DNA from: Methanosarcina barkeri 3
GTDB taxonomy: Archaea; Halobacteriota; Methanosarcinia; Methanosarcinales; Methanosarcinaceae
Assembly: GCF_000970305.1 (NCBI RefSeq)
Contig: NZ_CP009517.1
Span: 1,798,001 to 1,862,000 of the forward strand
DNA length: 64,000 bases
Reading direction: 5' to 3'
In this document: piece by piece, positions 1 through 64,000 of the stretch
Numbering within the stretch: position 1 is the stretch's first letter
How the letters are laid out: each line of letters opens with the position of its first letter
The notes under the pieces: model-generated
Seen by the model: the letters and a program-made list of their open reading frames with translations, nothing else
Database searches by the model: none
Told to the model about the DNA's origin: nothing
Translations under genes and position numbers: made by a program

Positions 1-194
1 ATAACTTTTTAAATAGTGAACACATATGGGTCCTTATTATTTTTTTAAATTGAAGGAATTAAGAAATGTTGAGCTAAAGAAATAAAGAGTGTAAAAGTAG
101 AAAAATCTCGTAATATGCTGTTTGTCTGGATTTCAATCAAGGTATTGATACATACTCCCGTGAACTGGAAAATATGTAAATCAAAAATGGAGGA
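1..194. other. AT-rich leader upstream of histidine kinase
   Basis: No gene is visible. The stretch is AT-rich and ends in a GGAGG at 189-193 that lies almost on top of the TTG chosen as kinase start. In-frame stop TAA at 177-179 limits how far upstream the kinase can extend. Confidence 0.4.
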
Positions 195-3100
195 TTGAAA
201 GTTATTAAAGGTAATGATTTACTAGAGAAAGCAGGAAAAATACCAGAAAGATATAAAGAAAAAATTATAGAGGAGCTTTCTCCAATAACCTCCAGCATTT
301 TCCTGAGACTAGGAAAAGAAGGAACAGTTCTTTGTGCTAGCAAGGCAGCTAATGCTCTCCTCGAATACTGGGGTATAAGAGAGGGAGAAAAAGTTCCTCA
401 GGAGTTAAGGCACAGTATAAGAAGAGTTCTTAGACAGGAAAATCCAGAAAATCTTGAAATTCAGGCAGGAGAAACGACATACTTTACAGTACTCTACCCT
501 TTTCCGAAAAAGGAGTATGTGAATCTTGAAGGATTTAACACAACTCTCAAAGCCCTTACCGAAGAAAAACTTGGTAAAAAAGAAAAGCAATACCGTTTCC
601 TCAGTAAACTGTGTAACCTCTACAGGATGTCCTTAACATGCAAAAACGTTCAAGAGATTATGGAAGAAAGTGCTCTGGTTATTGCTAAAGGCCTTGATAT
701 AGAATTTTCCAGAATCCTGGAACTCAAATCTGACGGAAACTTCATTATGAGAGCAGGGTATGGCTGGAAAGACAAAACCATAGACAGTGTTATCATAGAA
801 AAGAAGTCTCAGGCAGAATGTACCCTTGTTTTGAGAAGACCGATTCTCCCGAAAGATATCGAAAACGAAACCCGCTTTGAATGCATTGAGTATCTCAGGC
901 AATACGGAATACTCAGCGGAGTATCAGTCCTGATAGGAGATATAAATAAGCCTTTCGGGCTAGTGGAAGTTTACAGTCGAGAAAAAAGAGAATTTACTGA
1001 GGATGATGAATATTTCCTTGATTCTGCCGCTTTTTTGTTGTCTGAGGTCATAAAACGCCTGCATTATGAGGAAGAACTCCAGATTCATCAGCAAGAACTG
1101 GAAGAACTCGTCGAAAAAGAGACCCTTGCGTACACGGAAGCAAATGAGAAACTTGTACATGAAGTAATGGAAAGAAGAAAAATCGAAAATAAGCTTCAGA
1201 ATAACGTGCAGTTTCTTGAAATCCTGCTTGATAGTATTCCAAGCCCTGTTTTCCAGAGGGACCTGAATGAAACATACGTAAACTGTAATGAGAGTTTCGC
1301 CAGGCAGATAATGGGGCTTCCAAAAGAAAAGGTTATAGGAGGTTCTTTTCATGAGTTTCGGAAAAAAGTTCCGAAAGAGCTTGCAGAAATATACCTTAAG
1401 GATGACAGGAGCCTTATTGAAAAAGGGGGGAACAACTATTACGAAACCAAAGTGGTCTGTGCCGACGGTGTGAACAGGGATTTTCTTTTCCATAAAGCTA
1501 CCTATCAGGACAATTCAGGAGAAGTAGCCGGAGTTGTCGGAGTAATGCTTGATATAACACAGCGTAAAGAGGCTGAGGAAACCTTCAGAAAAAGTGAAGA
1601 AAAATATCGGATTGCTACCGAGCAGACCGGCCAGATCGTGTATGACTATAGTACAAAAACACAGAAAGTAGATTGGGCAGGAGCTATTGTAGAACTTACA
1701 GGTTACAACTTTGAGGAATTCCAAAAAATTAGTCCTGAAATATGGCTAGAGCATATTCATCCTGATGACCGCAAAAAAGTAACAGAAAAAGTAAGGATCT
1801 TTTTTGAAAGAGAGGAGAAGCTAAGGGAAGAATTCAGATTCAGAAGAAAGGATGGAAATTATATTTATGTAGAGGATAGGGGAGTGCTTCTTAGGGATGA
1901 GAAAGGGAACGCATATAGACTGCTCGGAGTAATGAAAGATATAACCAAACTAAAACTGGCTCAGGAAAGCCTTGAGAGAAGTGAAGAAAGATATCGGATT
2001 GCGACTGAACAGACAGGTCAGATAGTATATGACCATGATAGGCTCACAGGTAAAATCGAATGGGCTGGAGCCGTTAAAGAGCTTACCCAGTATAGTCCGG
2101 AAGACTTTCAAAGTTTTAATAGAAATGACTGGGAAGCAAATATTCATCCTGATGACCGCAAGAAAACTATTGAAAAGTTGGAAAAGTACAGGAAGAGAGA
2201 AGAGAGACTTACCACTGATTATAGATTCAGAAGGAAAGACGGAAGCTATCTTTATGTAGAAGACAGCTGGATTTTTCTGAAAGATGAACAGGGGCACTCT
2301 TACAGGGAAATCGGGGTAATGAAAGATATTACAGGGTTAAAACTTGCGTCGAAAAAGTTAAGAGAAAGCGAAGAACGATACAGATTTTTTATGAAGAACT
2401 TTAGGGGAATAGCTTTCCAGGGAGATCTGGATTTCAAACTCATTCTTCTGGAGGGAAGCGTAGAGGAAATTACAGGATACCTAAGAGAAGACTTCACTTC
2501 AGGGAAAATAAACTGGCAACAAATTGTTCTTCCTGATGACTGGAAAAAACTTGTTAATAATAATGAAAGATTAAAGAATGATCCGCTACTTCTCATAGAG
2601 AACGAATATCGTATAAGGCACAGGGAAGGAAAAATAAAATGGGTTCGCGAGATTGTCCAGAATATTTCGGACCCAACAGGCAAGAAAAGGATCCTGCAAG
2701 GCGCGATTTATGATATAACCGGACAAAAAGAAGCCGAAGAGTCTCTGAGGAAAATAGAAGAAATCCGTAAGAAAGAAATTCATCACCGCATAAAGAATAA
2801 CCTCCAGGTTATTTCCAGCCTTCTGGAACTCCAGGCTGAAAGATTTAGTGAAAAGGAAGTCCTTGAGGCTTTCCGAGAAAGCCAAAATCGGATTACTACC
2901 ATGGCTATAATCCATGAGAAACTTTACAGATCAGAAAATAGCGAGACTCTTGATTTTTCGGACTATCTTCAAAACCTGACTTCAGATCTCCTTCATTCAT
3001 ACAATATCAGAAAAGATGACATCAAAACATTTCTGGATATTCAAGAGATTTTTCTCGGAATGGACACTGCAGTTCCTCTGGGGATAATTATTAATGAGCT

Positions 3101-3431
3101 TGTATCCAATTCTTTGAAACATGCTTTCCCCCAGGGCAGAAAAGGAGAAATCCGAATAAAACTCTGCAAGACTGAAGAGAATGTAAAGAATAAAAGTATA
3201 AGTAATATCACTAATAATAATGGTGCAAAGAGCTCAATTAATAAAAATAGTCAATATTCGCTGGTAGTTTCGGACAATGGGTTGGGTTTTCCGGAAAAAC
3301 TTGATTTCAGGAGTACTGGTTCTCTGGGTCTACAGCTTGTAAACATTCTTGTTGAGCAACTGGACGGTACAATTGAACTTCAAAAAGGTTCAGAGACTAG
3401 CTTCAAAATAGTATTTAAGGAAAACAACTGA
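195..3431 (+). CDS. Multi-PAS/GAF sensor histidine kinase (HisKA_2 type)
   Basis: A 1078-residue soluble sensor kinase with no membrane segment, so it probably senses a cytoplasmic signal. In order: an N-terminal PAS-like stretch (1-105), a GAF-like domain (about 140-285), a coiled coil (about 290-335), then four PAS domains starting near 335, 466, 594 and 723. The kinase core has EIHHRIKNNLQV with the phospho-acceptor His at about 863, followed by a HATPase domain with N-box NELVSNSLKH (about 966), G1 motif SDNGLGF and a G2 GSLGLQLV. PAS 2 and PAS 3 are near-copies (both begin with YRIATEQTGQIVYD), a recent internal duplication. The start is TTG; GGAGG lies only 1 nt before it, so the true start is uncertain. 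A receiver gene follows 38 nt downstream, the likely partner. The family is abundant in Methanosarcina; the ligand is unknown. Confidence 0.9.
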   Translation: MKVIKGNDLLEKAGKIPERYKEKIIEELSPITSSIFLRLGKEGTVLCASKAANALLEYWGIREGEKVPQELRHSIRRVLRQENPENLEIQAGETTYFTVLYPFPKKEYVNLEGFNTTLKALTEEKLGKKEKQYRFLSKLCNLYRMSLTCKNVQEIMEESALVIAKGLDIEFSRILELKSDGNFIMRAGYGWKDKTIDSVIIEKKSQAECTLVLRRPILPKDIENETRFECIEYLRQYGILSGVSVLIGDINKPFGLVEVYSREKREFTEDDEYFLDSAAFLLSEVIKRLHYEEELQIHQQELEELVEKETLAYTEANEKLVHEVMERRKIENKLQNNVQFLEILLDSIPSPVFQRDLNETYVNCNESFARQIMGLPKEKVIGGSFHEFRKKVPKELAEIYLKDDRSLIEKGGNNYYETKVVCADGVNRDFLFHKATYQDNSGEVAGVVGVMLDITQRKEAEETFRKSEEKYRIATEQTGQIVYDYSTKTQKVDWAGAIVELTGYNFEEFQKISPEIWLEHIHPDDRKKVTEKVRIFFEREEKLREEFRFRRKDGNYIYVEDRGVLLRDEKGNAYRLLGVMKDITKLKLAQESLERSEERYRIATEQTGQIVYDHDRLTGKIEWAGAVKELTQYSPEDFQSFNRNDWEANIHPDDRKKTIEKLEKYRKREERLTTDYRFRRKDGSYLYVEDSWIFLKDEQGHSYREIGVMKDITGLKLASKKLRESEERYRFFMKNFRGIAFQGDLDFKLILLEGSVEEITGYLREDFTSGKINWQQIVLPDDWKKLVNNNERLKNDPLLLIENEYRIRHREGKIKWVREIVQNISDPTGKKRILQGAIYDITGQKEAEESLRKIEEIRKKEIHHRIKNNLQVISSLLELQAERFSEKEVLEAFRESQNRITTMAIIHEKLYRSENSETLDFSDYLQNLTSDLLHSYNIRKDDIKTFLDIQEIFLGMDTAVPLGIIINELVSNSLKHAFPQGRKGEIRIKLCKTEENVKNKSISNITNNNGAKSSINKNSQYSLVVSDNGLGFPEKLDFRSTGSLGLQLVNILVEQLDGTIELQKGSETSFKIVFKENN

Positions 3432-3469
3432 TTATCCAGAGGCTTATCCAATATAAAAGGGGAGATACA

Positions 3470-3913
3470 ATGAAAAAAGCAAAAGTTCTGGTTGTCGAAG
3501 ATCAGAATATCGTGGCTCTCAATATTAGAAACAAACTGAAAAACCTTGGTTACACCGTGCCGGGTACTGCGTCCACAGGAGAGGAAGCAATAAGAAAAGC
3601 CGAGTTAACGAACGCAGACCTTGTTTTGATGGACATTATGTTAAAAGGAGAAATGGATGGAATTGAAGCTGCCCGTGAGATAAAAAACCGACTTCGGATT
3701 CCAGTACTATATCTTACAGCCTATACTGATGACGAAACTCTTGAGAGGGCAAAAACAACAGAGCCTGCAGGATATATCTCTAAACCTTTTAAGGAAGAGG
3801 ATCTGCACAGCAATATCGAAATGGCACTTCATAAACACAGAGCAGAAAAGAAAGAAGCCGAAAGAGAAGCTGAAAAGGAAAATGAAAAAGAAAATGAAAA
3901 GACTCCTGAGTAA
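3470..3913 (+). CDS. Stand-alone response regulator receiver protein
   Basis: A 147-residue CheY-like receiver with no output domain. Acidic pocket residues lie in VVEDQ (10-11), the phospho-acceptor is D55 in VLMDIM, the switch Thr lies in YLTAYTD and the conserved Lys in ISKPF. The last 25 residues are a Glu/Lys-rich tail. AAGGGGAGATACA precedes ATG 3470, a good ribosome site. The gene sits 38 nt after the kinase and is almost certainly co-transcribed. Receivers of this type in methanogens usually relay phosphate or bind partner proteins rather than DNA; which applies here cannot be told. Confidence 0.9.
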   Translation: MKKAKVLVVEDQNIVALNIRNKLKNLGYTVPGTASTGEEAIRKAELTNADLVLMDIMLKGEMDGIEAAREIKNRLRIPVLYLTAYTDDETLERAKTTEPAGYISKPFKEEDLHSNIEMALHKHRAEKKEAEREAEKENEKENEKTPE

Positions 3914-4816
3914 ACATTTACTGCAACCTTTCACCACAAATCTGGACCTGTGAAATCTCGTAAAAATTATAGAATGAATCCTTAATGGACATAGAGAATT
4001 TGAAAACCAGAAAAAAGTAGAATTGAGATTGGAGAAAAATAGCAGAGGGAATAATCTCAGCCATTGGTAAAAGAATCCTCTAAATCCTATTATGTAAAAG
4101 ACAAAAACACTATTTTAATTTACCTGTAACATTGAAACTGAGAAAATTTTTTCTTCAGAAAGGTTTCTTTCACTAAAAACATCCTATTTACTTCCTTTTC
4201 GAATCAGTGAGACCCACAAAAAGCTGAAAGTATTAAAACGCTCATTTAGAATATTCGTTGTCTAGCAACCGTTGCGCCGGTTGATCACGCCTATAGGGTT
4301 TGGGGATAAGTTTTTCAAATCTAATGATTCTCTGGTTTTCGCTCAAACCTTTTGAGAAAAGGCTTGTGAGCACGCTGTGACTAGAGGTTTTTGATCAAAC
4401 TTTTTTTAAAAAAGTTTGCGCTCAAGCCTTTTCTCAAAAGGCTTGTGAGCACGCCTATAGGGTTTGGGGAGTAAGGATCTCAAATTCAAGCATTTATGGG
4501 ATTTTCAATAAAATCTTTTTTCAAAAGGCTTGCAGGCAACAGTAAAATTAATAAAAAAAGAGTTATATTAACCATATAATTTTTGGTGGTCATAAGTAAA
4601 CCTGAGAGTAAGATGGGAGTTTTCTACTCTACAACATATGTAACCTATAGCTTGCAGTTACTTCGTTAAAGGGGAAAATCAAGATGATAGGATGCAGTTT
4701 TAGAAGTATGCGATTTTGAACATATATTTTTAGAGAAACGCAACTTTAGAGATTGTTAAAAAACAGTAAAAAGACAAAGAAAGGAACATAATCCAAAACA
4801 TAAAGATGGATGAAAA
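3914..4816. other. 900-bp gap with dispersed palindromic repeat elements
   Basis: No credible gene. The middle (4255-4530) holds the dispersed palindromic element described separately. The rest is AT-rich spacer that includes the promoter region of the second receiver gene. Confidence 0.5.
4255..4535. repeat. Dispersed palindromic intergenic element, copy A
   Basis: Contains CAACCGTTGCGCCGGTTGAT, then CACGCCTATAGGGTTTGGGG (also in a second partial unit near 4454), and hairpins made of CAAGCCTTTT and AAAAGGCTTG. The same modules recur at about 16845-17140. The hairpins are AT-looped palindromes, so these may be REP-like elements or decayed MITEs. Confidence 0.7.
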
Positions 4817-5251
4817 ATGGACGAAAAAATGGACAAAACGAAAATTCTAGTTGTAGAAGACCAGGCTATTGTGGCTTTAAATATTAAAATTCGGCTGAAG
4901 AATCTGGGGTACGCAGTTCCTAGCACTGCGGTTTCAGGGGAAGAAGCAATAAGAGAAGCTGAGCTTACAAACGCTGACCTGATTTTAATGGATATTATGC
5001 TAAAAGGAGATATGGATGGAATTGAAGCGGCCCGAATTATTAAATCACGCTTTGGAATACCCATAATTTACCTTACTGCCTGTACGGATTTTGAGACCCT
5101 TGAACGAGCGAATCTAACGGATGCGGAAGGATATATTTCAAAGCCCTTCAAAGAAGAAGACTTATACAAAAATATAGAGACTGCTCTTCTTAAAAACCGG
5201 TCAAAAAAGAAAAACAAGAGAGTGGTTAGAGTTAAAGATAAAAGTTATTAA
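4817..5251 (+). CDS. Stand-alone response regulator receiver protein (paralogue)
   Basis: A 144-residue CheY-like receiver closely similar to the 3470 gene (shared runs include NADLxLMDIMLKG and the LxxGYAVP/GYTVP loop). Phospho-acceptor D59 if ATG 4817 is used, D55 if the in-frame ATG 4829 is used; the second choice matches its paralogue better. Switch Thr in YLTACTD, Lys in ISKPF. The C-terminus is Lys/Arg-rich where the paralogue is Glu-rich. It is separated from the kinase by a 900-bp gap and so probably has its own promoter. Its kinase may be the same upstream sensor; that is inference. Confidence 0.87.
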   Translation: MDEKMDKTKILVVEDQAIVALNIKIRLKNLGYAVPSTAVSGEEAIREAELTNADLILMDIMLKGDMDGIEAARIIKSRFGIPIIYLTACTDFETLERANLTDAEGYISKPFKEEDLYKNIETALLKNRSKKKNKRVVRVKDKSY

Positions 5252-5252
5252 A

Positions 5253-5397
5253 TTAATTGAAGTTATTAAAGTTAATTGAAGATATTAAAGTTAATTGAAG
5301 ATATTAAAGTTAATTGAAGATATTAAAGTTAATTGAAGATATTAAAGTTAATTGAAGATATTAAAGTTAATTGAAGATATTAAAGTTAATTGAAATT
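5253..5397. repeat. 19-nt tandem repeat, about 7.5 copies
   Basis: Unit AATTGAAGATATTAAAGTT repeated almost perfectly between two convergent genes (receiver and thiI). There are no spacers, so it is not CRISPR. Confidence 0.95.
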
Positions 5398-5429
5398 ACT
5401 AAAAACAATATAAAGAGTCATCACCTTTT

Positions 5430-6740
5430 TCAGAGTTTAAGGACTTTTGCTGCTTTCATAGCATTGAGAACCATGGTTTCGACATCCATTTTTTGTTCTT
5501 CAAGTACAACAAGGTCATAATTTGCTCCAATTTCAGGCCGCTCAGGCACAGCAGTGCAGCTGCCTGCGGGTTGACTGGAAATATCATAGGTTCCGATTTT
5601 GCGGGCAATATCTATTATCTCTGTTTTATCAAAAGCTATCAAAGGATGATAAATGGGGATAGCAAGCTGATAGATTTCAGCATACATATTGGCAGCAGTC
5701 TGGGAAGCTACCTGTCCCAGGGAAGAACCGGTAATAATTCCACTTGCACCTTCTTTTTTCATAACCTCATAAGCTTCCCGGTACATCATGCGTTTGCAGA
5801 GAAGACAGGTATTTTTTCGTTTACATATGTCTATAAAGGCTTTGAGATTAGGACCATGAGGGATCTCGTAAGTTGTAAGCTGATGTCCCGGAGCCCACTT
5901 CTGAAGCTGACGAATACATTCAAAAGCGCGTTCTCTTGCGGCATTCTCGGCATAGGGCGAAGTGTTGCAGTATACGGGAATAATCATAACTCCGCGTTTC
6001 ATCATAAGCCAGGCTGCAACTGGGGAGTCAAGCCCGCCGGACATTAAAATAACCATGCTTCCTTGGGTGCCGAGAGGAAGACCACCGACTCCGTTAAACG
6101 TTTCCAGGTAAATGTAAGCAAAATTTTGCCGCATTTCCACGAAAATTTCCTTATCAGGAGAACTCAGGTCAACTCTGGGATGCTTCCCTTTATTTTCCAG
6201 AGCACTCCAGACGGCATCCCCGCAGATTCTACCTATGTCCACTGAAGAAAAATGATGATTTCCGCTTCTTCTGGCCCTTACGGCAAAAGATTCGCCTTCT
6301 AAAACCAGGTCCTTGGCCAGGGTAGCACATACAATGGCTGCACTCTCAAGGGTCGGTTCAGTCGTCAATGCAGGAGAAGTAGAGACAACCCCAAAAACAT
6401 CAGCAGCAGCCTCAGCCGCACTGAAATCCGTAGTGTCAATAAATATTCGGCCCCATTCCCTCCGTACCTGGGAATATGGAATATCTCGAGAATCCAGCAT
6501 TGCCGCAATATTCTTCATAAGAATTTTCTCATACCAGTTACGAACTCCTGTACTTTTAAGGGCAAGTTCACCATACCGAACTATGACTACATTAGATGGA
6601 GCTTCAGACCTTAAAGAAGAAGGATCAGAACCAGGATTATCTGGATTTTCGATATAGTTTTCCGGTGTATTCTTGCTTTCTCTCGAGGTATGGGTATCTG
6701 CCTTAGGCTTTACTTCGATTTCATTGGAATTGTCTGTCAT
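5430..6740 (-). CDS. thiI: tRNA 4-thiouridine sulfurtransferase ThiI
   Basis: A 436-residue ThiI: adenylates U8 of tRNA and transfers sulfur to form 4-thiouridine. An NFLD/THUMP region (about 50-220) is followed by a PP-loop ATP pyrophosphatase with SGGLDSPVAAW (near 233). There is no rhodanese domain. The CLLCKRMMYR motif carries the CxxC pair known to be needed in methanogen ThiI, which points to a sulfur donor other than a rhodanese Cys. Oddity: the conserved start VIVRYGELALKS lies about 50 residues in, after a hydrophilic Asn/Ser/Pro-rich extension. No clear ribosome site precedes ATG 6740 and no ATG lies nearer the conserved start. Confidence 0.95.
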   Translation of the reverse strand: MTDNSNEIEVKPKADTHTSRESKNTPENYIENPDNPGSDPSSLRSEAPSNVVIVRYGELALKSTGVRNWYEKILMKNIAAMLDSRDIPYSQVRREWGRIFIDTTDFSAAEAAADVFGVVSTSPALTTEPTLESAAIVCATLAKDLVLEGESFAVRARRSGNHHFSSVDIGRICGDAVWSALENKGKHPRVDLSSPDKEIFVEMRQNFAYIYLETFNGVGGLPLGTQGSMVILMSGGLDSPVAAWLMMKRGVMIIPVYCNTSPYAENAARERAFECIRQLQKWAPGHQLTTYEIPHGPNLKAFIDICKRKNTCLLCKRMMYREAYEVMKKEGASGIITGSSLGQVASQTAANMYAEIYQLAIPIYHPLIAFDKTEIIDIARKIGTYDISSQPAGSCTAVPERPEIGANYDLVVLEEQKMDVETMVLNAMKAAKVLKL

Positions 6741-6803
6741 GGATGCTAACGTTAGGACGGCATGAAGTTTAAAACTTTCAGGATAAAGAATTTGATTTAT
6801 GAA

Positions 6804-6905
6804 AGTAAGAGAGTTAATAAGTAAGAGAGTTAATAAGTAAGAGAGTTAATAAGTAAGAGAGTTAATAAGTAAGAGAGTTAATGAGTAAGAGAGTTAACAA
6901 GTAAG
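6804..6905. repeat. 16-nt tandem repeat, about 6 copies
   Basis: Unit GTAAGAGAGTTAATAA, in the gap between the thiI start and the end of the TPR gene. The last copies carry point changes (AATGAG, AACAAG). Confidence 0.93.
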
Positions 6906-7076
6906 AAGAAAAAGTTAATAAAAAGCTATGAACCAGATGAAAAGAGTTAATAAGCCATGTCAGTACCATAAAAATATAAAGGAAAATAGTACCAGTACGC
7001 ATTTAACTGCATACCGGAAAAGATTTATGGGTTTCAATCTTCCGGAACTCGAGTCTTAACCGGATTCCGTAATACT

Positions 7077-10000
7077 TCATTCTTTACTACTATTTGCTCT
7101 TTCCTCATCAGGTTCGGGAACATACCAGTAACCTGGGTCTTCACTTTCCCACCCCTCGTCAAGCTCAGTATAGTTCCCGTTTTCCGGTCCCTCATCAAGC
7201 TCAGTATAGTTCCCATTCTCCTGTCCCTCATCAAGTTCAGTATAGTTGCTGCTATTGTATTCCGGACTGTAGGAAGGATCAGTTATTTTTCCTGATTGAG
7301 AAAGCTCAGTCATGTTTGCACTTACATTTCCTGAAATATTCTCTTCTCCTCCATACCATCTTGAAGGTAGAGAGTAATTCAGAGTGCTGTCATAATACTC
7401 AGGAAGGAAGAACTTAGTTCCTCTTTTCTGTAGAGCGTCAACAAAACCAGGATCGATTTCGTCCAATTTTGCCTTGCATATAGCAGCCTCATCTAGTTTC
7501 TTTAGAGTGTAAAGAGCAAAACGTTTGTTGTAAAGGGTCGAAGCTGAGTTCGGGTTAATTGCAAGGATGCTGTCATAACATGAAACTGCTTCTTCAGTTT
7601 CTCCCATCATATTGTGGATGTATCCTTTGTTATACCAGGCTGTGATACAATCAGGTTTAAGCTCTATTGTTTTGTTGAAACAATTAAGAGATGCTTTATT
7701 GCTGCTTAACGTAAGATAAGTGCAACCCTGGAAATACAAGGCCGTAACATTATCTGGACTATATTCCAGAGCCTTATTGTAACAGTCAATAGCTTGCTGG
7801 TATTTTTCCAGCTTGTAGAGCACAAAGCCCTTTTTATTGTAGGCGTCCACATTTCCAGGGTCCAGTTCAAGAATTCTGTCATAGCAGCCTACTGCACCCT
7901 CAAAGTCTCCGCTGTTTTCCAGGGCTTTTCCCTGTTTGTAAATAATCTCCCTGTCATCCGGCGAGATTTCAAGCATTCTCTCGTAACATTCAGCAGTTTC
8001 CTCGTATCTACCAAGTGCTTCCAGTAAAGAGGCTTTTTCGGCCATGACCTGGGAACTTTCAGGCTGAAGCTTAATTATTCTATCGTAGTCTGACAGTGCT
8101 TCATCGGGTTTATTGGATTTCGATAGAGCAAGAGCCCGACTTCTGAGAGCCTCAATGTTTTCAGGCTCAGAGTTAAGAAGTGTAGTGTAACAGGAGATTG
8201 CCTCATCATACCTGCTCAGATTAGAGAGGGCAAGACCTTTCCCAAGGAGGGCATCTGAATTGCTGGAGTTTAGAGCAAGCAACTGGTCATAGTAACTGAC
8301 TGCTTCTTCAAGCTTTCCAAGATTGCCTACAGTAGAAGCTATCCCATATAGGGCTCTACTTGACTGTGGGTCAAGGTCCAGGGCTTTCTTGTAGCATTCC
8401 AGAGCTTCTTCACTTCTATTTAACTTATCAAGTATCAAGCCTTCTTCATACCAGGCCTCAGCACGTGCAGGATTAATTGCAAGCACCATATCATAAGAAG
8501 TCAGTGCATCATCGTACATTCCGAGTTTACTGTAGATAGAGGCTTTTCCATACCATGCAGTATCGTAACTGACCTCGGGGCTAAAAAGGTTCAAATCTTC
8601 AGAAGGTTCGGCATGGTCTTCTGAGCTCATGTACTCATAATTCAGAAGATAAGCCCAGAAACCTCCAGAAAGCACCTGGGCAGGATTGGCATCTGTACTA
8701 TTGTTTTTAACTTGCTCTGATACTGGAGTTATTGAGTCCTGTTCCATGCTTTTGTTCAACTTAAAGCGTGCAGCAGAATACTCGGGATCTATCAGAAGAG
8801 TCTGGTTATAGCATTCTGAAGCTTCTTCATGCTTTCCGAGTTCATCAAGAACTAGCCCTTTATTGTACCAGGCAGCTGCACTGCTTGGTACAGCCTCAAG
8901 GACTTTGTTGTAACATGTAAGCGAGCTTTCACATTTTCCAAGTTTCGCCAGGGCGAAAGCCTTACCAGACCAGGCAAATGTATAGTTTTCTTCAATATCG
9001 AGAGCTTTATCATAGCTTTCAACTGCATCTTTGTAGTCTTTGATTTTTGAAGAGTCTAAGCCTTTCTGGTACCATACTTTAGCATACCCGGAGTCCAGTT
9101 TCAGAGCTTGGTCATAGCATTCAACTGCTTCTTCATACTTGCCAAGCTTTTCAAGGCCCATGCCTTTCATATACCAGACAACAGCATGTTCAGACTCGGT
9201 TTCAAGAACCTTATCATAACACTCAATCGCAGAATCGTACTTTTCAAGCTTATCAAAAGACAGGGCTTTCTCGTACCATATCTTAACTGTGGGTGACTTA
9301 AATTCAGGATTTAATGGATAAGACGGAAGTGCAACCTCGTAAACACTTAGCTGTTCAAGTGAATCACTTCCGATTTCCTCAACCTGAATTCCTGTGTCCG
9401 GGTTAAGCGCTTTATCATAACACGCTATTGCAGCGTCATATTGGCCTGTTTTATTAAGCAGAGAGCCTTTACTATACCAGGCCTCGGAATTACCAGGATT
9501 GTAAACCAGAACTTCATCATAGCATTTCAGAGCTTCTTCGTTTCTTCCAAGCTTCTCAAGGCATACACCCTTCCTCTGTAAAACATCAAGATTTTCAGGT
9601 TCTGACAGAAGAACAAATTCATAGCAAGTAAGCGCCTCATCATAAATTGCCATTTTTTCAAGGTTAATACCTTTATTATGCCAGGCATCCACAATATCCG
9701 GATTAAAAGAAATTGCCTTGTCATAACAATCTATTGCAGTTTCGTAATCACCGGATTTATCAAGAACTGCTCCTTTTTGATACCAGAGTTCACCATTGTT
9801 AGGCGTGATATTAAGAGCGCTGTCAAAGCATTTAATTGCCTCAGGATACTTCTCAAGTCCGATGTAAGCCATTCCCTTCATCCGCAGAGAGTTGGAAGAA
9901 TTGGAGTTAAGTTCAATAGATTTTTCATAAGAGTTCAGAGTTTCCTGATCAAGACCTAGCTGCTCAGAAGCAAGAGCTTTTCGATACCACACTGTGGCGA

Positions 10001-10520
10001 GATAGGTATCGGCTGCAAAGCTTTTATCGTAGCAGTTAACGGCCTCAACATATTTTTTTAGCTCAAGCTGTTTGTTGCCCTTATCATACCAGTTTTCGGA
10101 AGAAATCGGAAAGGTTAAAAGAGCCTTATGATAACAATTAACTGCTTCGGCATTCTTTCCCAGTTCGGCCAGAGAACGTCCTTTTCCGTACCAGGCCAGT
10201 GACGAATTAGAATCGATCTTAAGTGCTTCATTATAGCAGTTCATAGATAGTTGATATTTTTTAAGGGAGTATAACGTGTTCCCCTTGTCAATAAGACCTT
10301 CTATAGAAGCTGGGCGCTGTGCCATTATCTCAGAGAGATCAGGACTTACTTCAGTCTTTTCATTAACATCGGTCACATTAGTTTTTCCATCATTTTCTGC
10401 AGCCAGTTCCTGACCTGTGATGGCTCCTGCTACAGGTAAAAAACCTGAAAAGAAATATAACATTAAAGCAAGGAGAATATAAGAACTGACAATCAAATTA
10501 CCTTTTCTAACTGAGCTCAT
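7077..10520 (-). CDS. Giant exported TPR-repeat protein
   Basis: A 1147-residue protein with an N-terminal hydrophobic segment (about 10-33) that acts as signal peptide or anchor, then roughly 27 tetratricopeptide repeats of the 34-residue pattern AWYxKGxxLxxLGxxEEAxxCYDxAL. TPRs are protein-docking scaffolds, so an extracytoplasmic assembly role is likely; no catalytic domain is visible. The C-terminal 110 residues leave the TPR pattern and contain three direct copies of NYTELDEG followed by an acidic tail. ATG 10520 is preceded by GGGGT with 6-nt spacing. The gene stands alone between repeat-rich gaps. The partner is unknown. Confidence 0.9.
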   Translation of the reverse strand: MSSVRKGNLIVSSYILLALMLYFFSGFLPVAGAITGQELAAENDGKTNVTDVNEKTEVSPDLSEIMAQRPASIEGLIDKGNTLYSLKKYQLSMNCYNEALKIDSNSSLAWYGKGRSLAELGKNAEAVNCYHKALLTFPISSENWYDKGNKQLELKKYVEAVNCYDKSFAADTYLATVWYRKALASEQLGLDQETLNSYEKSIELNSNSSNSLRMKGMAYIGLEKYPEAIKCFDSALNITPNNGELWYQKGAVLDKSGDYETAIDCYDKAISFNPDIVDAWHNKGINLEKMAIYDEALTCYEFVLLSEPENLDVLQRKGVCLEKLGRNEEALKCYDEVLVYNPGNSEAWYSKGSLLNKTGQYDAAIACYDKALNPDTGIQVEEIGSDSLEQLSVYEVALPSYPLNPEFKSPTVKIWYEKALSFDKLEKYDSAIECYDKVLETESEHAVVWYMKGMGLEKLGKYEEAVECYDQALKLDSGYAKVWYQKGLDSSKIKDYKDAVESYDKALDIEENYTFAWSGKAFALAKLGKCESSLTCYNKVLEAVPSSAAAWYNKGLVLDELGKHEEASECYNQTLLIDPEYSAARFKLNKSMEQDSITPVSEQVKNNSTDANPAQVLSGGFWAYLLNYEYMSSEDHAEPSEDLNLFSPEVSYDTAWYGKASIYSKLGMYDDALTSYDMVLAINPARAEAWYEEGLILDKLNRSEEALECYKKALDLDPQSSRALYGIASTVGNLGKLEEAVSYYDQLLALNSSNSDALLGKGLALSNLSRYDEAISCYTTLLNSEPENIEALRSRALALSKSNKPDEALSDYDRIIKLQPESSQVMAEKASLLEALGRYEETAECYERMLEISPDDREIIYKQGKALENSGDFEGAVGCYDRILELDPGNVDAYNKKGFVLYKLEKYQQAIDCYNKALEYSPDNVTALYFQGCTYLTLSSNKASLNCFNKTIELKPDCITAWYNKGYIHNMMGETEEAVSCYDSILAINPNSASTLYNKRFALYTLKKLDEAAICKAKLDEIDPGFVDALQKRGTKFFLPEYYDSTLNYSLPSRWYGGEENISGNVSANMTELSQSGKITDPSYSPEYNSSNYTELDEGQENGNYTELDEGPENGNYTELDEGWESEDPGYWYVPEPDEERANSSKE

Positions 10521-10974
10521 TAAATACCCCGGTTTATTCTAATGAGTTCTTATGAAGACTTTTCACAAAGAGTCTCACACTGTCGCTGTATTCACTGTTC
10601 TGTACGGTTTCTATCTACATAAGCATGAGTGATTAAAGAATAAAAGTAACTATATAATATATTTTTGCTCCCCCGGTGAATAATTTAGATAGTATAAAAG
10701 GCCAGTCACATGCATTGTAACTTAATTTTAGAAGTTATCCCATATAAAATTTATGCAGTATAAAAAGACCCTCTGAATTGTTATTATACTTAACGCAGTA
10801 TATTATTGTTACAGAAATAATAAATCGTAAAATAGAAAACACTCCGACAGTAAAATAAGATTTTTGACAGTAAAATAGAATTAATGATAAAAATACAGTC
10901 ATTGATAGAGATATATCTCAAAATCCCAGTAGATATACGAAAAGATTATACATTGAAACTCCTATTGCAAAAGC
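10521..10974. other. AT-rich divergent promoter gap
   Basis: 454 bp between the divergent TPR and HD genes. AT-rich with several TATA-like stretches (for example TATATAATATATTTT near 10650). No gene or tandem array seen. Confidence 0.4.
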
Positions 10975-11799
10975 ATGCAGAAGGAAGAACTGGATTTCTT
11001 CAAAAAATGGTTTCTGGATTACGTAGACCAATTTTCCTCTCCGGAAGCTTTTATTCAGGAAAATATTGATTTGAAAATCGAACATACATCAAGAGTCTGT
11101 GAAAACATACTCTTACTCGCTAAAGCTGAAAACCTGGAGAAAGAAGGCTCCAGGCTGGCCGAAACAATAGCTTTATTTCATGATCTGGGTCGTTTTGAGC
11201 AGTTTACGAAATACAGGACGTTCAGTGACCTGGAATCTGAAAATCATGCCCTCCTTGGGGTAAAAATTCTGAAAAATGCCGGAATTCTTACCATTCTATC
11301 TCGGAAAGAGAAAGATTTAATTCTTAAAGCTGTGGAATATCATAATAGCATGGCAATTCCCGAATGCACAGAAACTTCCAGTGAATTCCTTTTTTATTTG
11401 AAATTGATTCGGGATGCCGATAAACTGGATATCCTGAAGCTTGTAAGTGAAGACTATGAAAAAAAGGAGGAATTCAGGAACCCGGCTCTTGAATTCGATA
11501 TGCCTGATACGCCTGGATGTTCGGAAAAAATAGTTGCTGATATCCTGAATAATAGAATGGCAAAGCTTACAGATGCCAAAAATCTGAATGATATTAAACT
11601 CCTTCGTCTGAGCTGGATTTTCGACATTAATTTTCCTGCGGCTTTTAGCCTTCTCAGAGAACGTGGTTATCTAAAGACAATTCTGTACTCAATACCAGAA
11701 ATTGAAGAAGTGCAGATAGTACGCAAACATATTGATAGCTATTTGAATGCAATTGAAACCAGGCCCAGAAACGAAGCTATGAAAACAGATATCAGCTAA
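10975..11799 (+). CDS. HD-domain metal-dependent phosphohydrolase
   Basis: A 274-residue HD-superfamily protein. The metal site is read from HTSRV (about 37), the FHDLGRFEQF motif (about 72-81), VEYHNS (about 121) and IRDADKLD (about 145), the H...HD...D signature. Such enzymes hydrolyse nucleotides or phosphate esters; the substrate cannot be assigned. ATG 10975 has no evident ribosome site, so the start is fair but not proven. It is monocistronic, with a 22-nt tandem array downstream. Confidence 0.85.
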   Translation: MQKEELDFFKKWFLDYVDQFSSPEAFIQENIDLKIEHTSRVCENILLLAKAENLEKEGSRLAETIALFHDLGRFEQFTKYRTFSDLESENHALLGVKILKNAGILTILSRKEKDLILKAVEYHNSMAIPECTETSSEFLFYLKLIRDADKLDILKLVSEDYEKKEEFRNPALEFDMPDTPGCSEKIVADILNNRMAKLTDAKNLNDIKLLRLSWIFDINFPAAFSLLRERGYLKTILYSIPEIEEVQIVRKHIDSYLNAIETRPRNEAMKTDIS

Positions 11800-11923
11800 G
11801 CTAATAAGCATTAAAGAGTATAGATCAGATTAAACCGAAACATCAATAAGTGTTAGATAAACTGAACAAAAGAGAGCTGAATAAAAGAGAGAAGAGATGA
11901 TGTATGAAAATTATAAATGCGAT

Positions 11924-12077
11924 TCATTAGAAAAGGAAATCCAACTCATTAGAAAAGGAAATCCAACTCATTAGAAAAGGAAATCCAACTCATTAGAAAA
12001 GGAAATCCAACTCATTAGAAAAAGAAATCCAACTCATTAGAAAAAGAAATCCAATTCATTAGAAAAAGAAATCCATT
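11924..12077. repeat. 22-nt tandem repeat, 7 copies
   Basis: Unit begins TCATTAGAAAAGGAAATCC (22 nt in full); later copies carry AAAAAG instead of AAAAGG. It lies between the HD gene and a small convergent ORF. No spacers. Confidence 0.95.
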
Positions 12078-12099
12078 CAGAAATCATTTAAATGTTAGC

Positions 12100-12276
12100 T
12101 TACTCCATGAATCTTCTACGAGATTCATTGCCCAAACTGCGCCGATAATCTGAACGAACCTGATTTCTTAACTGTTCTTCAAGCATTGATTCCAGGGAAT
12201 CTTCTTTAATATTTTTCTCTATATGTTTATCCTTTTCCTCTAAACCCGATCTACTTTGACTCTTTTTCTCTGTCAT
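12100..12276 (-). CDS. Small charged protein, 58 aa
   Basis: A 58-codon ORF, ATG at 12276 and TAA at 12100-12102. It starts MTEKKSQSRS and ends ESRRRFME, with about half of the residues charged and no hydrophobic segment. The start is preceded by GGGGAT at a plausible distance. The middle (SLESMLEEQLRNQVRSDYRR) looks like an amphipathic helix. Composition and ribosome site suggest a real gene; no function recognised. It lies downstream of the HD gene, facing it. Confidence 0.6.
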   Translation of the reverse strand: MTEKKSQSRSGLEEKDKHIEKNIKEDSLESMLEEQLRNQVRSDYRRSLGNESRRRFME

Positions 12277-12414
12277 ATTAAAATCATCCCCGGTTCACTT
12301 AGATAATATACATTTTGCTGTAATCTACACTTTCACTTAAATTTATTCTCAATTATCTTTTAGAACGTTAGTTTAATTAAATATTACTAGCAGGATTAAA
12401 AATTATTTTAGTTA

Positions 12415-12515
12415 AATGTTATTTTAAATTAGAGTATCATCTTAAACTAAAACATTGTTTCAAATTAGAGCGTTGTCTTAAACTAGAACATTGTTTTAAG
12501 TTAGAGTATTATTTT
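12415..12515. repeat. Imperfect AT-rich tandem repeat (about 32 nt)
   Basis: Repeats of TTAAACTAGAACATTGTTTT and AAATTAGAGTATTATTTT-like pieces, three or so degenerate copies, just before the end of the Nif3-like gene. Confidence 0.7.
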
Positions 12516-12567
12516 AATTAGGATTTTTTTGGACCTTTCATTATTGAGCCAGAATCTTGAAAGATGT

Positions 12568-13317
12568 TCAGGTTTTATCAACTGCTTTGATTCCGGAAGG
12601 CTGTTCAATAAACTCCACTTCGAGCCCGGAAATTTCACGCAGCCTGGAGCATAAAGCCTCCATACCCGGATTTTCCGTGGCATAGTGAGTAGCATCAATA
12701 AGACAGAGTTCCTCATACTCACGGATAATGTTATGCTTAAGTTCGGAAGATATGAAAGCATCGACTCTATTTGCCCTTGCAATTTCAAGGAACTCAGTAG
12801 TAAAGCCACTGCCACCAATGACCATTACTCTCCTTATTTCCTCTTTTTCACCAACATATATTACAGGAGTTTGCAGGGTCTCCGAAACATGAGATGCCAG
12901 TTCAGCCGAAGTACAGGATTCGACCTCTCCTATTATGCCGGTTTCCACATTTTCGAGATTCTTTAGTCCAAGCCTTGCAGCAAGCACATCATTAATGCCC
13001 CCTTCAGCCCTATCATAGTTTGTATGCATGCTGTAAAGGGATATTCCGTTATCAAGAGCAAGCCTGAGGGATTCAGCAAGGGATTTTGAGACTTTGTTTA
13101 TCGGATGGAAGATAAGAGTATGGTGGGTAACCAGAAGATTTGCTTCCATTTCTGCGGCTTTCTTAAGCACATAAGAATTGGCATCGAGAGCAACTGCAAT
13201 TCTTTCTATATTATTTCCCAGGTTGAGAATTAGTCCGATTCTGCCTTCATCAAAATCTTCAGCAAGTTCAGGCGGCGCGATTTCTTCGAGAGTTTCTACG
13301 ACCTTTATAAGTTCCAT
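12568..13317 (-). CDS. Nif3-like dinuclear metal-centre protein (DUF34)
   Basis: A 249-residue Nif3/DUF34 protein. Family members form hexamers with a dinuclear metal site; the His/Glu/Asp ligands appear in VTHHTLIFHP (about 63), MHTNYDRAEGG (about 97) and DATHYATENPGM (about 208). Proposed activities include GTP cyclohydrolase I type 2-like chemistry, but the true role is unsettled. ATG 13317 is preceded by CGGAGGTTTTTTC, a strong ribosome site. Length fits the short archaeal form without the inserted PII-like domain. Single gene, no informative neighbour. Confidence 0.9.
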   Translation of the reverse strand: MELIKVVETLEEIAPPELAEDFDEGRIGLILNLGNNIERIAVALDANSYVLKKAAEMEANLLVTHHTLIFHPINKVSKSLAESLRLALDNGISLYSMHTNYDRAEGGINDVLAARLGLKNLENVETGIIGEVESCTSAELASHVSETLQTPVIYVGEKEEIRRVMVIGGSGFTTEFLEIARANRVDAFISSELKHNIIREYEELCLIDATHYATENPGMEALCSRLREISGLEVEFIEQPSGIKAVDKT

Positions 13318-13761
13318 GAAAAAACCTCCGATATCGGAAGGAATTACTACTTTTTGATTAAGTTTTGAGACTTATGAAACTTCCTTTCCTGATTCTTTAG
13401 GATACACGGCCTTAAAAAGAAAACAACTCTGATATAAGAAGTTTATTAGAGATGAAAACAGTACAAAAAATTAAATACCTTATGCCAAGATAATTTATAG
13501 AGTTTAGTAAAAGTTCTTATCGTGTAATGAAATTAGAGCTACTAAATTAATAAAGTTAGAAAAATGCAAATCATAAGGGAGTGCTGGGGCAAAACCGATG
13601 CATAGAGTAGTAAAATACGGCTGATTCAATAGTAAATAGACATTTATTATGTATAATTTATAGTCGTAAATTTAAAGAGCTGTAGCCATTTCAGGAACTC
13701 AAAATGCATGCTTCCAGTGCGTAGATTAAGTATAAAGATATCAAATTCAAGGAAGATGATT
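13318..13761. other. AT-rich divergent promoter region
   Basis: No gene seen. Ends in AAGGAAGATGATT in front of the surface-protein start at 13762. A short ORF on the opposite strand here is a shadow. Confidence 0.4.
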
Positions 13762-15357
13762 ATGGCTAAGAAGCTTGCACTGATTGCATTACTTGCCGTT
13801 TTCTTCGTTTCGGCTTTTTCAGTAACTGCTTTTGCGGAAGAAGACATCGAGTGGGTAGAGAAACAGGATGGAACAACACTGTACTGGGGGGATACGGTAA
13901 CAGTCAATGGCTATGATATAAAGGCAGAAGATTTTAACGATGACAACCAGGTTTTTATTTCAATCTCAAAAGACGGAGAAAAACTTAAGACTTCTCCACT
14001 TTCCGTAGGCCTGGAAGTCGTATATGACGACAGGATAAAGGTTTATGCCCAGGAAGTGGACCCTAATTATGAGACTATCGAGAAAAACGGAAAGAAATTC
14101 AAAACCGGAAACTGGAACCCCTATGCTAAACTGGATATCCTTATAAAAGGAGAACCAAGATTTGACATAGAAGTTGAAACTAAAAAAGATACATATGACT
14201 CGAAATCTACCGGGGACAGCGCAATCGATGTCTCGATAAAGATTAAAAATGAAGGAGATGCAAAAGCTGAAAACACCATTCTAACCATAGACACAGCCGG
14301 AATGGAAGTTCTTAAAGGAAAAACAAAATACACGTTTGGTCAAGTCTTTAAAGACGAAACTCTTGAACCTGTAAACCTTACGTTGAAAGCTCCCAAACCA
14401 TGGGAAGATACTGACCTTAATGTAACTGCAAAAGTTACCTGCGAGGACGTAAGGGATGAGAAGCATGAAGACATAGGCTTCAAAGTCATAAAAATAGAAA
14501 AAAAATGGGGTCTCGTTATTTCAAAAGTTATTACAAAAAATAATCATATGGGAAAACCTATCCGTGTCTCGGTTAACGTCCGGAACGAAGGACTGTGTGA
14601 TCTGGATAATATTATACTTAAGGATTCGGTGGCTCCAGAAACACACCTTCAGAAAGACATGGTGCTCGAGAAGACCCTTTCCCTTAAATCTGGAGAATTA
14701 ACTGAAAAAATTTTTGAGTACACCCTGATTCCTGACAAACCAGGAGAATTCACCTTCCCAAAAGCAACGGCTAACTTTACCCTGCCAAATGGGCAGAATG
14801 GGGAAGCGGGTTCCAATAACTCGGAAAATATAAAAATTTACGGACCAGAAATTTCAGTCACAAAAACCATTGACCGTCAGCAACTGAATTCAGGAGATAA
14901 ACTGACTGTAACGATCACTGTAAGAAACACCGGAAATGTTGGTTCAAGTGTGACAGTAACCGACATCGTTCCTCCGGAAGCTAAACTAATAAGCGGGGAA
15001 ACCAGTTTCAAGCAAATTCTCGAAAGCAATGGTGATTCAAAAACAGTAAGTTATATCCTGCAGATGCATAAAGAAGGGGAAGTTCGTCTGCCTGCATGCA
15101 AAGCAAGTTTCCTCGACCTTGATGAATACTCAGGAGAGGTTATTTCGGATACTCCTGCTGTTTATGTAGGAGTACCCATTTCTCTTGAAGGTAGCAGCGA
15201 GCAGCCGGAAGGGAAAACGGACTCAAATCAGGAAAAAAATGATTCCTCAGTTATGGCGCAAAATGAAGAATCCGAAGATACTCCCGGGTTCGGCCCTGTT
15301 CTTGCCATAGCAGGTTTTCTCGTAGTTGCAGGCATTCTGGGAAGAAGACGCACCTGA
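13762..15357 (+). CDS. PGF-CTERM surface protein with CARDB/DUF11-like domains
   Basis: A 531-residue exported protein. Start chosen at ATG 13762 because GGAAG sits 6 nt upstream; this gives MAKKLALIALLAVFF as signal peptide. The body has repeated beta-sandwich domains of the COG1361/CARDB kind, each with a xVTVTVRNTGN or VSVNVRNEG phrase (near 270 and 400). The C-terminus has TPGFGPVLAIAGFLVVAGI followed by Arg-rich GRRRT, the PGF-CTERM signal recognised by archaeosortase A, which replaces it with a lipid anchor. A Ser/Glu/Asn-rich linker of about 30 residues precedes it. So it is a lipid-anchored cell-surface protein; its ligand is unknown. Confidence 0.9.
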   Translation: MAKKLALIALLAVFFVSAFSVTAFAEEDIEWVEKQDGTTLYWGDTVTVNGYDIKAEDFNDDNQVFISISKDGEKLKTSPLSVGLEVVYDDRIKVYAQEVDPNYETIEKNGKKFKTGNWNPYAKLDILIKGEPRFDIEVETKKDTYDSKSTGDSAIDVSIKIKNEGDAKAENTILTIDTAGMEVLKGKTKYTFGQVFKDETLEPVNLTLKAPKPWEDTDLNVTAKVTCEDVRDEKHEDIGFKVIKIEKKWGLVISKVITKNNHMGKPIRVSVNVRNEGLCDLDNIILKDSVAPETHLQKDMVLEKTLSLKSGELTEKIFEYTLIPDKPGEFTFPKATANFTLPNGQNGEAGSNNSENIKIYGPEISVTKTIDRQQLNSGDKLTVTITVRNTGNVGSSVTVTDIVPPEAKLISGETSFKQILESNGDSKTVSYILQMHKEGEVRLPACKASFLDLDEYSGEVISDTPAVYVGVPISLEGSSEQPEGKTDSNQEKNDSSVMAQNEESEDTPGFGPVLAIAGFLVVAGILGRRRT

Positions 15358-15381
15358 AAAGCTTAAAATGAAAGTTTTGAA

Positions 15382-15410
15382 CGCTCTGGATTTTCCAGGG
15401 CATTCACCTC
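15382..15410 (+). terminator. Possible terminator hairpin
   Basis: GCTCTGGA TTT TCCAGGGC can form an 8-bp stem (one G-U) 25 nt after the surface-protein stop, followed by a T-rich stretch. Confidence 0.4.
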
Positions 15411-15473
15411 TTGTTTTCAATAGAATTTACTGAAAAAACTTCTTGTCATCACTTTTTCCATTACTTTCAGTTA

Positions 15474-15533
15474 CTTATTTACTATTTCCATATTTATTAT
15501 TTCCATATTTATTATTTCCATATTTATTAATAA
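15474..15533. repeat. 15-nt tandem repeat, about 3.5 copies
   Basis: Unit TATTTATTATTTCCA. The remainder of the gap to 15796 is AT-rich with no gene seen. Confidence 0.85.
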
Positions 15534-15796
15534 GGATAGAAATTATTTTATGATGTAATTCTTGACTGTTTCAAAAGCGATAAATTAATATAAACCTCTT
15601 TTACCTTGAAACTTATTTAGATAAAAAAATAAAAGTTTAATATAAAGAAAAAGTTAATGTTCTTATTAGTTTTCAAATGAAAAAAGAATTTTTTGAAGCA
15701 AAACAAAAAGGATTGAAAGTGAAAAAAGCTCAACACTGCCGTTAGAAGAGACACTGCCTTAGAATAAATATTTTATTCGGGAAAAGGAAGCAAAAC

Positions 15797-16774
15797 ATGA
15801 AAGAATTCCAGAACTGGATCAAAGCAAAAACTCTAATCCTTACTCATGGAGACTCGGATGGGATATGCTCTGGTGCGATTGCAAAAACCGCTTATCCGGA
15901 TGCGTATGTGTATTTTACAAATCCGGTTAACCTTCTTGAGAAACTAAAACTTATCGAGGATGTGAAAACTCTTATTATTTGCGATATTGCAATCGATGAA
16001 AAGAACTGCTCTGAACTTCACGCAGCACTTAGCAGACTTGCAGAAAAATGCAACCTTTACTACGTTGACCATCACCCTTTTCCGAAAAGCTGTGAGAAAG
16101 AAAGCTGGTTCTACCATGATCTCGAAGCCTGTTCCTCAGAGCTGACCTACAGGCTTTTTGAGGAACAGCTGGATAGGGATATGCGGAGGATAGCAATTTA
16201 CGGAGCAATTGGGGACTTTTGCGACAACACTCCTCATTTAAAGAGCTGGGTTAAGGATTGGGATAAAAGAAGCCTTTATTTCCAGGCCGGAATCCTGACC
16301 CAGGCCATCCTATATAAAGGAAGGGAGTACGAATTCAAGAGAGCCCTTCTTGAACCTCTCTCAAAGGATATCATCCCATCAAATATTCCGAACCTATCTG
16401 AACTTGCCAGGGAAGCTGCAGTTAACGAGGAAAGATTAAGGCTTTTTGTTAAATATAATGTGGAAGTTCTGAGAAATTGTGCGTATATTGTAAATACAAA
16501 TAACTCCATTTCAAAGGCAGCAATCTACGCAGCCTCTTACGGCAGACGGGAAGTAGGGATTGCAGCCGAGTATCGTGAAAGAAAGGGGGCTTATGACCTG
16601 AGTATCCGCTCAAGAGGAGAGATCGACGTAAACAGTATTCTCCGCTTAGTAGCCCCAAGATTCGGAGGAAGCGGCGGAGGACATCCTCTTGCAGCAGGTG
16701 CTCGAATTCCTGAAGATTCCCTTAACGCATTCCTCAGGGCTTTTGATAAAAAACTTGAGGAAGCACATGAGTAA
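15797..16774 (+). CDS. DHH-family phosphoesterase (RecJ-like)
   Basis: A 325-residue DHH/DHHA1 protein. N-terminal metal-binding motifs HGDSDGICSG (about 18-27) and VDHHPFP (about 93-99); C-terminal DHHA1 motif GGSGGGHPLAAGARI (about 293-307) that binds substrate. Archaeal relatives include RecJ-like single-strand nucleases (GAN/RecJ) and nano-RNases or pAp phosphatases; motif content alone does not separate these. ATG 15797 is preceded by AAAAGGAAG. A dispersed repeat element lies just after it. Confidence 0.85.
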   Translation: MKEFQNWIKAKTLILTHGDSDGICSGAIAKTAYPDAYVYFTNPVNLLEKLKLIEDVKTLIICDIAIDEKNCSELHAALSRLAEKCNLYYVDHHPFPKSCEKESWFYHDLEACSSELTYRLFEEQLDRDMRRIAIYGAIGDFCDNTPHLKSWVKDWDKRSLYFQAGILTQAILYKGREYEFKRALLEPLSKDIIPSNIPNLSELAREAAVNEERLRLFVKYNVEVLRNCAYIVNTNNSISKAAIYAASYGRREVGIAAEYRERKGAYDLSIRSRGEIDVNSILRLVAPRFGGSGGGHPLAAGARIPEDSLNAFLRAFDKKLEEAHE

Positions 16775-16799
16775 AAAACTGGAGCGCTGCCTGACCAAA

Positions 16800-17165
16800 A
16801 ATGTCAACCCACAACTATTGACCCATAACTGTTGACCCATAACTGTTGGGCTGCAACCGTTGACCCGCAACCGTTGCGCCTGTTGATCACGCCGTCGTGA
16901 TGTTTTAGATTTAGCAGTGATTTTCGCTCAAGCCTTTTTTAAAAAGGCTTGTGATCACGCCTATAGGGTTTGGGGATAAGTTCTTTAAATCCAAACGTTA
17001 CTGAGGTTTTCGGTCAAGCCTTTTTCCAAAAGGGTTGCGGTTAAGCCTTTTTAAAAAAGGGTTGCGGTTAAGCCTTTTTAAAAAAGGGTTGCGGTTAAGC
17101 CTTTTTAAAAAAGGCTTGTGATCACGCCGTGTCATGGATTTTTGATCAATCCTTTTAAAAAAATT
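16800..17165. repeat. Dispersed palindromic element, copy B, with tandem expansion
   Basis: Starts with short repeats of TGACCCATAACTGT (16808-16850), then CAACCGTTGCGCC, GATCACGCCTATAGGGTTTGG and CAAGCCTTTTTT/AAAAAGGCTTG hairpins as at 4255-4535. From 17030 to 17115 a 26-27-nt unit containing GGTTAAGCCTTTTTAAAAAA is tandemly repeated about three times. The block ends 27 nt before the EngB start. Confidence 0.8.
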
Positions 17166-17191
17166 GTTTGAAAGGCTTGGAGGTAAAAACA

Positions 17192-17821
17192 ATGGAAACC
17201 AGTAAGACTGCAGCTGAAAGCGGAGTAAGCTTTGAGATTATCTTTGTAGGCCGTTCAAACGTGGGCAAATCCTCTTTGCTAAGGGAACTTTTCGGGGCGA
17301 AAGTAAGAGTAGGAAAACGCCCAGGAGTTACCCTGCGCCCTGCCCATGCTCAGGTTTCGGACATGCTTATCACGGATATGCCTGGCTTCGGCTTCATGAG
17401 CGGAGTAAAAGACAGGAAGCAGGATATCGTAAAAGATAAAACCGTGCACTATATCGAAGATAATGCCAAAAAGATCAAGCTCGGAGTGCTTGTTATAGAT
17501 GGCCCGGCTTTTCCGCAGATTGTGGACCGCTGGGACTCAAGAGACCAGATTCCGATAGACGTTGAAATGTTTGATTTTCTCAGGGAAGTCGGGATTGATA
17601 CCATTATTGCAGCAAACAAGATGGATAAAGTAAAAGAGAGCGAGTACGATCCCCTTCTTGACGAGATCGCAGCCCGTCTCGGGCTTGAGCCTCCCTGGCA
17701 GAACTGGAAACACATTATAGCGCCTATTAGCGCCAAAAAAGGAGACATGAAAGCTTTAAAAGGTCTGCTTCGGGACAGACTGCACGAAATGAAAAGAGAT
17801 GACCTATTCAAGTATGTTTGA
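17192..17821 (+). CDS. engB: EngB/YihA-family GTP-binding protein
   Basis: A 209-residue TrmE-Era-EngA-YihA family GTPase. G1 GRSNVGKSS (about 20), G2 Thr in PGVTLRP, G3 DMPGFG (about 66), G4 NKMD (about 143) and G5 ISA (about 184). Family members act in large-subunit ribosome assembly. Start chosen at ATG 17192, with GGAGG 8 nt upstream, rather than the TTG 24 nt earlier. The gene begins immediately downstream of a palindromic repeat block, so its promoter must lie within or beyond that block. Confidence 0.92.
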   Translation: METSKTAAESGVSFEIIFVGRSNVGKSSLLRELFGAKVRVGKRPGVTLRPAHAQVSDMLITDMPGFGFMSGVKDRKQDIVKDKTVHYIEDNAKKIKLGVLVIDGPAFPQIVDRWDSRDQIPIDVEMFDFLREVGIDTIIAANKMDKVKESEYDPLLDEIAARLGLEPPWQNWKHIIAPISAKKGDMKALKGLLRDRLHEMKRDDLFKYV

Positions 17822-17850
17822 TTTAAAAAAACTCGTCATAAGGCATATCG

Positions 17851-18363
17851 TCACAAAGCATGATTGCCATGTAACTTCACTTCTGAGTGGGTCTTATAAT
17901 ACCCAAAAAGTCTCTCTCCCCACTCAATAGCCTTTGGATCAGAGCTAAACAAACCTGTGGTTACATCATATTCAATGCCGCTTTTCTTGTACAGGCTTAA
18001 GGCAAGGCATTTATTCGTAACAATTAACCCCATTTTAAGGTCTTCACTTTTATATCTTAACTGAAAATTGCTATAACTCTTCAGTATCTCAAGTTTTTCT
18101 GCATAAGGCGACTGTTTTAATTCTTCTGCAATATGAAGAGGAACTATAAGCTCAACAGGGACTCCTTCTTTCACTTTTTCCGAGATGGAATCAGCATATC
18201 CTTCAGTTATCACGGACGATATACCGTATATATGTTCTGCCTCTTTAATCGTTTTTAACTGATTGGTGTAGACATTAAGGATTTTTGTTCTTCTGTCATG
18301 GAGAACTTTAGAATTATAAAGACATCCAATTTCTTTTAGCAATGGAGTGGGAATTCCTTCCAT
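17851..18363 (-). CDS. FilR1-domain (DUF1724) regulator lacking its HTH, copy 1
   Basis: A 170-residue reading frame matching the C-terminal ligand-binding FilR1/DUF1724 part of Methanosarcina transcription regulators (phrases EGIPxPLLKEIGCLYNS and KMGLIVTNKCLALSLYKK). Full-length relatives are about 250-270 aa with an N-terminal winged helix. The frame stays open upstream of ATG 18363 to 18444, encoding more family sequence (TVGTINKLKYFWSTHYMEG), and is cut by an in-frame TAG at 18445-18447. So the HTH is lost. A very similar second copy at 21400 is cut at the same point, so truncation preceded duplication. It may be a decaying pseudogene or a DNA-binding-free modulator; the intact frame in both copies slightly favours the latter. 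Confidence 0.7.
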   Translation of the reverse strand: MEGIPTPLLKEIGCLYNSKVLHDRRTKILNVYTNQLKTIKEAEHIYGISSVITEGYADSISEKVKEGVPVELIVPLHIAEELKQSPYAEKLEILKSYSNFQLRYKSEDLKMGLIVTNKCLALSLYKKSGIEYDVTTGLFSSDPKAIEWGERLFGYYKTHSEVKLHGNHAL

Positions 18364-18724
18364 GTAATGCGTAGACCAGAAATATTTGAGTTTATTAATT
18401 GTCCCAACTGTTGCAAAAGAGTCGGCTACTCCTGCGAGTTTTATCTAATAGTTCTATCTAGTATGTCAAATGATTGTTAATATTAAGTAACACTATGCTT
18501 AAATGGAATCATAAGTTAAGCATCTAGTTTGATAGTTTAATGATCTCGTTAAAACCTTTACAGTTTATATAATTTGTTTTAATAGTAATTAATGGAGCTC
18601 AAACAAACCTTCCAGAGTAAATTGAAACTCCACATGCCCTGAGGCAGGGAAATGATAGCTTTAAGAATACTTAAGGCTTGCCGGATCCTGCCTCATGGGA
18701 AACTAAACCAAAAGAGGTAAACGA
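18364..18724 (+). promoter_or_regulatory. Duplicated leader: TATA box plus nested hairpin, copy 1
   Basis: About 350 bp nearly identical to 21898-22254. It contains a TATA box TTTATATAAT (18564-18573) and, about 75-120 nt further on, a nested hairpin: outer stem TGAGGCAGG (18640-18648) with CCTGCCTCA (18687-18695), inner stem AGCTTTAAG with CTTAAGGCT. A GAGGT ribosome site follows just before ATG 18725. The expected transcript therefore has a roughly 130-nt structured 5' leader. Confidence 0.6.
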
Positions 18725-19612
18725 ATGACGGCGAAGACGAAATTTGGAATAGGAATACTACTTTTGACAACGCTGCTGATTGGCGTGGTATTTGCGCCGA
18801 GTGTGAGTGCAGATAGTACTGCAAAAGAAAGTCAAGACGAATCTATTGGAGATCCATGGTTCAAGAAGGGTGACGAATTAAATCGGCTTAGTGGTGATGA
18901 ACGTCGTGCCCTCGCTGAGAAAAACGAAACAGTAAGAAAAATGATTGAGGAAGATCTAAAGATTAAACCTGTGAGAATTGAAAACTCCAAGGACTTGGAA
19001 AATCTTCCTGCTAATTATCCCGAGGACATAAAGAAAATAATGATAGGAAATATCTCAGCAAAAAATGTTAATCTACAATCATCAGTTGCACAAACAACGA
19101 CGACAAACACAGTTAACGTTTGGATAATCGCAGATGAAGAATATAGGAGCACTTTTGGAAGTAATTGGAAAACTAAAGCATATAATACCATTGAAGGTGC
19201 CGATGATGCATTCAATAATGATCATAGTATAAATTTTGTGGTAGGTAAATACTCAACATGGGATAGTACTGACAGTGAGGATAATTGCAGCCTACTTCTC
19301 AGAGAAGCACAAAGTGAATCAGGGTGGAACTCTAACCATCAAGGCATGGATATGCTTGCCATTTTCACCGACCAAAGCATGGATAAAAGAGGTAGATCTG
19401 AGCATCTTGGTGATGCATGGATAATGAAACATCAGATCACTGCAGACTGGGATTGGCATGTTGGGCAACATGAAGCATCACATAACTATGGATGTCCAGA
19501 TCATGGATACACTGGTCCTGTCTGTATAATGACTTACGTCAATATGATGATAACAGCTAACTGGTGTGTAGACTGCGATCAAACCATCGAAACCCATAGA
19601 AATCATTTTTAA
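18725..19612 (+). CDS. Exported snapalysin-like zinc metalloprotease
   Basis: A 295-residue exported protein. The signal peptide (about 5-30) ends near SVSA. The zinc motif is HEASHNYGCPD (249-259): H249 and H253 are ligands, E250 the catalytic base, and D259 stands where most metzincins have a third His, the HExxHxxGxxD pattern of snapalysins (M7). VCIMTYVNMM follows as a likely Met-turn. Four Cys (257, about 268, 282, 285) could form disulfides outside the cell. Residues 30-120 look like a propeptide (charged, helical). It is driven from the duplicated hairpin leader, and a terminator-like palindrome follows. A decayed relative lies at 20058-20264. Target proteins unknown. Confidence 0.8.
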   Translation: MTAKTKFGIGILLLTTLLIGVVFAPSVSADSTAKESQDESIGDPWFKKGDELNRLSGDERRALAEKNETVRKMIEEDLKIKPVRIENSKDLENLPANYPEDIKKIMIGNISAKNVNLQSSVAQTTTTNTVNVWIIADEEYRSTFGSNWKTKAYNTIEGADDAFNNDHSINFVVGKYSTWDSTDSEDNCSLLLREAQSESGWNSNHQGMDMLAIFTDQSMDKRGRSEHLGDAWIMKHQITADWDWHVGQHEASHNYGCPDHGYTGPVCIMTYVNMMITANWCVDCDQTIETHRNHF

Positions 19613-19620
19613 ATTGTTTG

Positions 19621-19650
19621 TGTAGGATTTAATCCTACATTTTCTTTTAT
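19621..19650 (+). terminator. Palindrome with T-rich tail after metalloprotease
   Basis: TGTAGGATTTAATCCTACA followed by TTTTCTTTT, 8 nt after the stop codon; a good archaeal-style terminator candidate. Confidence 0.6.
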
Positions 19651-19670
19651 GGTTGCTTGAAGTGAGTTAT

Positions 19671-20012
19671 ATGAAATCAACAACAACAGCTTTAATGATT
19701 ATTTCTTTTGGAATCCTTGCACTATTTCTGGTTTTCTTTTTAGTGATTTATCAGCCTGGAGCAGGCATGTATGTTCGCGCAGATAAACTTCAGGATCCTC
19801 CAGAGAAATATGTGGAGTTCAGTTTAGCAGATATCGAGAAATACCCCTATGTTCAAGAAGCAGTAAAAAACCCAGGAACAGAAATTAAGCTCCCTTTCGA
19901 TAACGACGACGGAAATATGACAGAGTTTGCTAATATCATGTATGATAACGGAACTAATTATATAAAAATTAATAATGATTATTATGATATGCATTATGAA
20001 TCCGCTGACTAA
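19671..20012 (+). CDS. Small membrane protein, family copy 1
   Basis: 113 residues; ATG 19671, preceded by GAGTTAT. One N-terminal membrane segment (about 7-30, ALMIISFGILALFLVFFLVI), then YQPGAGMYVRADKL and an acidic outside domain ending YYDMHYESAD. Paralogues at 20826 and 24796 share the first 43 residues almost exactly and differ more in the C-terminal half. Function not recognised. It follows the metalloprotease; the paralogues also follow putative exported or membrane proteins in this block, so it may be a partner, immunity or chaperone protein for them (inference). Confidence 0.75.
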   Translation: MKSTTTALMIISFGILALFLVFFLVIYQPGAGMYVRADKLQDPPEKYVEFSLADIEKYPYVQEAVKNPGTEIKLPFDNDDGNMTEFANIMYDNGTNYIKINNDYYDMHYESAD

Positions 20013-20057
20013 TTTCCAAAAAAGGAAATCATACTATATAGATTTGATCAATAATTC

Positions 20058-20264
20058 GCCCTAACAACACAGACCACTGAAGATGGTTTTGATTGACCAC
20101 ATGATAGTATAGTTCAGCATGAAGCCTCTCATAATTTTGACGCAGATGATCAAAATTCTCCGCTTCATCCTGAGTGTATAATGAATTATGTTTATGCTCA
20201 ACAGGGTACAAATATATGGTGTACTTCCTGTCGTAACACCGTAGATTATGGAATAGACCATTAA
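20058..20264 (+). pseudogene. Decayed fragment of a snapalysin-like metalloprotease
   Basis: One frame gives QHEASHNF, then HPECIMNYVYAQQG and NIWCTSC, matching the end of the 18725 protease (QHEASHNY, VCIMTYVNMM, NWCVDC). The frame has no start codon and a TGA at 20094-20096, just before PHDSIVQHEASH. Only the last third of the gene remains. It is the remnant of a second protease gene lying after the first small membrane protein. Confidence 0.8.
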
Positions 20265-20294
20265 TAACTATATATAAAGGAATTGGGTGGGAAC

Positions 20295-20702
20295 ATGGAA
20301 AAAGTCAATAAAAAACTTCGCTATTTAGGAATAGCCCTTCTGATTTTAGCAGGATTTTTTATAATCCTACCATATCTTTTCATGGGTCCCCCTACATCTT
20401 TTTTTTGTGTCGAGAATGGAGATGAAACTAGTCACACAGTACTTATTAAAATAGTTAATTCAGATAATAAATCAATATTTGAAGAGAGTTATAAACTGTC
20501 TCCTCACGAAAAAGCAGAAGAATCTAAAAGTTTATGGTTATTGTCCAAGATGATTTTTCCATTAAATAAAAATAATTATACGATAAAGGCAACTTTAGAA
20601 AATAATATAAGCACGGAAGAAAGCATGTCTTTGAATCCCTGGACTAGCTTGCATATCTCAGTAGTAAATGAGTCTATTTTTATTGACAGACTCCAAGTTT
20701 AA
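20295..20702 (+). CDS. Membrane-anchored protein of unknown function
   Basis: 135 residues; start at ATG 20295 preceded by GGTGGGAAC. One N-terminal membrane segment (about 9-33), then an outside beta-rich domain with pattern HTVLIKIVNSDNKSIFEES and a second strand-rich half, resembling a single immunoglobulin-like or transthyretin-like fold. No family recognised. Positioned between the metalloprotease fragment and the second small membrane protein. A degenerate copy of its last 35 codons lies at 21298-21400. Confidence 0.7.
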   Translation: MEKVNKKLRYLGIALLILAGFFIILPYLFMGPPTSFFCVENGDETSHTVLIKIVNSDNKSIFEESYKLSPHEKAEESKSLWLLSKMIFPLNKNNYTIKATLENNISTEESMSLNPWTSLHISVVNESIFIDRLQV

Positions 20703-20825
20703 TAGAAACACAACTATTGGCTTTGTAGAAATTCTTAATTTGAGCCCAAAACAGTTTAGAATATTGTATTTATGTTGCACGTTGACAGTTTAATTGTTAT
20801 TTCATTGTCGCTTGAAGAGGGTTAT

Positions 20826-21164
20826 ATGAAATCAACGACAACAGCTCTAATGATTATTTCTTTTGGAATCCTTGCACTATTTCTGGTTTTCTTTTTAGTG
20901 ATTTATCAGCCTGGAGCAGGTATGTATGTTCGCGCAGATAAACTTCAGGATCCACCAGAGAGATATACAGAGTTCAGTTTAGAAGATCTTGAGAAATATC
21001 CATGTGTTAAAGAAGCAGTAAAAAATCCAGGAAAAGAAATTAAAGTTCCTTCCAACTACCATGAAAATGTATCGGAGTTTGGTAAAATATCATCCAATAA
21101 TGAAACTAACTATATAAAAGTTAATAATGAGTATTATGATATCCATTATGAATCTGCTGACTAA
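20826..21164 (+). CDS. Small membrane protein, family copy 2
   Basis: 112 residues; ATG 20826. N-terminal membrane segment identical to the 19671 paralogue, then the same YQPGAGMYVRADKL stretch. The C-terminal half (EKYPCVKEAVKNPGKEIKVP) is nearer to the 24796 copy than to the 19671 copy. No function recognised. Upstream, TTGAAGAGGGTTAT is shared with the other copies, so the duplicated unit includes the ribosome-site region. Confidence 0.75.
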   Translation: MKSTTTALMIISFGILALFLVFFLVIYQPGAGMYVRADKLQDPPERYTEFSLEDLEKYPCVKEAVKNPGKEIKVPSNYHENVSEFGKISSNNETNYIKVNNEYYDIHYESAD

Positions 21165-21297
21165 TCGATGAAACGGGATACAGAATTTTGGTATTTCTGA
21201 ATTATAGACTGCAGTGTTAAAACACAGAAACAAAGCACAGAAACTAGATCATTTGGTGTTTGTGCAGTTAAAACACTTGGTGCTGACTACATTGGAA

Positions 21298-21400
21298 GAA
21301 TAATATAGACATAGAGACGAGCATATCTTTGAATTCTTAGACTAGTTTGTATATTTCAATAATATATCCGTCTATTTTCACTGACGCACTTGGAATCTAT
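21298..21400 (+). pseudogene. Degenerate 3' end of the 20295-type gene
   Basis: Nucleotide match to 20603-20702: AATATAGACATAGAGACGAG against the start of that stretch, CTTTGAATTCTTAGACTAG against CTTTGAATCCCTGGACTAG, and GTCTATTTTCACTGACGCAC against GTCTATTTTTATTGACAGAC. Stops break the frame. It shows the 20295 gene was once duplicated here. Confidence 0.75.
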
Positions 21401-21897
21401 TATATTTTTGTGAACCCTGCCTCCCTTTTATAATACCCAAAAAGCCTCTCTCCCCACTCAATAGCCTTTTGATCAGAGCTAAACAAACCTGTGGTTATGT
21501 CATATTCAATGCCTCTTCTCTTGTACAGGCTTAAGGCAAGGCATTTATCCGTAACAATTAGTCCCATTTTAAGGTCTTCATTTTTATATCTTAACTGAAA
21601 ATTGTTATAACTTTTCAGTACCTCAAGTTTTTCTGCATAAGGCGACTGTTTTAATTCTTCTGCAACATGAAGAGGAATTATAAGCTCAACAGAGGCTCCT
21701 TCTTTCACTTTTTCCGAGATGGAATCAGCATATCCTTCAGTTATCACGGATGATATGCCGTGTATATGTTCTGCCTCTTTAATCGTTTTTAACTGATTGG
21801 TGTAGACATTAAGGATTTTTGTTCTTCTGTCATGGAAAATCATAGAATTATAAAGACATCCAATTTCTTTTAACAAAAAATCGGGAATTCCCTCCAT
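21400..21897 (-). CDS. FilR1-domain (DUF1724) regulator lacking its HTH, copy 2
   Basis: 165 residues, close to 90% identical to the 17851 copy over the first 150 residues; the last ten (REAGFTKI end) differ because the duplicated block ends there and runs into the 21298 fragment. Upstream of ATG 21897 the family frame continues to 21978 and is cut by the same in-frame TAG (21979-21981). Ligand-binding domain only, no winged helix. It diverges from the second copy of the hairpin leader and the C39-like peptidase. Same doubt between pseudogene and functional modulator. Confidence 0.7.
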   Translation of the reverse strand: MEGIPDFLLKEIGCLYNSMIFHDRRTKILNVYTNQLKTIKEAEHIHGISSVITEGYADSISEKVKEGASVELIIPLHVAEELKQSPYAEKLEVLKSYNNFQLRYKNEDLKMGLIVTDKCLALSLYKRRGIEYDITTGLFSSDQKAIEWGERLFGYYKREAGFTKI

Positions 21898-22254
21898 GTA
21901 ATGCGTAGACCAGAAATATTTGAATTTATTAATTGTCCCAAATGTTGCAAAAGAGTCAGCTACTCCTGCGAGTTTTATCTAATAGTTCTATCTAGTATGT
22001 CAAATGATTGTTAATATTAAGTAACACTATGCTTAAATGGAATCATAAATTAAGCATCTAGTTTGATAGTTTAATGATCCCGTTAAAACCTTTACAGTTT
22101 ATATAATTTGTTTTAATAGTAGTTAATGGAGCTCAAACAAACCTTCCAGAGTAGATTGGAGCTCCACATGCCTTGAGGCAGGGAAATTATAGCTTTAAGA
22201 ATACTTAAGGTTTGCCGGATCCTGCCTCGTGAGTAAAGAAGAGAGGCAAGAAGA
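21898..22254 (+). promoter_or_regulatory. Duplicated leader: TATA box plus nested hairpin, copy 2
   Basis: Near-identical to 18364-18724. TATA box TTTATATAAT (22098-22107), outer stem TGAGGCAGG (22174-22182) with CCTGCCTC (22221-22228), inner stem AGCTTTAAG with CTTAAGGTT. The inner-stem change relative to copy 1 (GGCT to GGTT) still pairs by a G-U wobble. GAGAGGCAAGAAGA precedes ATG 22255. Confidence 0.6.
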
Positions 22255-23478
22255 ATGAAAAATTTGAAAACAAAGATGGTTTTTGCTATAATGCTACTAA
22301 TGGTAGCGTTAATACCAGCCGTGAGTGCACAGAAAGAGGATAACTATTCTGTAACTGCTGAGGAAGCTTTAGAACATGCAAATGCACACATGATAAGTTT
22401 TATAGCATCTGACGCACCAAACTTTGAAAACTGGACAGGAGCATCAATTGATCCCAAACCACTGGAGCTTTATGACATAAATGGTCAGAAATTGTTTTAT
22501 CAATTTTCTGTATACAAAAATAACAATCTAATAGGTAGAATAGATGTTTGTACCGATAAAACGCTTGGAGCTTCAGTTAACAACATTGAATTCGGTTCTA
22601 AACCCTTTAAAGTAGCTGAAGCCACAAAAAAATCAATAGAAATTGCCAAAAACAGATATCCAACTAGAGAAATTAAATCAACTAATATGGTTGTATACAG
22701 CTATCCGCGTATTGGGGCAATGACCGTAGTAAAAGACAAAACAACAGGAAAAGAATATAGGATATTTGTAGATGCATATACCCTTGATGAGGTGGAAGAT
22801 AAACCAGCAACTGAAATCGAACCTGGAGTTTGGTCAATGTACGATCAGCTTTTGATGAATGGAAAGGACAATAATTTAAAGGAATGGAAGAAAAGTGATC
22901 AACTCACAAACTCTATAGAACAAGCAGCATCTAATAAAAAGGTTAATATTAATGTGTCGGTCACTGAAGAAAATATGAAAAAACTAAGTACTGATGCAGC
23001 AACAACGTTAATCACAGGTAAAAATCTCTCTGTTCCCTTATATGGGCAAGAAAGAAATTATTACTGTGGCCCAGCAAGTTGCCAAATGATTGGTAAATAC
23101 ATATGTAACATATATCGGACCCAAAATTACATCTATGATTTTCAGGGATGGCATAACCATAATGACCCAGATGGAGGGATCTCAGATAGCGATGCTGAAG
23201 ATTATTGTGGCTATAGTCAGCAGGAAGGGGGATTAGGACAGAGTGGCACACAAATTAATACTATTATGAGTTTTACGACCGCTAAAACTGAGATCAACAA
23301 CTACAGACCGTTTTTCACTATGATTCCAGGGCATTTTCGAGTTTGTTATGGATATGGAGATACTGGGATTGGATTATATTATATATATATTAATGACCCG
23401 TTGCCTGTTGGATCTGGTCACCAAACGGTGGAAGTCAATGGTGCTCAAGAAAGAAAGCGTATATATGTGAGGCCTTAA
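22255..23478 (+). CDS. Exported C39-like cysteine peptidase
   Basis: 407 residues with a signal peptide ending near VSA (residue 24). Residues 30-230 look like a PepSY-like or prodomain region (EEALEHANAH, GASVNNIEFGSKPFKVAEA). The C-terminal 150 residues are a papain-like C39 fold: nucleophile C271 in NYYCGPASCQM, His360 in PGHFRVCYGYG, and N380-D381 in YINDPLP. Such domains cleave after double-Gly leaders in bacteriocin exporters or act as free exported peptidases; with no ABC transporter attached this is the latter. It shares the leader of the metalloprotease but not its sequence. A remnant of a second copy lies at 25175-25354. UPF0228 follows. Confidence 0.8.
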   Translation: MKNLKTKMVFAIMLLMVALIPAVSAQKEDNYSVTAEEALEHANAHMISFIASDAPNFENWTGASIDPKPLELYDINGQKLFYQFSVYKNNNLIGRIDVCTDKTLGASVNNIEFGSKPFKVAEATKKSIEIAKNRYPTREIKSTNMVVYSYPRIGAMTVVKDKTTGKEYRIFVDAYTLDEVEDKPATEIEPGVWSMYDQLLMNGKDNNLKEWKKSDQLTNSIEQAASNKKVNINVSVTEENMKKLSTDAATTLITGKNLSVPLYGQERNYYCGPASCQMIGKYICNIYRTQNYIYDFQGWHNHNDPDGGISDSDAEDYCGYSQQEGGLGQSGTQINTIMSFTTAKTEINNYRPFFTMIPGHFRVCYGYGDTGIGLYYIYINDPLPVGSGHQTVEVNGAQERKRIYVRP

Positions 23479-23586
23479 AATTCCTAAAAGGAGTTCGACA
23501 AATCTCTGGTTTCAATGATTGCTTATATCTTATACAGATGCCAGTCTATGGGTTTATCGAATCTTCTTCATTTTTTAGGTGTTGAT

Positions 23587-24186
23587 ATGAGCAAAATCAA
23601 TAAGGTAACCATTTTTTTTATCATTTTTTTTATTTTTGTAATGATTGCTGGACGATTTATAAAAACTCCAGTTAATACATCTACACCAGATCCCGAATCG
23701 CAAGTGGGTGGTCTGTATATTCAATTTAAAGATGGAATTTCTGAGCCAGAAGTAAAAGTCATTCTTCAAAATATTAATATGACTCGGAACTATAGAATGG
23801 AATATGATACTAATAAGACGGATGAAAGGTATTACATAATGGTGGACAAACACAATTGGGACGTCATAAGAAACGAGCTTAATAAAGCGATGAGGGAAGA
23901 GAAAAAAGATTGGATTGTATATTCTCCTGCTCACATTATCAGAAAAGGAGATTATTATGTTTTTACGGTCTCTGAACAAGCAACCAAAGACGAAAAATTT
24001 CTTGCAATACTGGATAAGTATAATATTGAGGTGAAAAGGTTTGTTTGGTGCAAAATTCGTTTTCTTCATAGTGATGGCTCCCTGACGTATTGGATTCCTA
24101 AAGAAGATGCAATAAGGATAAAAAATGAGCTTGAAAAAAATGAAAATGTCTTTACTGTACAGCTAAGTTATATTTATAGTAACTAA
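23587..24186 (+). CDS. UPF0228 family membrane protein
   Basis: 199 residues; ATG 23587 is preceded by AGGTG at 6 nt, chosen over an upstream start. One N-terminal membrane segment (about 7-25), then an outside domain with the family phrases [27 protein letters not shown] and DYYVFTV, and an end [13 protein letters not shown]0228 is a Methanosarcina-restricted family of unknown function. The repeated EPEV-IL and YYIIVD blocks hint at two ferredoxin-like subdomains, as in protease propeptides or inhibitors (inference). It follows the C39-like peptidase here and again, in decayed form, at 25187-25974, so the two are a linked pair. Confidence 0.85.
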
Positions 24187-24795
24187 AGTCTTCGATTGAC
24201 TACATTACTCAACGGATAATTGGATAACTACTGTGTTGTGCCCTAAAATTATTTCGTATGTTTAAGAACTTTTAATACTTCAATCTTGTACAATAGCAGA
24301 TAGCTCAAAGACTAAAAGCTGAGGGAAGTTCATTGGTTATCGGTTAAGGAATTTTCTTGCCCGAAATATATCGATTTTGCACCAGAAGCCTACCTTAAAT
24401 TTTGGCCAATTCACATGAAATCGATACCCTGTTCCAGCCTACAATAAAATCAAAAATTTTACAACTATTGAGGAAGTGGGGGCAATTTATCAAGATTCTT
24501 CACTTAACCGAAGACGCATGAAGGGAATTTCAGTTACATTTGGTTCAAAAGAATAAACATAAATTATGAAACATTAGGTAATTTTGGGGTCGGCATTCAG
24601 GAGGTGTATTTCTACCAGTATATGGGGGATCAGATTGATGTAACTGTCCAGTTTCAGATTGATTTTCGTGGGAAAAATACTGTCAGTAGCTATATACATA
24701 TAATCTTTTTGCGCAAAGTCTCTAACAATCAAAATCAGAGAATAATCATAGGACTCAAAGACTTTATTTTGTGATGTGCTTAGGGAGAGGGTTAT
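24187..24795 (+). other. Gap with start-less open frame, probable gene remnant
   Basis: No complete gene. From about 24505 to 24774 one frame stays open without ATG and includes INYETLGNFGVGIQEVYFYQ and QIDVTVQFQIDF. Another short open frame before it reads SSLNRRRMKGISVTFGSKE. These look like remains of an exported protein, the likely effector slot before the third small membrane protein; family not recognised. Confidence 0.4.
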
Positions 24796-25134
24796 ATGAA
24801 ATCAACGACAACAGCTCTAATGATTATTTCTTTTGGAATCCTTGCACTATTTCTGGTTTTCTTTTTAGTGATTTATCAGCCTGGAGCAGGTATGTATGTT
24901 CGCGCAGATAAACTTCAAGACTCGCCAGAGAGATATACAGAGTTCAGTTTAGAAGATCTTGAGAAATATCCCGGTATTAAAGAGGCGGTGATGAACCCAG
25001 GAAAAGATATTAAAGTTCCTTCCAACTACCATGAAAATATAACGGAGTTCGGAAAAATCTCATCCAATAACGGAACTAATTATATAAAAGTTAATAATGA
25101 GTATTATGATATGCATTGTGAATTTGCTGACTAA
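24796..25134 (+). CDS. Small membrane protein, family copy 3
   Basis: 112 residues; ATG 24796 preceded by GGGAGAGGGTTAT. The first 43 residues are the same as in the 19671 and 20826 copies (membrane segment plus YQPGAGMYVRADKL); the acidic C-terminus ends YYDMHCEFAD. The third use of this gene in 5.5 kb. The nearly unchanged N-terminal half against a drifting C-terminal half suggests gene conversion or selection on the membrane part. Function unknown. Confidence 0.75.
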   Translation: MKSTTTALMIISFGILALFLVFFLVIYQPGAGMYVRADKLQDSPERYTEFSLEDLEKYPGIKEAVMNPGKDIKVPSNYHENITEFGKISSNNGTNYIKVNNEYYDMHCEFAD

Positions 25135-25174
25135 ACGGTAAATACAGAATATAAGATTTTGATGTCTTTCTTAA

Positions 25175-25354
25175 ATTAACAGTTATAGACCATTTAAAAG
25201 TGGAATTACTGGTCATGCTCGAGTTTGTAAGGGATATTCATATACTGATTTTGGGGTACAATACTTAAAGATAAATGATCCATGGCCCGTTGGATCTGGT
25301 TTTTCTACTGTAGAAAGTCCAGGTCAAGAAGTTAACCGTATATATGTGAGATGA
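25175..25354 (+). pseudogene. Decayed 3' end of a C39-like peptidase gene
   Basis: Frame at 25187 reads RPFKSGITGHARVCKGY, then KINDPWPVGSGFSTVE and NRIYVR, matching the end of the 22255 peptidase (RPFFTMIPGHFRVCYGY, INDPLPVGSG, KRIYVRP). The catalytic His and Asn-Asp remain but the Cys part is gone. A TAA precedes the match, so it cannot be expressed as a peptidase. Confidence 0.85.
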
Positions 25355-25377
25355 GGAGTTTTACTCCTCATCTTTTT
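25350..25377 (+). terminator. Strong hairpin terminator
   Basis: GATGAGGAGT TTT ACTCCTCATC TTTTT: a perfect 10-bp stem over the stop codon of the C39 remnant, followed by T5. It was presumably the terminator of the once-intact gene. Confidence 0.75.
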
Positions 25378-25388
25378 GTGGTATAGAT

Positions 25389-25974
25389 ATGAGTAAAATT
25401 AGTAAGAAAATTGCAGTTTTTATTATTTTTCTGATTCTTATCATACTCTGGGGAGTTATAAAAATGCCAATGGATACGAAAAATCCAGTTAATAAACCAC
25501 TAGTAGGCACTCTCTTTGTCGAGTTTGAAAATGGAACTACTGAACCGGAAGTTCAATCTATTCTCGAAAACTGCAATATACCCGTAAACTATAGTATAAG
25601 AATATAATTCTGAAATTATGTCAAAAAGGTACTATATAATCGTAGACCCAGGCAAAAGAAATATTATAAGAGAAGAATTGCGGAAAGAGAAGAATTGGAC
25701 TGACCCTATATTCCCTGATTTCAAAAAAGGAAATTATTATGTGATCACAGTAACTAAACAAGCTATCGAGGACGAAAGTTTTCTCGATATAATAGAAAAA
25801 AATAACCTTCGTGTGAAAAATTCCATCTTGTGTCTTATCTGTTTTGTAGATGGATCAACTAATTCAAATGAAAAAAGGAGTTGGATTTCGGAGAGTGATG
25901 CAACCAGAATCAAAAATGAGCTTGAAGTGAATGGAAAGGTTTTGACCGTAGGGATTGGTTATATTGAGGGGTAA
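25389..25974 (+). pseudogene. UPF0228 family gene, frameshifted
   Basis: The N-terminal half (ATG 25389 to TAA 25607: membrane segment, GTLFVEFENGTTEPEVQSIL, NYSIR) and the C-terminal half (SEIMSKRYYIIVD onward to 25974) together make one full UPF0228 protein of about 194 residues. The frames are offset by one base near 25600: removing one A after the SIR codons joins NYSIR to YNSEIMSKRYY as in intact relatives. No homopolymer run lies at the site. Either a recent inactivation or a sequence error; both halves are otherwise well preserved. Relative of the 23587 gene. Confidence 0.85.
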
Positions 25975-25995
25975 GCTAACATCAGCCACCACTTT

Positions 25996-27702
25996 TTACA
26001 GCCTTTTCAACTGCTGGCTGTATACCTTTCCAATTCTCTGGATTGTATCGGCTTCTTCAGGGTCTTTATCGTCCCGGATGCGGATAAAACGTGGAAAACG
26101 AAGCGCAAAACCGGAGTCATAATTGGGGCTTTTCTGGATTTCCTCAAAGGCGATTTCCAGAACTATCTTCGGTCGGATTGCAAATACACCGCCTGCTTCT
26201 CCGCCTTCCATGAGCCCGGAAAGCATCTCTGTAAGCTCCTTTAGCTGGTCATCGGTCAGGCCCGTACCAACCTTGCCGACCTGAAGATAACGCAGGGTTT
26301 CTGGGTCATAACAGGCAACCGTGTAGGAACCTATGAGATTTGCGCGCCTGCCAAAGCCCCATTCCGCCCCAACAACTACAAGGTCAAGAGTTTCCATAAG
26401 AGGCTTTTTCTTAAGCCAGTTTTTGCCTCGTTTGCCAGGGGAATAAAGCGAATTCGGGTTTTTGACCATAACTCCTTCGTGCCCGGCTTCTAAGGCTTCC
26501 TTATAGATCTTCTCTATAAGCTCCAGGTCTCCGGTTATCACCTGTTTGTCCACGCAAATGGATTTTGAATCCTCAACCGAACTTTCAACACAGGACTCAA
26601 GTGCTTTTCGCCGTTCGATCAGAGGCAGGTCAATTAGCGTTTTTCCGTTTAAGTACATAATGTCAAAAAGATTGAGCTGAATAGGGATACCAAGGGCTTT
26701 TTCTTCCACGTCGTACTTGCGCCGGAAACGTTTAAGGATCTCCTGGAATGCTCTGGGCTTACCATTCTCGTCCACTGCAACGGCTTCTCCGTCAAGGATT
26801 GCGGATTCGGCCTTTATATGTTTGCGGATTATCTCTACAAGGTCAGGGAGGGAATTTGTTACATTTTCAAGTTTCCGTGAGAAAAGCGTAACCGAATTTC
26901 CAGCCTTATGGACCTGGACTCTTGCCCCGTCGAATTTCCATTCGATTGCAGCCTCCTTCATTTCCATTATATCGGCAACTATATCAGGACTGATCTGTGA
27001 GAGCATCATCTTAATCGGACGGTTGATTTCAATTCCCAGGTGTTTCAGGGCTTCCACCCCACCTTCCTTGGCAGTTGCAGCAACTATCCCAAGGTCATTC
27101 GTAACCATAAAGGCATGCTCAACCACATCAGCAGGCACGGAGAAAGCTTTTGCAATAGCGTCTCTTACAACACCTTCTCCGACGCCTATACGGAGTTCCT
27201 CAAGCGCAAGCCTGGAAATATACTTTGCTTCCCTTGGGGTCGAAGAATTAAAGAGGAACTGAAGGTTCTTTATCTTAATGTCCTGTGAGCCTTTCCCCGA
27301 GGCTTCTGAAGCGATTTTAAAACGATTATAGACTTCGGTTATTGAGAGCTCTGGATGTTCTTCGAAGAAAGAAGAAAAAGTAACCTGGTTTTTCCTTTTT
27401 TCCTTAAGGATAAGAAGAGCTGTGTCTCCGATATCCCCAGTAGTCCGAATAAGAGATTCTATGCTTTTTACTGGCATTCCGGAGGCCCTGGAAAGAGAAA
27501 CATACAGCAGACTCGTACCAATTCCCAATTGCTCTCCACTCCAGGCAGGAAAAACCTCACTCATAATAAAATGGGTTGCAATGGGAAGTTCTTCGACATC
27601 AACCATTCTAAGAAGGTCAGCAACCCTACTTGTAGTATCAATTGTACTCGAGATTTTTTCAATTGCCTGGCAGGTTTCTGCAAATTCCCTGAAACTTGTC
27701 AT
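25996..27702 (-). CDS. lig: ATP-dependent DNA ligase
   Basis: 568-residue archaeal replicative DNA ligase, sealing nicks via an enzyme-AMP intermediate. An N-terminal DNA-binding domain (1-215), then the adenylation domain with motif [11 protein letters not shown] (Lys near 248), motif [12 protein letters not shown], motif [10 protein letters not shown], motif V WLKKKP and a C-terminal OB fold with motif [16 protein letters not shown]. Start set at ATG 27702 (MTSFREF), the usual family N-terminus, rather than the TTG two codons earlier. Full length, no defect. A 13-nt tandem array separates it from the upstream homoserine dehydrogenase gene on the same strand. Confidence 0.97.
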
Positions 27703-27748
27703 GATCAACGCGGCTTTTTAATTTTATTTTTCCGAATTCGGGACAAAA

Positions 27749-27895
27749 CCTGAATTCTTAACCTGAATTCTTAACCTGAATTCTTAACCTGAGTTCTTAA
27801 CCTGAATTCTTAACCTGAATTCTTAACCTGAATTCTTAACCTGAATTTTTAATCTGAGTTCTGAACCTGAATTTTTAATCTGAGTTCTGAACCTA
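27749..27895. repeat. 13-nt tandem repeat, about 11 copies
   Basis: Unit CCTGAATTCTTAA with drift towards the homoserine dehydrogenase stop (CCTGAATTTTTAAT, CTGAGTTCTGAA). Each copy carries an EcoRI-like GAATTC in the better-preserved half. Confidence 0.93.
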
Positions 27896-28891
27896 TCAAT
27901 TGCCATAAATTGCAATTAGATCACTAAGAATTGCACTTGCGGTTTCAATCGGGCCTGCACCTTTACCCGTAACCGTAATTTCTCCTGCAAGTTCAGTTTC
28001 TACCGACGCCACATTCAGGGTTCCTCCAACTGCAAGGGGATGGTTGATAGGTACAAGTCTGGGAGCTACATGAATTCTTTCCCTGCTGACTTCACCTATG
28101 AGTTTAATTACATGCCCTCTTTCATAAGCCATCTCAAGGGCTTCAGGCGTAACTTTCGTAATTCCCGTAACCTCAACGTCGCTATAAGTAGCATCAAGTC
28201 CGAAAATTGCATTGGCAAGAATAACGAGTTTGCAGGCCGTATCAATCCCTTCAACATCATATGTAGGATCGGTCTCAGCAATTCCCAGCTGCATGGATTC
28301 GGCAAGAATGTCATTGTAACTTGCCCTTTCCTCCAGCATTCTTGTCAGGATATAATTACAGGTCCCATTCAGAATTCCTTTGACACTTTTAACCTTATTG
28401 CCTGCAAGCACCTCATTTGACAGGTTAATAATAGGCATTGACCCACCGACGGTCGCTTCGAACCTGAAATGAGAGCCTGCTACCTTTGCGGCTTCCATTA
28501 GTTCTCTGTACTTAAGGGTAAGAGGCCCTTTATTAGAAGTAATAACGTCTTTTCCAGTCTGGAAGGCCGCAAACATATTCTGTAGACCTGCTCCGCCAGT
28601 TCGTATGTTTGTGGGAGTAGTCTCAATTACAAGATCGTGAGCTACGGATTGGATAACCTCAACTCCAGAGAGGTTCTCAAGAGCTACAGTTCCGTCTGTC
28701 CTCTTCCTGGCGAGACAGTTGGCAAGATCCACTCCCTCAGGATTAATAGTTGCACCCTTTGAGTCCACAACAGCAACCACTTTTACTTCCAGCCCGATAT
28801 TTTCCAGATACTCTTTTTTCTTAAGGAGTACTTCAGCCACGCCCTGTCCGATTGCACCGAACCCGAGAATGGAACAGCACACTGTTTTCAT
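27896..28891 (-). CDS. hom: Homoserine dehydrogenase
   Basis: 331 residues; reduces aspartate semialdehyde to homoserine with NAD(P)H on the route to threonine and methionine. Rossmann motif GFGAIGQGVAEVL (about 10-22), catalytic region KGILNGTCNYILTRM (about 164-178) and signature AETDPTYDVEGIDTACKL (about 205-222). The C-terminal ACT domain of bacterial enzymes is absent, but a separate ACT protein gene lies 26 nt upstream on the same strand, suggesting regulation in trans. AGGAG precedes ATG 28891. Confidence 0.95.
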   Translation of the reverse strand: MKTVCCSILGFGAIGQGVAEVLLKKKEYLENIGLEVKVVAVVDSKGATINPEGVDLANCLARKRTDGTVALENLSGVEVIQSVAHDLVIETTPTNIRTGGAGLQNMFAAFQTGKDVITSNKGPLTLKYRELMEAAKVAGSHFRFEATVGGSMPIINLSNEVLAGNKVKSVKGILNGTCNYILTRMLEERASYNDILAESMQLGIAETDPTYDVEGIDTACKLVILANAIFGLDATYSDVEVTGITKVTPEALEMAYERGHVIKLIGEVSRERIHVAPRLVPINHPLAVGGTLNVASVETELAGEITVTGKGAGPIETASAILSDLIAIYGN

Positions 28892-28917
28892 GTTTTCAAA
28901 TCTCCTAAAACTATTTT

Positions 28918-29421
28918 TCAGGCCTGGATATCAATTGGAAGAACCATAAGCAGGTCTTTTTTTGCCGAGACTTCTTTGAGAATAGAAAGTGCCCTGTGCA
29001 AGTCCTCTTTACCAACAGCATCGATTTTTATGAGGGCTGAAGAAAGCATATTAATACCGGGCATAGAGAGAGAAAGATCCACAACCTCAGCAAACCCTGT
29101 CCTGTCAATCTCATCAATCGTATCCTGGATCCCTGTATGGACCACATGCCCTATAAGCACTACGTTTATGCTTTCTCTGAAACGGTGTTCACCGACTCTT
29201 ACAATTCGAATTCCGTTTTCTTCAAGTTTAGCTTTTATTGTCTCAATGCTTTCAGGCCTGGTTTCAAGTACAAGCTTTACAGGTACTGTTTTTCTGGGGG
29301 TCCTCTTTTGATGATGATGTACTACTGTTATCAGGTTAGCCTTACATTCCGAAAGGGGCTGGAGGGCTAAAAGCATCTGCCCGGGTACATCTTTTAATTC
29401 AATGTCCATGGAAACTCGCAT
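28918..29421 (-). CDS. ACT-domain amino-acid-binding protein
   Basis: 167 residues. Start set at ATG 29421 (GAGGGACAAC upstream); the longer frame to 29514 would only add Leu codons from a trinucleotide repeat. Two ACT-like halves: an N-terminal one starting MDIELKDVPGQML (about 5-75) and a C-terminal one (about 90-165). It ends 26 nt before hom, so the two are an operon; the likely role is to bind threonine or methionine and modulate homoserine dehydrogenase. That pairing is known in methanogens; the ligand here is inference. Confidence 0.85.
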   Translation of the reverse strand: MRVSMDIELKDVPGQMLLALQPLSECKANLITVVHHHQKRTPRKTVPVKLVLETRPESIETIKAKLEENGIRIVRVGEHRFRESINVVLIGHVVHTGIQDTIDEIDRTGFAEVVDLSLSMPGINMLSSALIKIDAVGKEDLHRALSILKEVSAKKDLLMVLPIDIQA

Positions 29422-29465
29422 GTTGTCCCTCGTACATTTTTTTAATAATCCCTTCTGCAGTTCAA

Positions 29466-29489
29466 ATAATAATAATAATAATAATAATT
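29466..29489. repeat. Trinucleotide microsatellite (AAT)n
   Basis: About eight AAT units in the 5' flank of the ACT gene. A longer array of the same kind lies at 33569-33597. Confidence 0.9.
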
Positions 29490-29829
29490 TACCAGTCTTA
29501 CAATGCTCATTCACGCATTATTAACCAGCTTACTGTCAGGGTTAAGGTGGTATATTAGAATATCCGGCTTCAATCCAGCCATAGCCTCTTGAACCTGAAT
29601 TTTACAATCCGAGTTTCAAATCCGTTCCCGCAAAGCAGAGTCCTATTACTCGAATTTGCAGTTAGTAAATTCATATCGGTAAGCAATTCTTGGGAATAAG
29701 AGATCAAAAAGGGTACTCAAATATATACCACGTACTCTATTGTCAACTGTTTCTACTGCTTAGTCAGTGAATTCAGTTATATAGTTTACTGTTTATGACT
29801 CTACAAAAAATTTTAGGACGCGTATCCGC

Positions 29830-30891
29830 TTATTCCTTCTTGCTTTCATGTTTGGTCTGCTTGGAGATATGGACATCCGGAATACGGACTATATTTCCCC
29901 TTCCTCTTTTGAATTTTTCAATTAGCCCGCGCTCCTCAAGATCTGAGAGCATAAGACTGACTTTTGACTCCGAATAGGGAGATTTTTTTCGTAGTTCTCT
30001 CTGAGTAATTCGGTTTCCACTTTCTCGAACCATTTCCAGAAGTTCCTTAAGATCTTCGGGAAGATTGAGCTTTGAATGTTCTTTAACTTCAGAACTCGAT
30101 TTATTAGGCTCCTTCTCACGGAAAGGAGGACTCGAGATATTCTGGATCTCTTCTGTAGGCTTGCTCTGCTGTATAGATTTGTCAGTACTGGATATTCCTT
30201 CGAACTTTTCAGCAAACTGCTCAGAGCTCAGTTCCGATGTTTCAATAATGTTTTCATCTGAATCGGTTGTATTTTCGATTGAATCGGTTTCGATCTCTTC
30301 AGAAAATATCGCATCCCTTGTGAAGCTTTCAGACTCCAGCAAATATCGCTCTTGGTAACCTTCAGGAAAAGGACTCTTTATCGATTTTTCATGCTTCTTT
30401 CCTAAAAGGTAGGCTGCCAGCACGAGGGCTAGAAGCAGGACTATAAGAACCAGGAAAGCAGGAGCTAAAACGGAATAGTGAGAGCCCTGAGATACGGGTT
30501 CTGTCTCTTCGTAATCCAGATAAGGGGCTTCAAAGTTATCCTGGTTCAGAAGCTCTTCATGAGAAGGTGGGAAAAGGAGAAGATCATGCCTATATTCTCC
30601 TTCACCTGAGATTACAACTTTCTCCTGAGCTATATAAACGATCCTGTTTCCTTCAAGATAACTGGCATTTATTGTATAAGTTCCGGGGGTTAGATTGAAC
30701 GAGTATTCTGAATCCGTTGCGATAATGTTCTGTTCCGGGGTGGAATTAATCTCTACAACTGAGTTATTAAGAGGCTTGAAAGTATCCCACTCATAGACTG
30801 TCCCGTGAATTGTGGCCGCGATTGCATTTCCCTGAAAGACCATAATGAGAAAGAAAATAAGTGAGAAACTGCATAGCTTTTTAAAATTCAC
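29830..30891 (-). CDS. Membrane-anchored winged-helix protein with outside beta domain
   Basis: 353 residues. Start GTG 30891. Signal peptide (about 5-25), an outside carboxypeptidase-regulatory-like domain (about 26-105: TIHGTVYEWDTFKPLNNSVV and YSFNLTPGTYTINASY), a membrane segment (about 143-167), a Ser/Glu-rich acidic linker (about 180-270) and a C-terminal winged helix (about 275-335: LKELLEMVRESGNRITQREL, KVSLMLSDLEERGLI). The layout puts a sensor outside and a DNA-binding domain inside, a one-component transmembrane regulator. It diverges from the exported coiled-coil gene at 31110, its likely target or partner. Ligand unknown. Confidence 0.8.
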   Translation of the reverse strand: MNFKKLCSFSLIFFLIMVFQGNAIAATIHGTVYEWDTFKPLNNSVVEINSTPEQNIIATDSEYSFNLTPGTYTINASYLEGNRIVYIAQEKVVISGEGEYRHDLLLFPPSHEELLNQDNFEAPYLDYEETEPVSQGSHYSVLAPAFLVLIVLLLALVLAAYLLGKKHEKSIKSPFPEGYQERYLLESESFTRDAIFSEEIETDSIENTTDSDENIIETSELSSEQFAEKFEGISSTDKSIQQSKPTEEIQNISSPPFREKEPNKSSSEVKEHSKLNLPEDLKELLEMVRESGNRITQRELRKKSPYSESKVSLMLSDLEERGLIEKFKRGRGNIVRIPDVHISKQTKHESKKE

Positions 30892-31109
30892 GAAATGTTA
30901 AATGGGCTTTTAGCATAAATCTTTTACTTTTCCTGGTAAAGAGATAGATAGAAAAAAATAAATACCTATTAAAGCTTTGTGAAGTAGTCAGGGAGTGTAT
31001 CAAGCTTGAAAGTCGATATTTGCCTGTTAATAAGATCAATTCCGAAAAGAATAATTATATTTACCTGATCCTTATAACGTTGTAATAACTTATAAAGGGA
31101 GGCAGTCAG

Positions 31110-32114
31110 ATGAAAAAGTCAAGAATTGTTCGAGATCTGGCTTGTTTTACGATTATATTAACCTTGCTCAGTCTATTAGTACCAGGATGCTCCCTCGCTG
31201 CCAGAAATTCTTATGATCACGGAAACGGCAGTCAGAACCAGTATATGCATGAAAGTACCCTCGTTTCATACAACGAAACTAACAACGTGAGTGAGTCCAG
31301 TAGCTCTGAATCCGATGTGAAACAAGAGCAGAAGAATCTCAGTACAGAAAACAGAAGCGAAGCTTCCGAATACAAACAGGAAAAAAAACAATTTGAGGAC
31401 GAACTCCAGTCCCATAAGCAAGAGTACAATGAAGCAAAAGAAAATTTTCTCAAAATAAAGGACCGTATTCGGGCAAAAGAACTTGACTCCAACTCCGAAG
31501 AAGCTGTAAATGCTACAAAGTCTTACCTTAACTCAAGTATTAACTATATGATAGCTCACCTTTCAAATGTAGAGAGCAATATGGAATACTCAAACGGGAA
31601 CGAAACTAACGAAAAAGTTATTGTTATAGATGAAAAGATAAGACTGCTTGAAGTTGAAAAGTTAAACGTTGCAAATACGTCAAGTCAGGGAGAGCTTTTG
31701 GTCGTGGTAAGGTCCGTACGTGAAATATGGAATGATGCTGAGAAAATCAGCCTTTCAAGTGCAGGGCAGACTGTAAGTGAGAAAATAGGAGAATTTCTTG
31801 AAAAATCCGAAAGCCTCTCTGAGAGACTTGGAGTAGAAATTAAGGATCTGAAAGAGACCGGCGTTGATACATCTGAACTTGAGATCAAACTCGCCAGTTA
31901 TATTTCTTACATTAGATCCGCCCAGGAGAAGAAAGTAATGGCAGATTCCCTATATAGTGGTGAGAATGTAACTCGGGAAGATATGCGAACTGCGAATAAT
32001 TACCTTCGTCAGTCCCTCAATGATATCAGTAAAGCTAATAAGTTACTCAGAGAAATTTTCGTCAAGCTCAAAAATTATGAAACCGAAGAAAACGGAACTA
32101 AGGCTAGAAACTAA
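31110..32114 (+). CDS. Exported coiled-coil protein
   Basis: 334 residues; AAAGGGAGGCAGTCAG precedes ATG 31110. Hydrophobic leader (about 10-30) ending LLVPGCSLAA, possibly a lipobox with Cys28 as lipid site. The rest is highly charged and mostly helical: coiled coils at about 85-120 and 205-320. No family recognised. Divergent from the membrane-anchored winged-helix gene, so probably regulated by it; the gap of about 218 bp holds both promoters. Confidence 0.75.
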   Translation: MKKSRIVRDLACFTIILTLLSLLVPGCSLAARNSYDHGNGSQNQYMHESTLVSYNETNNVSESSSSESDVKQEQKNLSTENRSEASEYKQEKKQFEDELQSHKQEYNEAKENFLKIKDRIRAKELDSNSEEAVNATKSYLNSSINYMIAHLSNVESNMEYSNGNETNEKVIVIDEKIRLLEVEKLNVANTSSQGELLVVVRSVREIWNDAEKISLSSAGQTVSEKIGEFLEKSESLSERLGVEIKDLKETGVDTSELEIKLASYISYIRSAQEKKVMADSLYSGENVTREDMRTANNYLRQSLNDISKANKLLREIFVKLKNYETEENGTKARN

Positions 32115-32514
32115 CATAATCCACGTAAAAGGTAGCCTGAAAATACAATCAATGCCGAGGATGTAGCGGAAATAGTCAACATAGGTAAAAATACAGTTAG
32201 CATTTTATATGTAATAATACAGATAGTACTTATATGTAACACCGTTAACTTTAAATTTATCATGGTTAATATTAGATGTAACATCTTCAATTTTAAATTT
32301 AATATGGTTAGTAGCTAAATGTAATACTTCGGATTCTAAACGTAATACATTTAGTTTTAAATATCATACTTTTAGATCGAAATGTAATACGATTATTACT
32401 TGATTAAGTACATTCCCCCAAAGAATTATGATTTCTAATAAAAGGGAAAACTCTAGCTCAGGAGATGAGACTGGAAAATATATTGAAAAAATTACAAAAC
32501 TAAGGAGGTAGAAA
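32115..32514. repeat. AT-rich gap with degenerate direct repeats
   Basis: Between about 32200 and 32400, pieces such as TTTAAATTTAAT, ATGGTTAGTA and TGTAATAC recur every 40-55 nt, in decayed tandem fashion. Ends with a strong AAGGAGG (32502-32508) for the next gene. No gene seen. Confidence 0.55.
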
Positions 32515-32781
32515 ATGGTTAAATTCGTTCACCTGCTTGTACTGTCAGCTTTAATTATCTGGCTTGCAGGATCCGGTTGTGTCGGGAACAGTACGTCTGA
32601 AGTAGAGAAGTCAGGAGTAAATGCAAACGTCGTCGGGGCAGGGAATGGGGTACCAACTACAGAGATGGATATGGGACTTACACAGGCAGATATCCAGGAG
32701 GTTGATTCTGATATGGCAGAGCTAGAAGACTTGCTTAAGGAGGCAAGCCCTGAAGAAGACATAGAAATTGAAGAATTGTGA
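32515..32781 (+). CDS. Small lipoprotein
   Basis: 88 residues with a typical leader and lipobox LAGSGC (Cys22 as lipid site). The mature part is short and acidic (MAELEDLLKEASPEEDIEIE). AAGGAGGTAGAAA gives one of the best ribosome sites in the window. No family recognised. Convergent with the phasin-like gene; their ends are 36 nt apart. Confidence 0.8.
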   Translation: MVKFVHLLVLSALIIWLAGSGCVGNSTSEVEKSGVNANVVGAGNGVPTTEMDMGLTQADIQEVDSDMAELEDLLKEASPEEDIEIEEL

Positions 32782-32817
32782 AATGGAAAAGAAGTGAAAG
32801 TTGTTAAAAAATTGTTT

Positions 32818-33144
32818 TCACTTGAAAAACATTTTTTCTTTGTTTTTGATTCTTTGAATTTCATCTTCCAGTGTTTCTATCCTGGACTCAAGTTCATGCA
32901 TATCTTTTTTAGCAAATACATCAGTTTTTGATATAGATTCCTGAATCTTCTCAGAGATTTTCTTTTCAAGATCAAGCTTCTGTTTTTTTCGTTCTTCAAG
33001 CATATCCTGGATAGCTTTTTTGCCTTCTTCCTTACTGATGTCCCCTTTATCAATAAGTTCCTTTACAAGATCGTTTACTTTGTCTTCGGTTATTGCCCAG
33101 AGGCCAGCTCCTATAAGCCCAAGTTTTCTGACGGATTCTTTCAT
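32818..33144 (-). CDS. Phasin-like coiled-coil protein
   Basis: 108 residues from ATG 33144 (an upstream GTG would add three). N-terminal helix KESVRKLGLIGAGLWAITED, then KVNDLVKELIDKGDIS and EEGKKAI, ending in a coiled coil with heptads (HELESRIETLEDEIQRIKN). This is the pattern of the PhaF/PhaI-like or 'phasin superfamily' proteins common in bacteria and Methanosarcina. No PHA synthase is nearby, so a granule role is not implied. Confidence 0.75.
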   Translation of the reverse strand: MKESVRKLGLIGAGLWAITEDKVNDLVKELIDKGDISKEEGKKAIQDMLEERKKQKLDLEKKISEKIQESISKTDVFAKKDMHELESRIETLEDEIQRIKNKEKMFFK

Positions 33145-33327
33145 TATAAACACTCGCTTTTAAATTATCAATCTGAAAAAAGCTTAAAAAAAATTATTCT
33201 ACGAAAATAGCTAATAATTGATCTAAAGGATGTATTAAAAATCACTATCTTAGAAAGTAGATATTAACCTGGTCTTGTTTGAGATGTCTTGCAGTCTACT
33301 TTCTGTGACGATTTTCAATTTCGGTTT

Positions 33328-33433
33328 GCATATGACATTTTAGGTATGATCTGAACCTATATAACGGTTTTAGGCTTTGATCTGAATTTATATAACGGTT
33401 TTAGGTTTTAATCTGAATCTATGTGACAGTTTT
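33328..33433. repeat. 33-nt degenerate tandem repeat, 3 copies
   Basis: Copies begin ACGGTTTTAGG and contain GATCTGAA and CTATATAA. Lies in the 690-bp gap between the phasin-like and Hsp20 genes; nothing else gene-like is seen there except the promoter and a microsatellite. Confidence 0.75.
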
Positions 33434-33564
33434 CTGTTCTTAATTTTCTTTTCTTACATTATTTGCCTGTGTTTTATATAAATGTTTTCTGAGTATTTTA
33501 TAAATAGAGATCTGACTTTATGTGAGATCCGGACTTTGGCTCTTTTTAAATTAACACTTTAAAA

Positions 33565-33598
<34 letters not shown>

Positions 33599-33784
33599 AA
33601 ACTATGTATCGGGATTCCTTCCAGATAATTTGCACTTGTCTATGGTTAAAACCCGGAGAAAAGGTAAAAACAAACTCTACTTTAAACGTCTTAATTTTCT
33701 TCGAGCTAGGTCAAAGCATAGAAAGCAGACGCAATCAGACGCAGTACGGATTTGTGCTTTAACGTTAACAAATTACTTAACCGA

Positions 33785-33805
33785 ACGAAAATATATAAAT
33801 ACATT
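33785..33805 (+). promoter_or_regulatory. Archaeal BRE/TATA promoter of Hsp20 gene
   Basis: CGAAAATATATAAATACATT: BRE-like CGAAAA followed by TATATAAAT, about 35-40 nt before the ATG. The expected transcript start is close to the ribosome site, so the leader is very short. Confidence 0.65.
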
Positions 33806-33835
33806 AATTGATAATGTTAATTGGGGGTAATTCTA

Positions 33836-34135
33836 ATGGCAGACACTTTAAAAGTATCACCTTCTATATGTGCATATCCTGACGACAAATATGAAAACCT
33901 TGAAATCGAGGTAATTCTCCCTGGAGTGGACAAAAAAGATATTTCTTTTAAGGTTACCGAAGACGGTTTTTACGTAAGAGCCACAAAGGAAGGGGTTGAA
34001 TATGCAGACAGTTATGCAGTTTGCTGCCCTGTAGTCCCGGAAAAAGCGGTAGCCAAGTACTCAAACGGTGTACTTAAAGTAACAGTACCTTATCAGCAGC
34101 CATTTGAGAATGCGGTAGACGTAAAAATCGAGTAA
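33836..34135 (+). CDS. hsp20: Hsp20/alpha-crystallin family small chaperone
   Basis: 99 residues from ATG 33836, with GGGGGT 7 nt upstream. Nearly all of it is an alpha-crystallin domain: YENLEIEVILPGVDKKDISF (about 18-37), a GFYVRATKEG turn, and the closing NGVLKVTVPYQQP (about 80-92). Both the usual N-terminal arm and the C-terminal IxI tail are shortened, so it may form small oligomers only. Followed by a TIR element and rubrerythrin, which suggests a stress-response neighbourhood. Confidence 0.9.
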   Translation: MADTLKVSPSICAYPDDKYENLEIEVILPGVDKKDISFKVTEDGFYVRATKEGVEYADSYAVCCPVVPEKAVAKYSNGVLKVTVPYQQPFENAVDVKIE

Positions 34136-34144
34136 GTCAATTTG

Positions 34145-34266
34145 GACTTTACGCAGTTGAGCCGAGAAATCAATCGAATTAAACCTAAATAGTTTAAACA
34201 GAATAGTTTAAACAGATTTTCGATATATTTTTGTAATTAATTATTTAACTGCGTAAGAGTCCAAAA
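34145..34266. repeat. Short terminal-inverted-repeat element (MITE-like), copy 1
   Basis: Left end TTTGGACTTTACGCAGTTGA, right end TTAACTGCGTAAGAGTCCAA, inverted with two mismatches; no coding content. Related ends at 35218-35362 and 39182-39297. Confidence 0.65.
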
Positions 34267-34301
34267 TTATAATGTACAGTTTCGTAAAAAGAGGTTTATA
34301 A

Positions 34302-34850
34302 ATGAGGAAAATGACAGAACAGCATCTTATTAACGCATTCGGAGGAGAAAGCCAGGCACACATGAGATATTTACATTTTGGAAACCAGGCCGAAAAAGAA
34401 AAGTACGATAATGTAGCTCGTTTATTTCGTGCAATTGCCCATGCAGAATATGTACATGCAGGAGACCATTACCGGGAGTTAAGACATCTCGATGGAGGAT
34501 TTGTTGCAAATAGTATGGCAGCTTTTGGCCCTGGCGATTCCGTAAAGAATCTTAAGCTGGCTATTGCCGGTGAAACATATGAAATCGAAGAAATGTACCC
34601 TACATATATTGAAGTTGCAAAGTTCCAGGGAGAAAAAGGCGCACAAAGGAGTTTCGAATGGTCATACGCCAGTGAGAAACTGCATAAACAGCTTTTTGAA
34701 AGAGCATTAGAGGAAGTTAACTCCGGAAAGGACATTGAACTAGACACAATCCAGGTTTGCGAAGTATGTGGGTATACTCTTGAAGGAGAAGCACCCGACA
34801 GATGTCCTGTGTGTGGCGCATTAAAAGATAAATTTACTCCATTTAAATAA
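34302..34850 (+). CDS. rbr: Rubrerythrin
   Basis: 182 residues; AAAAGAGGTTTATAA precedes ATG 34302. A four-helix diiron domain (about 5-140) with ligand motifs ESQAHMRY (about 16), AHAEYVHAGDH (about 47), ETYEIEEMYP (about 87) and ASEKLHKQLF (about 124), then a C-terminal rubredoxin-like iron site CEVCGY ... CPVCGA (about 149-168). Acts as a peroxidase in anaerobes, protecting against hydrogen peroxide. Full length, no defect. Confidence 0.95.
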   Translation: MRKMTEQHLINAFGGESQAHMRYLHFGNQAEKEKYDNVARLFRAIAHAEYVHAGDHYRELRHLDGGFVANSMAAFGPGDSVKNLKLAIAGETYEIEEMYPTYIEVAKFQGEKGAQRSFEWSYASEKLHKQLFERALEEVNSGKDIELDTIQVCEVCGYTLEGEAPDRCPVCGALKDKFTPFK

Positions 34851-34890
34851 ATGAGTGATAATTGTTTTTCCTGAGTCGGTTTTCCAGAAA

Positions 34891-35154
34891 TTAATCCGGG
34901 ATTTTATTATTTGTCTCCCTGTTTTCAATCCACTCAGTAATTCTAGGCCAGAGAGACAATGATATTATCATGGAAATTACAAAAACAAAAATCGAACCTG
35001 CAGCCATGTCTACATGGGTGTAGGCTGTTTCTCCTCTTGAAACGTTGGTTAAAAGAGCTCCGGAAAGAAAAAGTACATCAAGTACTATCGAAGTGGCAAG
35101 ACTTAGCAGAAGTACTACTTTTGGCTTGTTATCTGTGGAACCGAATTTTACCAT
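34891..35154 (-). CDS. Small two-helix membrane protein
   Basis: 87 residues; TGGGAGATTTAT precedes ATG 35154. Two membrane segments (about 12-36 and 48-68) and charged ends. A known family was not recognised. It lies between rubrerythrin and a TIR element. Confidence 0.7.
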   Translation of the reverse strand: MVKFGSTDNKPKVVLLLSLATSIVLDVLFLSGALLTNVSRGETAYTHVDMAAGSIFVFVISMIISLSLWPRITEWIENRETNNKIPD

Positions 35155-35217
35155 ATAAATCTCCCATTTTAACTTTCCTGTTTAATTTTTTGATTAAGTT
35201 TTCTTTTTTAAATATCA

Positions 35218-35362
35218 GGACTTACGCAGATGAACTGAAAATCAATAGCATCAAACTATTAACTGTCTAGAATATGGCTTTATTAACTATCTGGAATATG
35301 GCTTCAATCTCCAGTCTTTGTCATAATTGATTTTGTTTCTCACCTGCGTAAGTCCTAAATGC
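35218..35362. repeat. Short terminal-inverted-repeat element (MITE-like), copy 2
   Basis: Ends AGGACTTACGCAGATGA and ACCTGCGTAAGTCCT form a near-perfect inverted repeat around about 115 bp with no gene. Inside, TTAACTGTCTAGAATATGGC is followed by TTAACTATCTGGAATATGGC, a short tandem copy. Confidence 0.85.
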
Positions 35363-35390
35363 TAAAACTGAAATGATCTGAGTTATTTGC

Positions 35391-38255
35391 TTAAAGTTTG
35401 CTTCTTTTCATTAGCAAGGAATTGGTAGTTACCGAGACCGAACTGAGAGCCATGAAAGCAGCGGCAAGTTCAGGTGTAATCAGGATTCTGTGAACGAAGG
35501 GGTAAAGGATTCCGGCTGCAATTGGAATTCCTATCGTGTTATATCCAAAAGCCCATAGAAGGTTCTGTTTGATCTTGTTTATGGTAAGCCGGCTAAGCTT
35601 AATAGCTGCGACCACATCTCTTGGGTCATTTTTGATAAGCACAATTTTTGCGGATTCCATTGCTACATCCGTACCTGCCCCCATTGCAATTCCAACATCT
35701 GACTGAATTAACGCAGGAGCATCATTAATGCCGTCACCCACCATTCCGACAAGGTTACCCTCTTCCTGAAGCTTTTTAATTTCATTGGCTTTGTCTTCAG
35801 GAAGTACCTCTGCCAGTACTCTGGAAATACCTACCTCTTTTGCTATTGCACTGGCTGTAACAGCATTGTCGCCAGTAATCATAACTACTTCCAGACCCAT
35901 TTTCTTAAGAGTTTCAACAGCCTCTCTTGAATTTTCCTTCAGGGTGTCAGCAACTGCAACAAGGCCAATAATTTCTTCTCCGAAAGCCACGAGCATTGCA
36001 GTCTTTCCGCTTTTCTCAAAGGCCCGCATTTCAGCTTCTAATTCTTTAAAGGAAATTCCCTTTTCTTCCATAAGTTTTCGCGTGCCGAGCAAAATTCTTT
36101 TTTCTTCAAAGTATGCTTCTACTCCTTTTCCGGGAACGGAATGGAAGTTTTCTGCCTTTTCCGGGCTGATCCCCTGCTCTTCGGCCGCTTTTACAATAGC
36201 TTCCCCAAGAGGATGTTCGGATCCTCTCTCAGCCGTTGCTGCAATAAAAAGTACACTCTTTTCCTCGTGACCGGAAACGGCGACCAAATCTGTCAGTTTC
36301 GGAGTGCCTGCCGTAAGCGTGCCTGTTTTGTCGAAAACAATAGTATGAAGTTTGTGCGCTCTCTCAAGGGCTTCCCCACCTTTTATAAGAACCCCGTTCT
36401 CAGCACCTCTACCCGTACCAACCATAATGGCTGCAGGAGTTGCAAGCCCTACTGCACACGGGCATGAGATTACAAGGACAGTAATCGCTATAAGCAGGGA
36501 AAACAGGAATGGGCTGATTCCACCCAGAGTTACGGATTCTCCCACTCCATAACGCCAGTAACCTATGAAAAACCAGAAGAAAAAGGCCAGAAGCGAAATA
36601 ATATGCACGGTTACTATGAAGTTTCCGGCAAAAACGTCTGCAACCCTCTGGATAGGAGCTTTCGTAGTCTGCGCAGTTTCAACAAGCCTGATTATCTGGG
36701 CAAGGGCAGTATCAGCCCCAACCTTTGTAGCCCGAAAATTGAAAGAGCCTGTCTTGTTAAGAGTGGACCCTATAACGGTATCACCGGGTATTTTCTCTAC
36801 AGGGATGCTTTCTCCGGTAAGCATGGACTCATCTACTGCAGAACTTCCCTCAACTACCGTTCCGTCAACAGGAATCTTTTCTCCGGGCCGGACAACAACA
36901 ATATCGCCAACTGCCACTTCTTCAACAGGTACCTCCTTTTCAATGCCGTTTACAAGGATTCTGGAAGTTTTTGCCCTGAGGCCCATCAGTTTTCTAATTG
37001 CTTCGGAGGTCTGGCCCCTTGCCCTTGCCTCAAGATACCTGCCAAGGACAATGAAAATAATCAGAAAAGCTACAGTGTCATAGTAAAGATTATTATACCC
37101 TGGACCAAGATCAAGAAATGTTGCTGCTACACTGATAAGGTAGGCAGACCCTGTCCCTGCTGCAATCAGCAGATTCATGTCAGTTACGCCATACTTGAAC
37201 CCCTTAATAGCCCCGACAAAAAACTGTCTGCCAGGGAAAAGGAGAACAAGAGTGGACAGTACAAAAAGAACGATATGATTGGAAAGGAAATCAGGTACAA
37301 ATGACAGGAAAGGAAACATCATGCTCATGTTTCCTAGCCCTATTGGAATCCCTAGAACAAGAGCAATAATCAGGTTATTTCTCTGTCTTCGGATCTCGGA
37401 ATCCCTGGACATCTGCTCTCTGTCTTCATACTCAACAGCTTCAGTCTTAACAAACGCCCCATAGCCAATTCCCTGAACTGCGGCAATTATTTCTCTGACA
37501 GAGACGCGGGAGGAGTCAAACTCCACAACTGCCTTTTCAAGCGGGAAATTTACGGATGCTGAAATTACGCCTTCAATCCTGTTAAGGACTTTCTCGATAT
37601 TTGCAGCACAGGAAGCACAGCTCATACCTTCAAGACTCAGAGTTACAGTGTCTTTTTCTACCTTATATCCGATAGATTCGATAGTTTCCTCAATCTCCTT
37701 TGGAGAGATAAGCGAAGGCTCAAAACCTACCTTTGCCCTTCCAAGTTCAAGGTTAACAACTACTGAATCTACGCCTGCTTTTTTCTTCAGTACTCTTTCA
37801 ATATTTGAGGCACAGGCCGAACAGGTCATACCGGAAACTCCAAGCGTAATTTCTTTTCGACCGGTTTTCGGGCCTGAGTTTCGAGTTTCTTCTTCTGTCA
37901 GTTCACAAGTTTCAGTTAAGGGACAGGTTTGAGGAACCTCTTTAGATTCCTTTGGTTCCTCTAAAGCCGACTCCGGAGTTTTTGAAGTCTCCTCTCCAAT
38001 CTCTATTGTGCCGAGAACTTCTGTCCTGGCCTCTTCCTGAACCTCGTTTTCATTTTCTGTTGGATATCCTGCCTTCCGAATAGCTGCCTTTATGTCATCA
38101 AGGCTTACTTTTTCAGGATCAAAGCTAACCGTCGCACTTTCGGATTCAAGATTTACATCAACGGATTCCACCCCTTCAAGAGAAGAAATGGCATCCGTTA
38201 CTCTTTTTTGGCAGTGACCACAGGTCATGTCATAAACTTTTATAGTAACTTCCAT
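35391..38255 (-). CDS. copA: Copper-exporting P1B-type ATPase with three HMA domains
   Basis: 954 residues; pumps Cu(I) out of the cell. Three N-terminal heavy-metal domains with MTCGHC, MTCSAC and MSCASC (about 10, 140 and 215); the usual family count is one or two. An acidic, Pro-rich linker of about 65 residues, with one extra CxxxxxC pattern (CPLTETCEL), separates HMA 1 from HMA 2. The pump core has TGES, the Cu motif [18 protein letters not shown] phosphorylation loop, the SEHPLGEAI loop and GDGINDAP. Fed by the CopZ gene 630 bp upstream. Its 5' end is duplicated in degraded form at about 41945-41998. Confidence 0.95.
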
Positions 38256-38289
38256 CGGATCTGCCGCCTACTCAGATTTTTCAGGACTG

Positions 38290-38560
38290 CCCGGGATTTA
38301 AAAGTTTCTTCCGAGCTCTTCTACAGATATATATCCAGTTTTAAGTAAAGTCATCTGTATGAAACACGTATAATTTATCCGGCTGCCAGAGATTACATTC
38401 ATAGTTTTTCAGGAATATTGATATTTACCCTGGAACCCTCATTGACAAAGGTAATCTATCTTGCGATCTTGTCCTTGCAGTACCTGCATGAAGGTTGCGT
38501 CTATTATAAACGTGCTATCCCCACATGTTTACTCCCAAAGCGCAGTTATATTTTTCAAAC
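38290..38560 (-). pseudogene. Degenerate HMA-domain ORF between copA and copZ
   Basis: Nucleotide sequence matches the 42069-42296 HMA ORF (shared GGAATATTGATATTTAC, GTCCTTGCAGTACCTGCAT and TTTTTCAAACAGGCGCTTCA in plus-strand order) but has stops and lost codons. The larger 38256-38881 gap has no other gene; an inverted-repeat pair lies in its remainder. Confidence 0.75.
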
Positions 38561-38667
38561 AGGCGCTTCACCCATATATAAAAGCTTGTACCTTTTAGTA
38601 TAATTTTTAGTATATTTTTAGTATGAGTTTTAGTGTGACTTTTAGTAGAATAATCTTTAAACCAACA

Positions 38668-38858
38668 AGAAATTTAGGCTCTTCGTGTATTGTATGAATT
38701 AAAAATAATTAGTTAGAAAGTATTCATATCAAATCAAATATAAAAACATTAAGATTGAATGTAATTTTCAATCATAAATGCTTCTAAATTTTAGATATGC
38801 TACTTCAATATTTTGGAACTAAATGTAAGTTACCCACTCGAAATGGCAAAGAGCCAAT
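38668..38858. repeat. Inverted-repeat pair, second TIR family, copy 1
   Basis: AAATTTAGGCTCTTCGT at the left and CGAAATGGCAAAGAGCCAATA at the right are roughly inverted, about 170 bp apart, with AT-rich filling. The same ends appear at 55008-55122. Confidence 0.5.
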
Positions 38859-38881
38859 ATTACTTACGTAAAACTATCACA

Positions 38882-39088
38882 TTAGACAGGTTCATATCCG
38901 GCTTCCCTGATCGCATCTTTGACCTTTTCAGTGTTTGCCTTCCCTTCTTCATAATCAATAGTTACCTGTTTGGTCTGAAGGTTTACGTCCGCCTTCTGTA
39001 CCCCTTCGACAGCTTCAACTGCTTTTTTAACTCTCATCTGACAGTGCATACAGGACATGCCTTCAACTTTTATGGTTTCTTGTGTCAT
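38882..39088 (-). CDS. copZ: Copper chaperone CopZ-like HMA protein
   Basis: 68 residues, one HMA fold with metal motif GMSCMHCQMRV (Cys 12 and 15). Carries Cu(I) to the CopA N-terminal domains. GGAGATATTCT precedes ATG 39088. It reads toward copA on the same strand across a decayed HMA gene. A paralogue at 42469 differs at about ten residues. Confidence 0.92.
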   Translation of the reverse strand: MTQETIKVEGMSCMHCQMRVKKAVEAVEGVQKADVNLQTKQVTIDYEEGKANTEKVKDAIREAGYEPV

Positions 39089-39181
39089 AGAATATCTCCA
39101 ACTATAATTTACGTTAAACTATAATTTATGTTAAACTATATTTATTTCCAACTATAAGTCTAAACATTTTTAATATAAATA

Positions 39182-39297
39182 TCACTTACGCAGTTGAACT
39201 GAAAAGTCAAAGTACCAAATCGTTAACTATCTAAAACAAGGCTTTAATTCACAGTCTTTTCGGTTATGGTTTTGTTTCTCAAGTGCATAAGTCCTAA
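39182..39297. repeat. Short terminal-inverted-repeat element (MITE-like), copy 3
   Basis: CACTTACGCAGTTGAACTGA at the left and CTCAAGTGCATAAGTCCTAA at the right, with interior phrases (AACTGAAAAGTCAA, TTAACTATCTA, TTTTGTTTCTCA) shared with the 35218 copy. Confidence 0.75.
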
Positions 39298-39317
39298 TAA
39301 CTCAAAGATTGAACCTC

Positions 39318-39500
39318 AAGTTTTCAAGTTTTAAGTTTTCAAGTTTTAAGTTTCCAAGTTTTAAGTTTCCAAGTTTTAAGTTTCCAAGTTTTAAGTTTCC
39401 AAGTTTTAAGTTTCCAAGTTTTAAGTTTCCAAGTTTTAAGTTTCCAAGTTTTAAGTTTCCAAGTTTTAAGTTTCCAAGTTTTAAATTCCAAGTTTTAAAA
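39318..39500. repeat. 15-nt tandem repeat, about 12 copies
   Basis: Unit AAGTTTTAAGTTTCC. The array is open in several frames, giving false low-complexity ORFs on both strands (KLGNL and FPSFK repeats). Apart from it, the gap to 39771 holds no gene. Confidence 0.95.
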
Positions 39501-39771
39501 ACCATATGTATGATTCTACGAGTTTCTTACGCCGAATCATTATGGTTTCAAAACCAGATTACTGGACTTATGGGTTTAAACAAACACATAGTTAGCTGTC
39601 AATGGAGATCAATGTACCTGAGAACGTTGTATTTTCAGTTGAACTGTGCAGTACTGACTGAAAAAACAGTAATGACTGAGAAGACTGAGAAAACAGTAAT
39701 ATAAGACTCTCAGCAGTTTAAAATACGAGCTTTTTGACTTATTTTTCTAGTTTATTAAAATTTTCCTTTGT

Positions 39772-40416
39772 TTACTTGCATTCTTGACCCTCCTCTTTTT
39801 TATACATTCTTTCCAGAGGATCTTTACCGTTCTTAAACATAGCTCCATAAGGCTCAAATTTACCTATGCCGTTGACAGTACAGAAATGCATACCCTCGTC
39901 TGATCCTGTCATCATTAAAGGCTTGGCTTTTTCTACGTCCCAGGAACCACTTTCTTTGTCGTAGACACTGTCTTCTACCTCAAGATATACTACTTTGCCA
40001 AGAATCAATGCATAGGGAAAACCATCATACACTTCTTCAATTATATGATCTAGTTTACATTCCATCCATGCGTAGCATCCTTCAATTCCTGGTGCCTTGA
40101 TCTTTTTTGAAGGTTTCTCCTTTAGACCAGCTAATTCGAATTCATCAATATCGGGAGGGACATGTAAGGCTGTTGGTATCACTTTATCCGCCATATCAGT
40201 ACCGGGCATGTTAATAACGAATTCTCCTGTACTTCTTAAGTTAACTAATGTATCTCTCCTTTTTGCCGAAGCTACACAAACTAAATCAAAAGGACGTAAA
40301 ACAGGCATAAAGCAAGAATATGGTGCTATATTTCTAACTCCGTTTTCACTAATCGTTGATATAAATGTAACTGGCATGGGAACTATCGATTCTCGTTTGA
40401 AGTTTTCCAATATCAT
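39772..40416 (-). CDS. Flavin reductase-like (flavoredoxin) protein
   Basis: 214 residues; an FMN-binding split-barrel protein of the flavoredoxin/HpaC type. Family phrases: [21 protein letters not shown] (about 18) and [21 protein letters not shown] (about 49), with later [10 protein letters not shown]. Such proteins pass electrons between ferredoxin-like carriers and other acceptors. It lies 40 nt after the CooC-like gene on the same strand, so the two form an operon; the HxlR regulator diverges from it. Confidence 0.88.
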
Positions 40417-40456
40417 ATTACCACTACGCTATTTACAATTGTCTCCTTTCTCGATC

Positions 40457-41221
40457 TCAAAAGTGAACTCCTGAGATTAGAAAGTCAGCAACTGATTCGA
40501 TTTCCGGAAGTTCCACTTTTAGCTCTTCTCCTTCAAACCCTGCTAGAAATATTTCCGAGTTTGAAGGAACTGAAGTCAGAATATGGTTTTTACCCACGGT
40601 TTCCATCATTAACTGAATTCCTATTTTGTCTGCACGATTAAGAATAAAATATAGAGGCTTTCCGGCTTTTTCGGCAAGTTCACTTATTTTTTTAGAAAGC
40701 CTTATGGATTCGTAAGATGGATCAAGCACCATTAACACAAGGTCACAACCCTCTTCAACTCCCCTTCCAAAATGCTCGATACCAGCTTCGGTATCCACAA
40801 ATACAATGTCTTCAGGAGTAGTTTCCGTATTTTTCAGAAAATTTCTTGCAAGAGCACCCATCGGACAGGCACATCCCTCTCCGAAGTCATGAATCTTGCC
40901 TATTGTTATCATTTTAATGTTTTCCTTTTCTACAGCATAAGCTTCTGGAATATCAGAAATTTGCCATTTATTTTCAAAAATACTGACGGTATCTCCCTTC
41001 TGATAAGCCTGCATTAGTTTTTCCCCAAGGGTTTTTTTCCCTCCAAGATAATTCATGAAATCTTCGGGCATATCAAGGCCTAGCTGTTTATGAAGCCCGA
41101 AATTTGACTCATCGCTATCAACCACAAGTACATTATAATCTTTTTTAGCCATGGATTTTGCAAGCAGAGCAGTAATAGTACTCTTGCCACTTCCGCCTTT
41201 TCCACATATAAGAACTTTCAT
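40457..41221 (-). CDS. CooC-like nucleotide-binding maturation ATPase
   Basis: 254 residues, MinD/CooC superfamily. Deviant P-loop GKGGSGKST (about 7-15), switch region VVDSDESNFG, then the Cys pair CACPMG (about 116) typical of CooC proteins, which bind a metal at the dimer interface and insert nickel into CO dehydrogenase. No CODH gene is in this window; the operon partner is the flavoredoxin-like protein. So it may mature another metallo- or Fe-S protein. AGAGGTAAAAGG precedes ATG 41221. Confidence 0.85.
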   Translation of the reverse strand: MKVLICGKGGSGKSTITALLAKSMAKKDYNVLVVDSDESNFGLHKQLGLDMPEDFMNYLGGKKTLGEKLMQAYQKGDTVSIFENKWQISDIPEAYAVEKENIKMITIGKIHDFGEGCACPMGALARNFLKNTETTPEDIVFVDTEAGIEHFGRGVEEGCDLVLMVLDPSYESIRLSKKISELAEKAGKPLYFILNRADKIGIQLMMETVGKNHILTSVPSNSEIFLAGFEGEELKVELPEIESVADFLISGVHF

Positions 41222-41343
41222 CCTTTTACCTCTGTATAAGAATATCTATTGTTAAAAAATACTTAAATAATAACATATATTATTAATAATCACAATACAT
41301 TCTATAGTATTAATAACATAAAGTTAATAGTGATAAAGTGACT
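41222..41343. promoter_or_regulatory. Divergent control region between cooC-like and hxlR-like genes
   Basis: 122 bp, very AT-rich, with TATTAATAA repeated as TATTATTAATAATCA and AGTATTAATAACA, plausible half-sites for the HxlR dimer and overlapping TATA elements. Confidence 0.45.
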
Positions 41344-41694
41344 ATGAAAAAGAATAGTAACGGAATTTGTTTGTGCCCCATTGAAGGGATTATCACCATA
41401 ATATCCAAAAAATGGGCAATACAGGTTATTAGTGCCCTTGGACATCACAATAGATTACGATTCAATGATCTCATGAACACTCTTGAGGGTATCAGCCCAA
41501 AGTCACTTACCGACCTGTTAAAAGAACTCCAAAAAGAAGGCCTGATCCAACGAGAAGCATTTCCCGAGATACCTCCGAGGGTTGAATACTTTTTGACAGA
41601 CGATGGAAAAGAGCTTTGTGAAGTAATAATTCCTTTAATAAAATGGGCGGAGAAAAGGGATAATCTGCATCATGAAATCTTTAATTCCACCTGA
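41344..41694 (+). CDS. HxlR-family winged-helix regulator
   Basis: 116 residues from ATG 41344 (a GTG two codons upstream is possible). HxlR signature: Cys-containing start NGICLCPIEG, then IISKKWAIQVISAL, the recognition region RFNDLMNTLEGISPKSLTDL and the wing REAFPEIPPRVEYFLTDDG. HxlR proteins often use the N-terminal Cys to sense electrophiles or redox stress; here two Cys (about 9 and 11) are present. Divergent from the cooC-flavoredoxin pair, which it probably controls. Confidence 0.9.
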   Translation: MKKNSNGICLCPIEGIITIISKKWAIQVISALGHHNRLRFNDLMNTLEGISPKSLTDLLKELQKEGLIQREAFPEIPPRVEYFLTDDGKELCEVIIPLIKWAEKRDNLHHEIFNST

Positions 41695-41944
41695 AAAAGT
41701 ACAGGTACTCCTTAAAAGCGACTGCACGTATGAAAGAGAAAGCATAACTGTTTGATCATAAGAATAATGTACTTCGGAACCTGTGCTTAGAACCACATAA
41801 ATATTAAATTTAAAACTCCTTTAAAATTACGCTTGTTTAAAATACCCTTAAAAGTCCGTTAAATCTAAAGCAATTTTCATTTCATTAGAAGAAAAAATAG
41901 CACTTACTATTCTATCCTAAATAGCATTTGCTATCCTTTTCCAC

Positions 41945-41998
41945 CAATGACCACAGGTCATGTCATGGACTTTTATAGTAACTTCTATTGGATCTGCC
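41945..41998 (-). pseudogene. Fragment of the copA 5' end
   Basis: Reads IEVTIKVHDMTCGH on the minus strand, against [14 protein letters not shown] at the copA start; the frame then breaks. It marks one edge of a duplicated segment that continues to about 42720. Confidence 0.85.
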
Positions 41999-42068
41999 AC
42001 AATTCAGATATCGGATAACTGTCCGGTAGCGGATCTGTAACTATTCAGGCCTTTCAGGATTGCCCTGC

Positions 42069-42296
42069 TTAAATGATTTTTCCGGGATCCTCTACGATTT
42101 TATAGCCAGCTTTAAGCAAAGCCATCTGTATGACATATGCGTCAGTTATTCGGCTATCATAGGTTACATTTACTGTTCTTTCAGGAATATTGATATTTAC
42201 TCTGGAAACCCCATTGATAGAGGTAACGAGTCTTGCAACCATGTCCTTGCAGTACCTGCATACCAGATCATCTACGATGAATGTTGTCTCTCCGAT
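42069..42296 (-). CDS. HMA-domain ORF without a normal start codon
   Basis: From 42296 the frame is open for 75 codons: GETTFIVDDLVCRYCKDMV, then VSRVNINIPERTVNVTYDS and KAGYKIVEDPGKII. This is a complete HMA fold with metal motif CRYC. A ribosome site GGGGGTGA (42308-42301) stands 4 nt before an ATC, where an ATG would be expected; the next in-frame ATG (42242) would delete the Cys pair. Either it uses a rare start or the ATG was lost. The homologous 38290 copy is worse decayed. Related to membrane copper proteins of the neighbourhood. Confidence 0.55.
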   Translation of the reverse strand: MGETTFIVDDLVCRYCKDMVARLVTSINGVSRVNINIPERTVNVTYDSRITDAYVIQMALLKAGYKIVEDPGKII

Positions 42297-42468
42297 GTAT
42301 TCACCCCCACAACATAATTGTATTTTTCAAACAGGCGCTTCACCCATATGTAAAGTTTATTACTTTTACGATATATTCTTTGAAACCATTACTAGATATT
42401 ATTTGCATTTGTACCTTTTATATATATTCTTTGAAACCAGCACCAGCTATTATTTACGTGAGACTACA

Positions 42469-42675
42469 TTAAACAGGCACATACCCGGTTTCACGAATTG
42501 TAGCCTTGACCTTTTCAAGGTTTTCCTTTCCTTCTTCAAAATCAATAGTTACCTGTTTGGTCTGAAGGTTTACATCCGCCCTCTGTACTCCTTCTACAGC
42601 TTCAACAGCCTTTTTAACCCTCAACTGGCAGTGCATACAGGACATGCCTTCAACCTTGACGGTTTCTTGAGTCAT
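42469..42675 (-). CDS. Second CopZ-like copper chaperone
   Basis: 68 residues, HMA fold with GMSCMHCQLRV; near-copy of the 38882 chaperone, differing mostly after residue 50. CGGAGATTGAAAAC precedes ATG 42675. It is the intact gene of the duplicated copper segment (copA fragment, HMA ORF, copZ), so both chaperones may serve the single CopA. Confidence 0.92.
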   Translation of the reverse strand: MTQETVKVEGMSCMHCQLRVKKAVEAVEGVQRADVNLQTKQVTIDFEEGKENLEKVKATIRETGYVPV

Positions 42676-43064
42676 GTTTTCAATCTCCGTATAACTTTAC
42701 CTGATAATTTAACATAATAAATTAATAAAATAATTTCTGGAATATTGTAGGATTAATAATAATATGTCTGCTTTGCCACAAATTCTTTGCGTAACTCAGT
42801 GTCGCGTCAATCCTCAAGGATTGAACTATTTTGAATATTTGTAGTCGATTTTATACGACACCTTAGTGTATACTCGGCACTCAGATTAATCAGACGAGTT
42901 CATCGCTATTTCAGGTAATTCATGTCCACGAGGTAGATTCTTCTTAGAAGGTTCAGGGATAGGCAAAAACAAATTTTCCCCACCAAATTAGTCCAGTCTT
43001 TATTTTATACGTTGATTATTTACTACATGCGTAAACTTTGTTTTAACATTAAATTTACTCGTTG
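42676..43064. other. Gap without visible gene
   Basis: AT-rich; no open frame or repeat array of note was seen. Confidence 0.4.
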
Positions 43065-44372
43065 TCATTCCTGGTCCGAACGTAAATGTAAAAATATCTT
43101 TTCTCCAACAAAAATAAGTAACATTCCTATAAGTGCTACGACAACTAATAAAGTATCAGTGGATGCTTTTATCAATAGTAGAGAGCTTAGAATAACTGCA
43201 TCAAGCGCGATTGCTGTAATGACGATATACGGTTTTATATCAATGTCTTCACGCATGTGACGCAAAAGTCCCCAATGTATAATGATATCCATAACTAAAT
43301 AAAAAATTGCTCCAAGAGAGGCAATTCTACTTAAATCAAAAAAGATTGTTAGTAATATAGCAACAACAACTGTGTAAACCAGAGTATGTTTCTGGACATT
43401 TCCTGGCATGTCAAAATGTTTGTGTGGTACTAAATGCATGTCAGTTAACATAGCAAGCATGCGGGAAACTGCAAAGACACTGGCAATTATGCCTGAAGTT
43501 GTTGCAATAATCGCTAATATTACAGTAAACCACAAACCAAAATTTCCAAAAGCCGGTCTTGCTGCTTCTGCCAGTGCGAAGTTCTTTGCCTGAATGATTT
43601 GAGGCAGAGTAAGATTACCAGCAACTGCTAAAGCTGCTAAAAGGTAAACAATTGTACAAATTGCTATGGAAATAACTATTGCTCTACTCACATTCTGGTG
43701 AGGGTTATCAATTTCTGATCCACTGTTAGTAATTGTTGTAAAACCTTTGTAAGCAAGTACAGCCAGTGCTATAGATGCTAAATATTCTTCCGTCGTGGTT
43801 ACTGTCGTGTCTGGAGATGTGCTAGTAAAAGAAAAATCCGCAAGCCATAATCCAGCAATTCCAAAGATAGCGATACCGGCGATTTTTATAAAAGCCATAA
43901 AGGAAGAAAATTCTTCAATTACACGGTTACCAGAGATATTAACTACAAAAGCAAAGACGAGTAATCCAACACCTAAAAGTGGTACAAGGAAGCTTCCTTC
44001 TTCTATATTAAAGAGTTGGATTGTATAGGTCCCAAAAGTACGGGCAACAAGGCTTTCATTAATCACCATGGAAAAAGCCATTAGTAATGCCCCAAAGCCG
44101 GTAATAAGTCCTTTACCATATGCTTTTTCCAGGTACATGGCAATTCCTCCGGCTGAAGGATAAGTATTGGAAAATTTGATGTAAGAATATGCACTGAAGG
44201 CAGTTACAATAGCACCTATAAGAAACACTGTTGGAAATAACCCTCCAGCTAGTTCAGCGACCTGTCCTAAAAGTGCAAAAATACCTGCACCAATCATTAC
44301 GCCAGTGCCCAAAGATACAGCGCCTTTAAGTGTCAAACTATTTGGTTTGTATCTGTTCATTCCTGGTTCCAT
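43065..44372 (-). CDS. APC-superfamily amino-acid permease
   Basis: 435 residues, about 12 membrane segments. APC signatures: GAVSLGTGVMIGAGIFALLG (about 17-36) with the unwound helix 1, then SAYSYIKFSNTYPSAGGIA (about 64-82) and a conserved AYKGFTTITNSGSEIDNP (about 210). Imports amino acids or related cations; substrate not readable. Start set at ATG 44372; a second ATG four codons on (44360) is possible. Single gene; a 16-nt repeat array lies upstream. Confidence 0.9.
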   Translation of the reverse strand: MEPGMNRYKPNSLTLKGAVSLGTGVMIGAGIFALLGQVAELAGGLFPTVFLIGAIVTAFSAYSYIKFSNTYPSAGGIAMYLEKAYGKGLITGFGALLMAFSMVINESLVARTFGTYTIQLFNIEEGSFLVPLLGVGLLVFAFVVNISGNRVIEEFSSFMAFIKIAGIAIFGIAGLWLADFSFTSTSPDTTVTTTEEYLASIALAVLAYKGFTTITNSGSEIDNPHQNVSRAIVISIAICTIVYLLAALAVAGNLTLPQIIQAKNFALAEAARPAFGNFGLWFTVILAIIATTSGIIASVFAVSRMLAMLTDMHLVPHKHFDMPGNVQKHTLVYTVVVAILLTIFFDLSRIASLGAIFYLVMDIIIHWGLLRHMREDIDIKPYIVITAIALDAVILSSLLLIKASTDTLLVVVALIGMLLIFVGEKIFLHLRSDQE

Positions 44373-44436
44373 CCATCTCAATTAGTATGCGTTAAGTTTT
44401 TTACATTAATGAGACTCACAGCATACACTCTATAGC

Positions 44437-44523
44437 AGCTAAACGCCCCTCTAGCTAAACATCCCTCTAGCTAAATACCCATCTGGCTAAACGCCCCTCT
44501 AGCTAAATACCCATCTGGCTAAG
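44437..44523. repeat. 16-nt tandem repeat, about 5 copies
   Basis: Alternating units CTAGCTAAATACCCAT and CTGGCTAAACGCCCCT. Confidence 0.9.
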
Positions 44524-44869
44524 TAAAAATTGAACGAATAGGAAACTTTGTAGCTTCTTACAGCTCTGGATTTTTGAAAGCTAAGCTCAATGGAAAAGGT
44601 CAATTTTCCCTTATCTTATTCCCCTATACACAGGTGTAACCTGCAAGCATCCAGATGCCTGTCAACGACAGAAGTCCAGATTTCAAATACCGTCTGCCGT
44701 GCAAAAGTTTTTCTGCAAATGTATATAGAAGGTTATTATCTATTGAATTATATAATAGTTTATTTTGAGCGACTATATCGGATAGGAGAGAATTCTCTGC
44801 ATACAAATGTTTAACAAAAATTAAGAAATAACTTTTAAGACGATATGAGAACTTTTTGTAGAATAGTGA

Positions 44870-45229
44870 TTAAGAGCGAGTGATTGAATATATCCACGCC
44901 AAAGTTTCACTTACAAATCCAAAAACACCTAATAAAGTAATATTTCCTTTTCCTTTAATTATAAGGTATGCAGAAATGATTATCAGTATAGCTAAAAATA
45001 TATTCTTTGACATTTCATCAAGTAAACGATGTTTTTTGAAAATATCACCTTTAGCCTACAATTTTTCCAGTTCCTGAATATAGATAGGAGGAAGCAGATC
45101 CGAACGTTTGCTCAGAGTTTGGCTAAGTTTTATAAAAGTAGGACCAAGTTCTTAAAAAGCAAACCTGAGTTTTACAGCGTTACTCCGGTTTTTCAAATCA
45201 ATGGAACACGTACATTTTTTATTTTGTAA
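44870..45229 (-). pseudogene. UbiB/ABC1-type kinase remnant with internal deletion
   Basis: One frame reads KCTCSIDLKNRSNAVKLR, then [20 protein letters not shown], matching residues 40-80 of the intact 53294 UbiB protein, then jumps to the C-terminal membrane part (KNIFLAILIIISAYLIIKG, against ELYLAVLLIVSTYILLNGG). In-frame stops occur at two points. About 430 central residues including the kinase core are missing. A second UbiB gene once stood here. The gap to 45506 has nothing else recognisable. Confidence 0.85.
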
Positions 45230-45506
45230 TAGCCCCGATGAGTATCTTTATACAAAAGTGAAAACAGATTATATTTAAAAAACACTTTTTTAATGGCAAG
45301 ATATCTTTTTGCTCTTTCAAGCATAATAACACATATTGAGAGCTTTAAATAAATAGAAATTTAGTTTGATAATGTTTTTCTCTGTTTTTAATTTGTTCAG
45401 TAATTAACAATTAACATTCTTCAACATTGCAGTTAATTTTAGACATATAAACATAGGTACCGAAACATTGGTACTGAAGATACTCCTGCTCAGTATCTTG
45501 AAGGTT

Positions 45507-45746
45507 TCACATCAAGCGTTTTTTCATTTCTTCAAACTCTTCTTCAGTAATTTCGCCTCTTGCATATCTTTCCTTTGCAATATCCAGCGCAGATTTCTCT
45601 TCACTTCTTCTAGTTTTATTTTGCTCAACAAACCATCTAATTAGTAAATAAGCTAGCACAATTATGATAATCCAGAAAATAAGTCCGAAAAACATACCCC
45701 CATACCCCATCATGCCGTAACCGTAATGATTTATAAATCCATCCAT
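45507..45746 (-). CDS. SHOCT-domain small membrane protein
   Basis: 79 residues from ATG 45746, preceded by AGGGGGTGGTGAC, preferred over a start 20 codons upstream. A Gly/Met/Tyr-rich start (HYGYGMMGYGGM), a membrane helix (about 18-40) and a C-terminal SHOCT helix pair (DIAKERYARGEITEEEFEEM). SHOCT motifs are short oligomerisation or membrane-control modules. Role unknown. Confidence 0.85.
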   Translation of the reverse strand: MDGFINHYGYGMMGYGGMFFGLIFWIIIIVLAYLLIRWFVEQNKTRRSEEKSALDIAKERYARGEITEEEFEEMKKRLM

Positions 45747-46011
45747 TGTCACCACCCCCTTAATCGAAATTATGTTTTGAATAAGGTTTTCATTTGAGTT
45801 ATTCAAGGTTATGTGATTACTGAAAATTCTATATCTCTCACTTCCTTTCTTGAGTCTCTTTCGTCCTTTAGTGGTTTAAACTTTCTGAGTATTTACAATT
45901 GCAAAAGATCTAGAAGCCTCTAATCCAGACACTATAATCTGGAAAAACGTAAATCAAAAAATTTAACTTTTAAGATACCTAGAATTGTAATACCAGGCTA
46001 CCGACAGAAAT

Positions 46012-46707
46012 TCAGCTTGTTGTATTCATCCCGCCCAGATAAGGTCCGTGCCATGTATGCACCCAGATCTGGCCATTATAGGCATTTACGCTCAACATTC
46101 CTTCAATATCTTGTCTTCCAAAATCAAAAGTGTAATAACCGGGCATTTCATTAGATTCCATGACCTGCGCTCCCGGCAGGTAGCCTGTCAAGAAATCTCC
46201 TGCCAGCTTTTTAGCCTCATTCATATCATATTGAGGACCTCCGGTCGTTGTTCTGCCAGCTCCAAAGCGCGTGTTCCACATCATGTTTGGTCCTGGTTCA
46301 GGATAGGCTGATCCTGAATAGCGGTCCACTAGAACTTCAGCTATATTCTGACTGCTGTTTGTGTCTTTTAGAACAGCATAATAGTTGCCGCTGAATACCA
46401 TGAAGTCCTCGACCTGAATATTCGAGCCATATTGACTGGCAAAGCTCTCTATATTTTTCAAAGCCTCGTCCTGGGTTACAGGTTTTGACTCCGGATAATA
46501 TATTGCCATCATATTGCCCATCATTCCCGGTCCGTAGCTATAGTTATAGCTTGGATTGTTCATCATTCCCGGCCCTATATGCCCGGGCTGATAACCGCCT
46601 TGATTATAGGTTGAACTATACATCATCGGCCTGAAGGCTAAAAAAGCAAGAAGTAATATTATTACCAGTACTAACAGGCCAATTATGATATTTTTGCTGT
46701 CTGCCAT
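46012..46707 (-). CDS. Met/Tyr-rich membrane-anchored protein with PepSY-like repeats
   Basis: 231 residues; GGGGTAATC precedes ATG 46707. One N-terminal anchor (about 7-27), then a Gly/Met/Tyr/Pro-rich stretch (about 30-68: PGHIGPGMMNN, SYGPGMMGNMM) and two PepSY-like halves, each with an EAxK helix, a YY strand and a VDRYSG/VNAYNG turn (about 77-135 and 155-220). Met-rich outside segments often bind Cu(I). That fits the copper genes around, but is inference. Confidence 0.7.
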   Translation of the reverse strand: MADSKNIIIGLLVLVIILLLAFLAFRPMMYSSTYNQGGYQPGHIGPGMMNNPSYNYSYGPGMMGNMMAIYYPESKPVTQDEALKNIESFASQYGSNIQVEDFMVFSGNYYAVLKDTNSSQNIAEVLVDRYSGSAYPEPGPNMMWNTRFGAGRTTTGGPQYDMNEAKKLAGDFLTGYLPGAQVMESNEMPGYYTFDFGRQDIEGMLSVNAYNGQIWVHTWHGPYLGGMNTTS

Positions 46708-46827
46708 GATTACCCCAAATTATACAATATAAAATCCCCAAAATTTGTCTATAAAGATCAGTAGTACGACACTGGAGGAATTTGGTTTAACGTTGACTTT
46801 CCTCTCTAAGATTTAGACGATTTAATT

Positions 46828-47106
46828 TTAGCCCTCAAAAATTCCTGAACCTTTAAATACGGCTTTTGCTTCCTCAATACTGAGATCCTCGGGGGGTACG
46901 ATAATATCGGACTGAAGAATTTCTTTCGCCTCAATAGCCTCTCCTTTTTCCTTTATTTCTGAAATCAACTTAGAGAGTTCCTTCCTAAACTCGTCAGCTT
47001 TTCCTTCCTCAACCAGGTCCAGGATCCGGTTATCAATCTGGTTCAAGTCGTCACAGAGAGTTTCAGGCGCCCTATATTGGCCTTCACCCATAATCCTGAT
47101 TATCAA
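46828..47106 (-). CDS. PspA-associated protein PspAA
   Basis: 92 residues. Starts at TTG 47106 with GAGGTCTGAAGA just upstream. Family features: IIRIMGEGQY, LNQIDNRILDLVEEGKADEF and a closing SDIIVPPEDLSIEEAKAVF. PspAA is a small partner gene that follows pspA in archaea and some bacteria; molecular role uncertain. Three bases separate it from pspA. Confidence 0.9.
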   Translation of the reverse strand: MIIRIMGEGQYRAPETLCDDLNQIDNRILDLVEEGKADEFRKELSKLISEIKEKGEAIEAKEILQSDIIVPPEDLSIEEAKAVFKGSGIFEG

Positions 47107-47109
47107 TCT

Positions 47110-47862
47110 TCAGACCTCCTTTCTTTCGTCCGTACCTTCTTCTCCGGTTTTCACTTTTTCAGGATCTTTTCCGACTTCGGCCTTAAGCCTGGCGAGTTCG
47201 GATTCTACATTGCTCTGGGAACTTATCTTTGAGAGTTCCCGATCAATTTCGTCCCTGCCGCTTGTAAGGTCTTCAAGTGTACCTGCTTCCATAAGTTCAT
47301 CAATTGCCTCAGCCCGAGCTTTCATTTCTTCGGTTTTGTTTTCAGCTCTCTCAAGTGCAAGCCCTACATCTGCCATCTCTTCGCTGATACCAGTAACAGA
47401 TTCGTTTATTTTCACATGGGCTTCAGCAGCTGAGTACTGGGCTTTTATGGACTCTTTTCTTGTCTTGAAAATTTCCACTTTGGTTGAAAGGCGCTTTTCC
47501 GACTCTACCAGCTTTTCTTGCTGCTGATCAAGTTCTGCAATTTCCAGATCAATTCCTTCGACCTGTTGCGCAAGGGCAGCTTTTCTCTCAAGAGCCAGCC
47601 TTGCAAGATCATCACTGTCAGCGACAACTGCGTCTCTTGCCTGCTTTTCAAGCTTATCAGTGTTTTGAACCAGTTTTACACGCTGGAGCTGGAGGCGCTT
47701 TTTTGAACTTGCAACCTCTGCAACTCCTTTTTTGACATTTTGAAGAAGTTCGAGCTGCCTTTCATAGGAATAGTCAAGGGTCTCTCTTGGATCTTCCATT
47801 CTGTTAAGCAACTTGTTCATCTTAGATTTGAACACCGTTTCAATTCTTGAAAATAATCCCAT
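47110..47862 (-). CDS. pspA: PspA/IM30 (ESCRT-III-like) membrane-protection protein
   Basis: 250 residues, all-helical. N-terminal amphipathic helix MGLFSRIETVFKSKMNKLLN, then DPRETLDYSYERQLELLQNV (about 24-43), typical of PspA. Long coiled-coil hairpin (about 30-140), further helices to about 220, and an acidic tail. PspA forms polymers that stabilise stressed membranes. Operon with pspAA just downstream. Confidence 0.93.
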   Translation of the reverse strand: MGLFSRIETVFKSKMNKLLNRMEDPRETLDYSYERQLELLQNVKKGVAEVASSKKRLQLQRVKLVQNTDKLEKQARDAVVADSDDLARLALERKAALAQQVEGIDLEIAELDQQQEKLVESEKRLSTKVEIFKTRKESIKAQYSAAEAHVKINESVTGISEEMADVGLALERAENKTEEMKARAEAIDELMEAGTLEDLTSGRDEIDRELSKISSQSNVESELARLKAEVGKDPEKVKTGEEGTDERKEV

Positions 47863-48377
47863 GTATCTCCCCCATTGCTTTTTTAAATCGTCAAGAATCT
47901 GGTCTTAAAGATTCACACTTTCATAAAATAAATATTGAAATTTGTCTACCTACAGATAAATTCAATGACTTCTATAATACCCCAATAATTAAAGAAGCGT
48001 TGGATATATATCAGTTACCCAATGATTAAACGTAAGGTTATAATTTTTTGTAGATTATCTAAAGTGTGGTATAAATCTCGAAACTTTTGCCATGTAGCAG
48101 GAATATCCTTTGCCAAAAATCCCAATGCCTCTTGCTCCTCCTTTCTTGCCAGTCTCTTGTACCTCAAGGATTGGGAACATGATAAAAGTCAATATTTTTG
48201 GCCATTGGACCAGAGAACCCAGCATAATAAGAGATAGAACTATTTTCTATGATAAGAAACTAGATTGATTATTCAGAATATGAGATTAAGATAAACAATT
48301 TTTAGTTTTAGGCTCAGCTCAGTAGAGACTTGTAGCAGTTAAATCATTTTACTCAAGATCCGATCTGCGTATCAATC
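47863..48377. other. Gap with a possible short ORF remnant
   Basis: On the minus strand, between about 48173 and a TAA at 48015-48017, a frame reads LRYKRLARKEEQEALGFLA, then DIPATWQKFRDLYHTLDNL. No ATG precedes it and a TGA cuts it upstream. It may be the tail of a lost gene. Otherwise AT-rich spacer. Confidence 0.35.
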
Positions 48378-48692
48378 TCAATCCGCTAGAAAGCGAACGG
48401 TTAATTCAACAAGAATTCCCAGCATCATGAGTAGAGTCACGATCAGCAAAGCAGTCGACCACATCCTTACATCATATACCCTCATGAATTTTCTTATGCC
48501 CTCTGAACCCGAAAAAAGCCCTGAAAATAATGCAAATAATACTATCATTATTACGCTTACTGATATCCAGTGGTGACCTGTAAGTGTTATCAGGAATTGT
48601 TTAAAGTCGGCTGAGAGATCATGGGCAATGACAATGCAGCCGGTTAAAAACACGGCGATTGTAGCTGATGCGATAAAAATTACTTTTTTCAC
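48378..48692 (-). CDS. Small membrane protein with three helices
   Basis: 104 residues, starting GTG 48692 and overlapping the stop of the upstream gene by 4 nt (GTGA), so translation is coupled. Membrane segments at about 5-24, 42-62 and 79-99. No family recognised. It is probably the second subunit of the b561-like membrane protein. Confidence 0.75.
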   Translation of the reverse strand: MKKVIFIASATIAVFLTGCIVIAHDLSADFKQFLITLTGHHWISVSVIMIVLFALFSGLFSGSEGIRKFMRVYDVRMWSTALLIVTLLMMLGILVELTVRFLAD

Positions 48693-49591
48693 CTCAAGCC
48701 CTCCGTCCCAATTTGACCAGCATTTGATATAATCGCTCCCATCAGGAACATAAGCAGCACCATGAAAAGCGCCAGAAAAGAAATCATTGTAAGAGCGCGC
48801 CTGAGTTTAGCATCATCAAGAAAGTTATTTTTGTCAAGAATGGACAGAGTAATTGACAGGGCTAGAACAATTATGGGCAGAAAGACGAAAACATGCTCTT
48901 TCATCTCCATTATAATCTCGTGCGCCCAGGGATAAGGACCTTCAAGGATAATGGGTTTTACCTGAGAGCTATAGGATGTTAAATAATTATAGCCTCCTGC
49001 TATCCAGCATCCCGCGGTCACAAAGAATACCGCCAGATAGCTGGCCACCCTCACCCTGGAGAGTGATCTGTCTTTTGGATACAGCAGCTCCAGAATGATC
49101 CAGACAAGAACAAGGGAAGCGAGGCCTCCAGATACTGAATGAAGAAGGACCAGATTTTTTGTTCCGGAAATTACACCATTGTACAGGCCCCAGCTAGCAT
49201 CGATAAATAGAACTGGTGCTAGGGCATAACCCAGTGTTTTGTGCAACTCCCTGTACCTTGCCCGGCTTTTTAAAATCAGGCTTGGAATAACCTGAAGGAC
49301 CACTAGGAGAAGAATAACCAGCCCTAGTTTTCCGTGAACAGACAATAGTATTGATTCTCCGTGCTGCAACCTTATCCATAAACCGTAGATGAACGATCCC
49401 AGGATAAAGGTTCCAAAGTAAATGCCGTACTTTTTATGGAGCTTGAAGGCATTTCCTGAACCTCTCTTAATTCTTCCTCTGAGCGTAGCTCCGGTCGTGA
49501 GGGCATAAACCATCAGTAATAAGCTGATAATAGCTATCAGGGCATGACCTATCCAGTTCTCATACACAAAGGCAACGCCGCCAATAATCAA
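48689..49591 (-). CDS. Cytochrome b561-like membrane protein
   Basis: About 300 residues, nine or so membrane helices. His-bearing helices are WIGHALIAI, KLHKKYGIYF, VHGKLGLVIL, LHKTLGYALAP and LLHSVSGG, the pattern of di-haem b561 domains, so a membrane electron carrier is likely. Start uncertain: TTG 49591 has no ribosome site, while the frame stays open back to TAG 49653-49655; the added residues (EDSNRRTRSDIYTGLALLL) look coding, but hold no ATG. GGGGGG stands before an ATT just after that TAG, so a rare start codon is possible. Coupled to the 48378 gene. Confidence 0.7.
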   Translation of the reverse strand: MIIGGVAFVYENWIGHALIAIISLLLMVYALTTGATLRGRIKRGSGNAFKLHKKYGIYFGTFILGSFIYGLWIRLQHGESILLSVHGKLGLVILLLVVLQVIPSLILKSRARYRELHKTLGYALAPVLFIDASWGLYNGVISGTKNLVLLHSVSGGLASLVLVWIILELLYPKDRSLSRVRVASYLAVFFVTAGCWIAGGYNYLTSYSSQVKPIILEGPYPWAHEIIMEMKEHVFVFLPIIVLALSITLSILDKNNFLDDAKLRRALTMISFLALFMVLLMFLMGAIISNAGQIGTEGLR

Positions 49592-49659
49592 AAGTAAAGC
49601 CAGACCTGTGTATATATCCGATCTCGTTCTTCTGTTTGAGTCCTCAGAAATCTAAAACC

Positions 49660-50195
49660 CCCCAAAAAGCTCAATTCTAAAAACTTTTCAAATATCCCAG
49701 TTAGCTAAACTGAAATCAACTTTTACCCTAATACCAAATCAAATCCATATGAAGACCTGAAAAGTCGGAATACATCACTCATTACTCTATAAAGCTGCTC
49801 GAGGCATAAGGTACCTCTTAAGAGATCTTCAATAGCTGAGTTTTCTTAATAACTGATCTTAATAGCAAGGTTTCTTTTAGGTTACGGACAGTAATACTAG
49901 TCATATATTAATATTAATCCACAAATAATAGTATTCACGTAAATTAATATAATATCGTTCCAAGAAAATTTTTTACAAAGAAAGGTCATAATTTACCTCG
50001 GATTCCGTAGTAAATATCCTTGAGAATACAATAATAAGTAAAACTATTCACACTCAGGCCATAACGCAGTACAATACTGTGTAATATGGTTACGCAACAT
50101 TGTTGCGTAATGTATTATGTAACATGGTCGACCTGATTGGACATGGTTGAATCTGATTGAGTCTAATCTAGTCCGATCGAATATGGTTGGGTAGC
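49660..50195. other. AT-rich divergent promoter gap
   Basis: No gene seen. Near 50090-50170 there are short repeats of TTGCGTAA and ATGGT(C/T)GA with TGATTG, just before the exporter start. Confidence 0.4.
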
Positions 50196-50927
50196 ATGCT
50201 TGTCTATGAAGAAATTATCTATATAGCCCTGCTTACACTGCTGGCAAGCCTGATCGGGACTCTGGCCGGTTTTGGAATATCCACAATCATGGTACCCATT
50301 CTCCTGGTTACTCTTCCTCTGCCTCAGACTTTACTCCTGGTAGGCATAGTTCATTGGTTTAATGATATCTGGAAGATACTCTTATTTAGGAAAGGAATAA
50401 GATGGAAGCTTCTCCTTGCCTTCGGTCTTCCAGGAATCTTTGCCAGTTTCTTGGGATCATCTTTATTCTTGAGAGTTTCGCATGAAATTCTCTCAAGAGC
50501 TTTAGGAGCATTCCTTATAGCCTATGTTCTCTTCATTATATTTAACCAAACATTCAAACTGAGTCAGAAGTTATCGGTAGCAATATCCAGTGGAGCCCTT
50601 ACCGGATTTTTTGCAGGTATCTTCGGCATAGGCGGGGAGATAAATGCAGTAGTTTTGAGCACTTTCAACCTGGAAAAAGCCGTTTATGTTGCAACTGCTG
50701 GCGCTATATCTTTTATGATCGACTCTACAAGGATAGCAATATATATCCAAGGAGGTACAAGACTCGACCCTGTCCTTGTATCAGGCTTTTTGATCTTCAT
50801 ACCAGTATCTTTAATCGGGGCAATAATCGGGAAAAAAGGAGTTGCAAAAATACCCCAGGAAAAGTTCAGGAACTTTGTGTCAATTTTCATATTTTTATTT
50901 GGCTTGAAACTGTTACTGTTCCCATAA
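50196..50927 (+). CDS. TauE/SafE-family sulfite/anion exporter-like permease
   Basis: 243 residues from ATG 50196. About eight membrane helices in two similar halves. Family phrases: LASLIGTLAGFGISTIMVPI (near 15) and GALTGFFAGIFGIGGEINAV (near 135), the paired G-rich turns. Members export sulfite, sulfoacetate or other organosulfur anions; substrate not readable. Single gene. Confidence 0.9.
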   Translation: MLVYEEIIYIALLTLLASLIGTLAGFGISTIMVPILLVTLPLPQTLLLVGIVHWFNDIWKILLFRKGIRWKLLLAFGLPGIFASFLGSSLFLRVSHEILSRALGAFLIAYVLFIIFNQTFKLSQKLSVAISSGALTGFFAGIFGIGGEINAVVLSTFNLEKAVYVATAGAISFMIDSTRIAIYIQGGTRLDPVLVSGFLIFIPVSLIGAIIGKKGVAKIPQEKFRNFVSIFIFLFGLKLLLFP

Positions 50928-50998
50928 TTTGGCAGTACTTCCTGCTCTATAGTTTTTGAAACTCTTGTAATTTCGCATCTTTGTGTTGAGTTAATTAT

Positions 50999-51130
50999 GT
51001 TGGTTTGATTGTGCTGATTTGATTATGTTGATTTGATTGTGCTAATTTGATTATGCTGATTTGATTGTGTTGATTTTTATATTAGGTTAATTTTACTGAA
51101 TTGTGCGACTTGATTATGTTGGCTTGATTG
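50999..51130. repeat. 14-nt degenerate tandem repeat, about 9 copies
   Basis: Copies of TGATTTGATTATGT, TGATTTGATTGTGC and drifted forms. The rest of the gap to 51324 has no gene. Confidence 0.8.
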
Positions 51131-51324
51131 TGTTGAGTTAACTGTATTGAAACGAATGTGTTAAGTCGATATCATAAAACAATGAAGCAAGCAGCTTTCA
51201 TCCTTATAGATGTAGTAAGATGTAGTACGAAAAACACGAAAACAGCTAAAAATACGAGTGGAGGCAAGCCCCCACTAACTTAATCATAGGTTACTTTACA
51301 TTACAGATTCGATACACTTACTTA

Positions 51325-52848
51325 TTAGCATCCGTTTGATGAGTAGTTTTTACACTGCCCGCTAGAAGAATCATTGTCCATTTTACTAGATGAACAATCT
51401 TCACCCTTTTTTGACGACAGATAGTCTATTTTCTCTTTCAACGGACCTGCAGATTCATTGTCGCATGTAGACTCATTATCTATTTCTTTGTCCATTATGT
51501 CCATGTCCATTTTTTCCCCTGTAAGGTATTCATGGGCCTGCATCATCTCTTTCATCATTTCCATCTTGAATTCACCGGTTGCAGCTTCCGGCTTCATAAG
51601 GCACATTTCATGCATTTTTATGGCTTTCTCAAGACATAAACAAACGCAGTCCAGATCGGCCTGGGTTAGGCTGACCTTTTTATCCATCTTGTCTGTATAG
51701 CAGCTTTCGTTAGCTTCTTTCTCTTCCATCATACGTTCCATTTTATCTTTTTTAGCTAACTTGTCTTCCATGATAGAATTCTTCATAGCTTTCATCATGG
51801 TTTTATTGAGTGATTTTTCTCCCATTTTCATGGAGCCCATCATCATGATTATCATCTTTTCCCTGGGTGAAGGCTCACACATTTCCCTGGAAGAAGGCTC
51901 ATACATCTCTCTTGCTGAGTCCTCTTCAAAGTCCATCATCATTTCCAGATTCATACCCTTTCCTTCCATACATTCGCGGGCCCGCATCATCTGGTTCATT
52001 AATCTCATATGGGATTCATTGGTTGCTGTTTCAGGAGCCTTAAGGTACATTGCGTGAAGTTTTATTGCCTTTTCAAGCCAGAGAGCTGTAAAGTCAACAT
52101 TATCCTGGGAGAGACTGGCGTTTTTAACCATTCCCATGTCCATGTCTTCTTCTGCAAGATATCTGTTTGCACGCATCATGTTAGCCATTAATCTCATCTG
52201 AGACTCATTGGTTGCAGTCTTAGGGTCCTTCATGTGCATTTCATGAAGTTTTATAGTTTCATCAAGCCAGAAATCACAACAGTCAAGTCTCATGAGGGCT
52301 GAGATAACGTAAGGATGTTTATACTCTACCGATTTATTGTCTTCTGCTCTGCCCATCATGTCCATATTCATTTTTTCCCCTGCAAGGTATTTTTTGGCCT
52401 CCTTCATCTGGTCCATCATCTCCATATTGGAGTCTTCGGTTGACGTACAGGGGTTCATCATATGCATCTCGTGAATCTTTATTGCTTTCTTAAGCCAGAG
52501 ATGAGCGCAGTCAATGTTAGCCTTGGATAAGCTTTCGTTATAGCAGCTTTTATTGGCTAATTTTTCTTTCATCATGGAGCCTGTCATGGTCTCATTACAT
52601 GATTTTTCTTCCATCATTGACTTCATCTTTTCCTTGGAAGAAGTTTCATACATTTCGCTATTTTCACATTCTTTCGTTCCAGACTGCATCATACTTTTAT
52701 TTTCGGGGCAAGGAACCATCTTATCCTTTTGTTCCATCAGTTTCCCCTGACCCATCGTGCTTCCTGCAATGGGTTGTACGAATGCGGTTACTATTATTCC
52801 TATAAGTACCAGTAATAATACTGGCTTCATGATTCCAGGTTTTGTCAT
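51325..52848 (-). CDS. Exported Met/His-rich protein with four helical repeats
   Basis: 507 residues; GGGGAGAATGAA precedes ATG 52848. Signal peptide (about 8-28). Four imperfect repeats of about 55 residues each contain WLxKAIKxHEMHM, a short NP or AP turn and a Met-rich helix ending YLxGEKMDMDMM: near 118-165, 197-245, 265-312 and 405-452. Between them are Met/Glu/Lys-rich links with Cys. About one residue in eight is Met. A four-helix arrangement rich in Met, His and Cys outside the cell suggests Cu(I) binding or storage, and the copper genes at 35-43 kb agree, but no known Cu-storage family was matched. Confidence 0.75.
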   Translation of the reverse strand: MTKPGIMKPVLLLVLIGIIVTAFVQPIAGSTMGQGKLMEQKDKMVPCPENKSMMQSGTKECENSEMYETSSKEKMKSMMEEKSCNETMTGSMMKEKLANKSCYNESLSKANIDCAHLWLKKAIKIHEMHMMNPCTSTEDSNMEMMDQMKEAKKYLAGEKMNMDMMGRAEDNKSVEYKHPYVISALMRLDCCDFWLDETIKLHEMHMKDPKTATNESQMRLMANMMRANRYLAEEDMDMGMVKNASLSQDNVDFTALWLEKAIKLHAMYLKAPETATNESHMRLMNQMMRARECMEGKGMNLEMMMDFEEDSAREMYEPSSREMCEPSPREKMIIMMMGSMKMGEKSLNKTMMKAMKNSIMEDKLAKKDKMERMMEEKEANESCYTDKMDKKVSLTQADLDCVCLCLEKAIKMHEMCLMKPEAATGEFKMEMMKEMMQAHEYLTGEKMDMDIMDKEIDNESTCDNESAGPLKEKIDYLSSKKGEDCSSSKMDNDSSSGQCKNYSSNGC

Positions 52849-53144
52849 TTCATTCTCCCCACTTATTTCCCAAGTTTATTAAATTTGAAAAATACCTACG
52901 CGTATTTATTTATACAATTAACATAAAAATGTTATTATAATAAGCATGTTTTCAGAGTTAATATTCTGTAATCAAAAATTGAGTTTAAAAAAGGTTTAAG
53001 TGTATGTATTTTCTAAACTTAACAACAAATATACAAATATATTAATATATAAGTATACGAGTATATCATTTTAAGTTGTCTAGTTTTTAGTTTAGAGCTA
53101 ACAGTGTATCTTTGGACTCGAAAATTGGAGAAAAAAAATTATTC
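52849..53144. other. Promoter region of the Met/His-rich gene
   Basis: AT-rich with TATA-like stretches (ATATTAATATATAAGTATA near 53038) and no gene. Confidence 0.4.
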
Positions 53145-53211
53145 TCCAGCAGCTAATTCTTTTCCAGCAGCTAATTCTTTTCCAGCAGTTAATTCTTTTC
53201 CAGCAGTTTTC
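53145..53211. repeat. 18-nt tandem repeat, about 3.5 copies
   Basis: Unit CCAGCAGCTAATTCTTTT with AGTTAATT variants. Confidence 0.92.
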
Positions 53212-53293
53212 GATCGTTAGCTATTAAATTCAGTAATTAACTACTAGGACCCGGGTTTGCTGAAAACTTTTTGCTCTTAAAGACCTTTTACTC

Positions 53294-54949
53294 TTATTTA
53301 CCTCGAACTACAAGAAGAAGCGCTATCAAAACCGAACCTCCAAACCCAGTCAGTCCGACCCAGGAAAAAGTACCTCCGTTTAATAGGATATAAGTTGAAA
53401 CAATAAGCAGGACAGCCAGATAGAGTTCTCTTGAAAAAGTAGTTTTCCTTGTTTCTTTCTGCTTTAAGGAAAGAAACCTATCCCCCATTTCTTCCATTTT
53501 ATCGGCTACTTCTCGAATCGCAGCCCTCAATTCAGCCTTTTCGTCCACTGGCTCGGTAGAAAATTCAAGATGAAGAGCAGCTCCTTTTGGAGTATTAAGC
53601 CTTTTATAAGCGTCCGTCAGCACAGGAATAGCAATGGTTTTAATGTTATATCTCGGATCGAGCTCCAGGCAAACTCCTTCTATAAGCAGGATTGCTCTCT
53701 GCAGGGTTGAAAATTCTCCTGGCAGCTGAATATTGTATTTCAGGCCGAGCTTTGCATAATTGTCACTCTGCCTGCCCTCAAGCCCATAATTCTGGTTTGC
53801 AATCAGACTGTCCATATCTTTCCTTAGCCTGCTGATATCCACATCTCGTGCATCAGCACCTCCGATTTTCAGAAAACCCTGGGTGGCTCCTTCCACATCC
53901 CTGTTATTGATGGCGTAATAAAACTCCAGCATATGTTTTTGGAGCTCCTCGTCAATACTGCCTACAGCTCCGAAGTCAATGAAAGCAATAATATCGTTTT
54001 CTTCAACCAGCATATTGCCCCCGTGAGGGTCAGCATGGTAAAAGCCGTCTATATAAACCTGTTTAAGATAACTTTTAGTGATAGTACGCGTGTATTCCGA
54101 TTTTTTGCTTTGAGACACAGGCATGTTAATTATGTCCTTAATCTGGATGCCCTGAATAAATTCCATAGTAAGGACATTGACTGAACAGTATTCGGGATAG
54201 ATTTTGGGCACAGACACATTTTTCACGTTCTTGAAATTGTCCTCAAAACGTCGTATATTAACAGCTTCGATTCTCAGGTCAACCTCACGGGTAAGCATCT
54301 CCCGGATCTCAAGCAAGAAAGCATTGATATCGAAATTCCTCCCGAGACCGAGCACCTTTCTCATAACCGGCTTAAAATCATCCAGGATAGAAAGGTCAAT
54401 ATTTATAATGTCAATAAGATTCGGACGAAGAATCTTTACGGCAACCGGTTTGCCTTCAAGAACTCCTTTGTAAACCTGAGCAATCGAGCCGCTGGCAATG
54501 GGTTCCGGATCAAAGCTGTCAAAAATCCCAATGAAAGCTTTTGCTCTTCTTTCCCGAGAAGTCTTAAGCTCTTCGTCCGTTTTTTTCCGGTTTCGCTCCT
54601 CCCGCGTTTCATATTCGCAAACACAGGCAAGATCCAGAGATTCAGCCATTTCCTCAAAAGGTATCGGCTTAACCTTATCCTGAAGGTTTGCCATTTCTAT
54701 AACATAAGGCTGTGGAACTAGATCAGGCCGCTTGCTCATGGTCTGTCCCATTTTGATAAAAGTCGGCCCGAGTTCCTCAAAGGCCTCTCTGAGTTTCACG
54801 GCCGTTTGCCTGTTTTCGAGATCAAAAGTACAGGTGCACTCGGAATTTGAAATATAACTGGTGCGCAGATCCCGGTAGAGTTCAGGAATAAGGTTGTATT
54901 TTAAAAGGACCCTCGTAACCTCAAGGTAGCGCTTTGTTTTCCCCAGCAT
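53294..54949 (-). CDS. UbiB/ABC1-family atypical kinase
   Basis: 551 residues. N-terminal KxGQ region [20 protein letters not shown] (about 57-76), nucleotide-binding loop IASGSIAQVY with PVAVKILRP Lys (about 165), catalytic FYHADPHGGNMLV (about 305) and metal-binding AFIDFGAVG (about 322), then two C-terminal membrane helices (about 505-545). UbiB proteins are ATPases of lipid or quinone metabolism; in a methanogen without ubiquinone, a methanophenazine or lipid role is likely (inference). A truncated copy lies at 44870-45229. No ribosome site is seen before ATG 54949. Confidence 0.92.
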   Translation of the reverse strand: MLGKTKRYLEVTRVLLKYNLIPELYRDLRTSYISNSECTCTFDLENRQTAVKLREAFEELGPTFIKMGQTMSKRPDLVPQPYVIEMANLQDKVKPIPFEEMAESLDLACVCEYETREERNRKKTDEELKTSRERRAKAFIGIFDSFDPEPIASGSIAQVYKGVLEGKPVAVKILRPNLIDIINIDLSILDDFKPVMRKVLGLGRNFDINAFLLEIREMLTREVDLRIEAVNIRRFEDNFKNVKNVSVPKIYPEYCSVNVLTMEFIQGIQIKDIINMPVSQSKKSEYTRTITKSYLKQVYIDGFYHADPHGGNMLVEENDIIAFIDFGAVGSIDEELQKHMLEFYYAINNRDVEGATQGFLKIGGADARDVDISRLRKDMDSLIANQNYGLEGRQSDNYAKLGLKYNIQLPGEFSTLQRAILLIEGVCLELDPRYNIKTIAIPVLTDAYKRLNTPKGAALHLEFSTEPVDEKAELRAAIREVADKMEEMGDRFLSLKQKETRKTTFSRELYLAVLLIVSTYILLNGGTFSWVGLTGFGGSVLIALLLVVRGK

Positions 54950-55538
54950 CCGTTTATTTATTGGTTATTATTGTTTAAGATAATTTCTTTACGGCGAATA
55001 AATGAATTTAGGCTCTTCGTTGTTTTTTGTGGATATCTTCACTATGTCCTCATAAAAACCAACGCGGTCTTGAATTGAAAATCATCTCATCCATATGGAA
55101 TGACAAAGAGCCTGGATTAAAACTAAAGCTAATTTTTTAGGATGCAGGTGTTTTTTTACGAATTTACCCGGAATCTGCGAAATAGTTCCAAAAAATACTC
55201 AGGTAAAAGCTGAAAAGCTGAACAACATATGAGACAACATAGCCCAATTTTCTCAGATATCTTCAAAATATAACACTTTTTTGTTATCGTTTTTGAAGAA
55301 TTAGTAGGAAATTTTCAGTTATTATCTCAACTGAATCTCCAGGAAAACGGACACTGACAGAGTTAACGATTAGCTCAAAAATAGTTTTGAAAGTAAAGTT
55401 TTCCTTCGTTCTTACTATGAAATTTATTCATTCGTTGTCGGTTAAGGAATCTTTTCTCTCCATACTTATACACTGTATATTTGAGTATGATTTAACTTGA
55501 AAAAAATAGTATGTAATAACGTTATTGCAGACTATTTT
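54950..55538. other. 590-bp gap with a short inverted-repeat pair
   Basis: No gene. Ends of an element like that at 38668 lie at 55008-55122: AATTTAGGCTCTTCGTTG and GACAAAGAGCCTGGATT, inverted about 85 bp apart. The remainder is AT-rich. Confidence 0.5.
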
Positions 55539-56972
55539 TTATTTCCCACTTAGTTGTCGAGCATCCTGAAAGTAAGATTGCGTTTCCGACGAGTTTAATC
55601 CGGTAATAAAAAATGCTTTCCGGAAGTTAGAGTAATAATCGTCGTATCTACCACGCTTATGCGTATCGTTGAAAATTGCTTGCTGAGAATTAGGATAGGA
55701 ATCGCTAATCCATTTAGCCGTCTGCTTGTTAAAGTCCTGATCTTTCGTACCAGACCACACCATGACTTCACCAGTGTAATTTGACCGATTAAGGCTAAAA
55801 TGCGGAACTGAGATTATGCCATCTGCGTTAGCTTTTAAAAAATCAGCAAGGATGACCCCGGTCCATTCATACATTAAATTTACTTCCTGAGGAGAAGCAG
55901 GATTATACTCCTTTAAATCCGCACCTGTCAACTCATATATCCTTACCTTTACTTCCAGTTCCGAGGGAATACCAATTATGAAACTAACTAAAGGAAAGTT
56001 ATAGGGAGGATTAATCCACTTTTTAAAATACAGATATTTATCCTTTAATTTCGCTCCTTCAACCTGGCTTTCAACGATTCTGGTTTGTGATTCTTTATCA
56101 CCTTCCAGACCTAGTTTGAACATAGTAAATGCCAGAGATGTCCTTGTCTCGTTCTGGGATAAAACAAAGTAAAGTTTTGCGGCATCTGGATTTTGCTCGT
56201 ATAAATTACTGGCAAAAGTTACGTTATGTTGTTGTGCTATATCTGGAGCTCCACTGAATTCAATAAGTGCACGAGAAACATGGGAACCGTATTTGTTCAG
56301 GTACTGCTGAACTAGAAATCCTCCACCTGATCCACCATAAAGCATTATTTTTCCATCAGGAGGAAGAAGTCCTTTTTTTTGCATATCCTGCCTTACGGCT
56401 TCTATATCCTCAATTTGTTGGGACGAGCCATATAACTTTAAAGCAAGATTATAGTTGACTGTCCCGTTTTTGTTGTAGACTTCCGGAAACAGTGTTGGAC
56501 TAACTCCACGGTTGCCTATAAGCACATACGAAAGGCCACCAAGGTTATTTTCAAAATACTCAAAATCATCGGAAGAATTAATCATCCCCACCGCTTCCTG
56601 CTGGTTATCAAAAAGCCAGAAAATCACTTCCTTACCCTGCTTAAAGTCAGGGCTAAGGATATAAAAGTCCGTGAAATTTCCTTTGGAGAGGTCATTATGA
56701 TCAATTGGCAACTGTAAATAGTAGTGATGGCTATCTGGTGGCATCTCTGGATAGTAACTTCCAGTAGCAAGTCTTGTAGCAGGAACAGCAGTAAATTCAT
56801 TATATTCATAGCATCCATATACTAGGCTTCCCACAAAGACGATTAACACAACGAATTTGAAAAACTTGAAACCTTTTATTTTATACTTCAACTTGATAAC
56901 CCCATCCATTATTGGTTTCATATGGAGATTGTACGTTTCATCTTCACATTCTATGTAGAATTTAAAATCCAA
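55539..56972 (-). CDS. Membrane-anchored alpha/beta hydrolase
   Basis: 477 residues from a TTG at 56972 with GGAAA just upstream; an ATG at 56924 would give 461. One anchor helix (about 35-55), then an alpha/beta-hydrolase fold: oxyanion region YVLIGNRGVSP (about 149), nucleophile S215 in LYGGSGGGFL, acid in VWSGTKDQDF and His in FNDTHKRGRYDD near the C-terminus. The DI-E-VRQDM stretch before the nucleophile resembles proline-iminopeptidase/TAP-like S33 peptidases. The active site faces outside. Substrate unknown. No operon partner. Confidence 0.8.
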   Translation of the reverse strand: MDFKFYIECEDETYNLHMKPIMDGVIKLKYKIKGFKFFKFVVLIVFVGSLVYGCYEYNEFTAVPATRLATGSYYPEMPPDSHHYYLQLPIDHNDLSKGNFTDFYILSPDFKQGKEVIFWLFDNQQEAVGMINSSDDFEYFENNLGGLSYVLIGNRGVSPTLFPEVYNKNGTVNYNLALKLYGSSQQIEDIEAVRQDMQKKGLLPPDGKIMLYGGSGGGFLVQQYLNKYGSHVSRALIEFSGAPDIAQQHNVTFASNLYEQNPDAAKLYFVLSQNETRTSLAFTMFKLGLEGDKESQTRIVESQVEGAKLKDKYLYFKKWINPPYNFPLVSFIIGIPSELEVKVRIYELTGADLKEYNPASPQEVNLMYEWTGVILADFLKANADGIISVPHFSLNRSNYTGEVMVWSGTKDQDFNKQTAKWISDSYPNSQQAIFNDTHKRGRYDDYYSNFRKAFFITGLNSSETQSYFQDARQLSGK

Positions 56973-57038
56973 TTTCCAGATTTTAGATGATCATATTTTG
57001 AAAAATTCCATTCCAGTGACTTTTATCATTTTTCTGTC

Positions 57039-57150
57039 TCTGCGTATAAACATCTGCGTATTAATGTCTGTGTATTAATGTCTGCGTATTAATGTCTGCG
57101 TATTAATATCTGAGTATTAATGTCTGCGTATTAATGTCTGCATATTAATA
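57039..57150. repeat. 14-nt tandem repeat, about 8 copies
   Basis: Unit GTCTGCGTATTAAT with GTCTGTG and ATCTGAG variants. Confidence 0.92.
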
Positions 57151-57184
57151 ATACAACTCTATTGCCGTAAATAATAAAAAATCC

Positions 57185-57784
57185 TTACGGTTTTGCCCTT
57201 ATTTTCCTGAAAACATCCCTAAAAGCCAGTTTTTTTGCTTCCTTAATAGTGAAACCGGCTTTTTCAATATTCTTCACAGTATGTCGGGTTGTATGATCCC
57301 CAAGGAGTAAAAACAGAACCGGATTAATTAAATGTTCTATGAAGTCAATAAAAGGGTAGTCGCTGTGAACATGCTCAAGAGCTATCAATTCTCCTGACGG
57401 TTTCATGACTCGTCTCATTTCCCTGAGAGCTTTTACAGGGTCAGGGATTGTGCAGAGAACAAAAGTTATGACCACGTAATCAAAACTGTTATCAGGAAAT
57501 TCAAGATGCTCGGCATCCATAGGATAAAGAGTAATATTTTTCCTGCATTCGGCTTTTTCACTAGCTTTCTGGAGCATTCCTTCGCTTTTGTCGATTCCTA
57601 TCACTCGGCAAGCTGCCGGGTAGTATTTCAGGTTTCTTCCAGTGCCTACCCCGACTTCCAGGACTTTTCCGCTCAGGTCTGAAAGGGCTTCTTTTCTCCA
57701 TTCCCGAAAAAAGAAAAGTTCCAGAGGCAAGTCTATCAGTTCGTATATGGGTGCAATTCGGTTATACTTAGAGACAACAGACAT
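57185..57784 (-). CDS. Class I SAM-dependent methyltransferase
   Basis: 199 residues. SAM motif I VLEVGVGTGRNLKYYP (about 41), acidic loop IGIDKSEGML (about 63), motif II SFDYVVITFVLCTIPDP (about 98-114) and motif III SGELIALEHVH. Related to UbiE/phosphatidylethanolamine N-methyltransferase types; the C-terminal HTVKNIEKAGFTI segment fits. Substrate unknown. Single gene. Confidence 0.88.
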   Translation of the reverse strand: MSVVSKYNRIAPIYELIDLPLELFFFREWRKEALSDLSGKVLEVGVGTGRNLKYYPAACRVIGIDKSEGMLQKASEKAECRKNITLYPMDAEHLEFPDNSFDYVVITFVLCTIPDPVKALREMRRVMKPSGELIALEHVHSDYPFIDFIEHLINPVLFLLLGDHTTRHTVKNIEKAGFTIKEAKKLAFRDVFRKIRAKP

Positions 57785-58094
57785 CAGAAGAATTTACGCT
57801 TTCCTTATGATTAGCTTTTTTGGAATATCGGAGGAAACTTAACAGATCAGTAATTAAAGATAAAAGTATAAAAACGAGTACAAAAATAAGGGAAAACTCC
57901 AAAACTTATAAGGAAAACTCCAAAACTTATACTGAAAAATTCGTAGAAAAACGTTAAAGAGTAATCATTTACCCGATATTATACATATGATATCATTAAT
58001 TACAGGTAACTCCGGAAACCAATTCATATTTAACCGTTAGAAATAATACCACGCTACAAATCTTATCTTAAATCTTACAATAAGTATTTCATTT

Positions 58095-58262
58095 AAGTCT
58101 CATGTTAAATCTTATAAGTCTCATGTTAAATCTTGTAAGTCTCATGTTAAATCTTATAAGTCTCATATAAATCTTATAAGTCTCATATAAATCATAAGTC
58201 TCATACAGATCTTATAAGCCTCATATAAATCATAAGCCTCATACAGATCTTATAAGCATTTA
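58095..58262. repeat. About 21-nt degenerate tandem repeat, 8-9 copies
   Basis: Copies of AAGTCTCATGTTAAATCTT and of TAAGCCTCATATAAATCAT in the long promoter-side gap of argH. Confidence 0.88.
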
Positions 58263-58375
58263 TATTAAATTTTATATTAGTTTCACAAAAATTATTGTCG
58301 CAGACATTAAGGAAATACATTCATATCGATCGTTTGAAAAGAAAAGAAAGAAGAAACTTAGGAAGAGGAAACCCG

Positions 58376-59851
58376 ATGAGCAATATTTTACGTAGAGGCA
58401 GGCTGGAGGCTGCCCAGGATGAGGAAATCTTACGTTATACTTCCTCTATGGAAGCTGACAGGTGGATTTTTGATGCTGATATCGCAGTGGACCTTGCCCA
58501 TACAGTAATGTTAAGAGAGCAGGGCATTATAAATAGGGAGGACTGCAGCAAAATCCTTAGTGGACTTTTGAAAATACGGGAGGAAGGAATGGAAAGGCTT
58601 GATTTCAGCTATGAAGACATCCACATCTCCCTTGAGTCAAGACTCATCGATATGGTTGGGGAAGACGTCGGAGGCAGGATGCATTCAGGGCGTTCCAGAA
58701 ACGATGAGGTTGCGACCTGCATCAGACTGGTACTCAGAGAAGAGATGACCGGACTGCTTGAAGAAATCCATGAGCTAAGGCAAACGCTTCTAACACTTGC
58801 GGAAAAAAATACTGAAACTCTCATGCCTGGTTTTACTCACATGCAGCATGCACAGCCAACAACGCTTGCTCATCATCTCTGCGCTCACGAGGCCGCTCTT
58901 GGTAGGGACTTTGACAGGATTCAGGACGCTTATTCCAGGGTAAACCTCTGTCCGCTTGGAGCTGCAGCTTTTGCGTCCACGGGTTTTAACCTGAACAGAA
59001 AAAGAACCCAGGAGCTTCTGGGCTTTGACGGCTTACTTGAAAACTCAATGGACGCGGTCAGTACCAGGGACTTTCTTATTGAATGCGCTTCAGGATTTAC
59101 AAATCTTATGATAAACCTGAGCCGTATGGCCGAAGAACTTGTGATCTGGTCTTCTTCCGAATTCAATTTTATAGAACTTGACGACACGTACGCTTCTACT
59201 TCCTCAATCATGCCGCAAAAGAAAAATCCTGACACTGCCGAACTCATGCGCGGAAAAACAGGAGTAGCTGTAGGTGCACTTATGTCCCTGATTACAATCT
59301 GCAAAGGGCTTCCCTTAAGTTACAACCGGGACCTTCAGGAAGCAACTCCGAACATCTGGAGGTCTGTAGAAACAGTAAGGGCTTCAGTAAGGGTCATGGG
59401 AGGGATGATAGAAACCATGAAAATTCATCCTGAAGTGCTTTCTGCCCAGTCAGTTACAGGTTTTACAACTGCTACCGAACTTGCTGATACCTTTGTCCGG
59501 GAAACCGGAATTCCTTTCAGGACTGCCCACCAGATCGTCGGAATGCTTGCAAGGGAGATGGAAAGGCCTACTCTGGAAAAAATCGACTCCGTAGCTGAAA
59601 TTGTGCTGGGTGAATCTCTTTCAAGTCGGGGGCTCACAGAAAAAATGGTAAAAGAAGCCCTTAATCCGGTTTCGAATGTAAAAAGAAGAAAAATCGATGG
59701 CGGACCCGCTCCCGAAGAAATGCGAAATTACCTTTCGAAAAGACAAAACGAGCTTGAACTTAATAGACAGGAAATTGCAACCCTGAAGGATATTACAGAC
59801 TCGGCTTTTGAAAATCTGCTAGCAACCGTTAATGAGTACAGGAAAGCTTAA
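58376..59851 (+). CDS. argH: Argininosuccinate lyase
   Basis: 491 residues from ATG 58376 (AGGAAGAGGAAACCCG upstream), the usual family start MSNILRRGRLE; the frame runs 27 codons further up but is not needed. Cleaves argininosuccinate to arginine and fumarate. Signatures: GGRMHSGRSRNDEVATCIRL (about 108), the HMQHAQPTT His loop (about 160) and the flexible catalytic SSIMPQKKNPD (about 278). Full length, no defect. Confidence 0.97.
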   Translation: MSNILRRGRLEAAQDEEILRYTSSMEADRWIFDADIAVDLAHTVMLREQGIINREDCSKILSGLLKIREEGMERLDFSYEDIHISLESRLIDMVGEDVGGRMHSGRSRNDEVATCIRLVLREEMTGLLEEIHELRQTLLTLAEKNTETLMPGFTHMQHAQPTTLAHHLCAHEAALGRDFDRIQDAYSRVNLCPLGAAAFASTGFNLNRKRTQELLGFDGLLENSMDAVSTRDFLIECASGFTNLMINLSRMAEELVIWSSSEFNFIELDDTYASTSSIMPQKKNPDTAELMRGKTGVAVGALMSLITICKGLPLSYNRDLQEATPNIWRSVETVRASVRVMGGMIETMKIHPEVLSAQSVTGFTTATELADTFVRETGIPFRTAHQIVGMLAREMERPTLEKIDSVAEIVLGESLSSRGLTEKMVKEALNPVSNVKRRKIDGGPAPEEMRNYLSKRQNELELNRQEIATLKDITDSAFENLLATVNEYRKA

Positions 59852-59901
59852 GCTATAACGAACCAAAGTTCATGTTTAAGTAGAATCAATGTTAATGAAC
59901 T

Positions 59902-60009
59902 AGGTATTAATTTAGGTATTAATTTAGGTATTAATTTAGGTATTAATTTAGGTATTAATTTAGGTATTAATTTAGGTACTAATTTAGGTATTAATTTAGG
60001 TATTAATAT
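59902..60009. repeat. 12-nt tandem repeat, 9 copies
   Basis: Unit GGTATTAATTTA, almost perfect, 50 nt after the argH stop. Confidence 0.95.
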
Positions 60010-60125
60010 TAGATTAACTTCTTAAGCCAGATTAATGCTAGATTGACTTCTTAAGCTCAGATTAATGTTAGATTGACTTCTTAAACTCAGATTAATATCA
60101 CATTGATCTCTTAAACTCAGTATTA
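60010..60125. repeat. 30-nt tandem repeat, about 4 copies
   Basis: Copies contain AGATTGACTTCTTAA followed by GCTCAGATTAATG; it directly abuts the 12-nt array. No gene in the rest of the gap to 60274. Confidence 0.85.
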
Positions 60126-60274
60126 ATCTTATTAACACTACTTTGACCCCTCAGTATCACGCAAAGTGCATAATATTGTAAATAGCCAGGTGTTATACAA
60201 GATGTCTGGTATGATACTGGAATACCGAGTATCTACTTAACATTTCAAAAAAATCGTTATAAAAGGGATTATTT

Positions 60275-61549
60275 ATGGAATTCAAACAGGGCGACCGGGT
60301 ACGTATTGAAAAGAACGGCACAGTTTACGAAGGCAAAGTGATGCCGTCCATGGAAGGATATATTACAATAAAAATGAACAGCGGTTACAATGCCGGTTTT
60401 TCCATGGATAAGGTAAAGATAACTCTTCTGGAAAGCAATGGAGAAAACACAAACGGAGGTCTGAACGGCGGGAAAGAATCCAAAACGGTAGAAGGAAATA
60501 TCCAAAAACCTGGAAAAAAGCTTCCAAAGGTCGCGATTCTTTCCACAGGCGGAACAATTGCCAGCAAAATTGACTACAGGACTGGTGCAGTAACTTCCCA
60601 GTTCACTGCTGACGATATCCTTGCAGCTATCCCTGAACTCAGAGAGATAGCCGATTTCAAAGGCAGGGTAATTTCAAGCATTCTCTCGGAAAATATGGAC
60701 TCCGAATCCTGGCAAAACCTTGCTCGTGCCGTTGTGGAGGAAATTGAGGCAGGTGCTGACGGAGTAATCGTAACTCATGGAACAGACACCATGATGTATA
60801 CGGCTGCAGCACTTTCCTTTATGATTGAAACGCCTGTACCCATTGTTCTGGTAGGTTCCCAGAGAAGTGCAGACCGTCCGAGCAGCGACAATGCCATGAA
60901 TGCGATTTGTGCAGCCCTTGTTGCTGTTAGTGATATTGCTGAAGTTTCGGTTGTTATGCACGGGACGACCTCAGACAATTTCTGCGAGATCCACCGCGGA
61001 ACGAAAGTCAGGAAAATGCATACTTCACGCAGGGACGCTTTCAAATCTATAAATTCACTTCCAATAGGGACTGTAGATTACGACACAAGGGAAATAACAA
61101 CTTTCATTGATTATATAAAACGTGGAGAAAGACCTCTCAAGTTCAAACCAGGCATGGAACCTAAATGTGCCCTTGTTAAGTTTACACCCGGTTCGGGCCC
61201 TGAAATTCTTGACCATTACATTGACAAAGGGTACAGGGGGCTGGTTCTTGAAGGTACCGGTCTTGGTCATGTTTCTACTAAGTGGATTCCAAAAATCCGA
61301 AAAGCTACGGACGCAAAAATGCCTGTTATAATCACGTCCCAGTGCCTTAATGGCAGAATCTGCGACCGCGTCTATGATACAGGCCGTGATATGCTAAAAG
61401 CCGGTGCAATCGAAGGAGAAGACACCCTGCCCGAAACCGCGCTTGTCAAACTCATGTGGGTGCTCGGCCAGACCAGTGAACTCGACGAAGCTATTGAAAT
61501 GCTCAGGGAAGACCTCAGTGGAGAAATTACGAAGTGCTGTTTTAAGTAA
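60275..61549 (+). CDS. gatD: Glutamyl-tRNA(Gln) amidotransferase subunit D
   Basis: 424 residues; AAAAGGGATTATTT precedes ATG 60275. N-terminal beta-barrel (about 1-60: [20 protein letters not shown]), a linker, then an asparaginase-like ammonia-generating domain with [11 protein letters not shown] (about 89), [15 protein letters not shown] (about 165) and the EGTGLGHVS loop. With GatE it converts Glu-tRNA(Gln) to Gln-tRNA(Gln), an archaeal system. gatE, often adjacent, does not follow here; 600 bp without a gene come next. Confidence 0.95.
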
Positions 61550-62175
61550 AAGAAGATCCGCTTTTTTTCATTTTACATTTCTTTCTCCATTTTACATTTC
61601 TTTCTCCGTTTCATATTTCTTTATTCATTTACATTTCTTTCTCCATTTCATTTTTCGGTCTCTGTTTTTTCCACTTCTTTTACTTACGTCTTGCTTTCCT
61701 ATGTTTTATTTTCTATTTCATTTGCCAGCTCCGAGTTTTGAATGTATGCTATTCTTTATGGCTGTGAAATGTTATACCTATAACGGCAAAAGAATAGATT
61801 TTTTCGGAACAAGACAATCTGTTTTCAATGAAAGCGTTTTTCCATATTCCGTATCCAAGATAATTAAGTTTCATTTCCCTGTTTTCCGTAGTCTCTGCTC
61901 AAAAGTTATTTTCCAGTCCTGGACTCACTATTATAACCAGGCAGCCAGAGGTAAAAAGTCACTCTTTTCAATTTCCAGATCTGTATGAAGAGTATATCGT
62001 ACAGACCTGTGGTGAAATTATAGTTAACTGTTTATGTAATCTATAAAGTTCACTTTGTTACTTTATATTGGAGTTTTACCTTACTCAATATATTTAAATA
62101 ACAAAAAGTTAAATGTACAATGCTAACAAGTATCACGTTAACTATTGTCAGGATATTTTACAGGAAGGTGTGTAG
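61550..62175. other. Gap after gatD with T-rich direct repeats
   Basis: From about 61563 to 61660, T-rich copies of CATTTTACATTTCTTTCTC make a short degenerate tandem (possible termination zone). No gene is visible in the rest. Confidence 0.6.
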
Positions 62176-62358
62176 ATGTTAGGAATAGATGATCCGTATA
62201 TTTGGCTTGGGTATCTGGCCAGTATATTAAGTGCACTGGGATGTCTGATTTATGGGGCTTATTACTGGAGAGAAGGGGATGAAGCAAAGACAGTAAAGAG
62301 CAGCAGTAAAAAGACAGCGACCCAAGACGGTGACCCAATACCGGTAAACTTGGAATAA
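62176..62358 (+). CDS. Small accessory protein of a sodium:solute symporter
   Basis: 60 residues; GGAAGGTGTGTAG precedes ATG 62176. One membrane helix (about 8-30: YIWLGYLASILSALGCLIYG) then YYWREGDE and a polar tail. This is the pattern of small proteins encoded just before SSS-family permeases. Its gene ends 90 nt before the symporter start, same strand. Confidence 0.85.
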   Translation: MLGIDDPYIWLGYLASILSALGCLIYGAYYWREGDEAKTVKSSSKKTATQDGDPIPVNLE

Positions 62359-62448
62359 AACCAGGATTGGTTTAAAAGTTCAGGTTAAATCGAACTTTTT
62401 AATAAAGCCTGAGAAAAACAGTAACGAACTATTTTGGAATGATCTATT

Positions 62449-64000
62449 ATGGCAGTCAGTATTTCAGTTCTTATCTTATTTCTTATTGTATATCTTGGAG
62501 CCACTTTCTACGTCGCCTACCTGGGATACAAGAAGAACTCCCAAACCGAAGGGTATATGCTCGCCGGCCGAGGCGTGCATCCTGCAATTATGGCCCTCTC
62601 CTATGGAGCTGCATTTATCAGCACTTCCGCGATTATAGGGTTCGGTGGAGTAGCCGCATCTTTAGGAATGGGACTTTTGTGGCTTGTTTTTATGAATATC
62701 TTTTTTGGAATCTTCATAGCCTTTGTGGTGTTCGGGCCTCGAACAAGACGTATGGGGCTAAATTTGGGAGCTATAACTTATCCAGAGTTTATTGGAAAGC
62801 GTTTCCAGTCAAAGTTCATTCAAGCTTTTTCCGGGCTTCTGATTGGAGTTTTCATGCCTCTTTATGCTTCCAGCGTTATTATCGGAGCCGGAAGATTCCT
62901 TGAGACAACACTGGGAGTAAATTATAACATTGCACTTATAATATTCACGATCATTATTGCTTCTTACGTGATTAAAGGCGGCCTTCTCTCAGTTATGTAT
63001 GTTGATGCTATGCAGGCTATTCTGATGATATTAGGAATGGGTTTTCTACTTATTTACACTTACAATATGCTTGGAGGAGTTACTGAAGCTCACCAGGCTC
63101 TTACAAACATGGCAAACCTTGTTCCTCCTGCCCTTGTAGCTCAGGGACACCAGGGTTGGACTTCTATGCCGGCATTTGGCTCCCCTATCTGGTGGACAAT
63201 GGTTTCCACAATTATAATGGGAGTCGGAATCGGAGTACTTGCACAGCCGCAGCTTGCAGTCAGGTTCATGACTGTAAAGGACGACCGCTCCCTAAAAAGA
63301 GCAGTTGCCGTAGGAGGTCCTTTCCTCCTTATGATGGTAGGGGTCGCATATGCTATTGGAGCTATTTCCAACGTATATTTCTACAGGACAATGGGCAAGA
63401 TAGCTATTCAGGTTGTCCCTGATGGAAATACTGACCTTATAATGCCTATGTTTCTCAATCACGCACTGCCTGAGATGTTTGTAGCAATTTTTATGCTCTG
63501 CCTGCTTGCAGCTGCAATGTCTACTGCAGCCGCTCAATTTCACACAATGGGCACAGCAATAGGATACGATGTTTACCAGCAGAGTATAATGAAAGGTAAG
63601 TCTAAGGCAACCGTCCACGTTACAAAAATAGGAATCGCCTTTACAATCCTGGTAGCAGTTATTCTGGCATATATCCTGCCTGGAAGCATTATCGCCAGAG
63701 CAACTGCGATGTTCATGGGTCTGTGTACGGCTGCTTTCCTACCTCTGTTTATTGGAGCACTTTTCTGGAAGCGCACCACAAAAGCAGGAGCAACTGCAAG
63801 CCTTGTAATAGGATCTTTAAGCAGTCTCTTCTGGCTGACTTTTGTCCATGCAAAAGAAGCAGTACCTCTCAAGATTTGTATGGCGATCTTCGGCAAGGAA
63901 ACTTTACTTTCAGGTACCTGGACCCTTGTGGACCCAATCCTGATTGCAACTCCACTCTCTTTCCTTGCCCTGGTTATGGTAAGCTTTGTGACACCTCAAC
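62449..64000 (+). CDS. Sodium:solute symporter (SSS family), cut at window end
   Basis: Frame opens at ATG 62449 and stays open to the window end, 517 codons seen. At least 12 membrane helices. Family phrases: MLAGRGVHPAIMALSYGAAF (about 37-56), STSAIIGFGG, NYNIALIIFTIIIASYVIKG (about 161) and SLVIGSLSSLFW. The reading frame ends in VMVSFVTPQ near the typical C-terminal part, so little is missing. Substrate not readable; related proteins take up acetate, proline or pantothenate with Na+. Paired with the small accessory gene upstream. Confidence 0.93.
   Translation, partial: MAVSISVLILFLIVYLGATFYVAYLGYKKNSQTEGYMLAGRGVHPAIMALSYGAAFISTSAIIGFGGVAASLGMGLLWLVFMNIFFGIFIAFVVFGPRTRRMGLNLGAITYPEFIGKRFQSKFIQAFSGLLIGVFMPLYASSVIIGAGRFLETTLGVNYNIALIIFTIIIASYVIKGGLLSVMYVDAMQAILMILGMGFLLIYTYNMLGGVTEAHQALTNMANLVPPALVAQGHQGWTSMPAFGSPIWWTMVSTIIMGVGIGVLAQPQLAVRFMTVKDDRSLKRAVAVGGPFLLMMVGVAYAIGAISNVYFYRTMGKIAIQVVPDGNTDLIMPMFLNHALPEMFVAIFMLCLLAAAMSTAAAQFHTMGTAIGYDVYQQSIMKGKSKATVHVTKIGIAFTILVAVILAYILPGSIIARATAMFMGLCTAAFLPLFIGALFWKRTTKAGATASLVIGSLSSLFWLTFVHAKEAVPLKICMAIFGKETLLSGTWTLVDPILIATPLSFLALVMVSFVTPQ

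What the first reader, a model, noticed from the sequence alone, without database searches (positions are those of the whole stretch)
18364..22254. One leader reused for two unrelated exported peptidases
A ~350-bp block (18364-18724 and 21898-22254) is nearly identical, yet the genes it drives, a snapalysin-like metalloprotease and a C39-like cysteine peptidase, are unrelated in sequence. Each leader diverges from a FilR1-domain gene. This looks like a cassette system in which regulator and leader are kept and the exported effector is swapped.
Basis: partly seen in the sequence, partly recalled or inferred. Interest (0 to 1): 0.78.

Follow-up and report, generated by a model that had tools for sequence, protein, structure and literature searches.

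The report
RNA switch before secreted-protein genes
The repeated stretch is a copy of a previously undescribed folded RNA 'leader' that methane-producing archaea and their relatives carry, dozens of times per genome in some species, in front of many unrelated secreted-protein genes, and its structure suggests that a small antisense RNA flips it to hide the ribosome-binding site and turn those genes off.

Summary
One 804-bp block (17894-18697 / 21428-22231, 94.5% identical) holds a FilR1-domain fragment plus leader, and stops just before a reprolysin-type (M12) and a C39-like peptidase with no detectable similarity. The 3' ~135 bp (18590-18724, 22124-22254) is one member of a structured 5'-leader RNA absent from Rfam: about 18 copies in this genome, 27/31 Methanosarcina genomes, 101/186 genomes of the order, and weaker copies in other orders. 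Most copies sit ~110-155 nt before a signal-peptide gene; these genes fall into at least 42 unrelated families. It forms a 5' hairpin (P1) and two mutually exclusive helices. P2 (GAGGCA:UGCCUC) leaves the Shine-Dalgarno (SD) free; P3 pairs the same CCUC with that gene's own SD and covaries with it (0/5000 permutations, three sets). In M. mazei the published sRNA162 is transcribed antisense to one such leader; its 5' end stops exactly after the P2 5' strand. Modelling that occupancy drops SD accessibility from 0.51 to 0.06; stopping a few nt short does little. So this is most likely an antisense-gated translational switch for exported proteins. The adjacent FilR1 genes have lost their HTH domain.

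The parts
18590..18724 (+). Leader RNA, copy 1 (5' UTR of the M12 peptidase gene)
   Evidence: R1 covariance-model hit G000:C1:1816590-1816727, 122 bits, E 1.7e-25
22124..22254 (+). Leader RNA, copy 2 (5' UTR of the C39-like peptidase gene)
   Evidence: R1 hit G000:C1:1820124-1820257, 125 bits, E 5.2e-26
18593..18632 (+). P1, 5' hairpin of copy 1 (arms ~18593-18603 and ~18622-18632; partly decayed in this copy)
   Evidence: Helix covaries across the family: 8 of 13 pairs with two-sided changes, 12 of 13 in non-Methanosarcina copies
18641..18694 (+). P2 of copy 1: 5' strand ~18641-18649, 3' strand ~18686-18694, enclosing an inner hairpin ~18657-18678. P2 leaves the SD free
   Evidence: MFE structure; conserved pairing
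18690..18718 (+). P3 of copy 1 (alternative to P2): GCCUC 18690-18694 pairs with the SD GAGGU 18714-18718
   Evidence: Own-SD covariation test 0/5000 permutations
22175..22228 (+). P2 of copy 2: GAGGC 22175-22179 with GCCUC 22224-22228
   Evidence: MFE structure
22224..22247 (+). P3 of copy 2: GCCUC 22224-22228 with the SD GAGGC 22243-22247
18564..18572 (+). TATA box of copy 1 (TTTATATAA), ~26 nt before the leader
   Evidence: Sequence; family median of TATA-like sites is -26 from leader nt 1
18590..18645 (-). Stretch predicted to be covered by an antisense RNA starting at GAGGC (inferred for this locus; shown only for sRNA162/MM2442)
   Evidence: Position by homology with ten sRNA162 loci; no RF02792 hit in the window itself
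18429..18592 (.). 164-bp promoter patch that replaces the 555 bp (FilR1 HTH plus native promoter) found at the closest relative
   Evidence: BLASTN vs L060 and L166
17851..18363 (-). FilR1_middle remnant 1, HTH lost (frame open back to ~18444)
21400..21897 (-). FilR1_middle remnant 2, HTH lost
18725..19612 (+). Exported reprolysin-like (M12) metallopeptidase with signal peptide
22255..23478 (+). Exported Peptidase_C39_2-like protein with signal peptide

Best explanation
The repeated block is a cis-regulatory leader RNA at the 5' end of mRNAs for exported proteins. SHOWN by sequence comparison: a 5' hairpin P1, then two mutually exclusive helices that share one strand. P2 leaves the SD open; P3 sequesters the gene's own SD. 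INFERRED: by default P2 forms and the gene is translated. A divergent, 5'-overlapping antisense RNA (the sRNA162 class) pairs with P1 and the 5' strand of P2, so P2 cannot form, P3 closes over the SD, and translation stops. The module (promoter, leader, often signal peptide) is copied and recombined in front of new exported proteins, many of them peptidases; the window holds two recent copies.
For: Family: multi-copy in 25/31 (BLAST) and 27/31 (CM) Methanosarcina genomes; 101/186 genomes and 18/27 genera of the order; other families of the phylum, where 28 of 30 loci precede a signal-peptide ORF. Genes: 143 of 185 sites have an ORF starting 112-175 nt from the leader 5' end, 95% with a hydrophobic N-terminus against 48% of control ORFs, in at least 42 unrelated families. 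Structure: 87.8% and 84.8% of cells paired, more two-sided changes than shuffled or slid controls. P3: own-SD pairing beats permuted SDs, 0/5000, in Methanosarcina and in two further lineage sets. Antisense: ten top sRNA162 loci (one per genome) all lie opposite a leader with 53-54 nt overlap, and the sRNA 5' end falls right after the P2 strand. Published: MM2442 5' end by RACE overlaps sRNA162 by 65 nt, sRNA162 nt 1-65 binds that leader (gel shift, footprint), and overexpression slightly lowers MM2442 mRNA (PMC3510493). Model: with nt 1-to-AGGC occupied, P3 rises 0.18 to 0.73 and free SD falls 0.51 to 0.06; stopping a few nt short has little effect.
Against: No expression, probing or protein data for the window copies. 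Antisense RNA is demonstrated only for MM2442 (and the homologue sRNA171); the antisense TATA-like signal in other leaders is weaker than sense promoters, and the window has no sRNA162 match. At some sRNA162 loci the free leader is already predicted to favour P3. Permutation tests ignore relatedness. P2 is so conserved that its own covariation is limited. Copies without an intact ORF exist.
Confidence: 0.6

Rival explanations
1. The P2/P3 switch is real but driven by something other than antisense RNA: a small-molecule ligand, temperature, or an RNA-binding protein that reports export capacity. The leader is then a riboswitch, thermometer or protein-responsive leader of the secretome.
For: Conserved core UGCCC-NGAGGCA and inner hairpin across orders; P2/P3 energies within a few kcal/mol, median difference about 4; downstream genes share only their export.
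Against: No match to any known riboswitch in Rfam. The one experimentally studied copy has a cis-antisense RNA ending exactly at the switch strand.
Confidence: 0.25
2. P1 is chiefly a DNA operator or promoter element (11-bp inverted repeat at the start site), and the repeat is a shared transcriptional control region.
For: The P1 loop occurs in both orientations (about 20 of 104 sites inverted), as expected of a DNA site; FilR1 regulators divergent at 34 of 104 sites.
Against: An overlapping antisense RNA with the complementary hairpin explains the inversion equally well. P2 and P3 covary as RNA and follow each gene's SD. FilR1 is absent at most loci.
Confidence: 0.12
3. Nothing functional: a recent segmental duplication of a FilR1-promoter block in one genome.
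For: The two copies do come from a recent duplication (94.5%), and the FilR1 part is a remnant.
Against: The 3' part is conserved as structure over several orders in front of exported-protein genes.
Confidence: 0.02

Closest known systems
sRNA162 (Rfam RF02792) and the MM2442 5' UTR of Methanosarcina mazei (Jaeger et al. 2012, PMC3510493)
   Same: The MM2442-type leader is a member of the family (10 of 10 top sRNA162 loci carry it). It is the one case with a mapped 5' end, a bound antisense RNA and a neighbouring ArsR-type regulator gene.
   Different: The paper treats one locus, reports homologues only in two relatives, finds no RBS for MM2442 and leaves the effect open. Here the leader is a multi-copy family over several orders, tied to exported proteins, with an SD switch. 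An upstream TTG start with an SD, about 44 nt before the annotated start, would explain the missing RBS.
5' UTR of the Methanosarcina S-layer gene slmA1 (PMC3361143)
   Same: A conserved ~155-nt 5' UTR with predicted structure before an exported protein.
   Different: S-layer genes in the genomes searched do not coincide with leader copies. It is a different leader.
Translational riboswitches and antisense-controlled leaders of bacteria
   Same: Mutually exclusive helices that open or sequester the SD.
   Different: No Rfam riboswitch match; archaeal; reused before dozens of unrelated exported proteins; candidate trigger is a divergent 5'-overlapping RNA.
FilR1 / ArsR-type methanogenesis regulators (PF08350)
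   Same: The divergent gene fragments carry the FilR1_middle domain.
   Different: Both window copies lack the N-terminal HTH; most leaders have no such neighbour.

Membership tests
The leader family (model R1) | P1 hairpin followed by P2 and the conserved UGCCC-NGAGGCA / UGCCUC core | tested here: met
   Window copies score 122-125 bits; helices conserved family-wide. P1 of copy 1 is partly decayed. The two copies were also in the model's seed.
The leader family (model R1) | Lies ~110-155 nt before a signal-peptide gene with P3 to that gene's SD | tested here: met
   Start codons at leader nt 136 and 132; P3 -9.3 and -10.2 kcal/mol
sRNA162-controlled leader (MM2442 type) | Overlapping antisense RNA matching RF02792 | tested here: not met
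   No RF02792 match in window 17800-26000. The genome has its sRNA162 elsewhere (G000:C1:1708689-1708877), opposite another leader.
sRNA162-controlled leader (MM2442 type) | Same leader RNA on the opposite strand of sRNA162 | tested here: met
   10 of 10 top sRNA162 loci carry an R1 leader
Known riboswitch / Rfam RNA class | Match to an Rfam covariance model in sense orientation | tested here: not met
   No credible sense-strand match to the leader in the window or in 40 further loci
Translational RNA switch in general | Demonstrated change of translation between two structures | not testable with these tools
   Needs probing and reporters; only modelled
FilR1-type transcription regulator | N-terminal winged HTH plus FilR1_middle domain | tested here: not met
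   Window copies begin at residue 88 of the full-length homologue
Peptidase family M12 (18725-19612) and Peptidase_C39_2 (22255-23478) | Pfam match above curated cut-off | tested here: met
   Reprolysin_5 89 bits (cut-off 27); Peptidase_C39_2 49 bits (cut-off 24)

The most novel reading that the evidence does not exclude
The Methanosarcina order and related orders share an ancient RNA-based control system for their secretome: hundreds of leaders, each with its own or a shared antisense RNA starting exactly at the switch strand, gate SD access of exported-protein mRNAs, while the leader plus signal peptide acts as a plug-in module for new secreted enzymes.
Probability: 0.45. Interest if true: 0.92.

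Novelty: new variant of a known kind. Interest (0 to 1): 0.85.

Why it matters
Widespread natural RNA switches are rarely described in archaea, and a leader shared by dozens of unrelated secreted proteins over several orders would be a regulon defined by export rather than by pathway. It offers a function and mechanism for sRNA162, whose effect on MM2442 was left open in 2012, suggests why that gene seemed to have no ribosome-binding site, and makes precise, testable mutations possible in genetically tractable methanogens. It also offers a ready expression-and-secretion module.

Tried and rejected
FilR1 plus leader as a fixed regulatory cassette: rejected (34 of 104 and 0 of 81 loci, HTH lost here). 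Known riboswitch: no Rfam match. S-layer slmA1 leader: not the same. RNAalifold on the 79-sequence alignment returned no structure, so helices were named by hand and counted. A swap of an unrelated mature protein between window copy 1 and its closest relative L060: rejected, those two are distant homologues (25.6%, E 7e-14). Regulation of all leaders in trans by one sRNA162: pairing with the other leaders of this genome is predicted to be far weaker than with its cis target (-22 to -47 against -133 kcal/mol), so not favoured. Weak Rfam ncr1241 hit at 25337-25379: a terminator-like hairpin, not pursued. Protein structure prediction was not needed.

Full report
WHAT IS THERE. The two stretches are one 804-bp repeat, 94.5% identical (17894-18697 and 21428-22231). 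It runs from inside a FilR1-domain gene fragment through the leader and stops just before the start codons of two exported proteins, a reprolysin-like (M12) peptidase and a C39-like protein, which share no detectable similarity. The window lies in a 4.56-Mb genome whose genus is Methanosarcina: contigs of other genomes in the same genus match named Methanosarcina records in length. In the closest relative, G028 (its contigs match M. spelaei MC-15 in length), the same leader is 98% identical but lies beside a full-length FilR1 gene. In the window 555 bp, including the HTH-coding part and native promoter, have been replaced by 164 bp resembling the promoter of another leader of this genome (77%). 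Both window copies share this, so the FilR1 pieces are HTH-less remnants.

THE LEADER IS AN RNA FAMILY. The last ~135 bp recur through the genus (25/31 genomes). A covariance model (R1) built from 79 copies finds it in 27/31 Methanosarcina genomes, in about 18 places in this genome (weaker minus-strand matches mostly echo the palindromic P1), in 101/186 genomes and 18/27 genera of the order, including families other than that of Methanosarcina, and more weakly in further families of the phylum. 290 of 345 sampled genomes of the phylum have none, which argues against loose matching. It is not in Rfam in sense orientation.

WHAT IT PRECEDES. Of 185 sites examined, 143 have an ORF of 60 aa or more starting 112-175 nt from the leader 5' end; 95% of these have a strongly hydrophobic N-terminus, against 48% of control ORFs; the mature parts fall into at least 42 BLAST-unrelated groups. 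Pfam finds mostly peptidases among the recognisable ones: reprolysins, matrixin, C39-like, subtilase, C25. Outside the order, 28 of 30 loci again start with a signal-peptide ORF. S-layer genes do not carry it.

MODULE SHUFFLING. Leader similarity does not follow protein family: 56 of 78 leaders have their nearest leader in front of an unrelated protein. At L071 and L117 leaders 99% identical and signal peptides identical over 25 aa precede unrelated mature proteins. Divergent FilR1 genes are found at 34 of 104 Methanosarcina sites and none of 81 others.

STRUCTURE. P1 is a 5' hairpin; P2 pairs GAGGCA with UGCCUC around an inner hairpin. 87.8% of cells pair in Methanosarcina (slid controls 25-51%), and in 56 copies from other genera and families 84.8% pair, with 179 two-sided changes against 75.5 in shuffles (that alignment leans towards the model). 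The 3' strand of P2 (CCUC plus the next bases) can instead pair with the gene's own SD (P3). Variants change on both sides: CCUCG/CGAGG, CCUCCUG/CAGGAG, CCUCCUAG/CUAGGAG, CCUCUU/AAGAGG. Own-SD pairing averages -8.8 kcal/mol against -7.15 (sd 0.23) with other genes' SDs, 0/5000 permutations. The same holds separately in other genera and families of the order and in other orders, 0/5000 each. P2 and P3 cannot coexist; P2 is favoured in 90 of 106 leaders, by a median of about 4 kcal/mol.

LINK TO sRNA162. An antisense Rfam match led to sRNA162. Its top locus in each of ten genomes has an R1 leader on the opposite strand with 53-54 nt overlap, and the sRNA 5' end lies exactly after the leader's (G)AGGC, i.e. 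it covers the P2 5' strand. Published work on M. mazei: sRNA162 is processed to stable 5' fragments of 55-65 nt, overlaps the MM2442 mRNA 5' end by 65 nt, binds that leader by its first 65 nt, and slightly lowers the mRNA when overexpressed; the authors saw no RBS for MM2442 and left the outcome open (PMC3510493). In the homologous locus (L286) a TTG start with SD AAGAGGTGG lies at leader nt 130, giving a full signal peptide, which would place the annotated start ~44 nt too far downstream. That L286 (G008) is the M. mazei locus is inferred from the top score and the layout, not from a label.

MODEL. If leader nt 1 through AGGC are occupied, predicted P3 rises from 0.18 to 0.73 and free SD falls from 0.51 to 0.06 over 110 leaders (83 fall by more than 0.2, 1 rises); occupancy stopping short of AGGC leaves 0.47. 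For window copy 2 free SD is 0.10 unbound, 0.95 with only P1 and its flank covered, and 0.00 with AGGC covered. This is an energy calculation, not an experiment. At some sRNA162 loci the free leader already favours P3, so the direction or range of control may differ by locus.

P1 INVERSION. In about 20 of 104 Methanosarcina leaders the P1 loop is the reverse complement of the usual loop. This fits a hairpin shared by two overlapping divergent transcripts, where inversion would be neutral, or a DNA operator.

LIMITS. No expression data for the window; antisense RNA shown for one locus and its homologue only; permutations ignore kinship; genomes in the search tool are unnamed; signal peptides were judged by hydrophobicity, not by a dedicated predictor, and the control ORFs were not filtered for real genes; the absence of prior description rests on Rfam 15 and the held open-access papers.

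Noticed in passing
L286 649-1425 (-), MM2442-type gene: A TTG start with SD AAGAGGTGG lies ~44 nt upstream of the start implied by the published 184-nt 5' UTR; it would restore the signal peptide and explain the reported missing RBS.
   Followed up: partly
P1 loop at about 20 leaders, e.g. L025:10807, L112:8494, L071:1565: The loop of P1 is flipped (reverse complement) between the inverted arms at some loci, with both orientations present in one genome.
   Followed up: partly
window 20040-20262: Remnant of a third M12-type peptidase 3' end (IVQHEASHNFDADDQ...CIMNYVY) between the two cassettes.
   Followed up: no
window 19674-20012, 20826-21164, 24796-25134: Three copies (77-93% identical over 300 nt) of a 112-aa membrane-anchored protein, without Pfam match in the two scanned, each near a peptidase or its remnant.
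   Followed up: no
window 23587-24186 and 25389-25965: A UPF0228 gene and a second, partly similar and possibly broken copy downstream of the C39-like gene.
   Followed up: no
window 16918-17138: 27-bp tandem repeat with palindromic AAGCCTTTTTAAAAAAGG units upstream of a GTPase gene.
   Followed up: no
L166 (1695972), L167 (1700832), L174 (1706624), L175 (2673510) of the own genome: Leader copies without an intact ORF at the usual distance: possible decayed cassettes or stand-alone RNAs.
   Followed up: no
L273 and L283: Exact leader matches in MAGs labelled Prevotellaceae and Clostridia; probably Methanosarcina contigs binned wrongly.
   Followed up: no
leader nt ~76-95, antisense strand: Conserved CTTAAGTA/CTTAAATA-like motif that could be the antisense promoter; best antisense TATA score falls there in 122 of 185 leaders, but the motif overlaps the P2 inner hairpin.
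   Followed up: partly

Follow-up and report, generated by a model that had tools for sequence, protein, structure and literature searches.

An exported Met/His/Cys-rich repeat protein of Methanosarcina as a probable extracytoplasmic Cu(I) buffer linked to CopZ and CopA genes

Bacterial systems that handle copper beyond the membrane are well documented. Methanogens are not known to use copper enzymes. CopM of Synechocystis, a periplasmic/extracellular protein with two DUF305 domains, is exported, contains 23 Met and 8 His residues, binds Cu(I) and confers copper resistance, and one CopM homolog of Anabaena is encoded upstream of genes for a putative metallochaperone and a putative copper ATPase (PMC4335983). 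SilE and PcoE are described as periplasmic Ag/Cu sponges with repeated Met/His motifs and a sponge role beside an export ATPase (PMC5008109; PMC7558416), the SilE motifs being MxxHxxxxxHxxM and HxxMxxxHxxM (PMC5008109). Csp1 and Csp3 (DUF326) are copper storage proteins built as four-helix bundles, Csp1 being exported (PMC7558416; PMC12510493). SmbP of Nitrosomonas europaea (SMBP) is presented as a small periplasmic metal binder (PMC10893511). Among the archaea, a 2008 survey lists the Methanosarcinales as copper non-users possessing CopA (PMC2147054).

The stretch analysed here (hereafter the window) comprises 64,000 nucleotides of Methanosarcina barkeri 3 (contig NZ_CP009517.1, positions 1,798,001 to 1,862,000). 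A first-pass annotation, made from the letters of this DNA, had proposed a Met/His/Cys-rich four-repeat exported protein as a candidate copper sink, and an open reading frame encoding 507 residues is found at exactly the position and on the strand it gave, 51325-52848(-). The encoded protein, hereafter FAM, is an exported Met/His/Cys-rich repeat protein. Met, His and Cys together make up 20.1% of its residues against a median of 5.5% among 37 selected open reading frames of the window, which places FAM first, the second-ranked frame reaching 9.3%; for Met alone the values are 14.4% and 2.5%. The sole hydrophobic segment lies at the N-terminus (52762-52848(-), about residues 1-29) and is conserved in homologs, indicating a signal peptide followed by a soluble body, as export had been claimed. 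In addition, FAM contains 14 N-glycosylation sequons compared to 3.2 +/- 1.6 in shuffled sequences, which fits a surface protein. Spacing of the MxxM type occurs 18 times as compared to 10.3 +/- 2.8 in within-protein shuffles and is thus only mildly unusual, and Met, His and Cys show no excess at i,i+4 positions by the same measure (23 versus 20.1 +/- 3.7). The traits of FAM that go beyond chance are its composition, its repeats and the conservation of these repeats. Among proteins with the helical repeat, nine of nine C-termini inspected end in Cys (codon 51328-51330 in FAM), which could possibly serve as an anchor, in a disulfide or as a metal relay.

The body of FAM holds four 56-residue repeats, in agreement with the earlier count: repeat 1 at 52351-52518(-) (residues 111-166), repeat 2 at 52123-52290(-) (residues 187-242), repeat 3 at 51934-52101(-) (residues 250-305) and repeat 4 at 51490-51657(-) (residues 398-453). 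A repeat profile matches these four places and nowhere else in the genome. The motif WLxKAIKxHEMHM, which had been ascribed to all of them, is present in this exact form in repeat 1, whereas the others deviate from it (WLDETIKLHEMHM in repeat 2, WLEKAIKLHAMYL in repeat 3 and CLEKAIKMHEMCL in repeat 4). The consensus of the repeat start reads xLDCxxxWLEKAIKLHxMHMKxPxxATNESxMEMMxQMMxAxEC. Nineteen repeats were collected for conservation analysis, and the 18 of equal length were used, a longer one being excluded. Position 16 is His in 18/18 of these repeats, Met occupies positions 35 and 38 in 17 and position 32 in 15, and the best conserved residues include His, Leu and the Met triplet. Only 11/18 repeats have His at the second His position, which counts against a metal sponge, and the positions of Cys differ between repeats. 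When FAM is compared with its homolog in genome G010, 24 of 40 Met, 5 of 7 His and 7 of 9 Cys are identical, as opposed to 13 of 51 Lys and Glu, at an overall identity of 41%; in comparisons with closer relatives Cys shows no particular conservation (12 of 19 in G022).

How might such repeats fold? Helices carrying Met and His had been postulated for FAM, and an AlphaFold model of repeats 1 and 2, computed with aligned homologs, predicts that the pair forms a four-helix bundle (pLDDT 85.6, pTM 0.78). The model of full-length FAM is poor outside the repeats, with a mean pLDDT of 52.9 and confidence in parts of the repeats only. By a helical-wheel estimate His-16 and Met-32 are located 67 and 75 degrees away from the predicted buried face; as these are intermediate angles, the estimate does not support a pre-formed inner metal site. 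Foldseek found no match to the repeat model at an E value of 0.001 or better, and structure comparison indicates that the four-helix bundle of the repeat pair is a common arrangement.

That FAM belongs to no known family had been stated before, and searches of Pfam, NCBIfam and PDB sequences indeed yielded no convincing match. Weak Pfam matches to Utp12, FixO, DUF2218 and DUF4943 fell below cut-off and were inconsistent among FAM members, and matches of repeat profiles to designed leucine-rich-repeat proteins in the PDB (E about 1e-6) were set aside because they probably arise by chance from a short helical motif of Leu, Ala and His. Compared with the described metal binders, FAM shares with CopM export, richness in Met and His, repeated domains and a homolog close to metallochaperone and copper ATPase genes (PMC4335983). 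DUF305 (PF03713) was matched neither by FAM nor by its relatives or repeat pairs; none of 30 genomes of the genus exceeded the DUF305 cut-off, none of five weak matches lay at a FAM locus, and the HH motif of DUF305 was absent from all nine aligned FAM sequences. With SilE and PcoE FAM has in common export and repeated Met/His motifs (PMC5008109 and PMC7558416), whereas SilE is disordered without metal and FAM, which is in addition rich in Cys, has repeats that are predicted to be folded; neither SilE motif occurs in any of the nine aligned sequences. Csp cores are lined by Cys, the FAM repeats carry Met and His with variable Cys, and the four-helix bundle predicted for the repeat pair, a common arrangement, might store several Cu(I) ions. 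The DUF326 profile (PF03860), which found its match in Bacillus subtilis as positive control, matched in 0/30 genomes of the genus, and no Csp structure appears among the 50 matches listed (VIA-align), an absence that carries no weight. The model of the repeat pair superimposes on SmbP (3u8v) with a Z score of 10.2, which is within the range of unrelated helical bundles, and an rmsd of 1.6 over 81 of 83 residues at 15% identity. SmbP uses His and acidic ligands, in contrast to Met, His and Cys in FAM, and 0/30 genus genomes exceeded the SMBP cut-off (PF16785), with none of the listed weak matches at a FAM locus. As a functional class, extracytoplasmic Cu(I) buffers would be expected to bind Cu(I) or Ag(I) and to be encoded in association with copper export genes, and this gene association is found for FAM. 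FAM probably acts in the manner of CopM, PcoE/SilE or Csp1, yet it fails their sequence or motif tests.

FAM is a single-copy gene in this genome, and relatives recognized by the repeat profile are present in 10/30 Methanosarcina genomes including this one; the copy in G023 is broken, that in G008 is a fragment at a contig end and that in G019 is split over two contigs. Four repeats are present in FAM itself and in its relatives from G015, G021 and G022, whereas those from G001 and G010 have three and that from G007 has one. Methanosarcina spelaei is a named near relative, with 90% identity in the best segment. Outside the genus no convincing relative was detected in 392 genomes of the phylum and 185 of the order, both sets being partly Methanosarcina; the phylum search gave three matches and the order search one, all of them covering short parts only (E 2.5e-4 to 2.2e-3), and these were set aside. 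A plasmid collection contained no match either. The broken copy of G023 (L029:89-665(-)) has stop codons and is found beside a fragment of a P-type ATPase gene, away from the main cluster.

Which genes surround FAM? The first-pass annotation had named a CopA, two CopZ and a Met-rich membrane protein in the window, and all of them are there. The P-type ATPase CopA (35391-38255(-)) has three HMA domains and the motifs CPC, YN (GYN) and MxxSS, which we take to be the signature of a Cu(I) pump; its top NCBIfam model is the copper-exporting CopA, yet the match stays under the cut-off of this model. The CopZ-like HMA chaperone of 68 residues at 42472-42675(-) (HMA E 6e-18) is accompanied by a second small HMA protein at 42090-42311(-) (HMA E 6.3e-9), forming the CopZ-HMA-CopA cluster, and a second CopZ copy lies at 38885-39088(-). 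The Met-rich membrane protein (46012-46707(-)) has a single membrane span, as does its partner, a SHOCT-domain protein (45507-45806(-)). In the window other genes separate FAM from the nearer CopZ, at a distance of about 9 kb, and from CopA, at 13 kb, which argues against the sponge reading.

The copper reading had been made dependent on a link in the neighbourhoods of orthologues, and such a link is found: three divergent genomes have FAM next to the cluster, and a further three have both within one region. More precisely, the order FAM-CopZ-HMA-CopA on one strand is seen in the divergent relatives G001 (L020), G007 (L021) and G010 (L024), in each of which a homolog of the 68-residue CopZ follows FAM, after about 0.4 kb in G001 and G007 and about 0.6 kb in G010, where the gap includes a partial CopZ-like stretch. 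These adjacent cases all come from one genus and are not fully independent. In the window, G015 and G019, FAM is located in the same region and orientation with a TauE/SafE permease, a frequent neighbour (50187-50927(+) in the window), in between, and the window has several further genes there; in these three, a block encoding an HxlR regulator, a MinD-like ATPase and a flavin reductase parts the HMA gene from CopA. In G022, G021 and G008, contig ends bar a test of linkage. The same block (38301-41694 in the window) separates the HMA gene and CopA in 11/28 mapped genomes, the window included, and in locus L094 it is found without a MinD match. Next to these genes the window contains the second CopZ copy and the remnant of a decayed HMA sequence.

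Mapping of 23 window genes on 30 stretches, with HMA-gene regions from 22 further genomes, revealed a recurrent order of UbiB, a variable slot, CopZ, HMA and CopA. Occupants of the slot are FAM, TauE, DUF4079, additional copies of CopZ, or the Met-rich membrane protein accompanied by the SHOCT protein. This pair of membrane proteins stands directly before CopZ-HMA in G012, G360, G413, G011 and G023, and is a candidate for a second copper module at the cell surface. A DUF4079 membrane protein (48689-49591(-)) together with a small membrane protein (48378-48692(-)) was observed in the same slot in G005, G393 and G013.

Upstream of FAM a conserved element (52923-52943(-)) consists of the palindrome TTATTATAATAA followed by TTTTAT and is a candidate promoter or operator. 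The palindrome is present in 8/8 aligned FAM upstream regions and degenerate but alignable in two further ones. No second match within three mismatches was found in the window. Upstream of CopZ the best match has on average 2.4 mismatches versus 3.3 in shuffles, in a set of 25 related loci whose mean includes the misoriented L097 and L107; co-regulation of FAM and CopZ is thus only hinted at by these sequences. In G007 an exact copy of the palindrome is located between FAM and CopZ (L021:10778).

In G020 and G014 the slot is occupied by a different exported protein, 285 residues long in the former and 321 in the latter, with 19% Met, about 12% Cys and short repeats, in which the repeat profile detects no helical repeat. 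The first 35 residues of these proteins are 49-60% identical to those of FAM from the window and G022 and 31% to those from G010, and their upstream regions align with that of FAM, including the AT-rich element. With about 31% Met plus Cys, the proteins from G020 (L096:9487-10341(+)) and G014 (L099) have a metallothionein-like appearance. The protein of G007 is a hybrid in which short Cys/Met repeats are combined with one helical repeat. The short Met/Cys type occurs in 2/30 genomes of the genus and either type in 12/30, and in eight of these it shares a contig with CopZ, HMA and CopA (G000, G001, G007, G010, G014, G015, G019 and G020); the remaining four are G022, G021 and G008, with their contig ends, and G023 with the broken copy off the main cluster. 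As neither type is found in 18/30 genomes, the FAM gene is accessory, and since the small HMA partner protein was matched in 29/30, the pump system can do without FAM.

What could FAM do outside the cell? Export, ligands for soft metals, linkage to chaperones and an ATPase with Cu(I) motifs, and replacement by an exported Met/Cys protein in the same slot together favour extracytoplasmic buffering of Cu(I) or Ag(I) over other roles. We consider it probable that FAM is a soluble extracytoplasmic buffer for Cu(I), and perhaps Ag(I), its location and metal binding being deduced from genome evidence, at which level the proposal of a copper sink finds its support. FAM would then reside between the membrane and the S-layer, where two hairpins would pair to a four-helix bundle, as in the AlphaFold model. 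Within and between such bundles, side chains of Met and His, and perhaps of Cys, would coordinate multiple ions of Cu(I) or Ag(I), so that copper exported by CopA or arriving from outside would be kept off the membrane and from re-entry; Met/Cys-rich linkers may supply extra sites. Detoxification is likelier than storage for use, since the Methanosarcinales are listed as copper non-users having CopA.

Alternatively, FAM might be directed at a different soft metal (Ag, Hg, Cd), or it might act in copper delivery or uptake instead of storing copper for detoxification, the CopZ-CopA neighbours then representing a general soft-metal island. Met, Cys and His ligands cannot distinguish Cu(I) from Ag(I), which counts for such a reading, and the HMA proteins also match MerP models. 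The metal handled by the Met/His sponge SilE is silver (PMC5008109). Against another metal speak the CPC, YN and MxxSS motifs of the linked ATPase and its best, albeit below-cut-off, model of a copper exporter, and against delivery the non-user status of the Methanosarcinales in the survey (PMC2147054), so that we regard this explanation as unlikely. Somewhat less probable still is that FAM is an oxidant sink rich in Met, or a structural surface protein associated with the S-layer, with a linkage to copper genes that is historical. The many N-glycosylation sequons, the long charged low-complexity linkers of low model confidence and the DUF4079 and TauE membrane proteins of uncertain role in the same region would be compatible with it, and Met and Cys are oxidisable, but it leaves unexplained why different exported bodies rich in Met, His and Cys occupy the slot beside CopZ-CopA and why the repeat His is invariant. 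Finally, a repeat protein that expands and decays without any selected role could account for the patchy range (10/30 genomes), the varying repeat number and the broken copy in G023; conservation of ligand residues above average at about 40% identity, the upstream palindrome in 8/8 regions and the terminal Cys in 9/9 C-termini make this very improbable.

Returning to FAM as an extracytoplasmic buffer, a wider proposal can be made, which we advance tentatively as somewhat short of probable: Methanosarcina may possess a swappable surface copper sponge, in which a common promoter element and signal peptide, in a slot upstream of CopZ-HMA-CopA, are joined to a body that is either a chain of Met/His hairpin repeats with a constant C-terminal Cys, a metallothionein-like Met/Cys chain or a hybrid of both. 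Together with the Met-rich and SHOCT proteins, this would be the first extracytoplasmic copper-buffering system in methanogens. A search of the open-licence literature returned no description of this protein or of extracytoplasmic copper handling in methanogens, and the claim that such a system would be new for this group, made already in the first-pass annotation, rests on that search of a partial, open-licence literature. If the sponge is real, anaerobic archaea without known copper enzymes would meet enough copper or silver to maintain a defence at their surface, which may be of relevance in biogas reactors that receive copper-rich manure. The exchange of bodies would then constitute a natural experiment, setting a Met/His bundle against a Met/Cys chain as ligand chemistry outside an archaeal cell.
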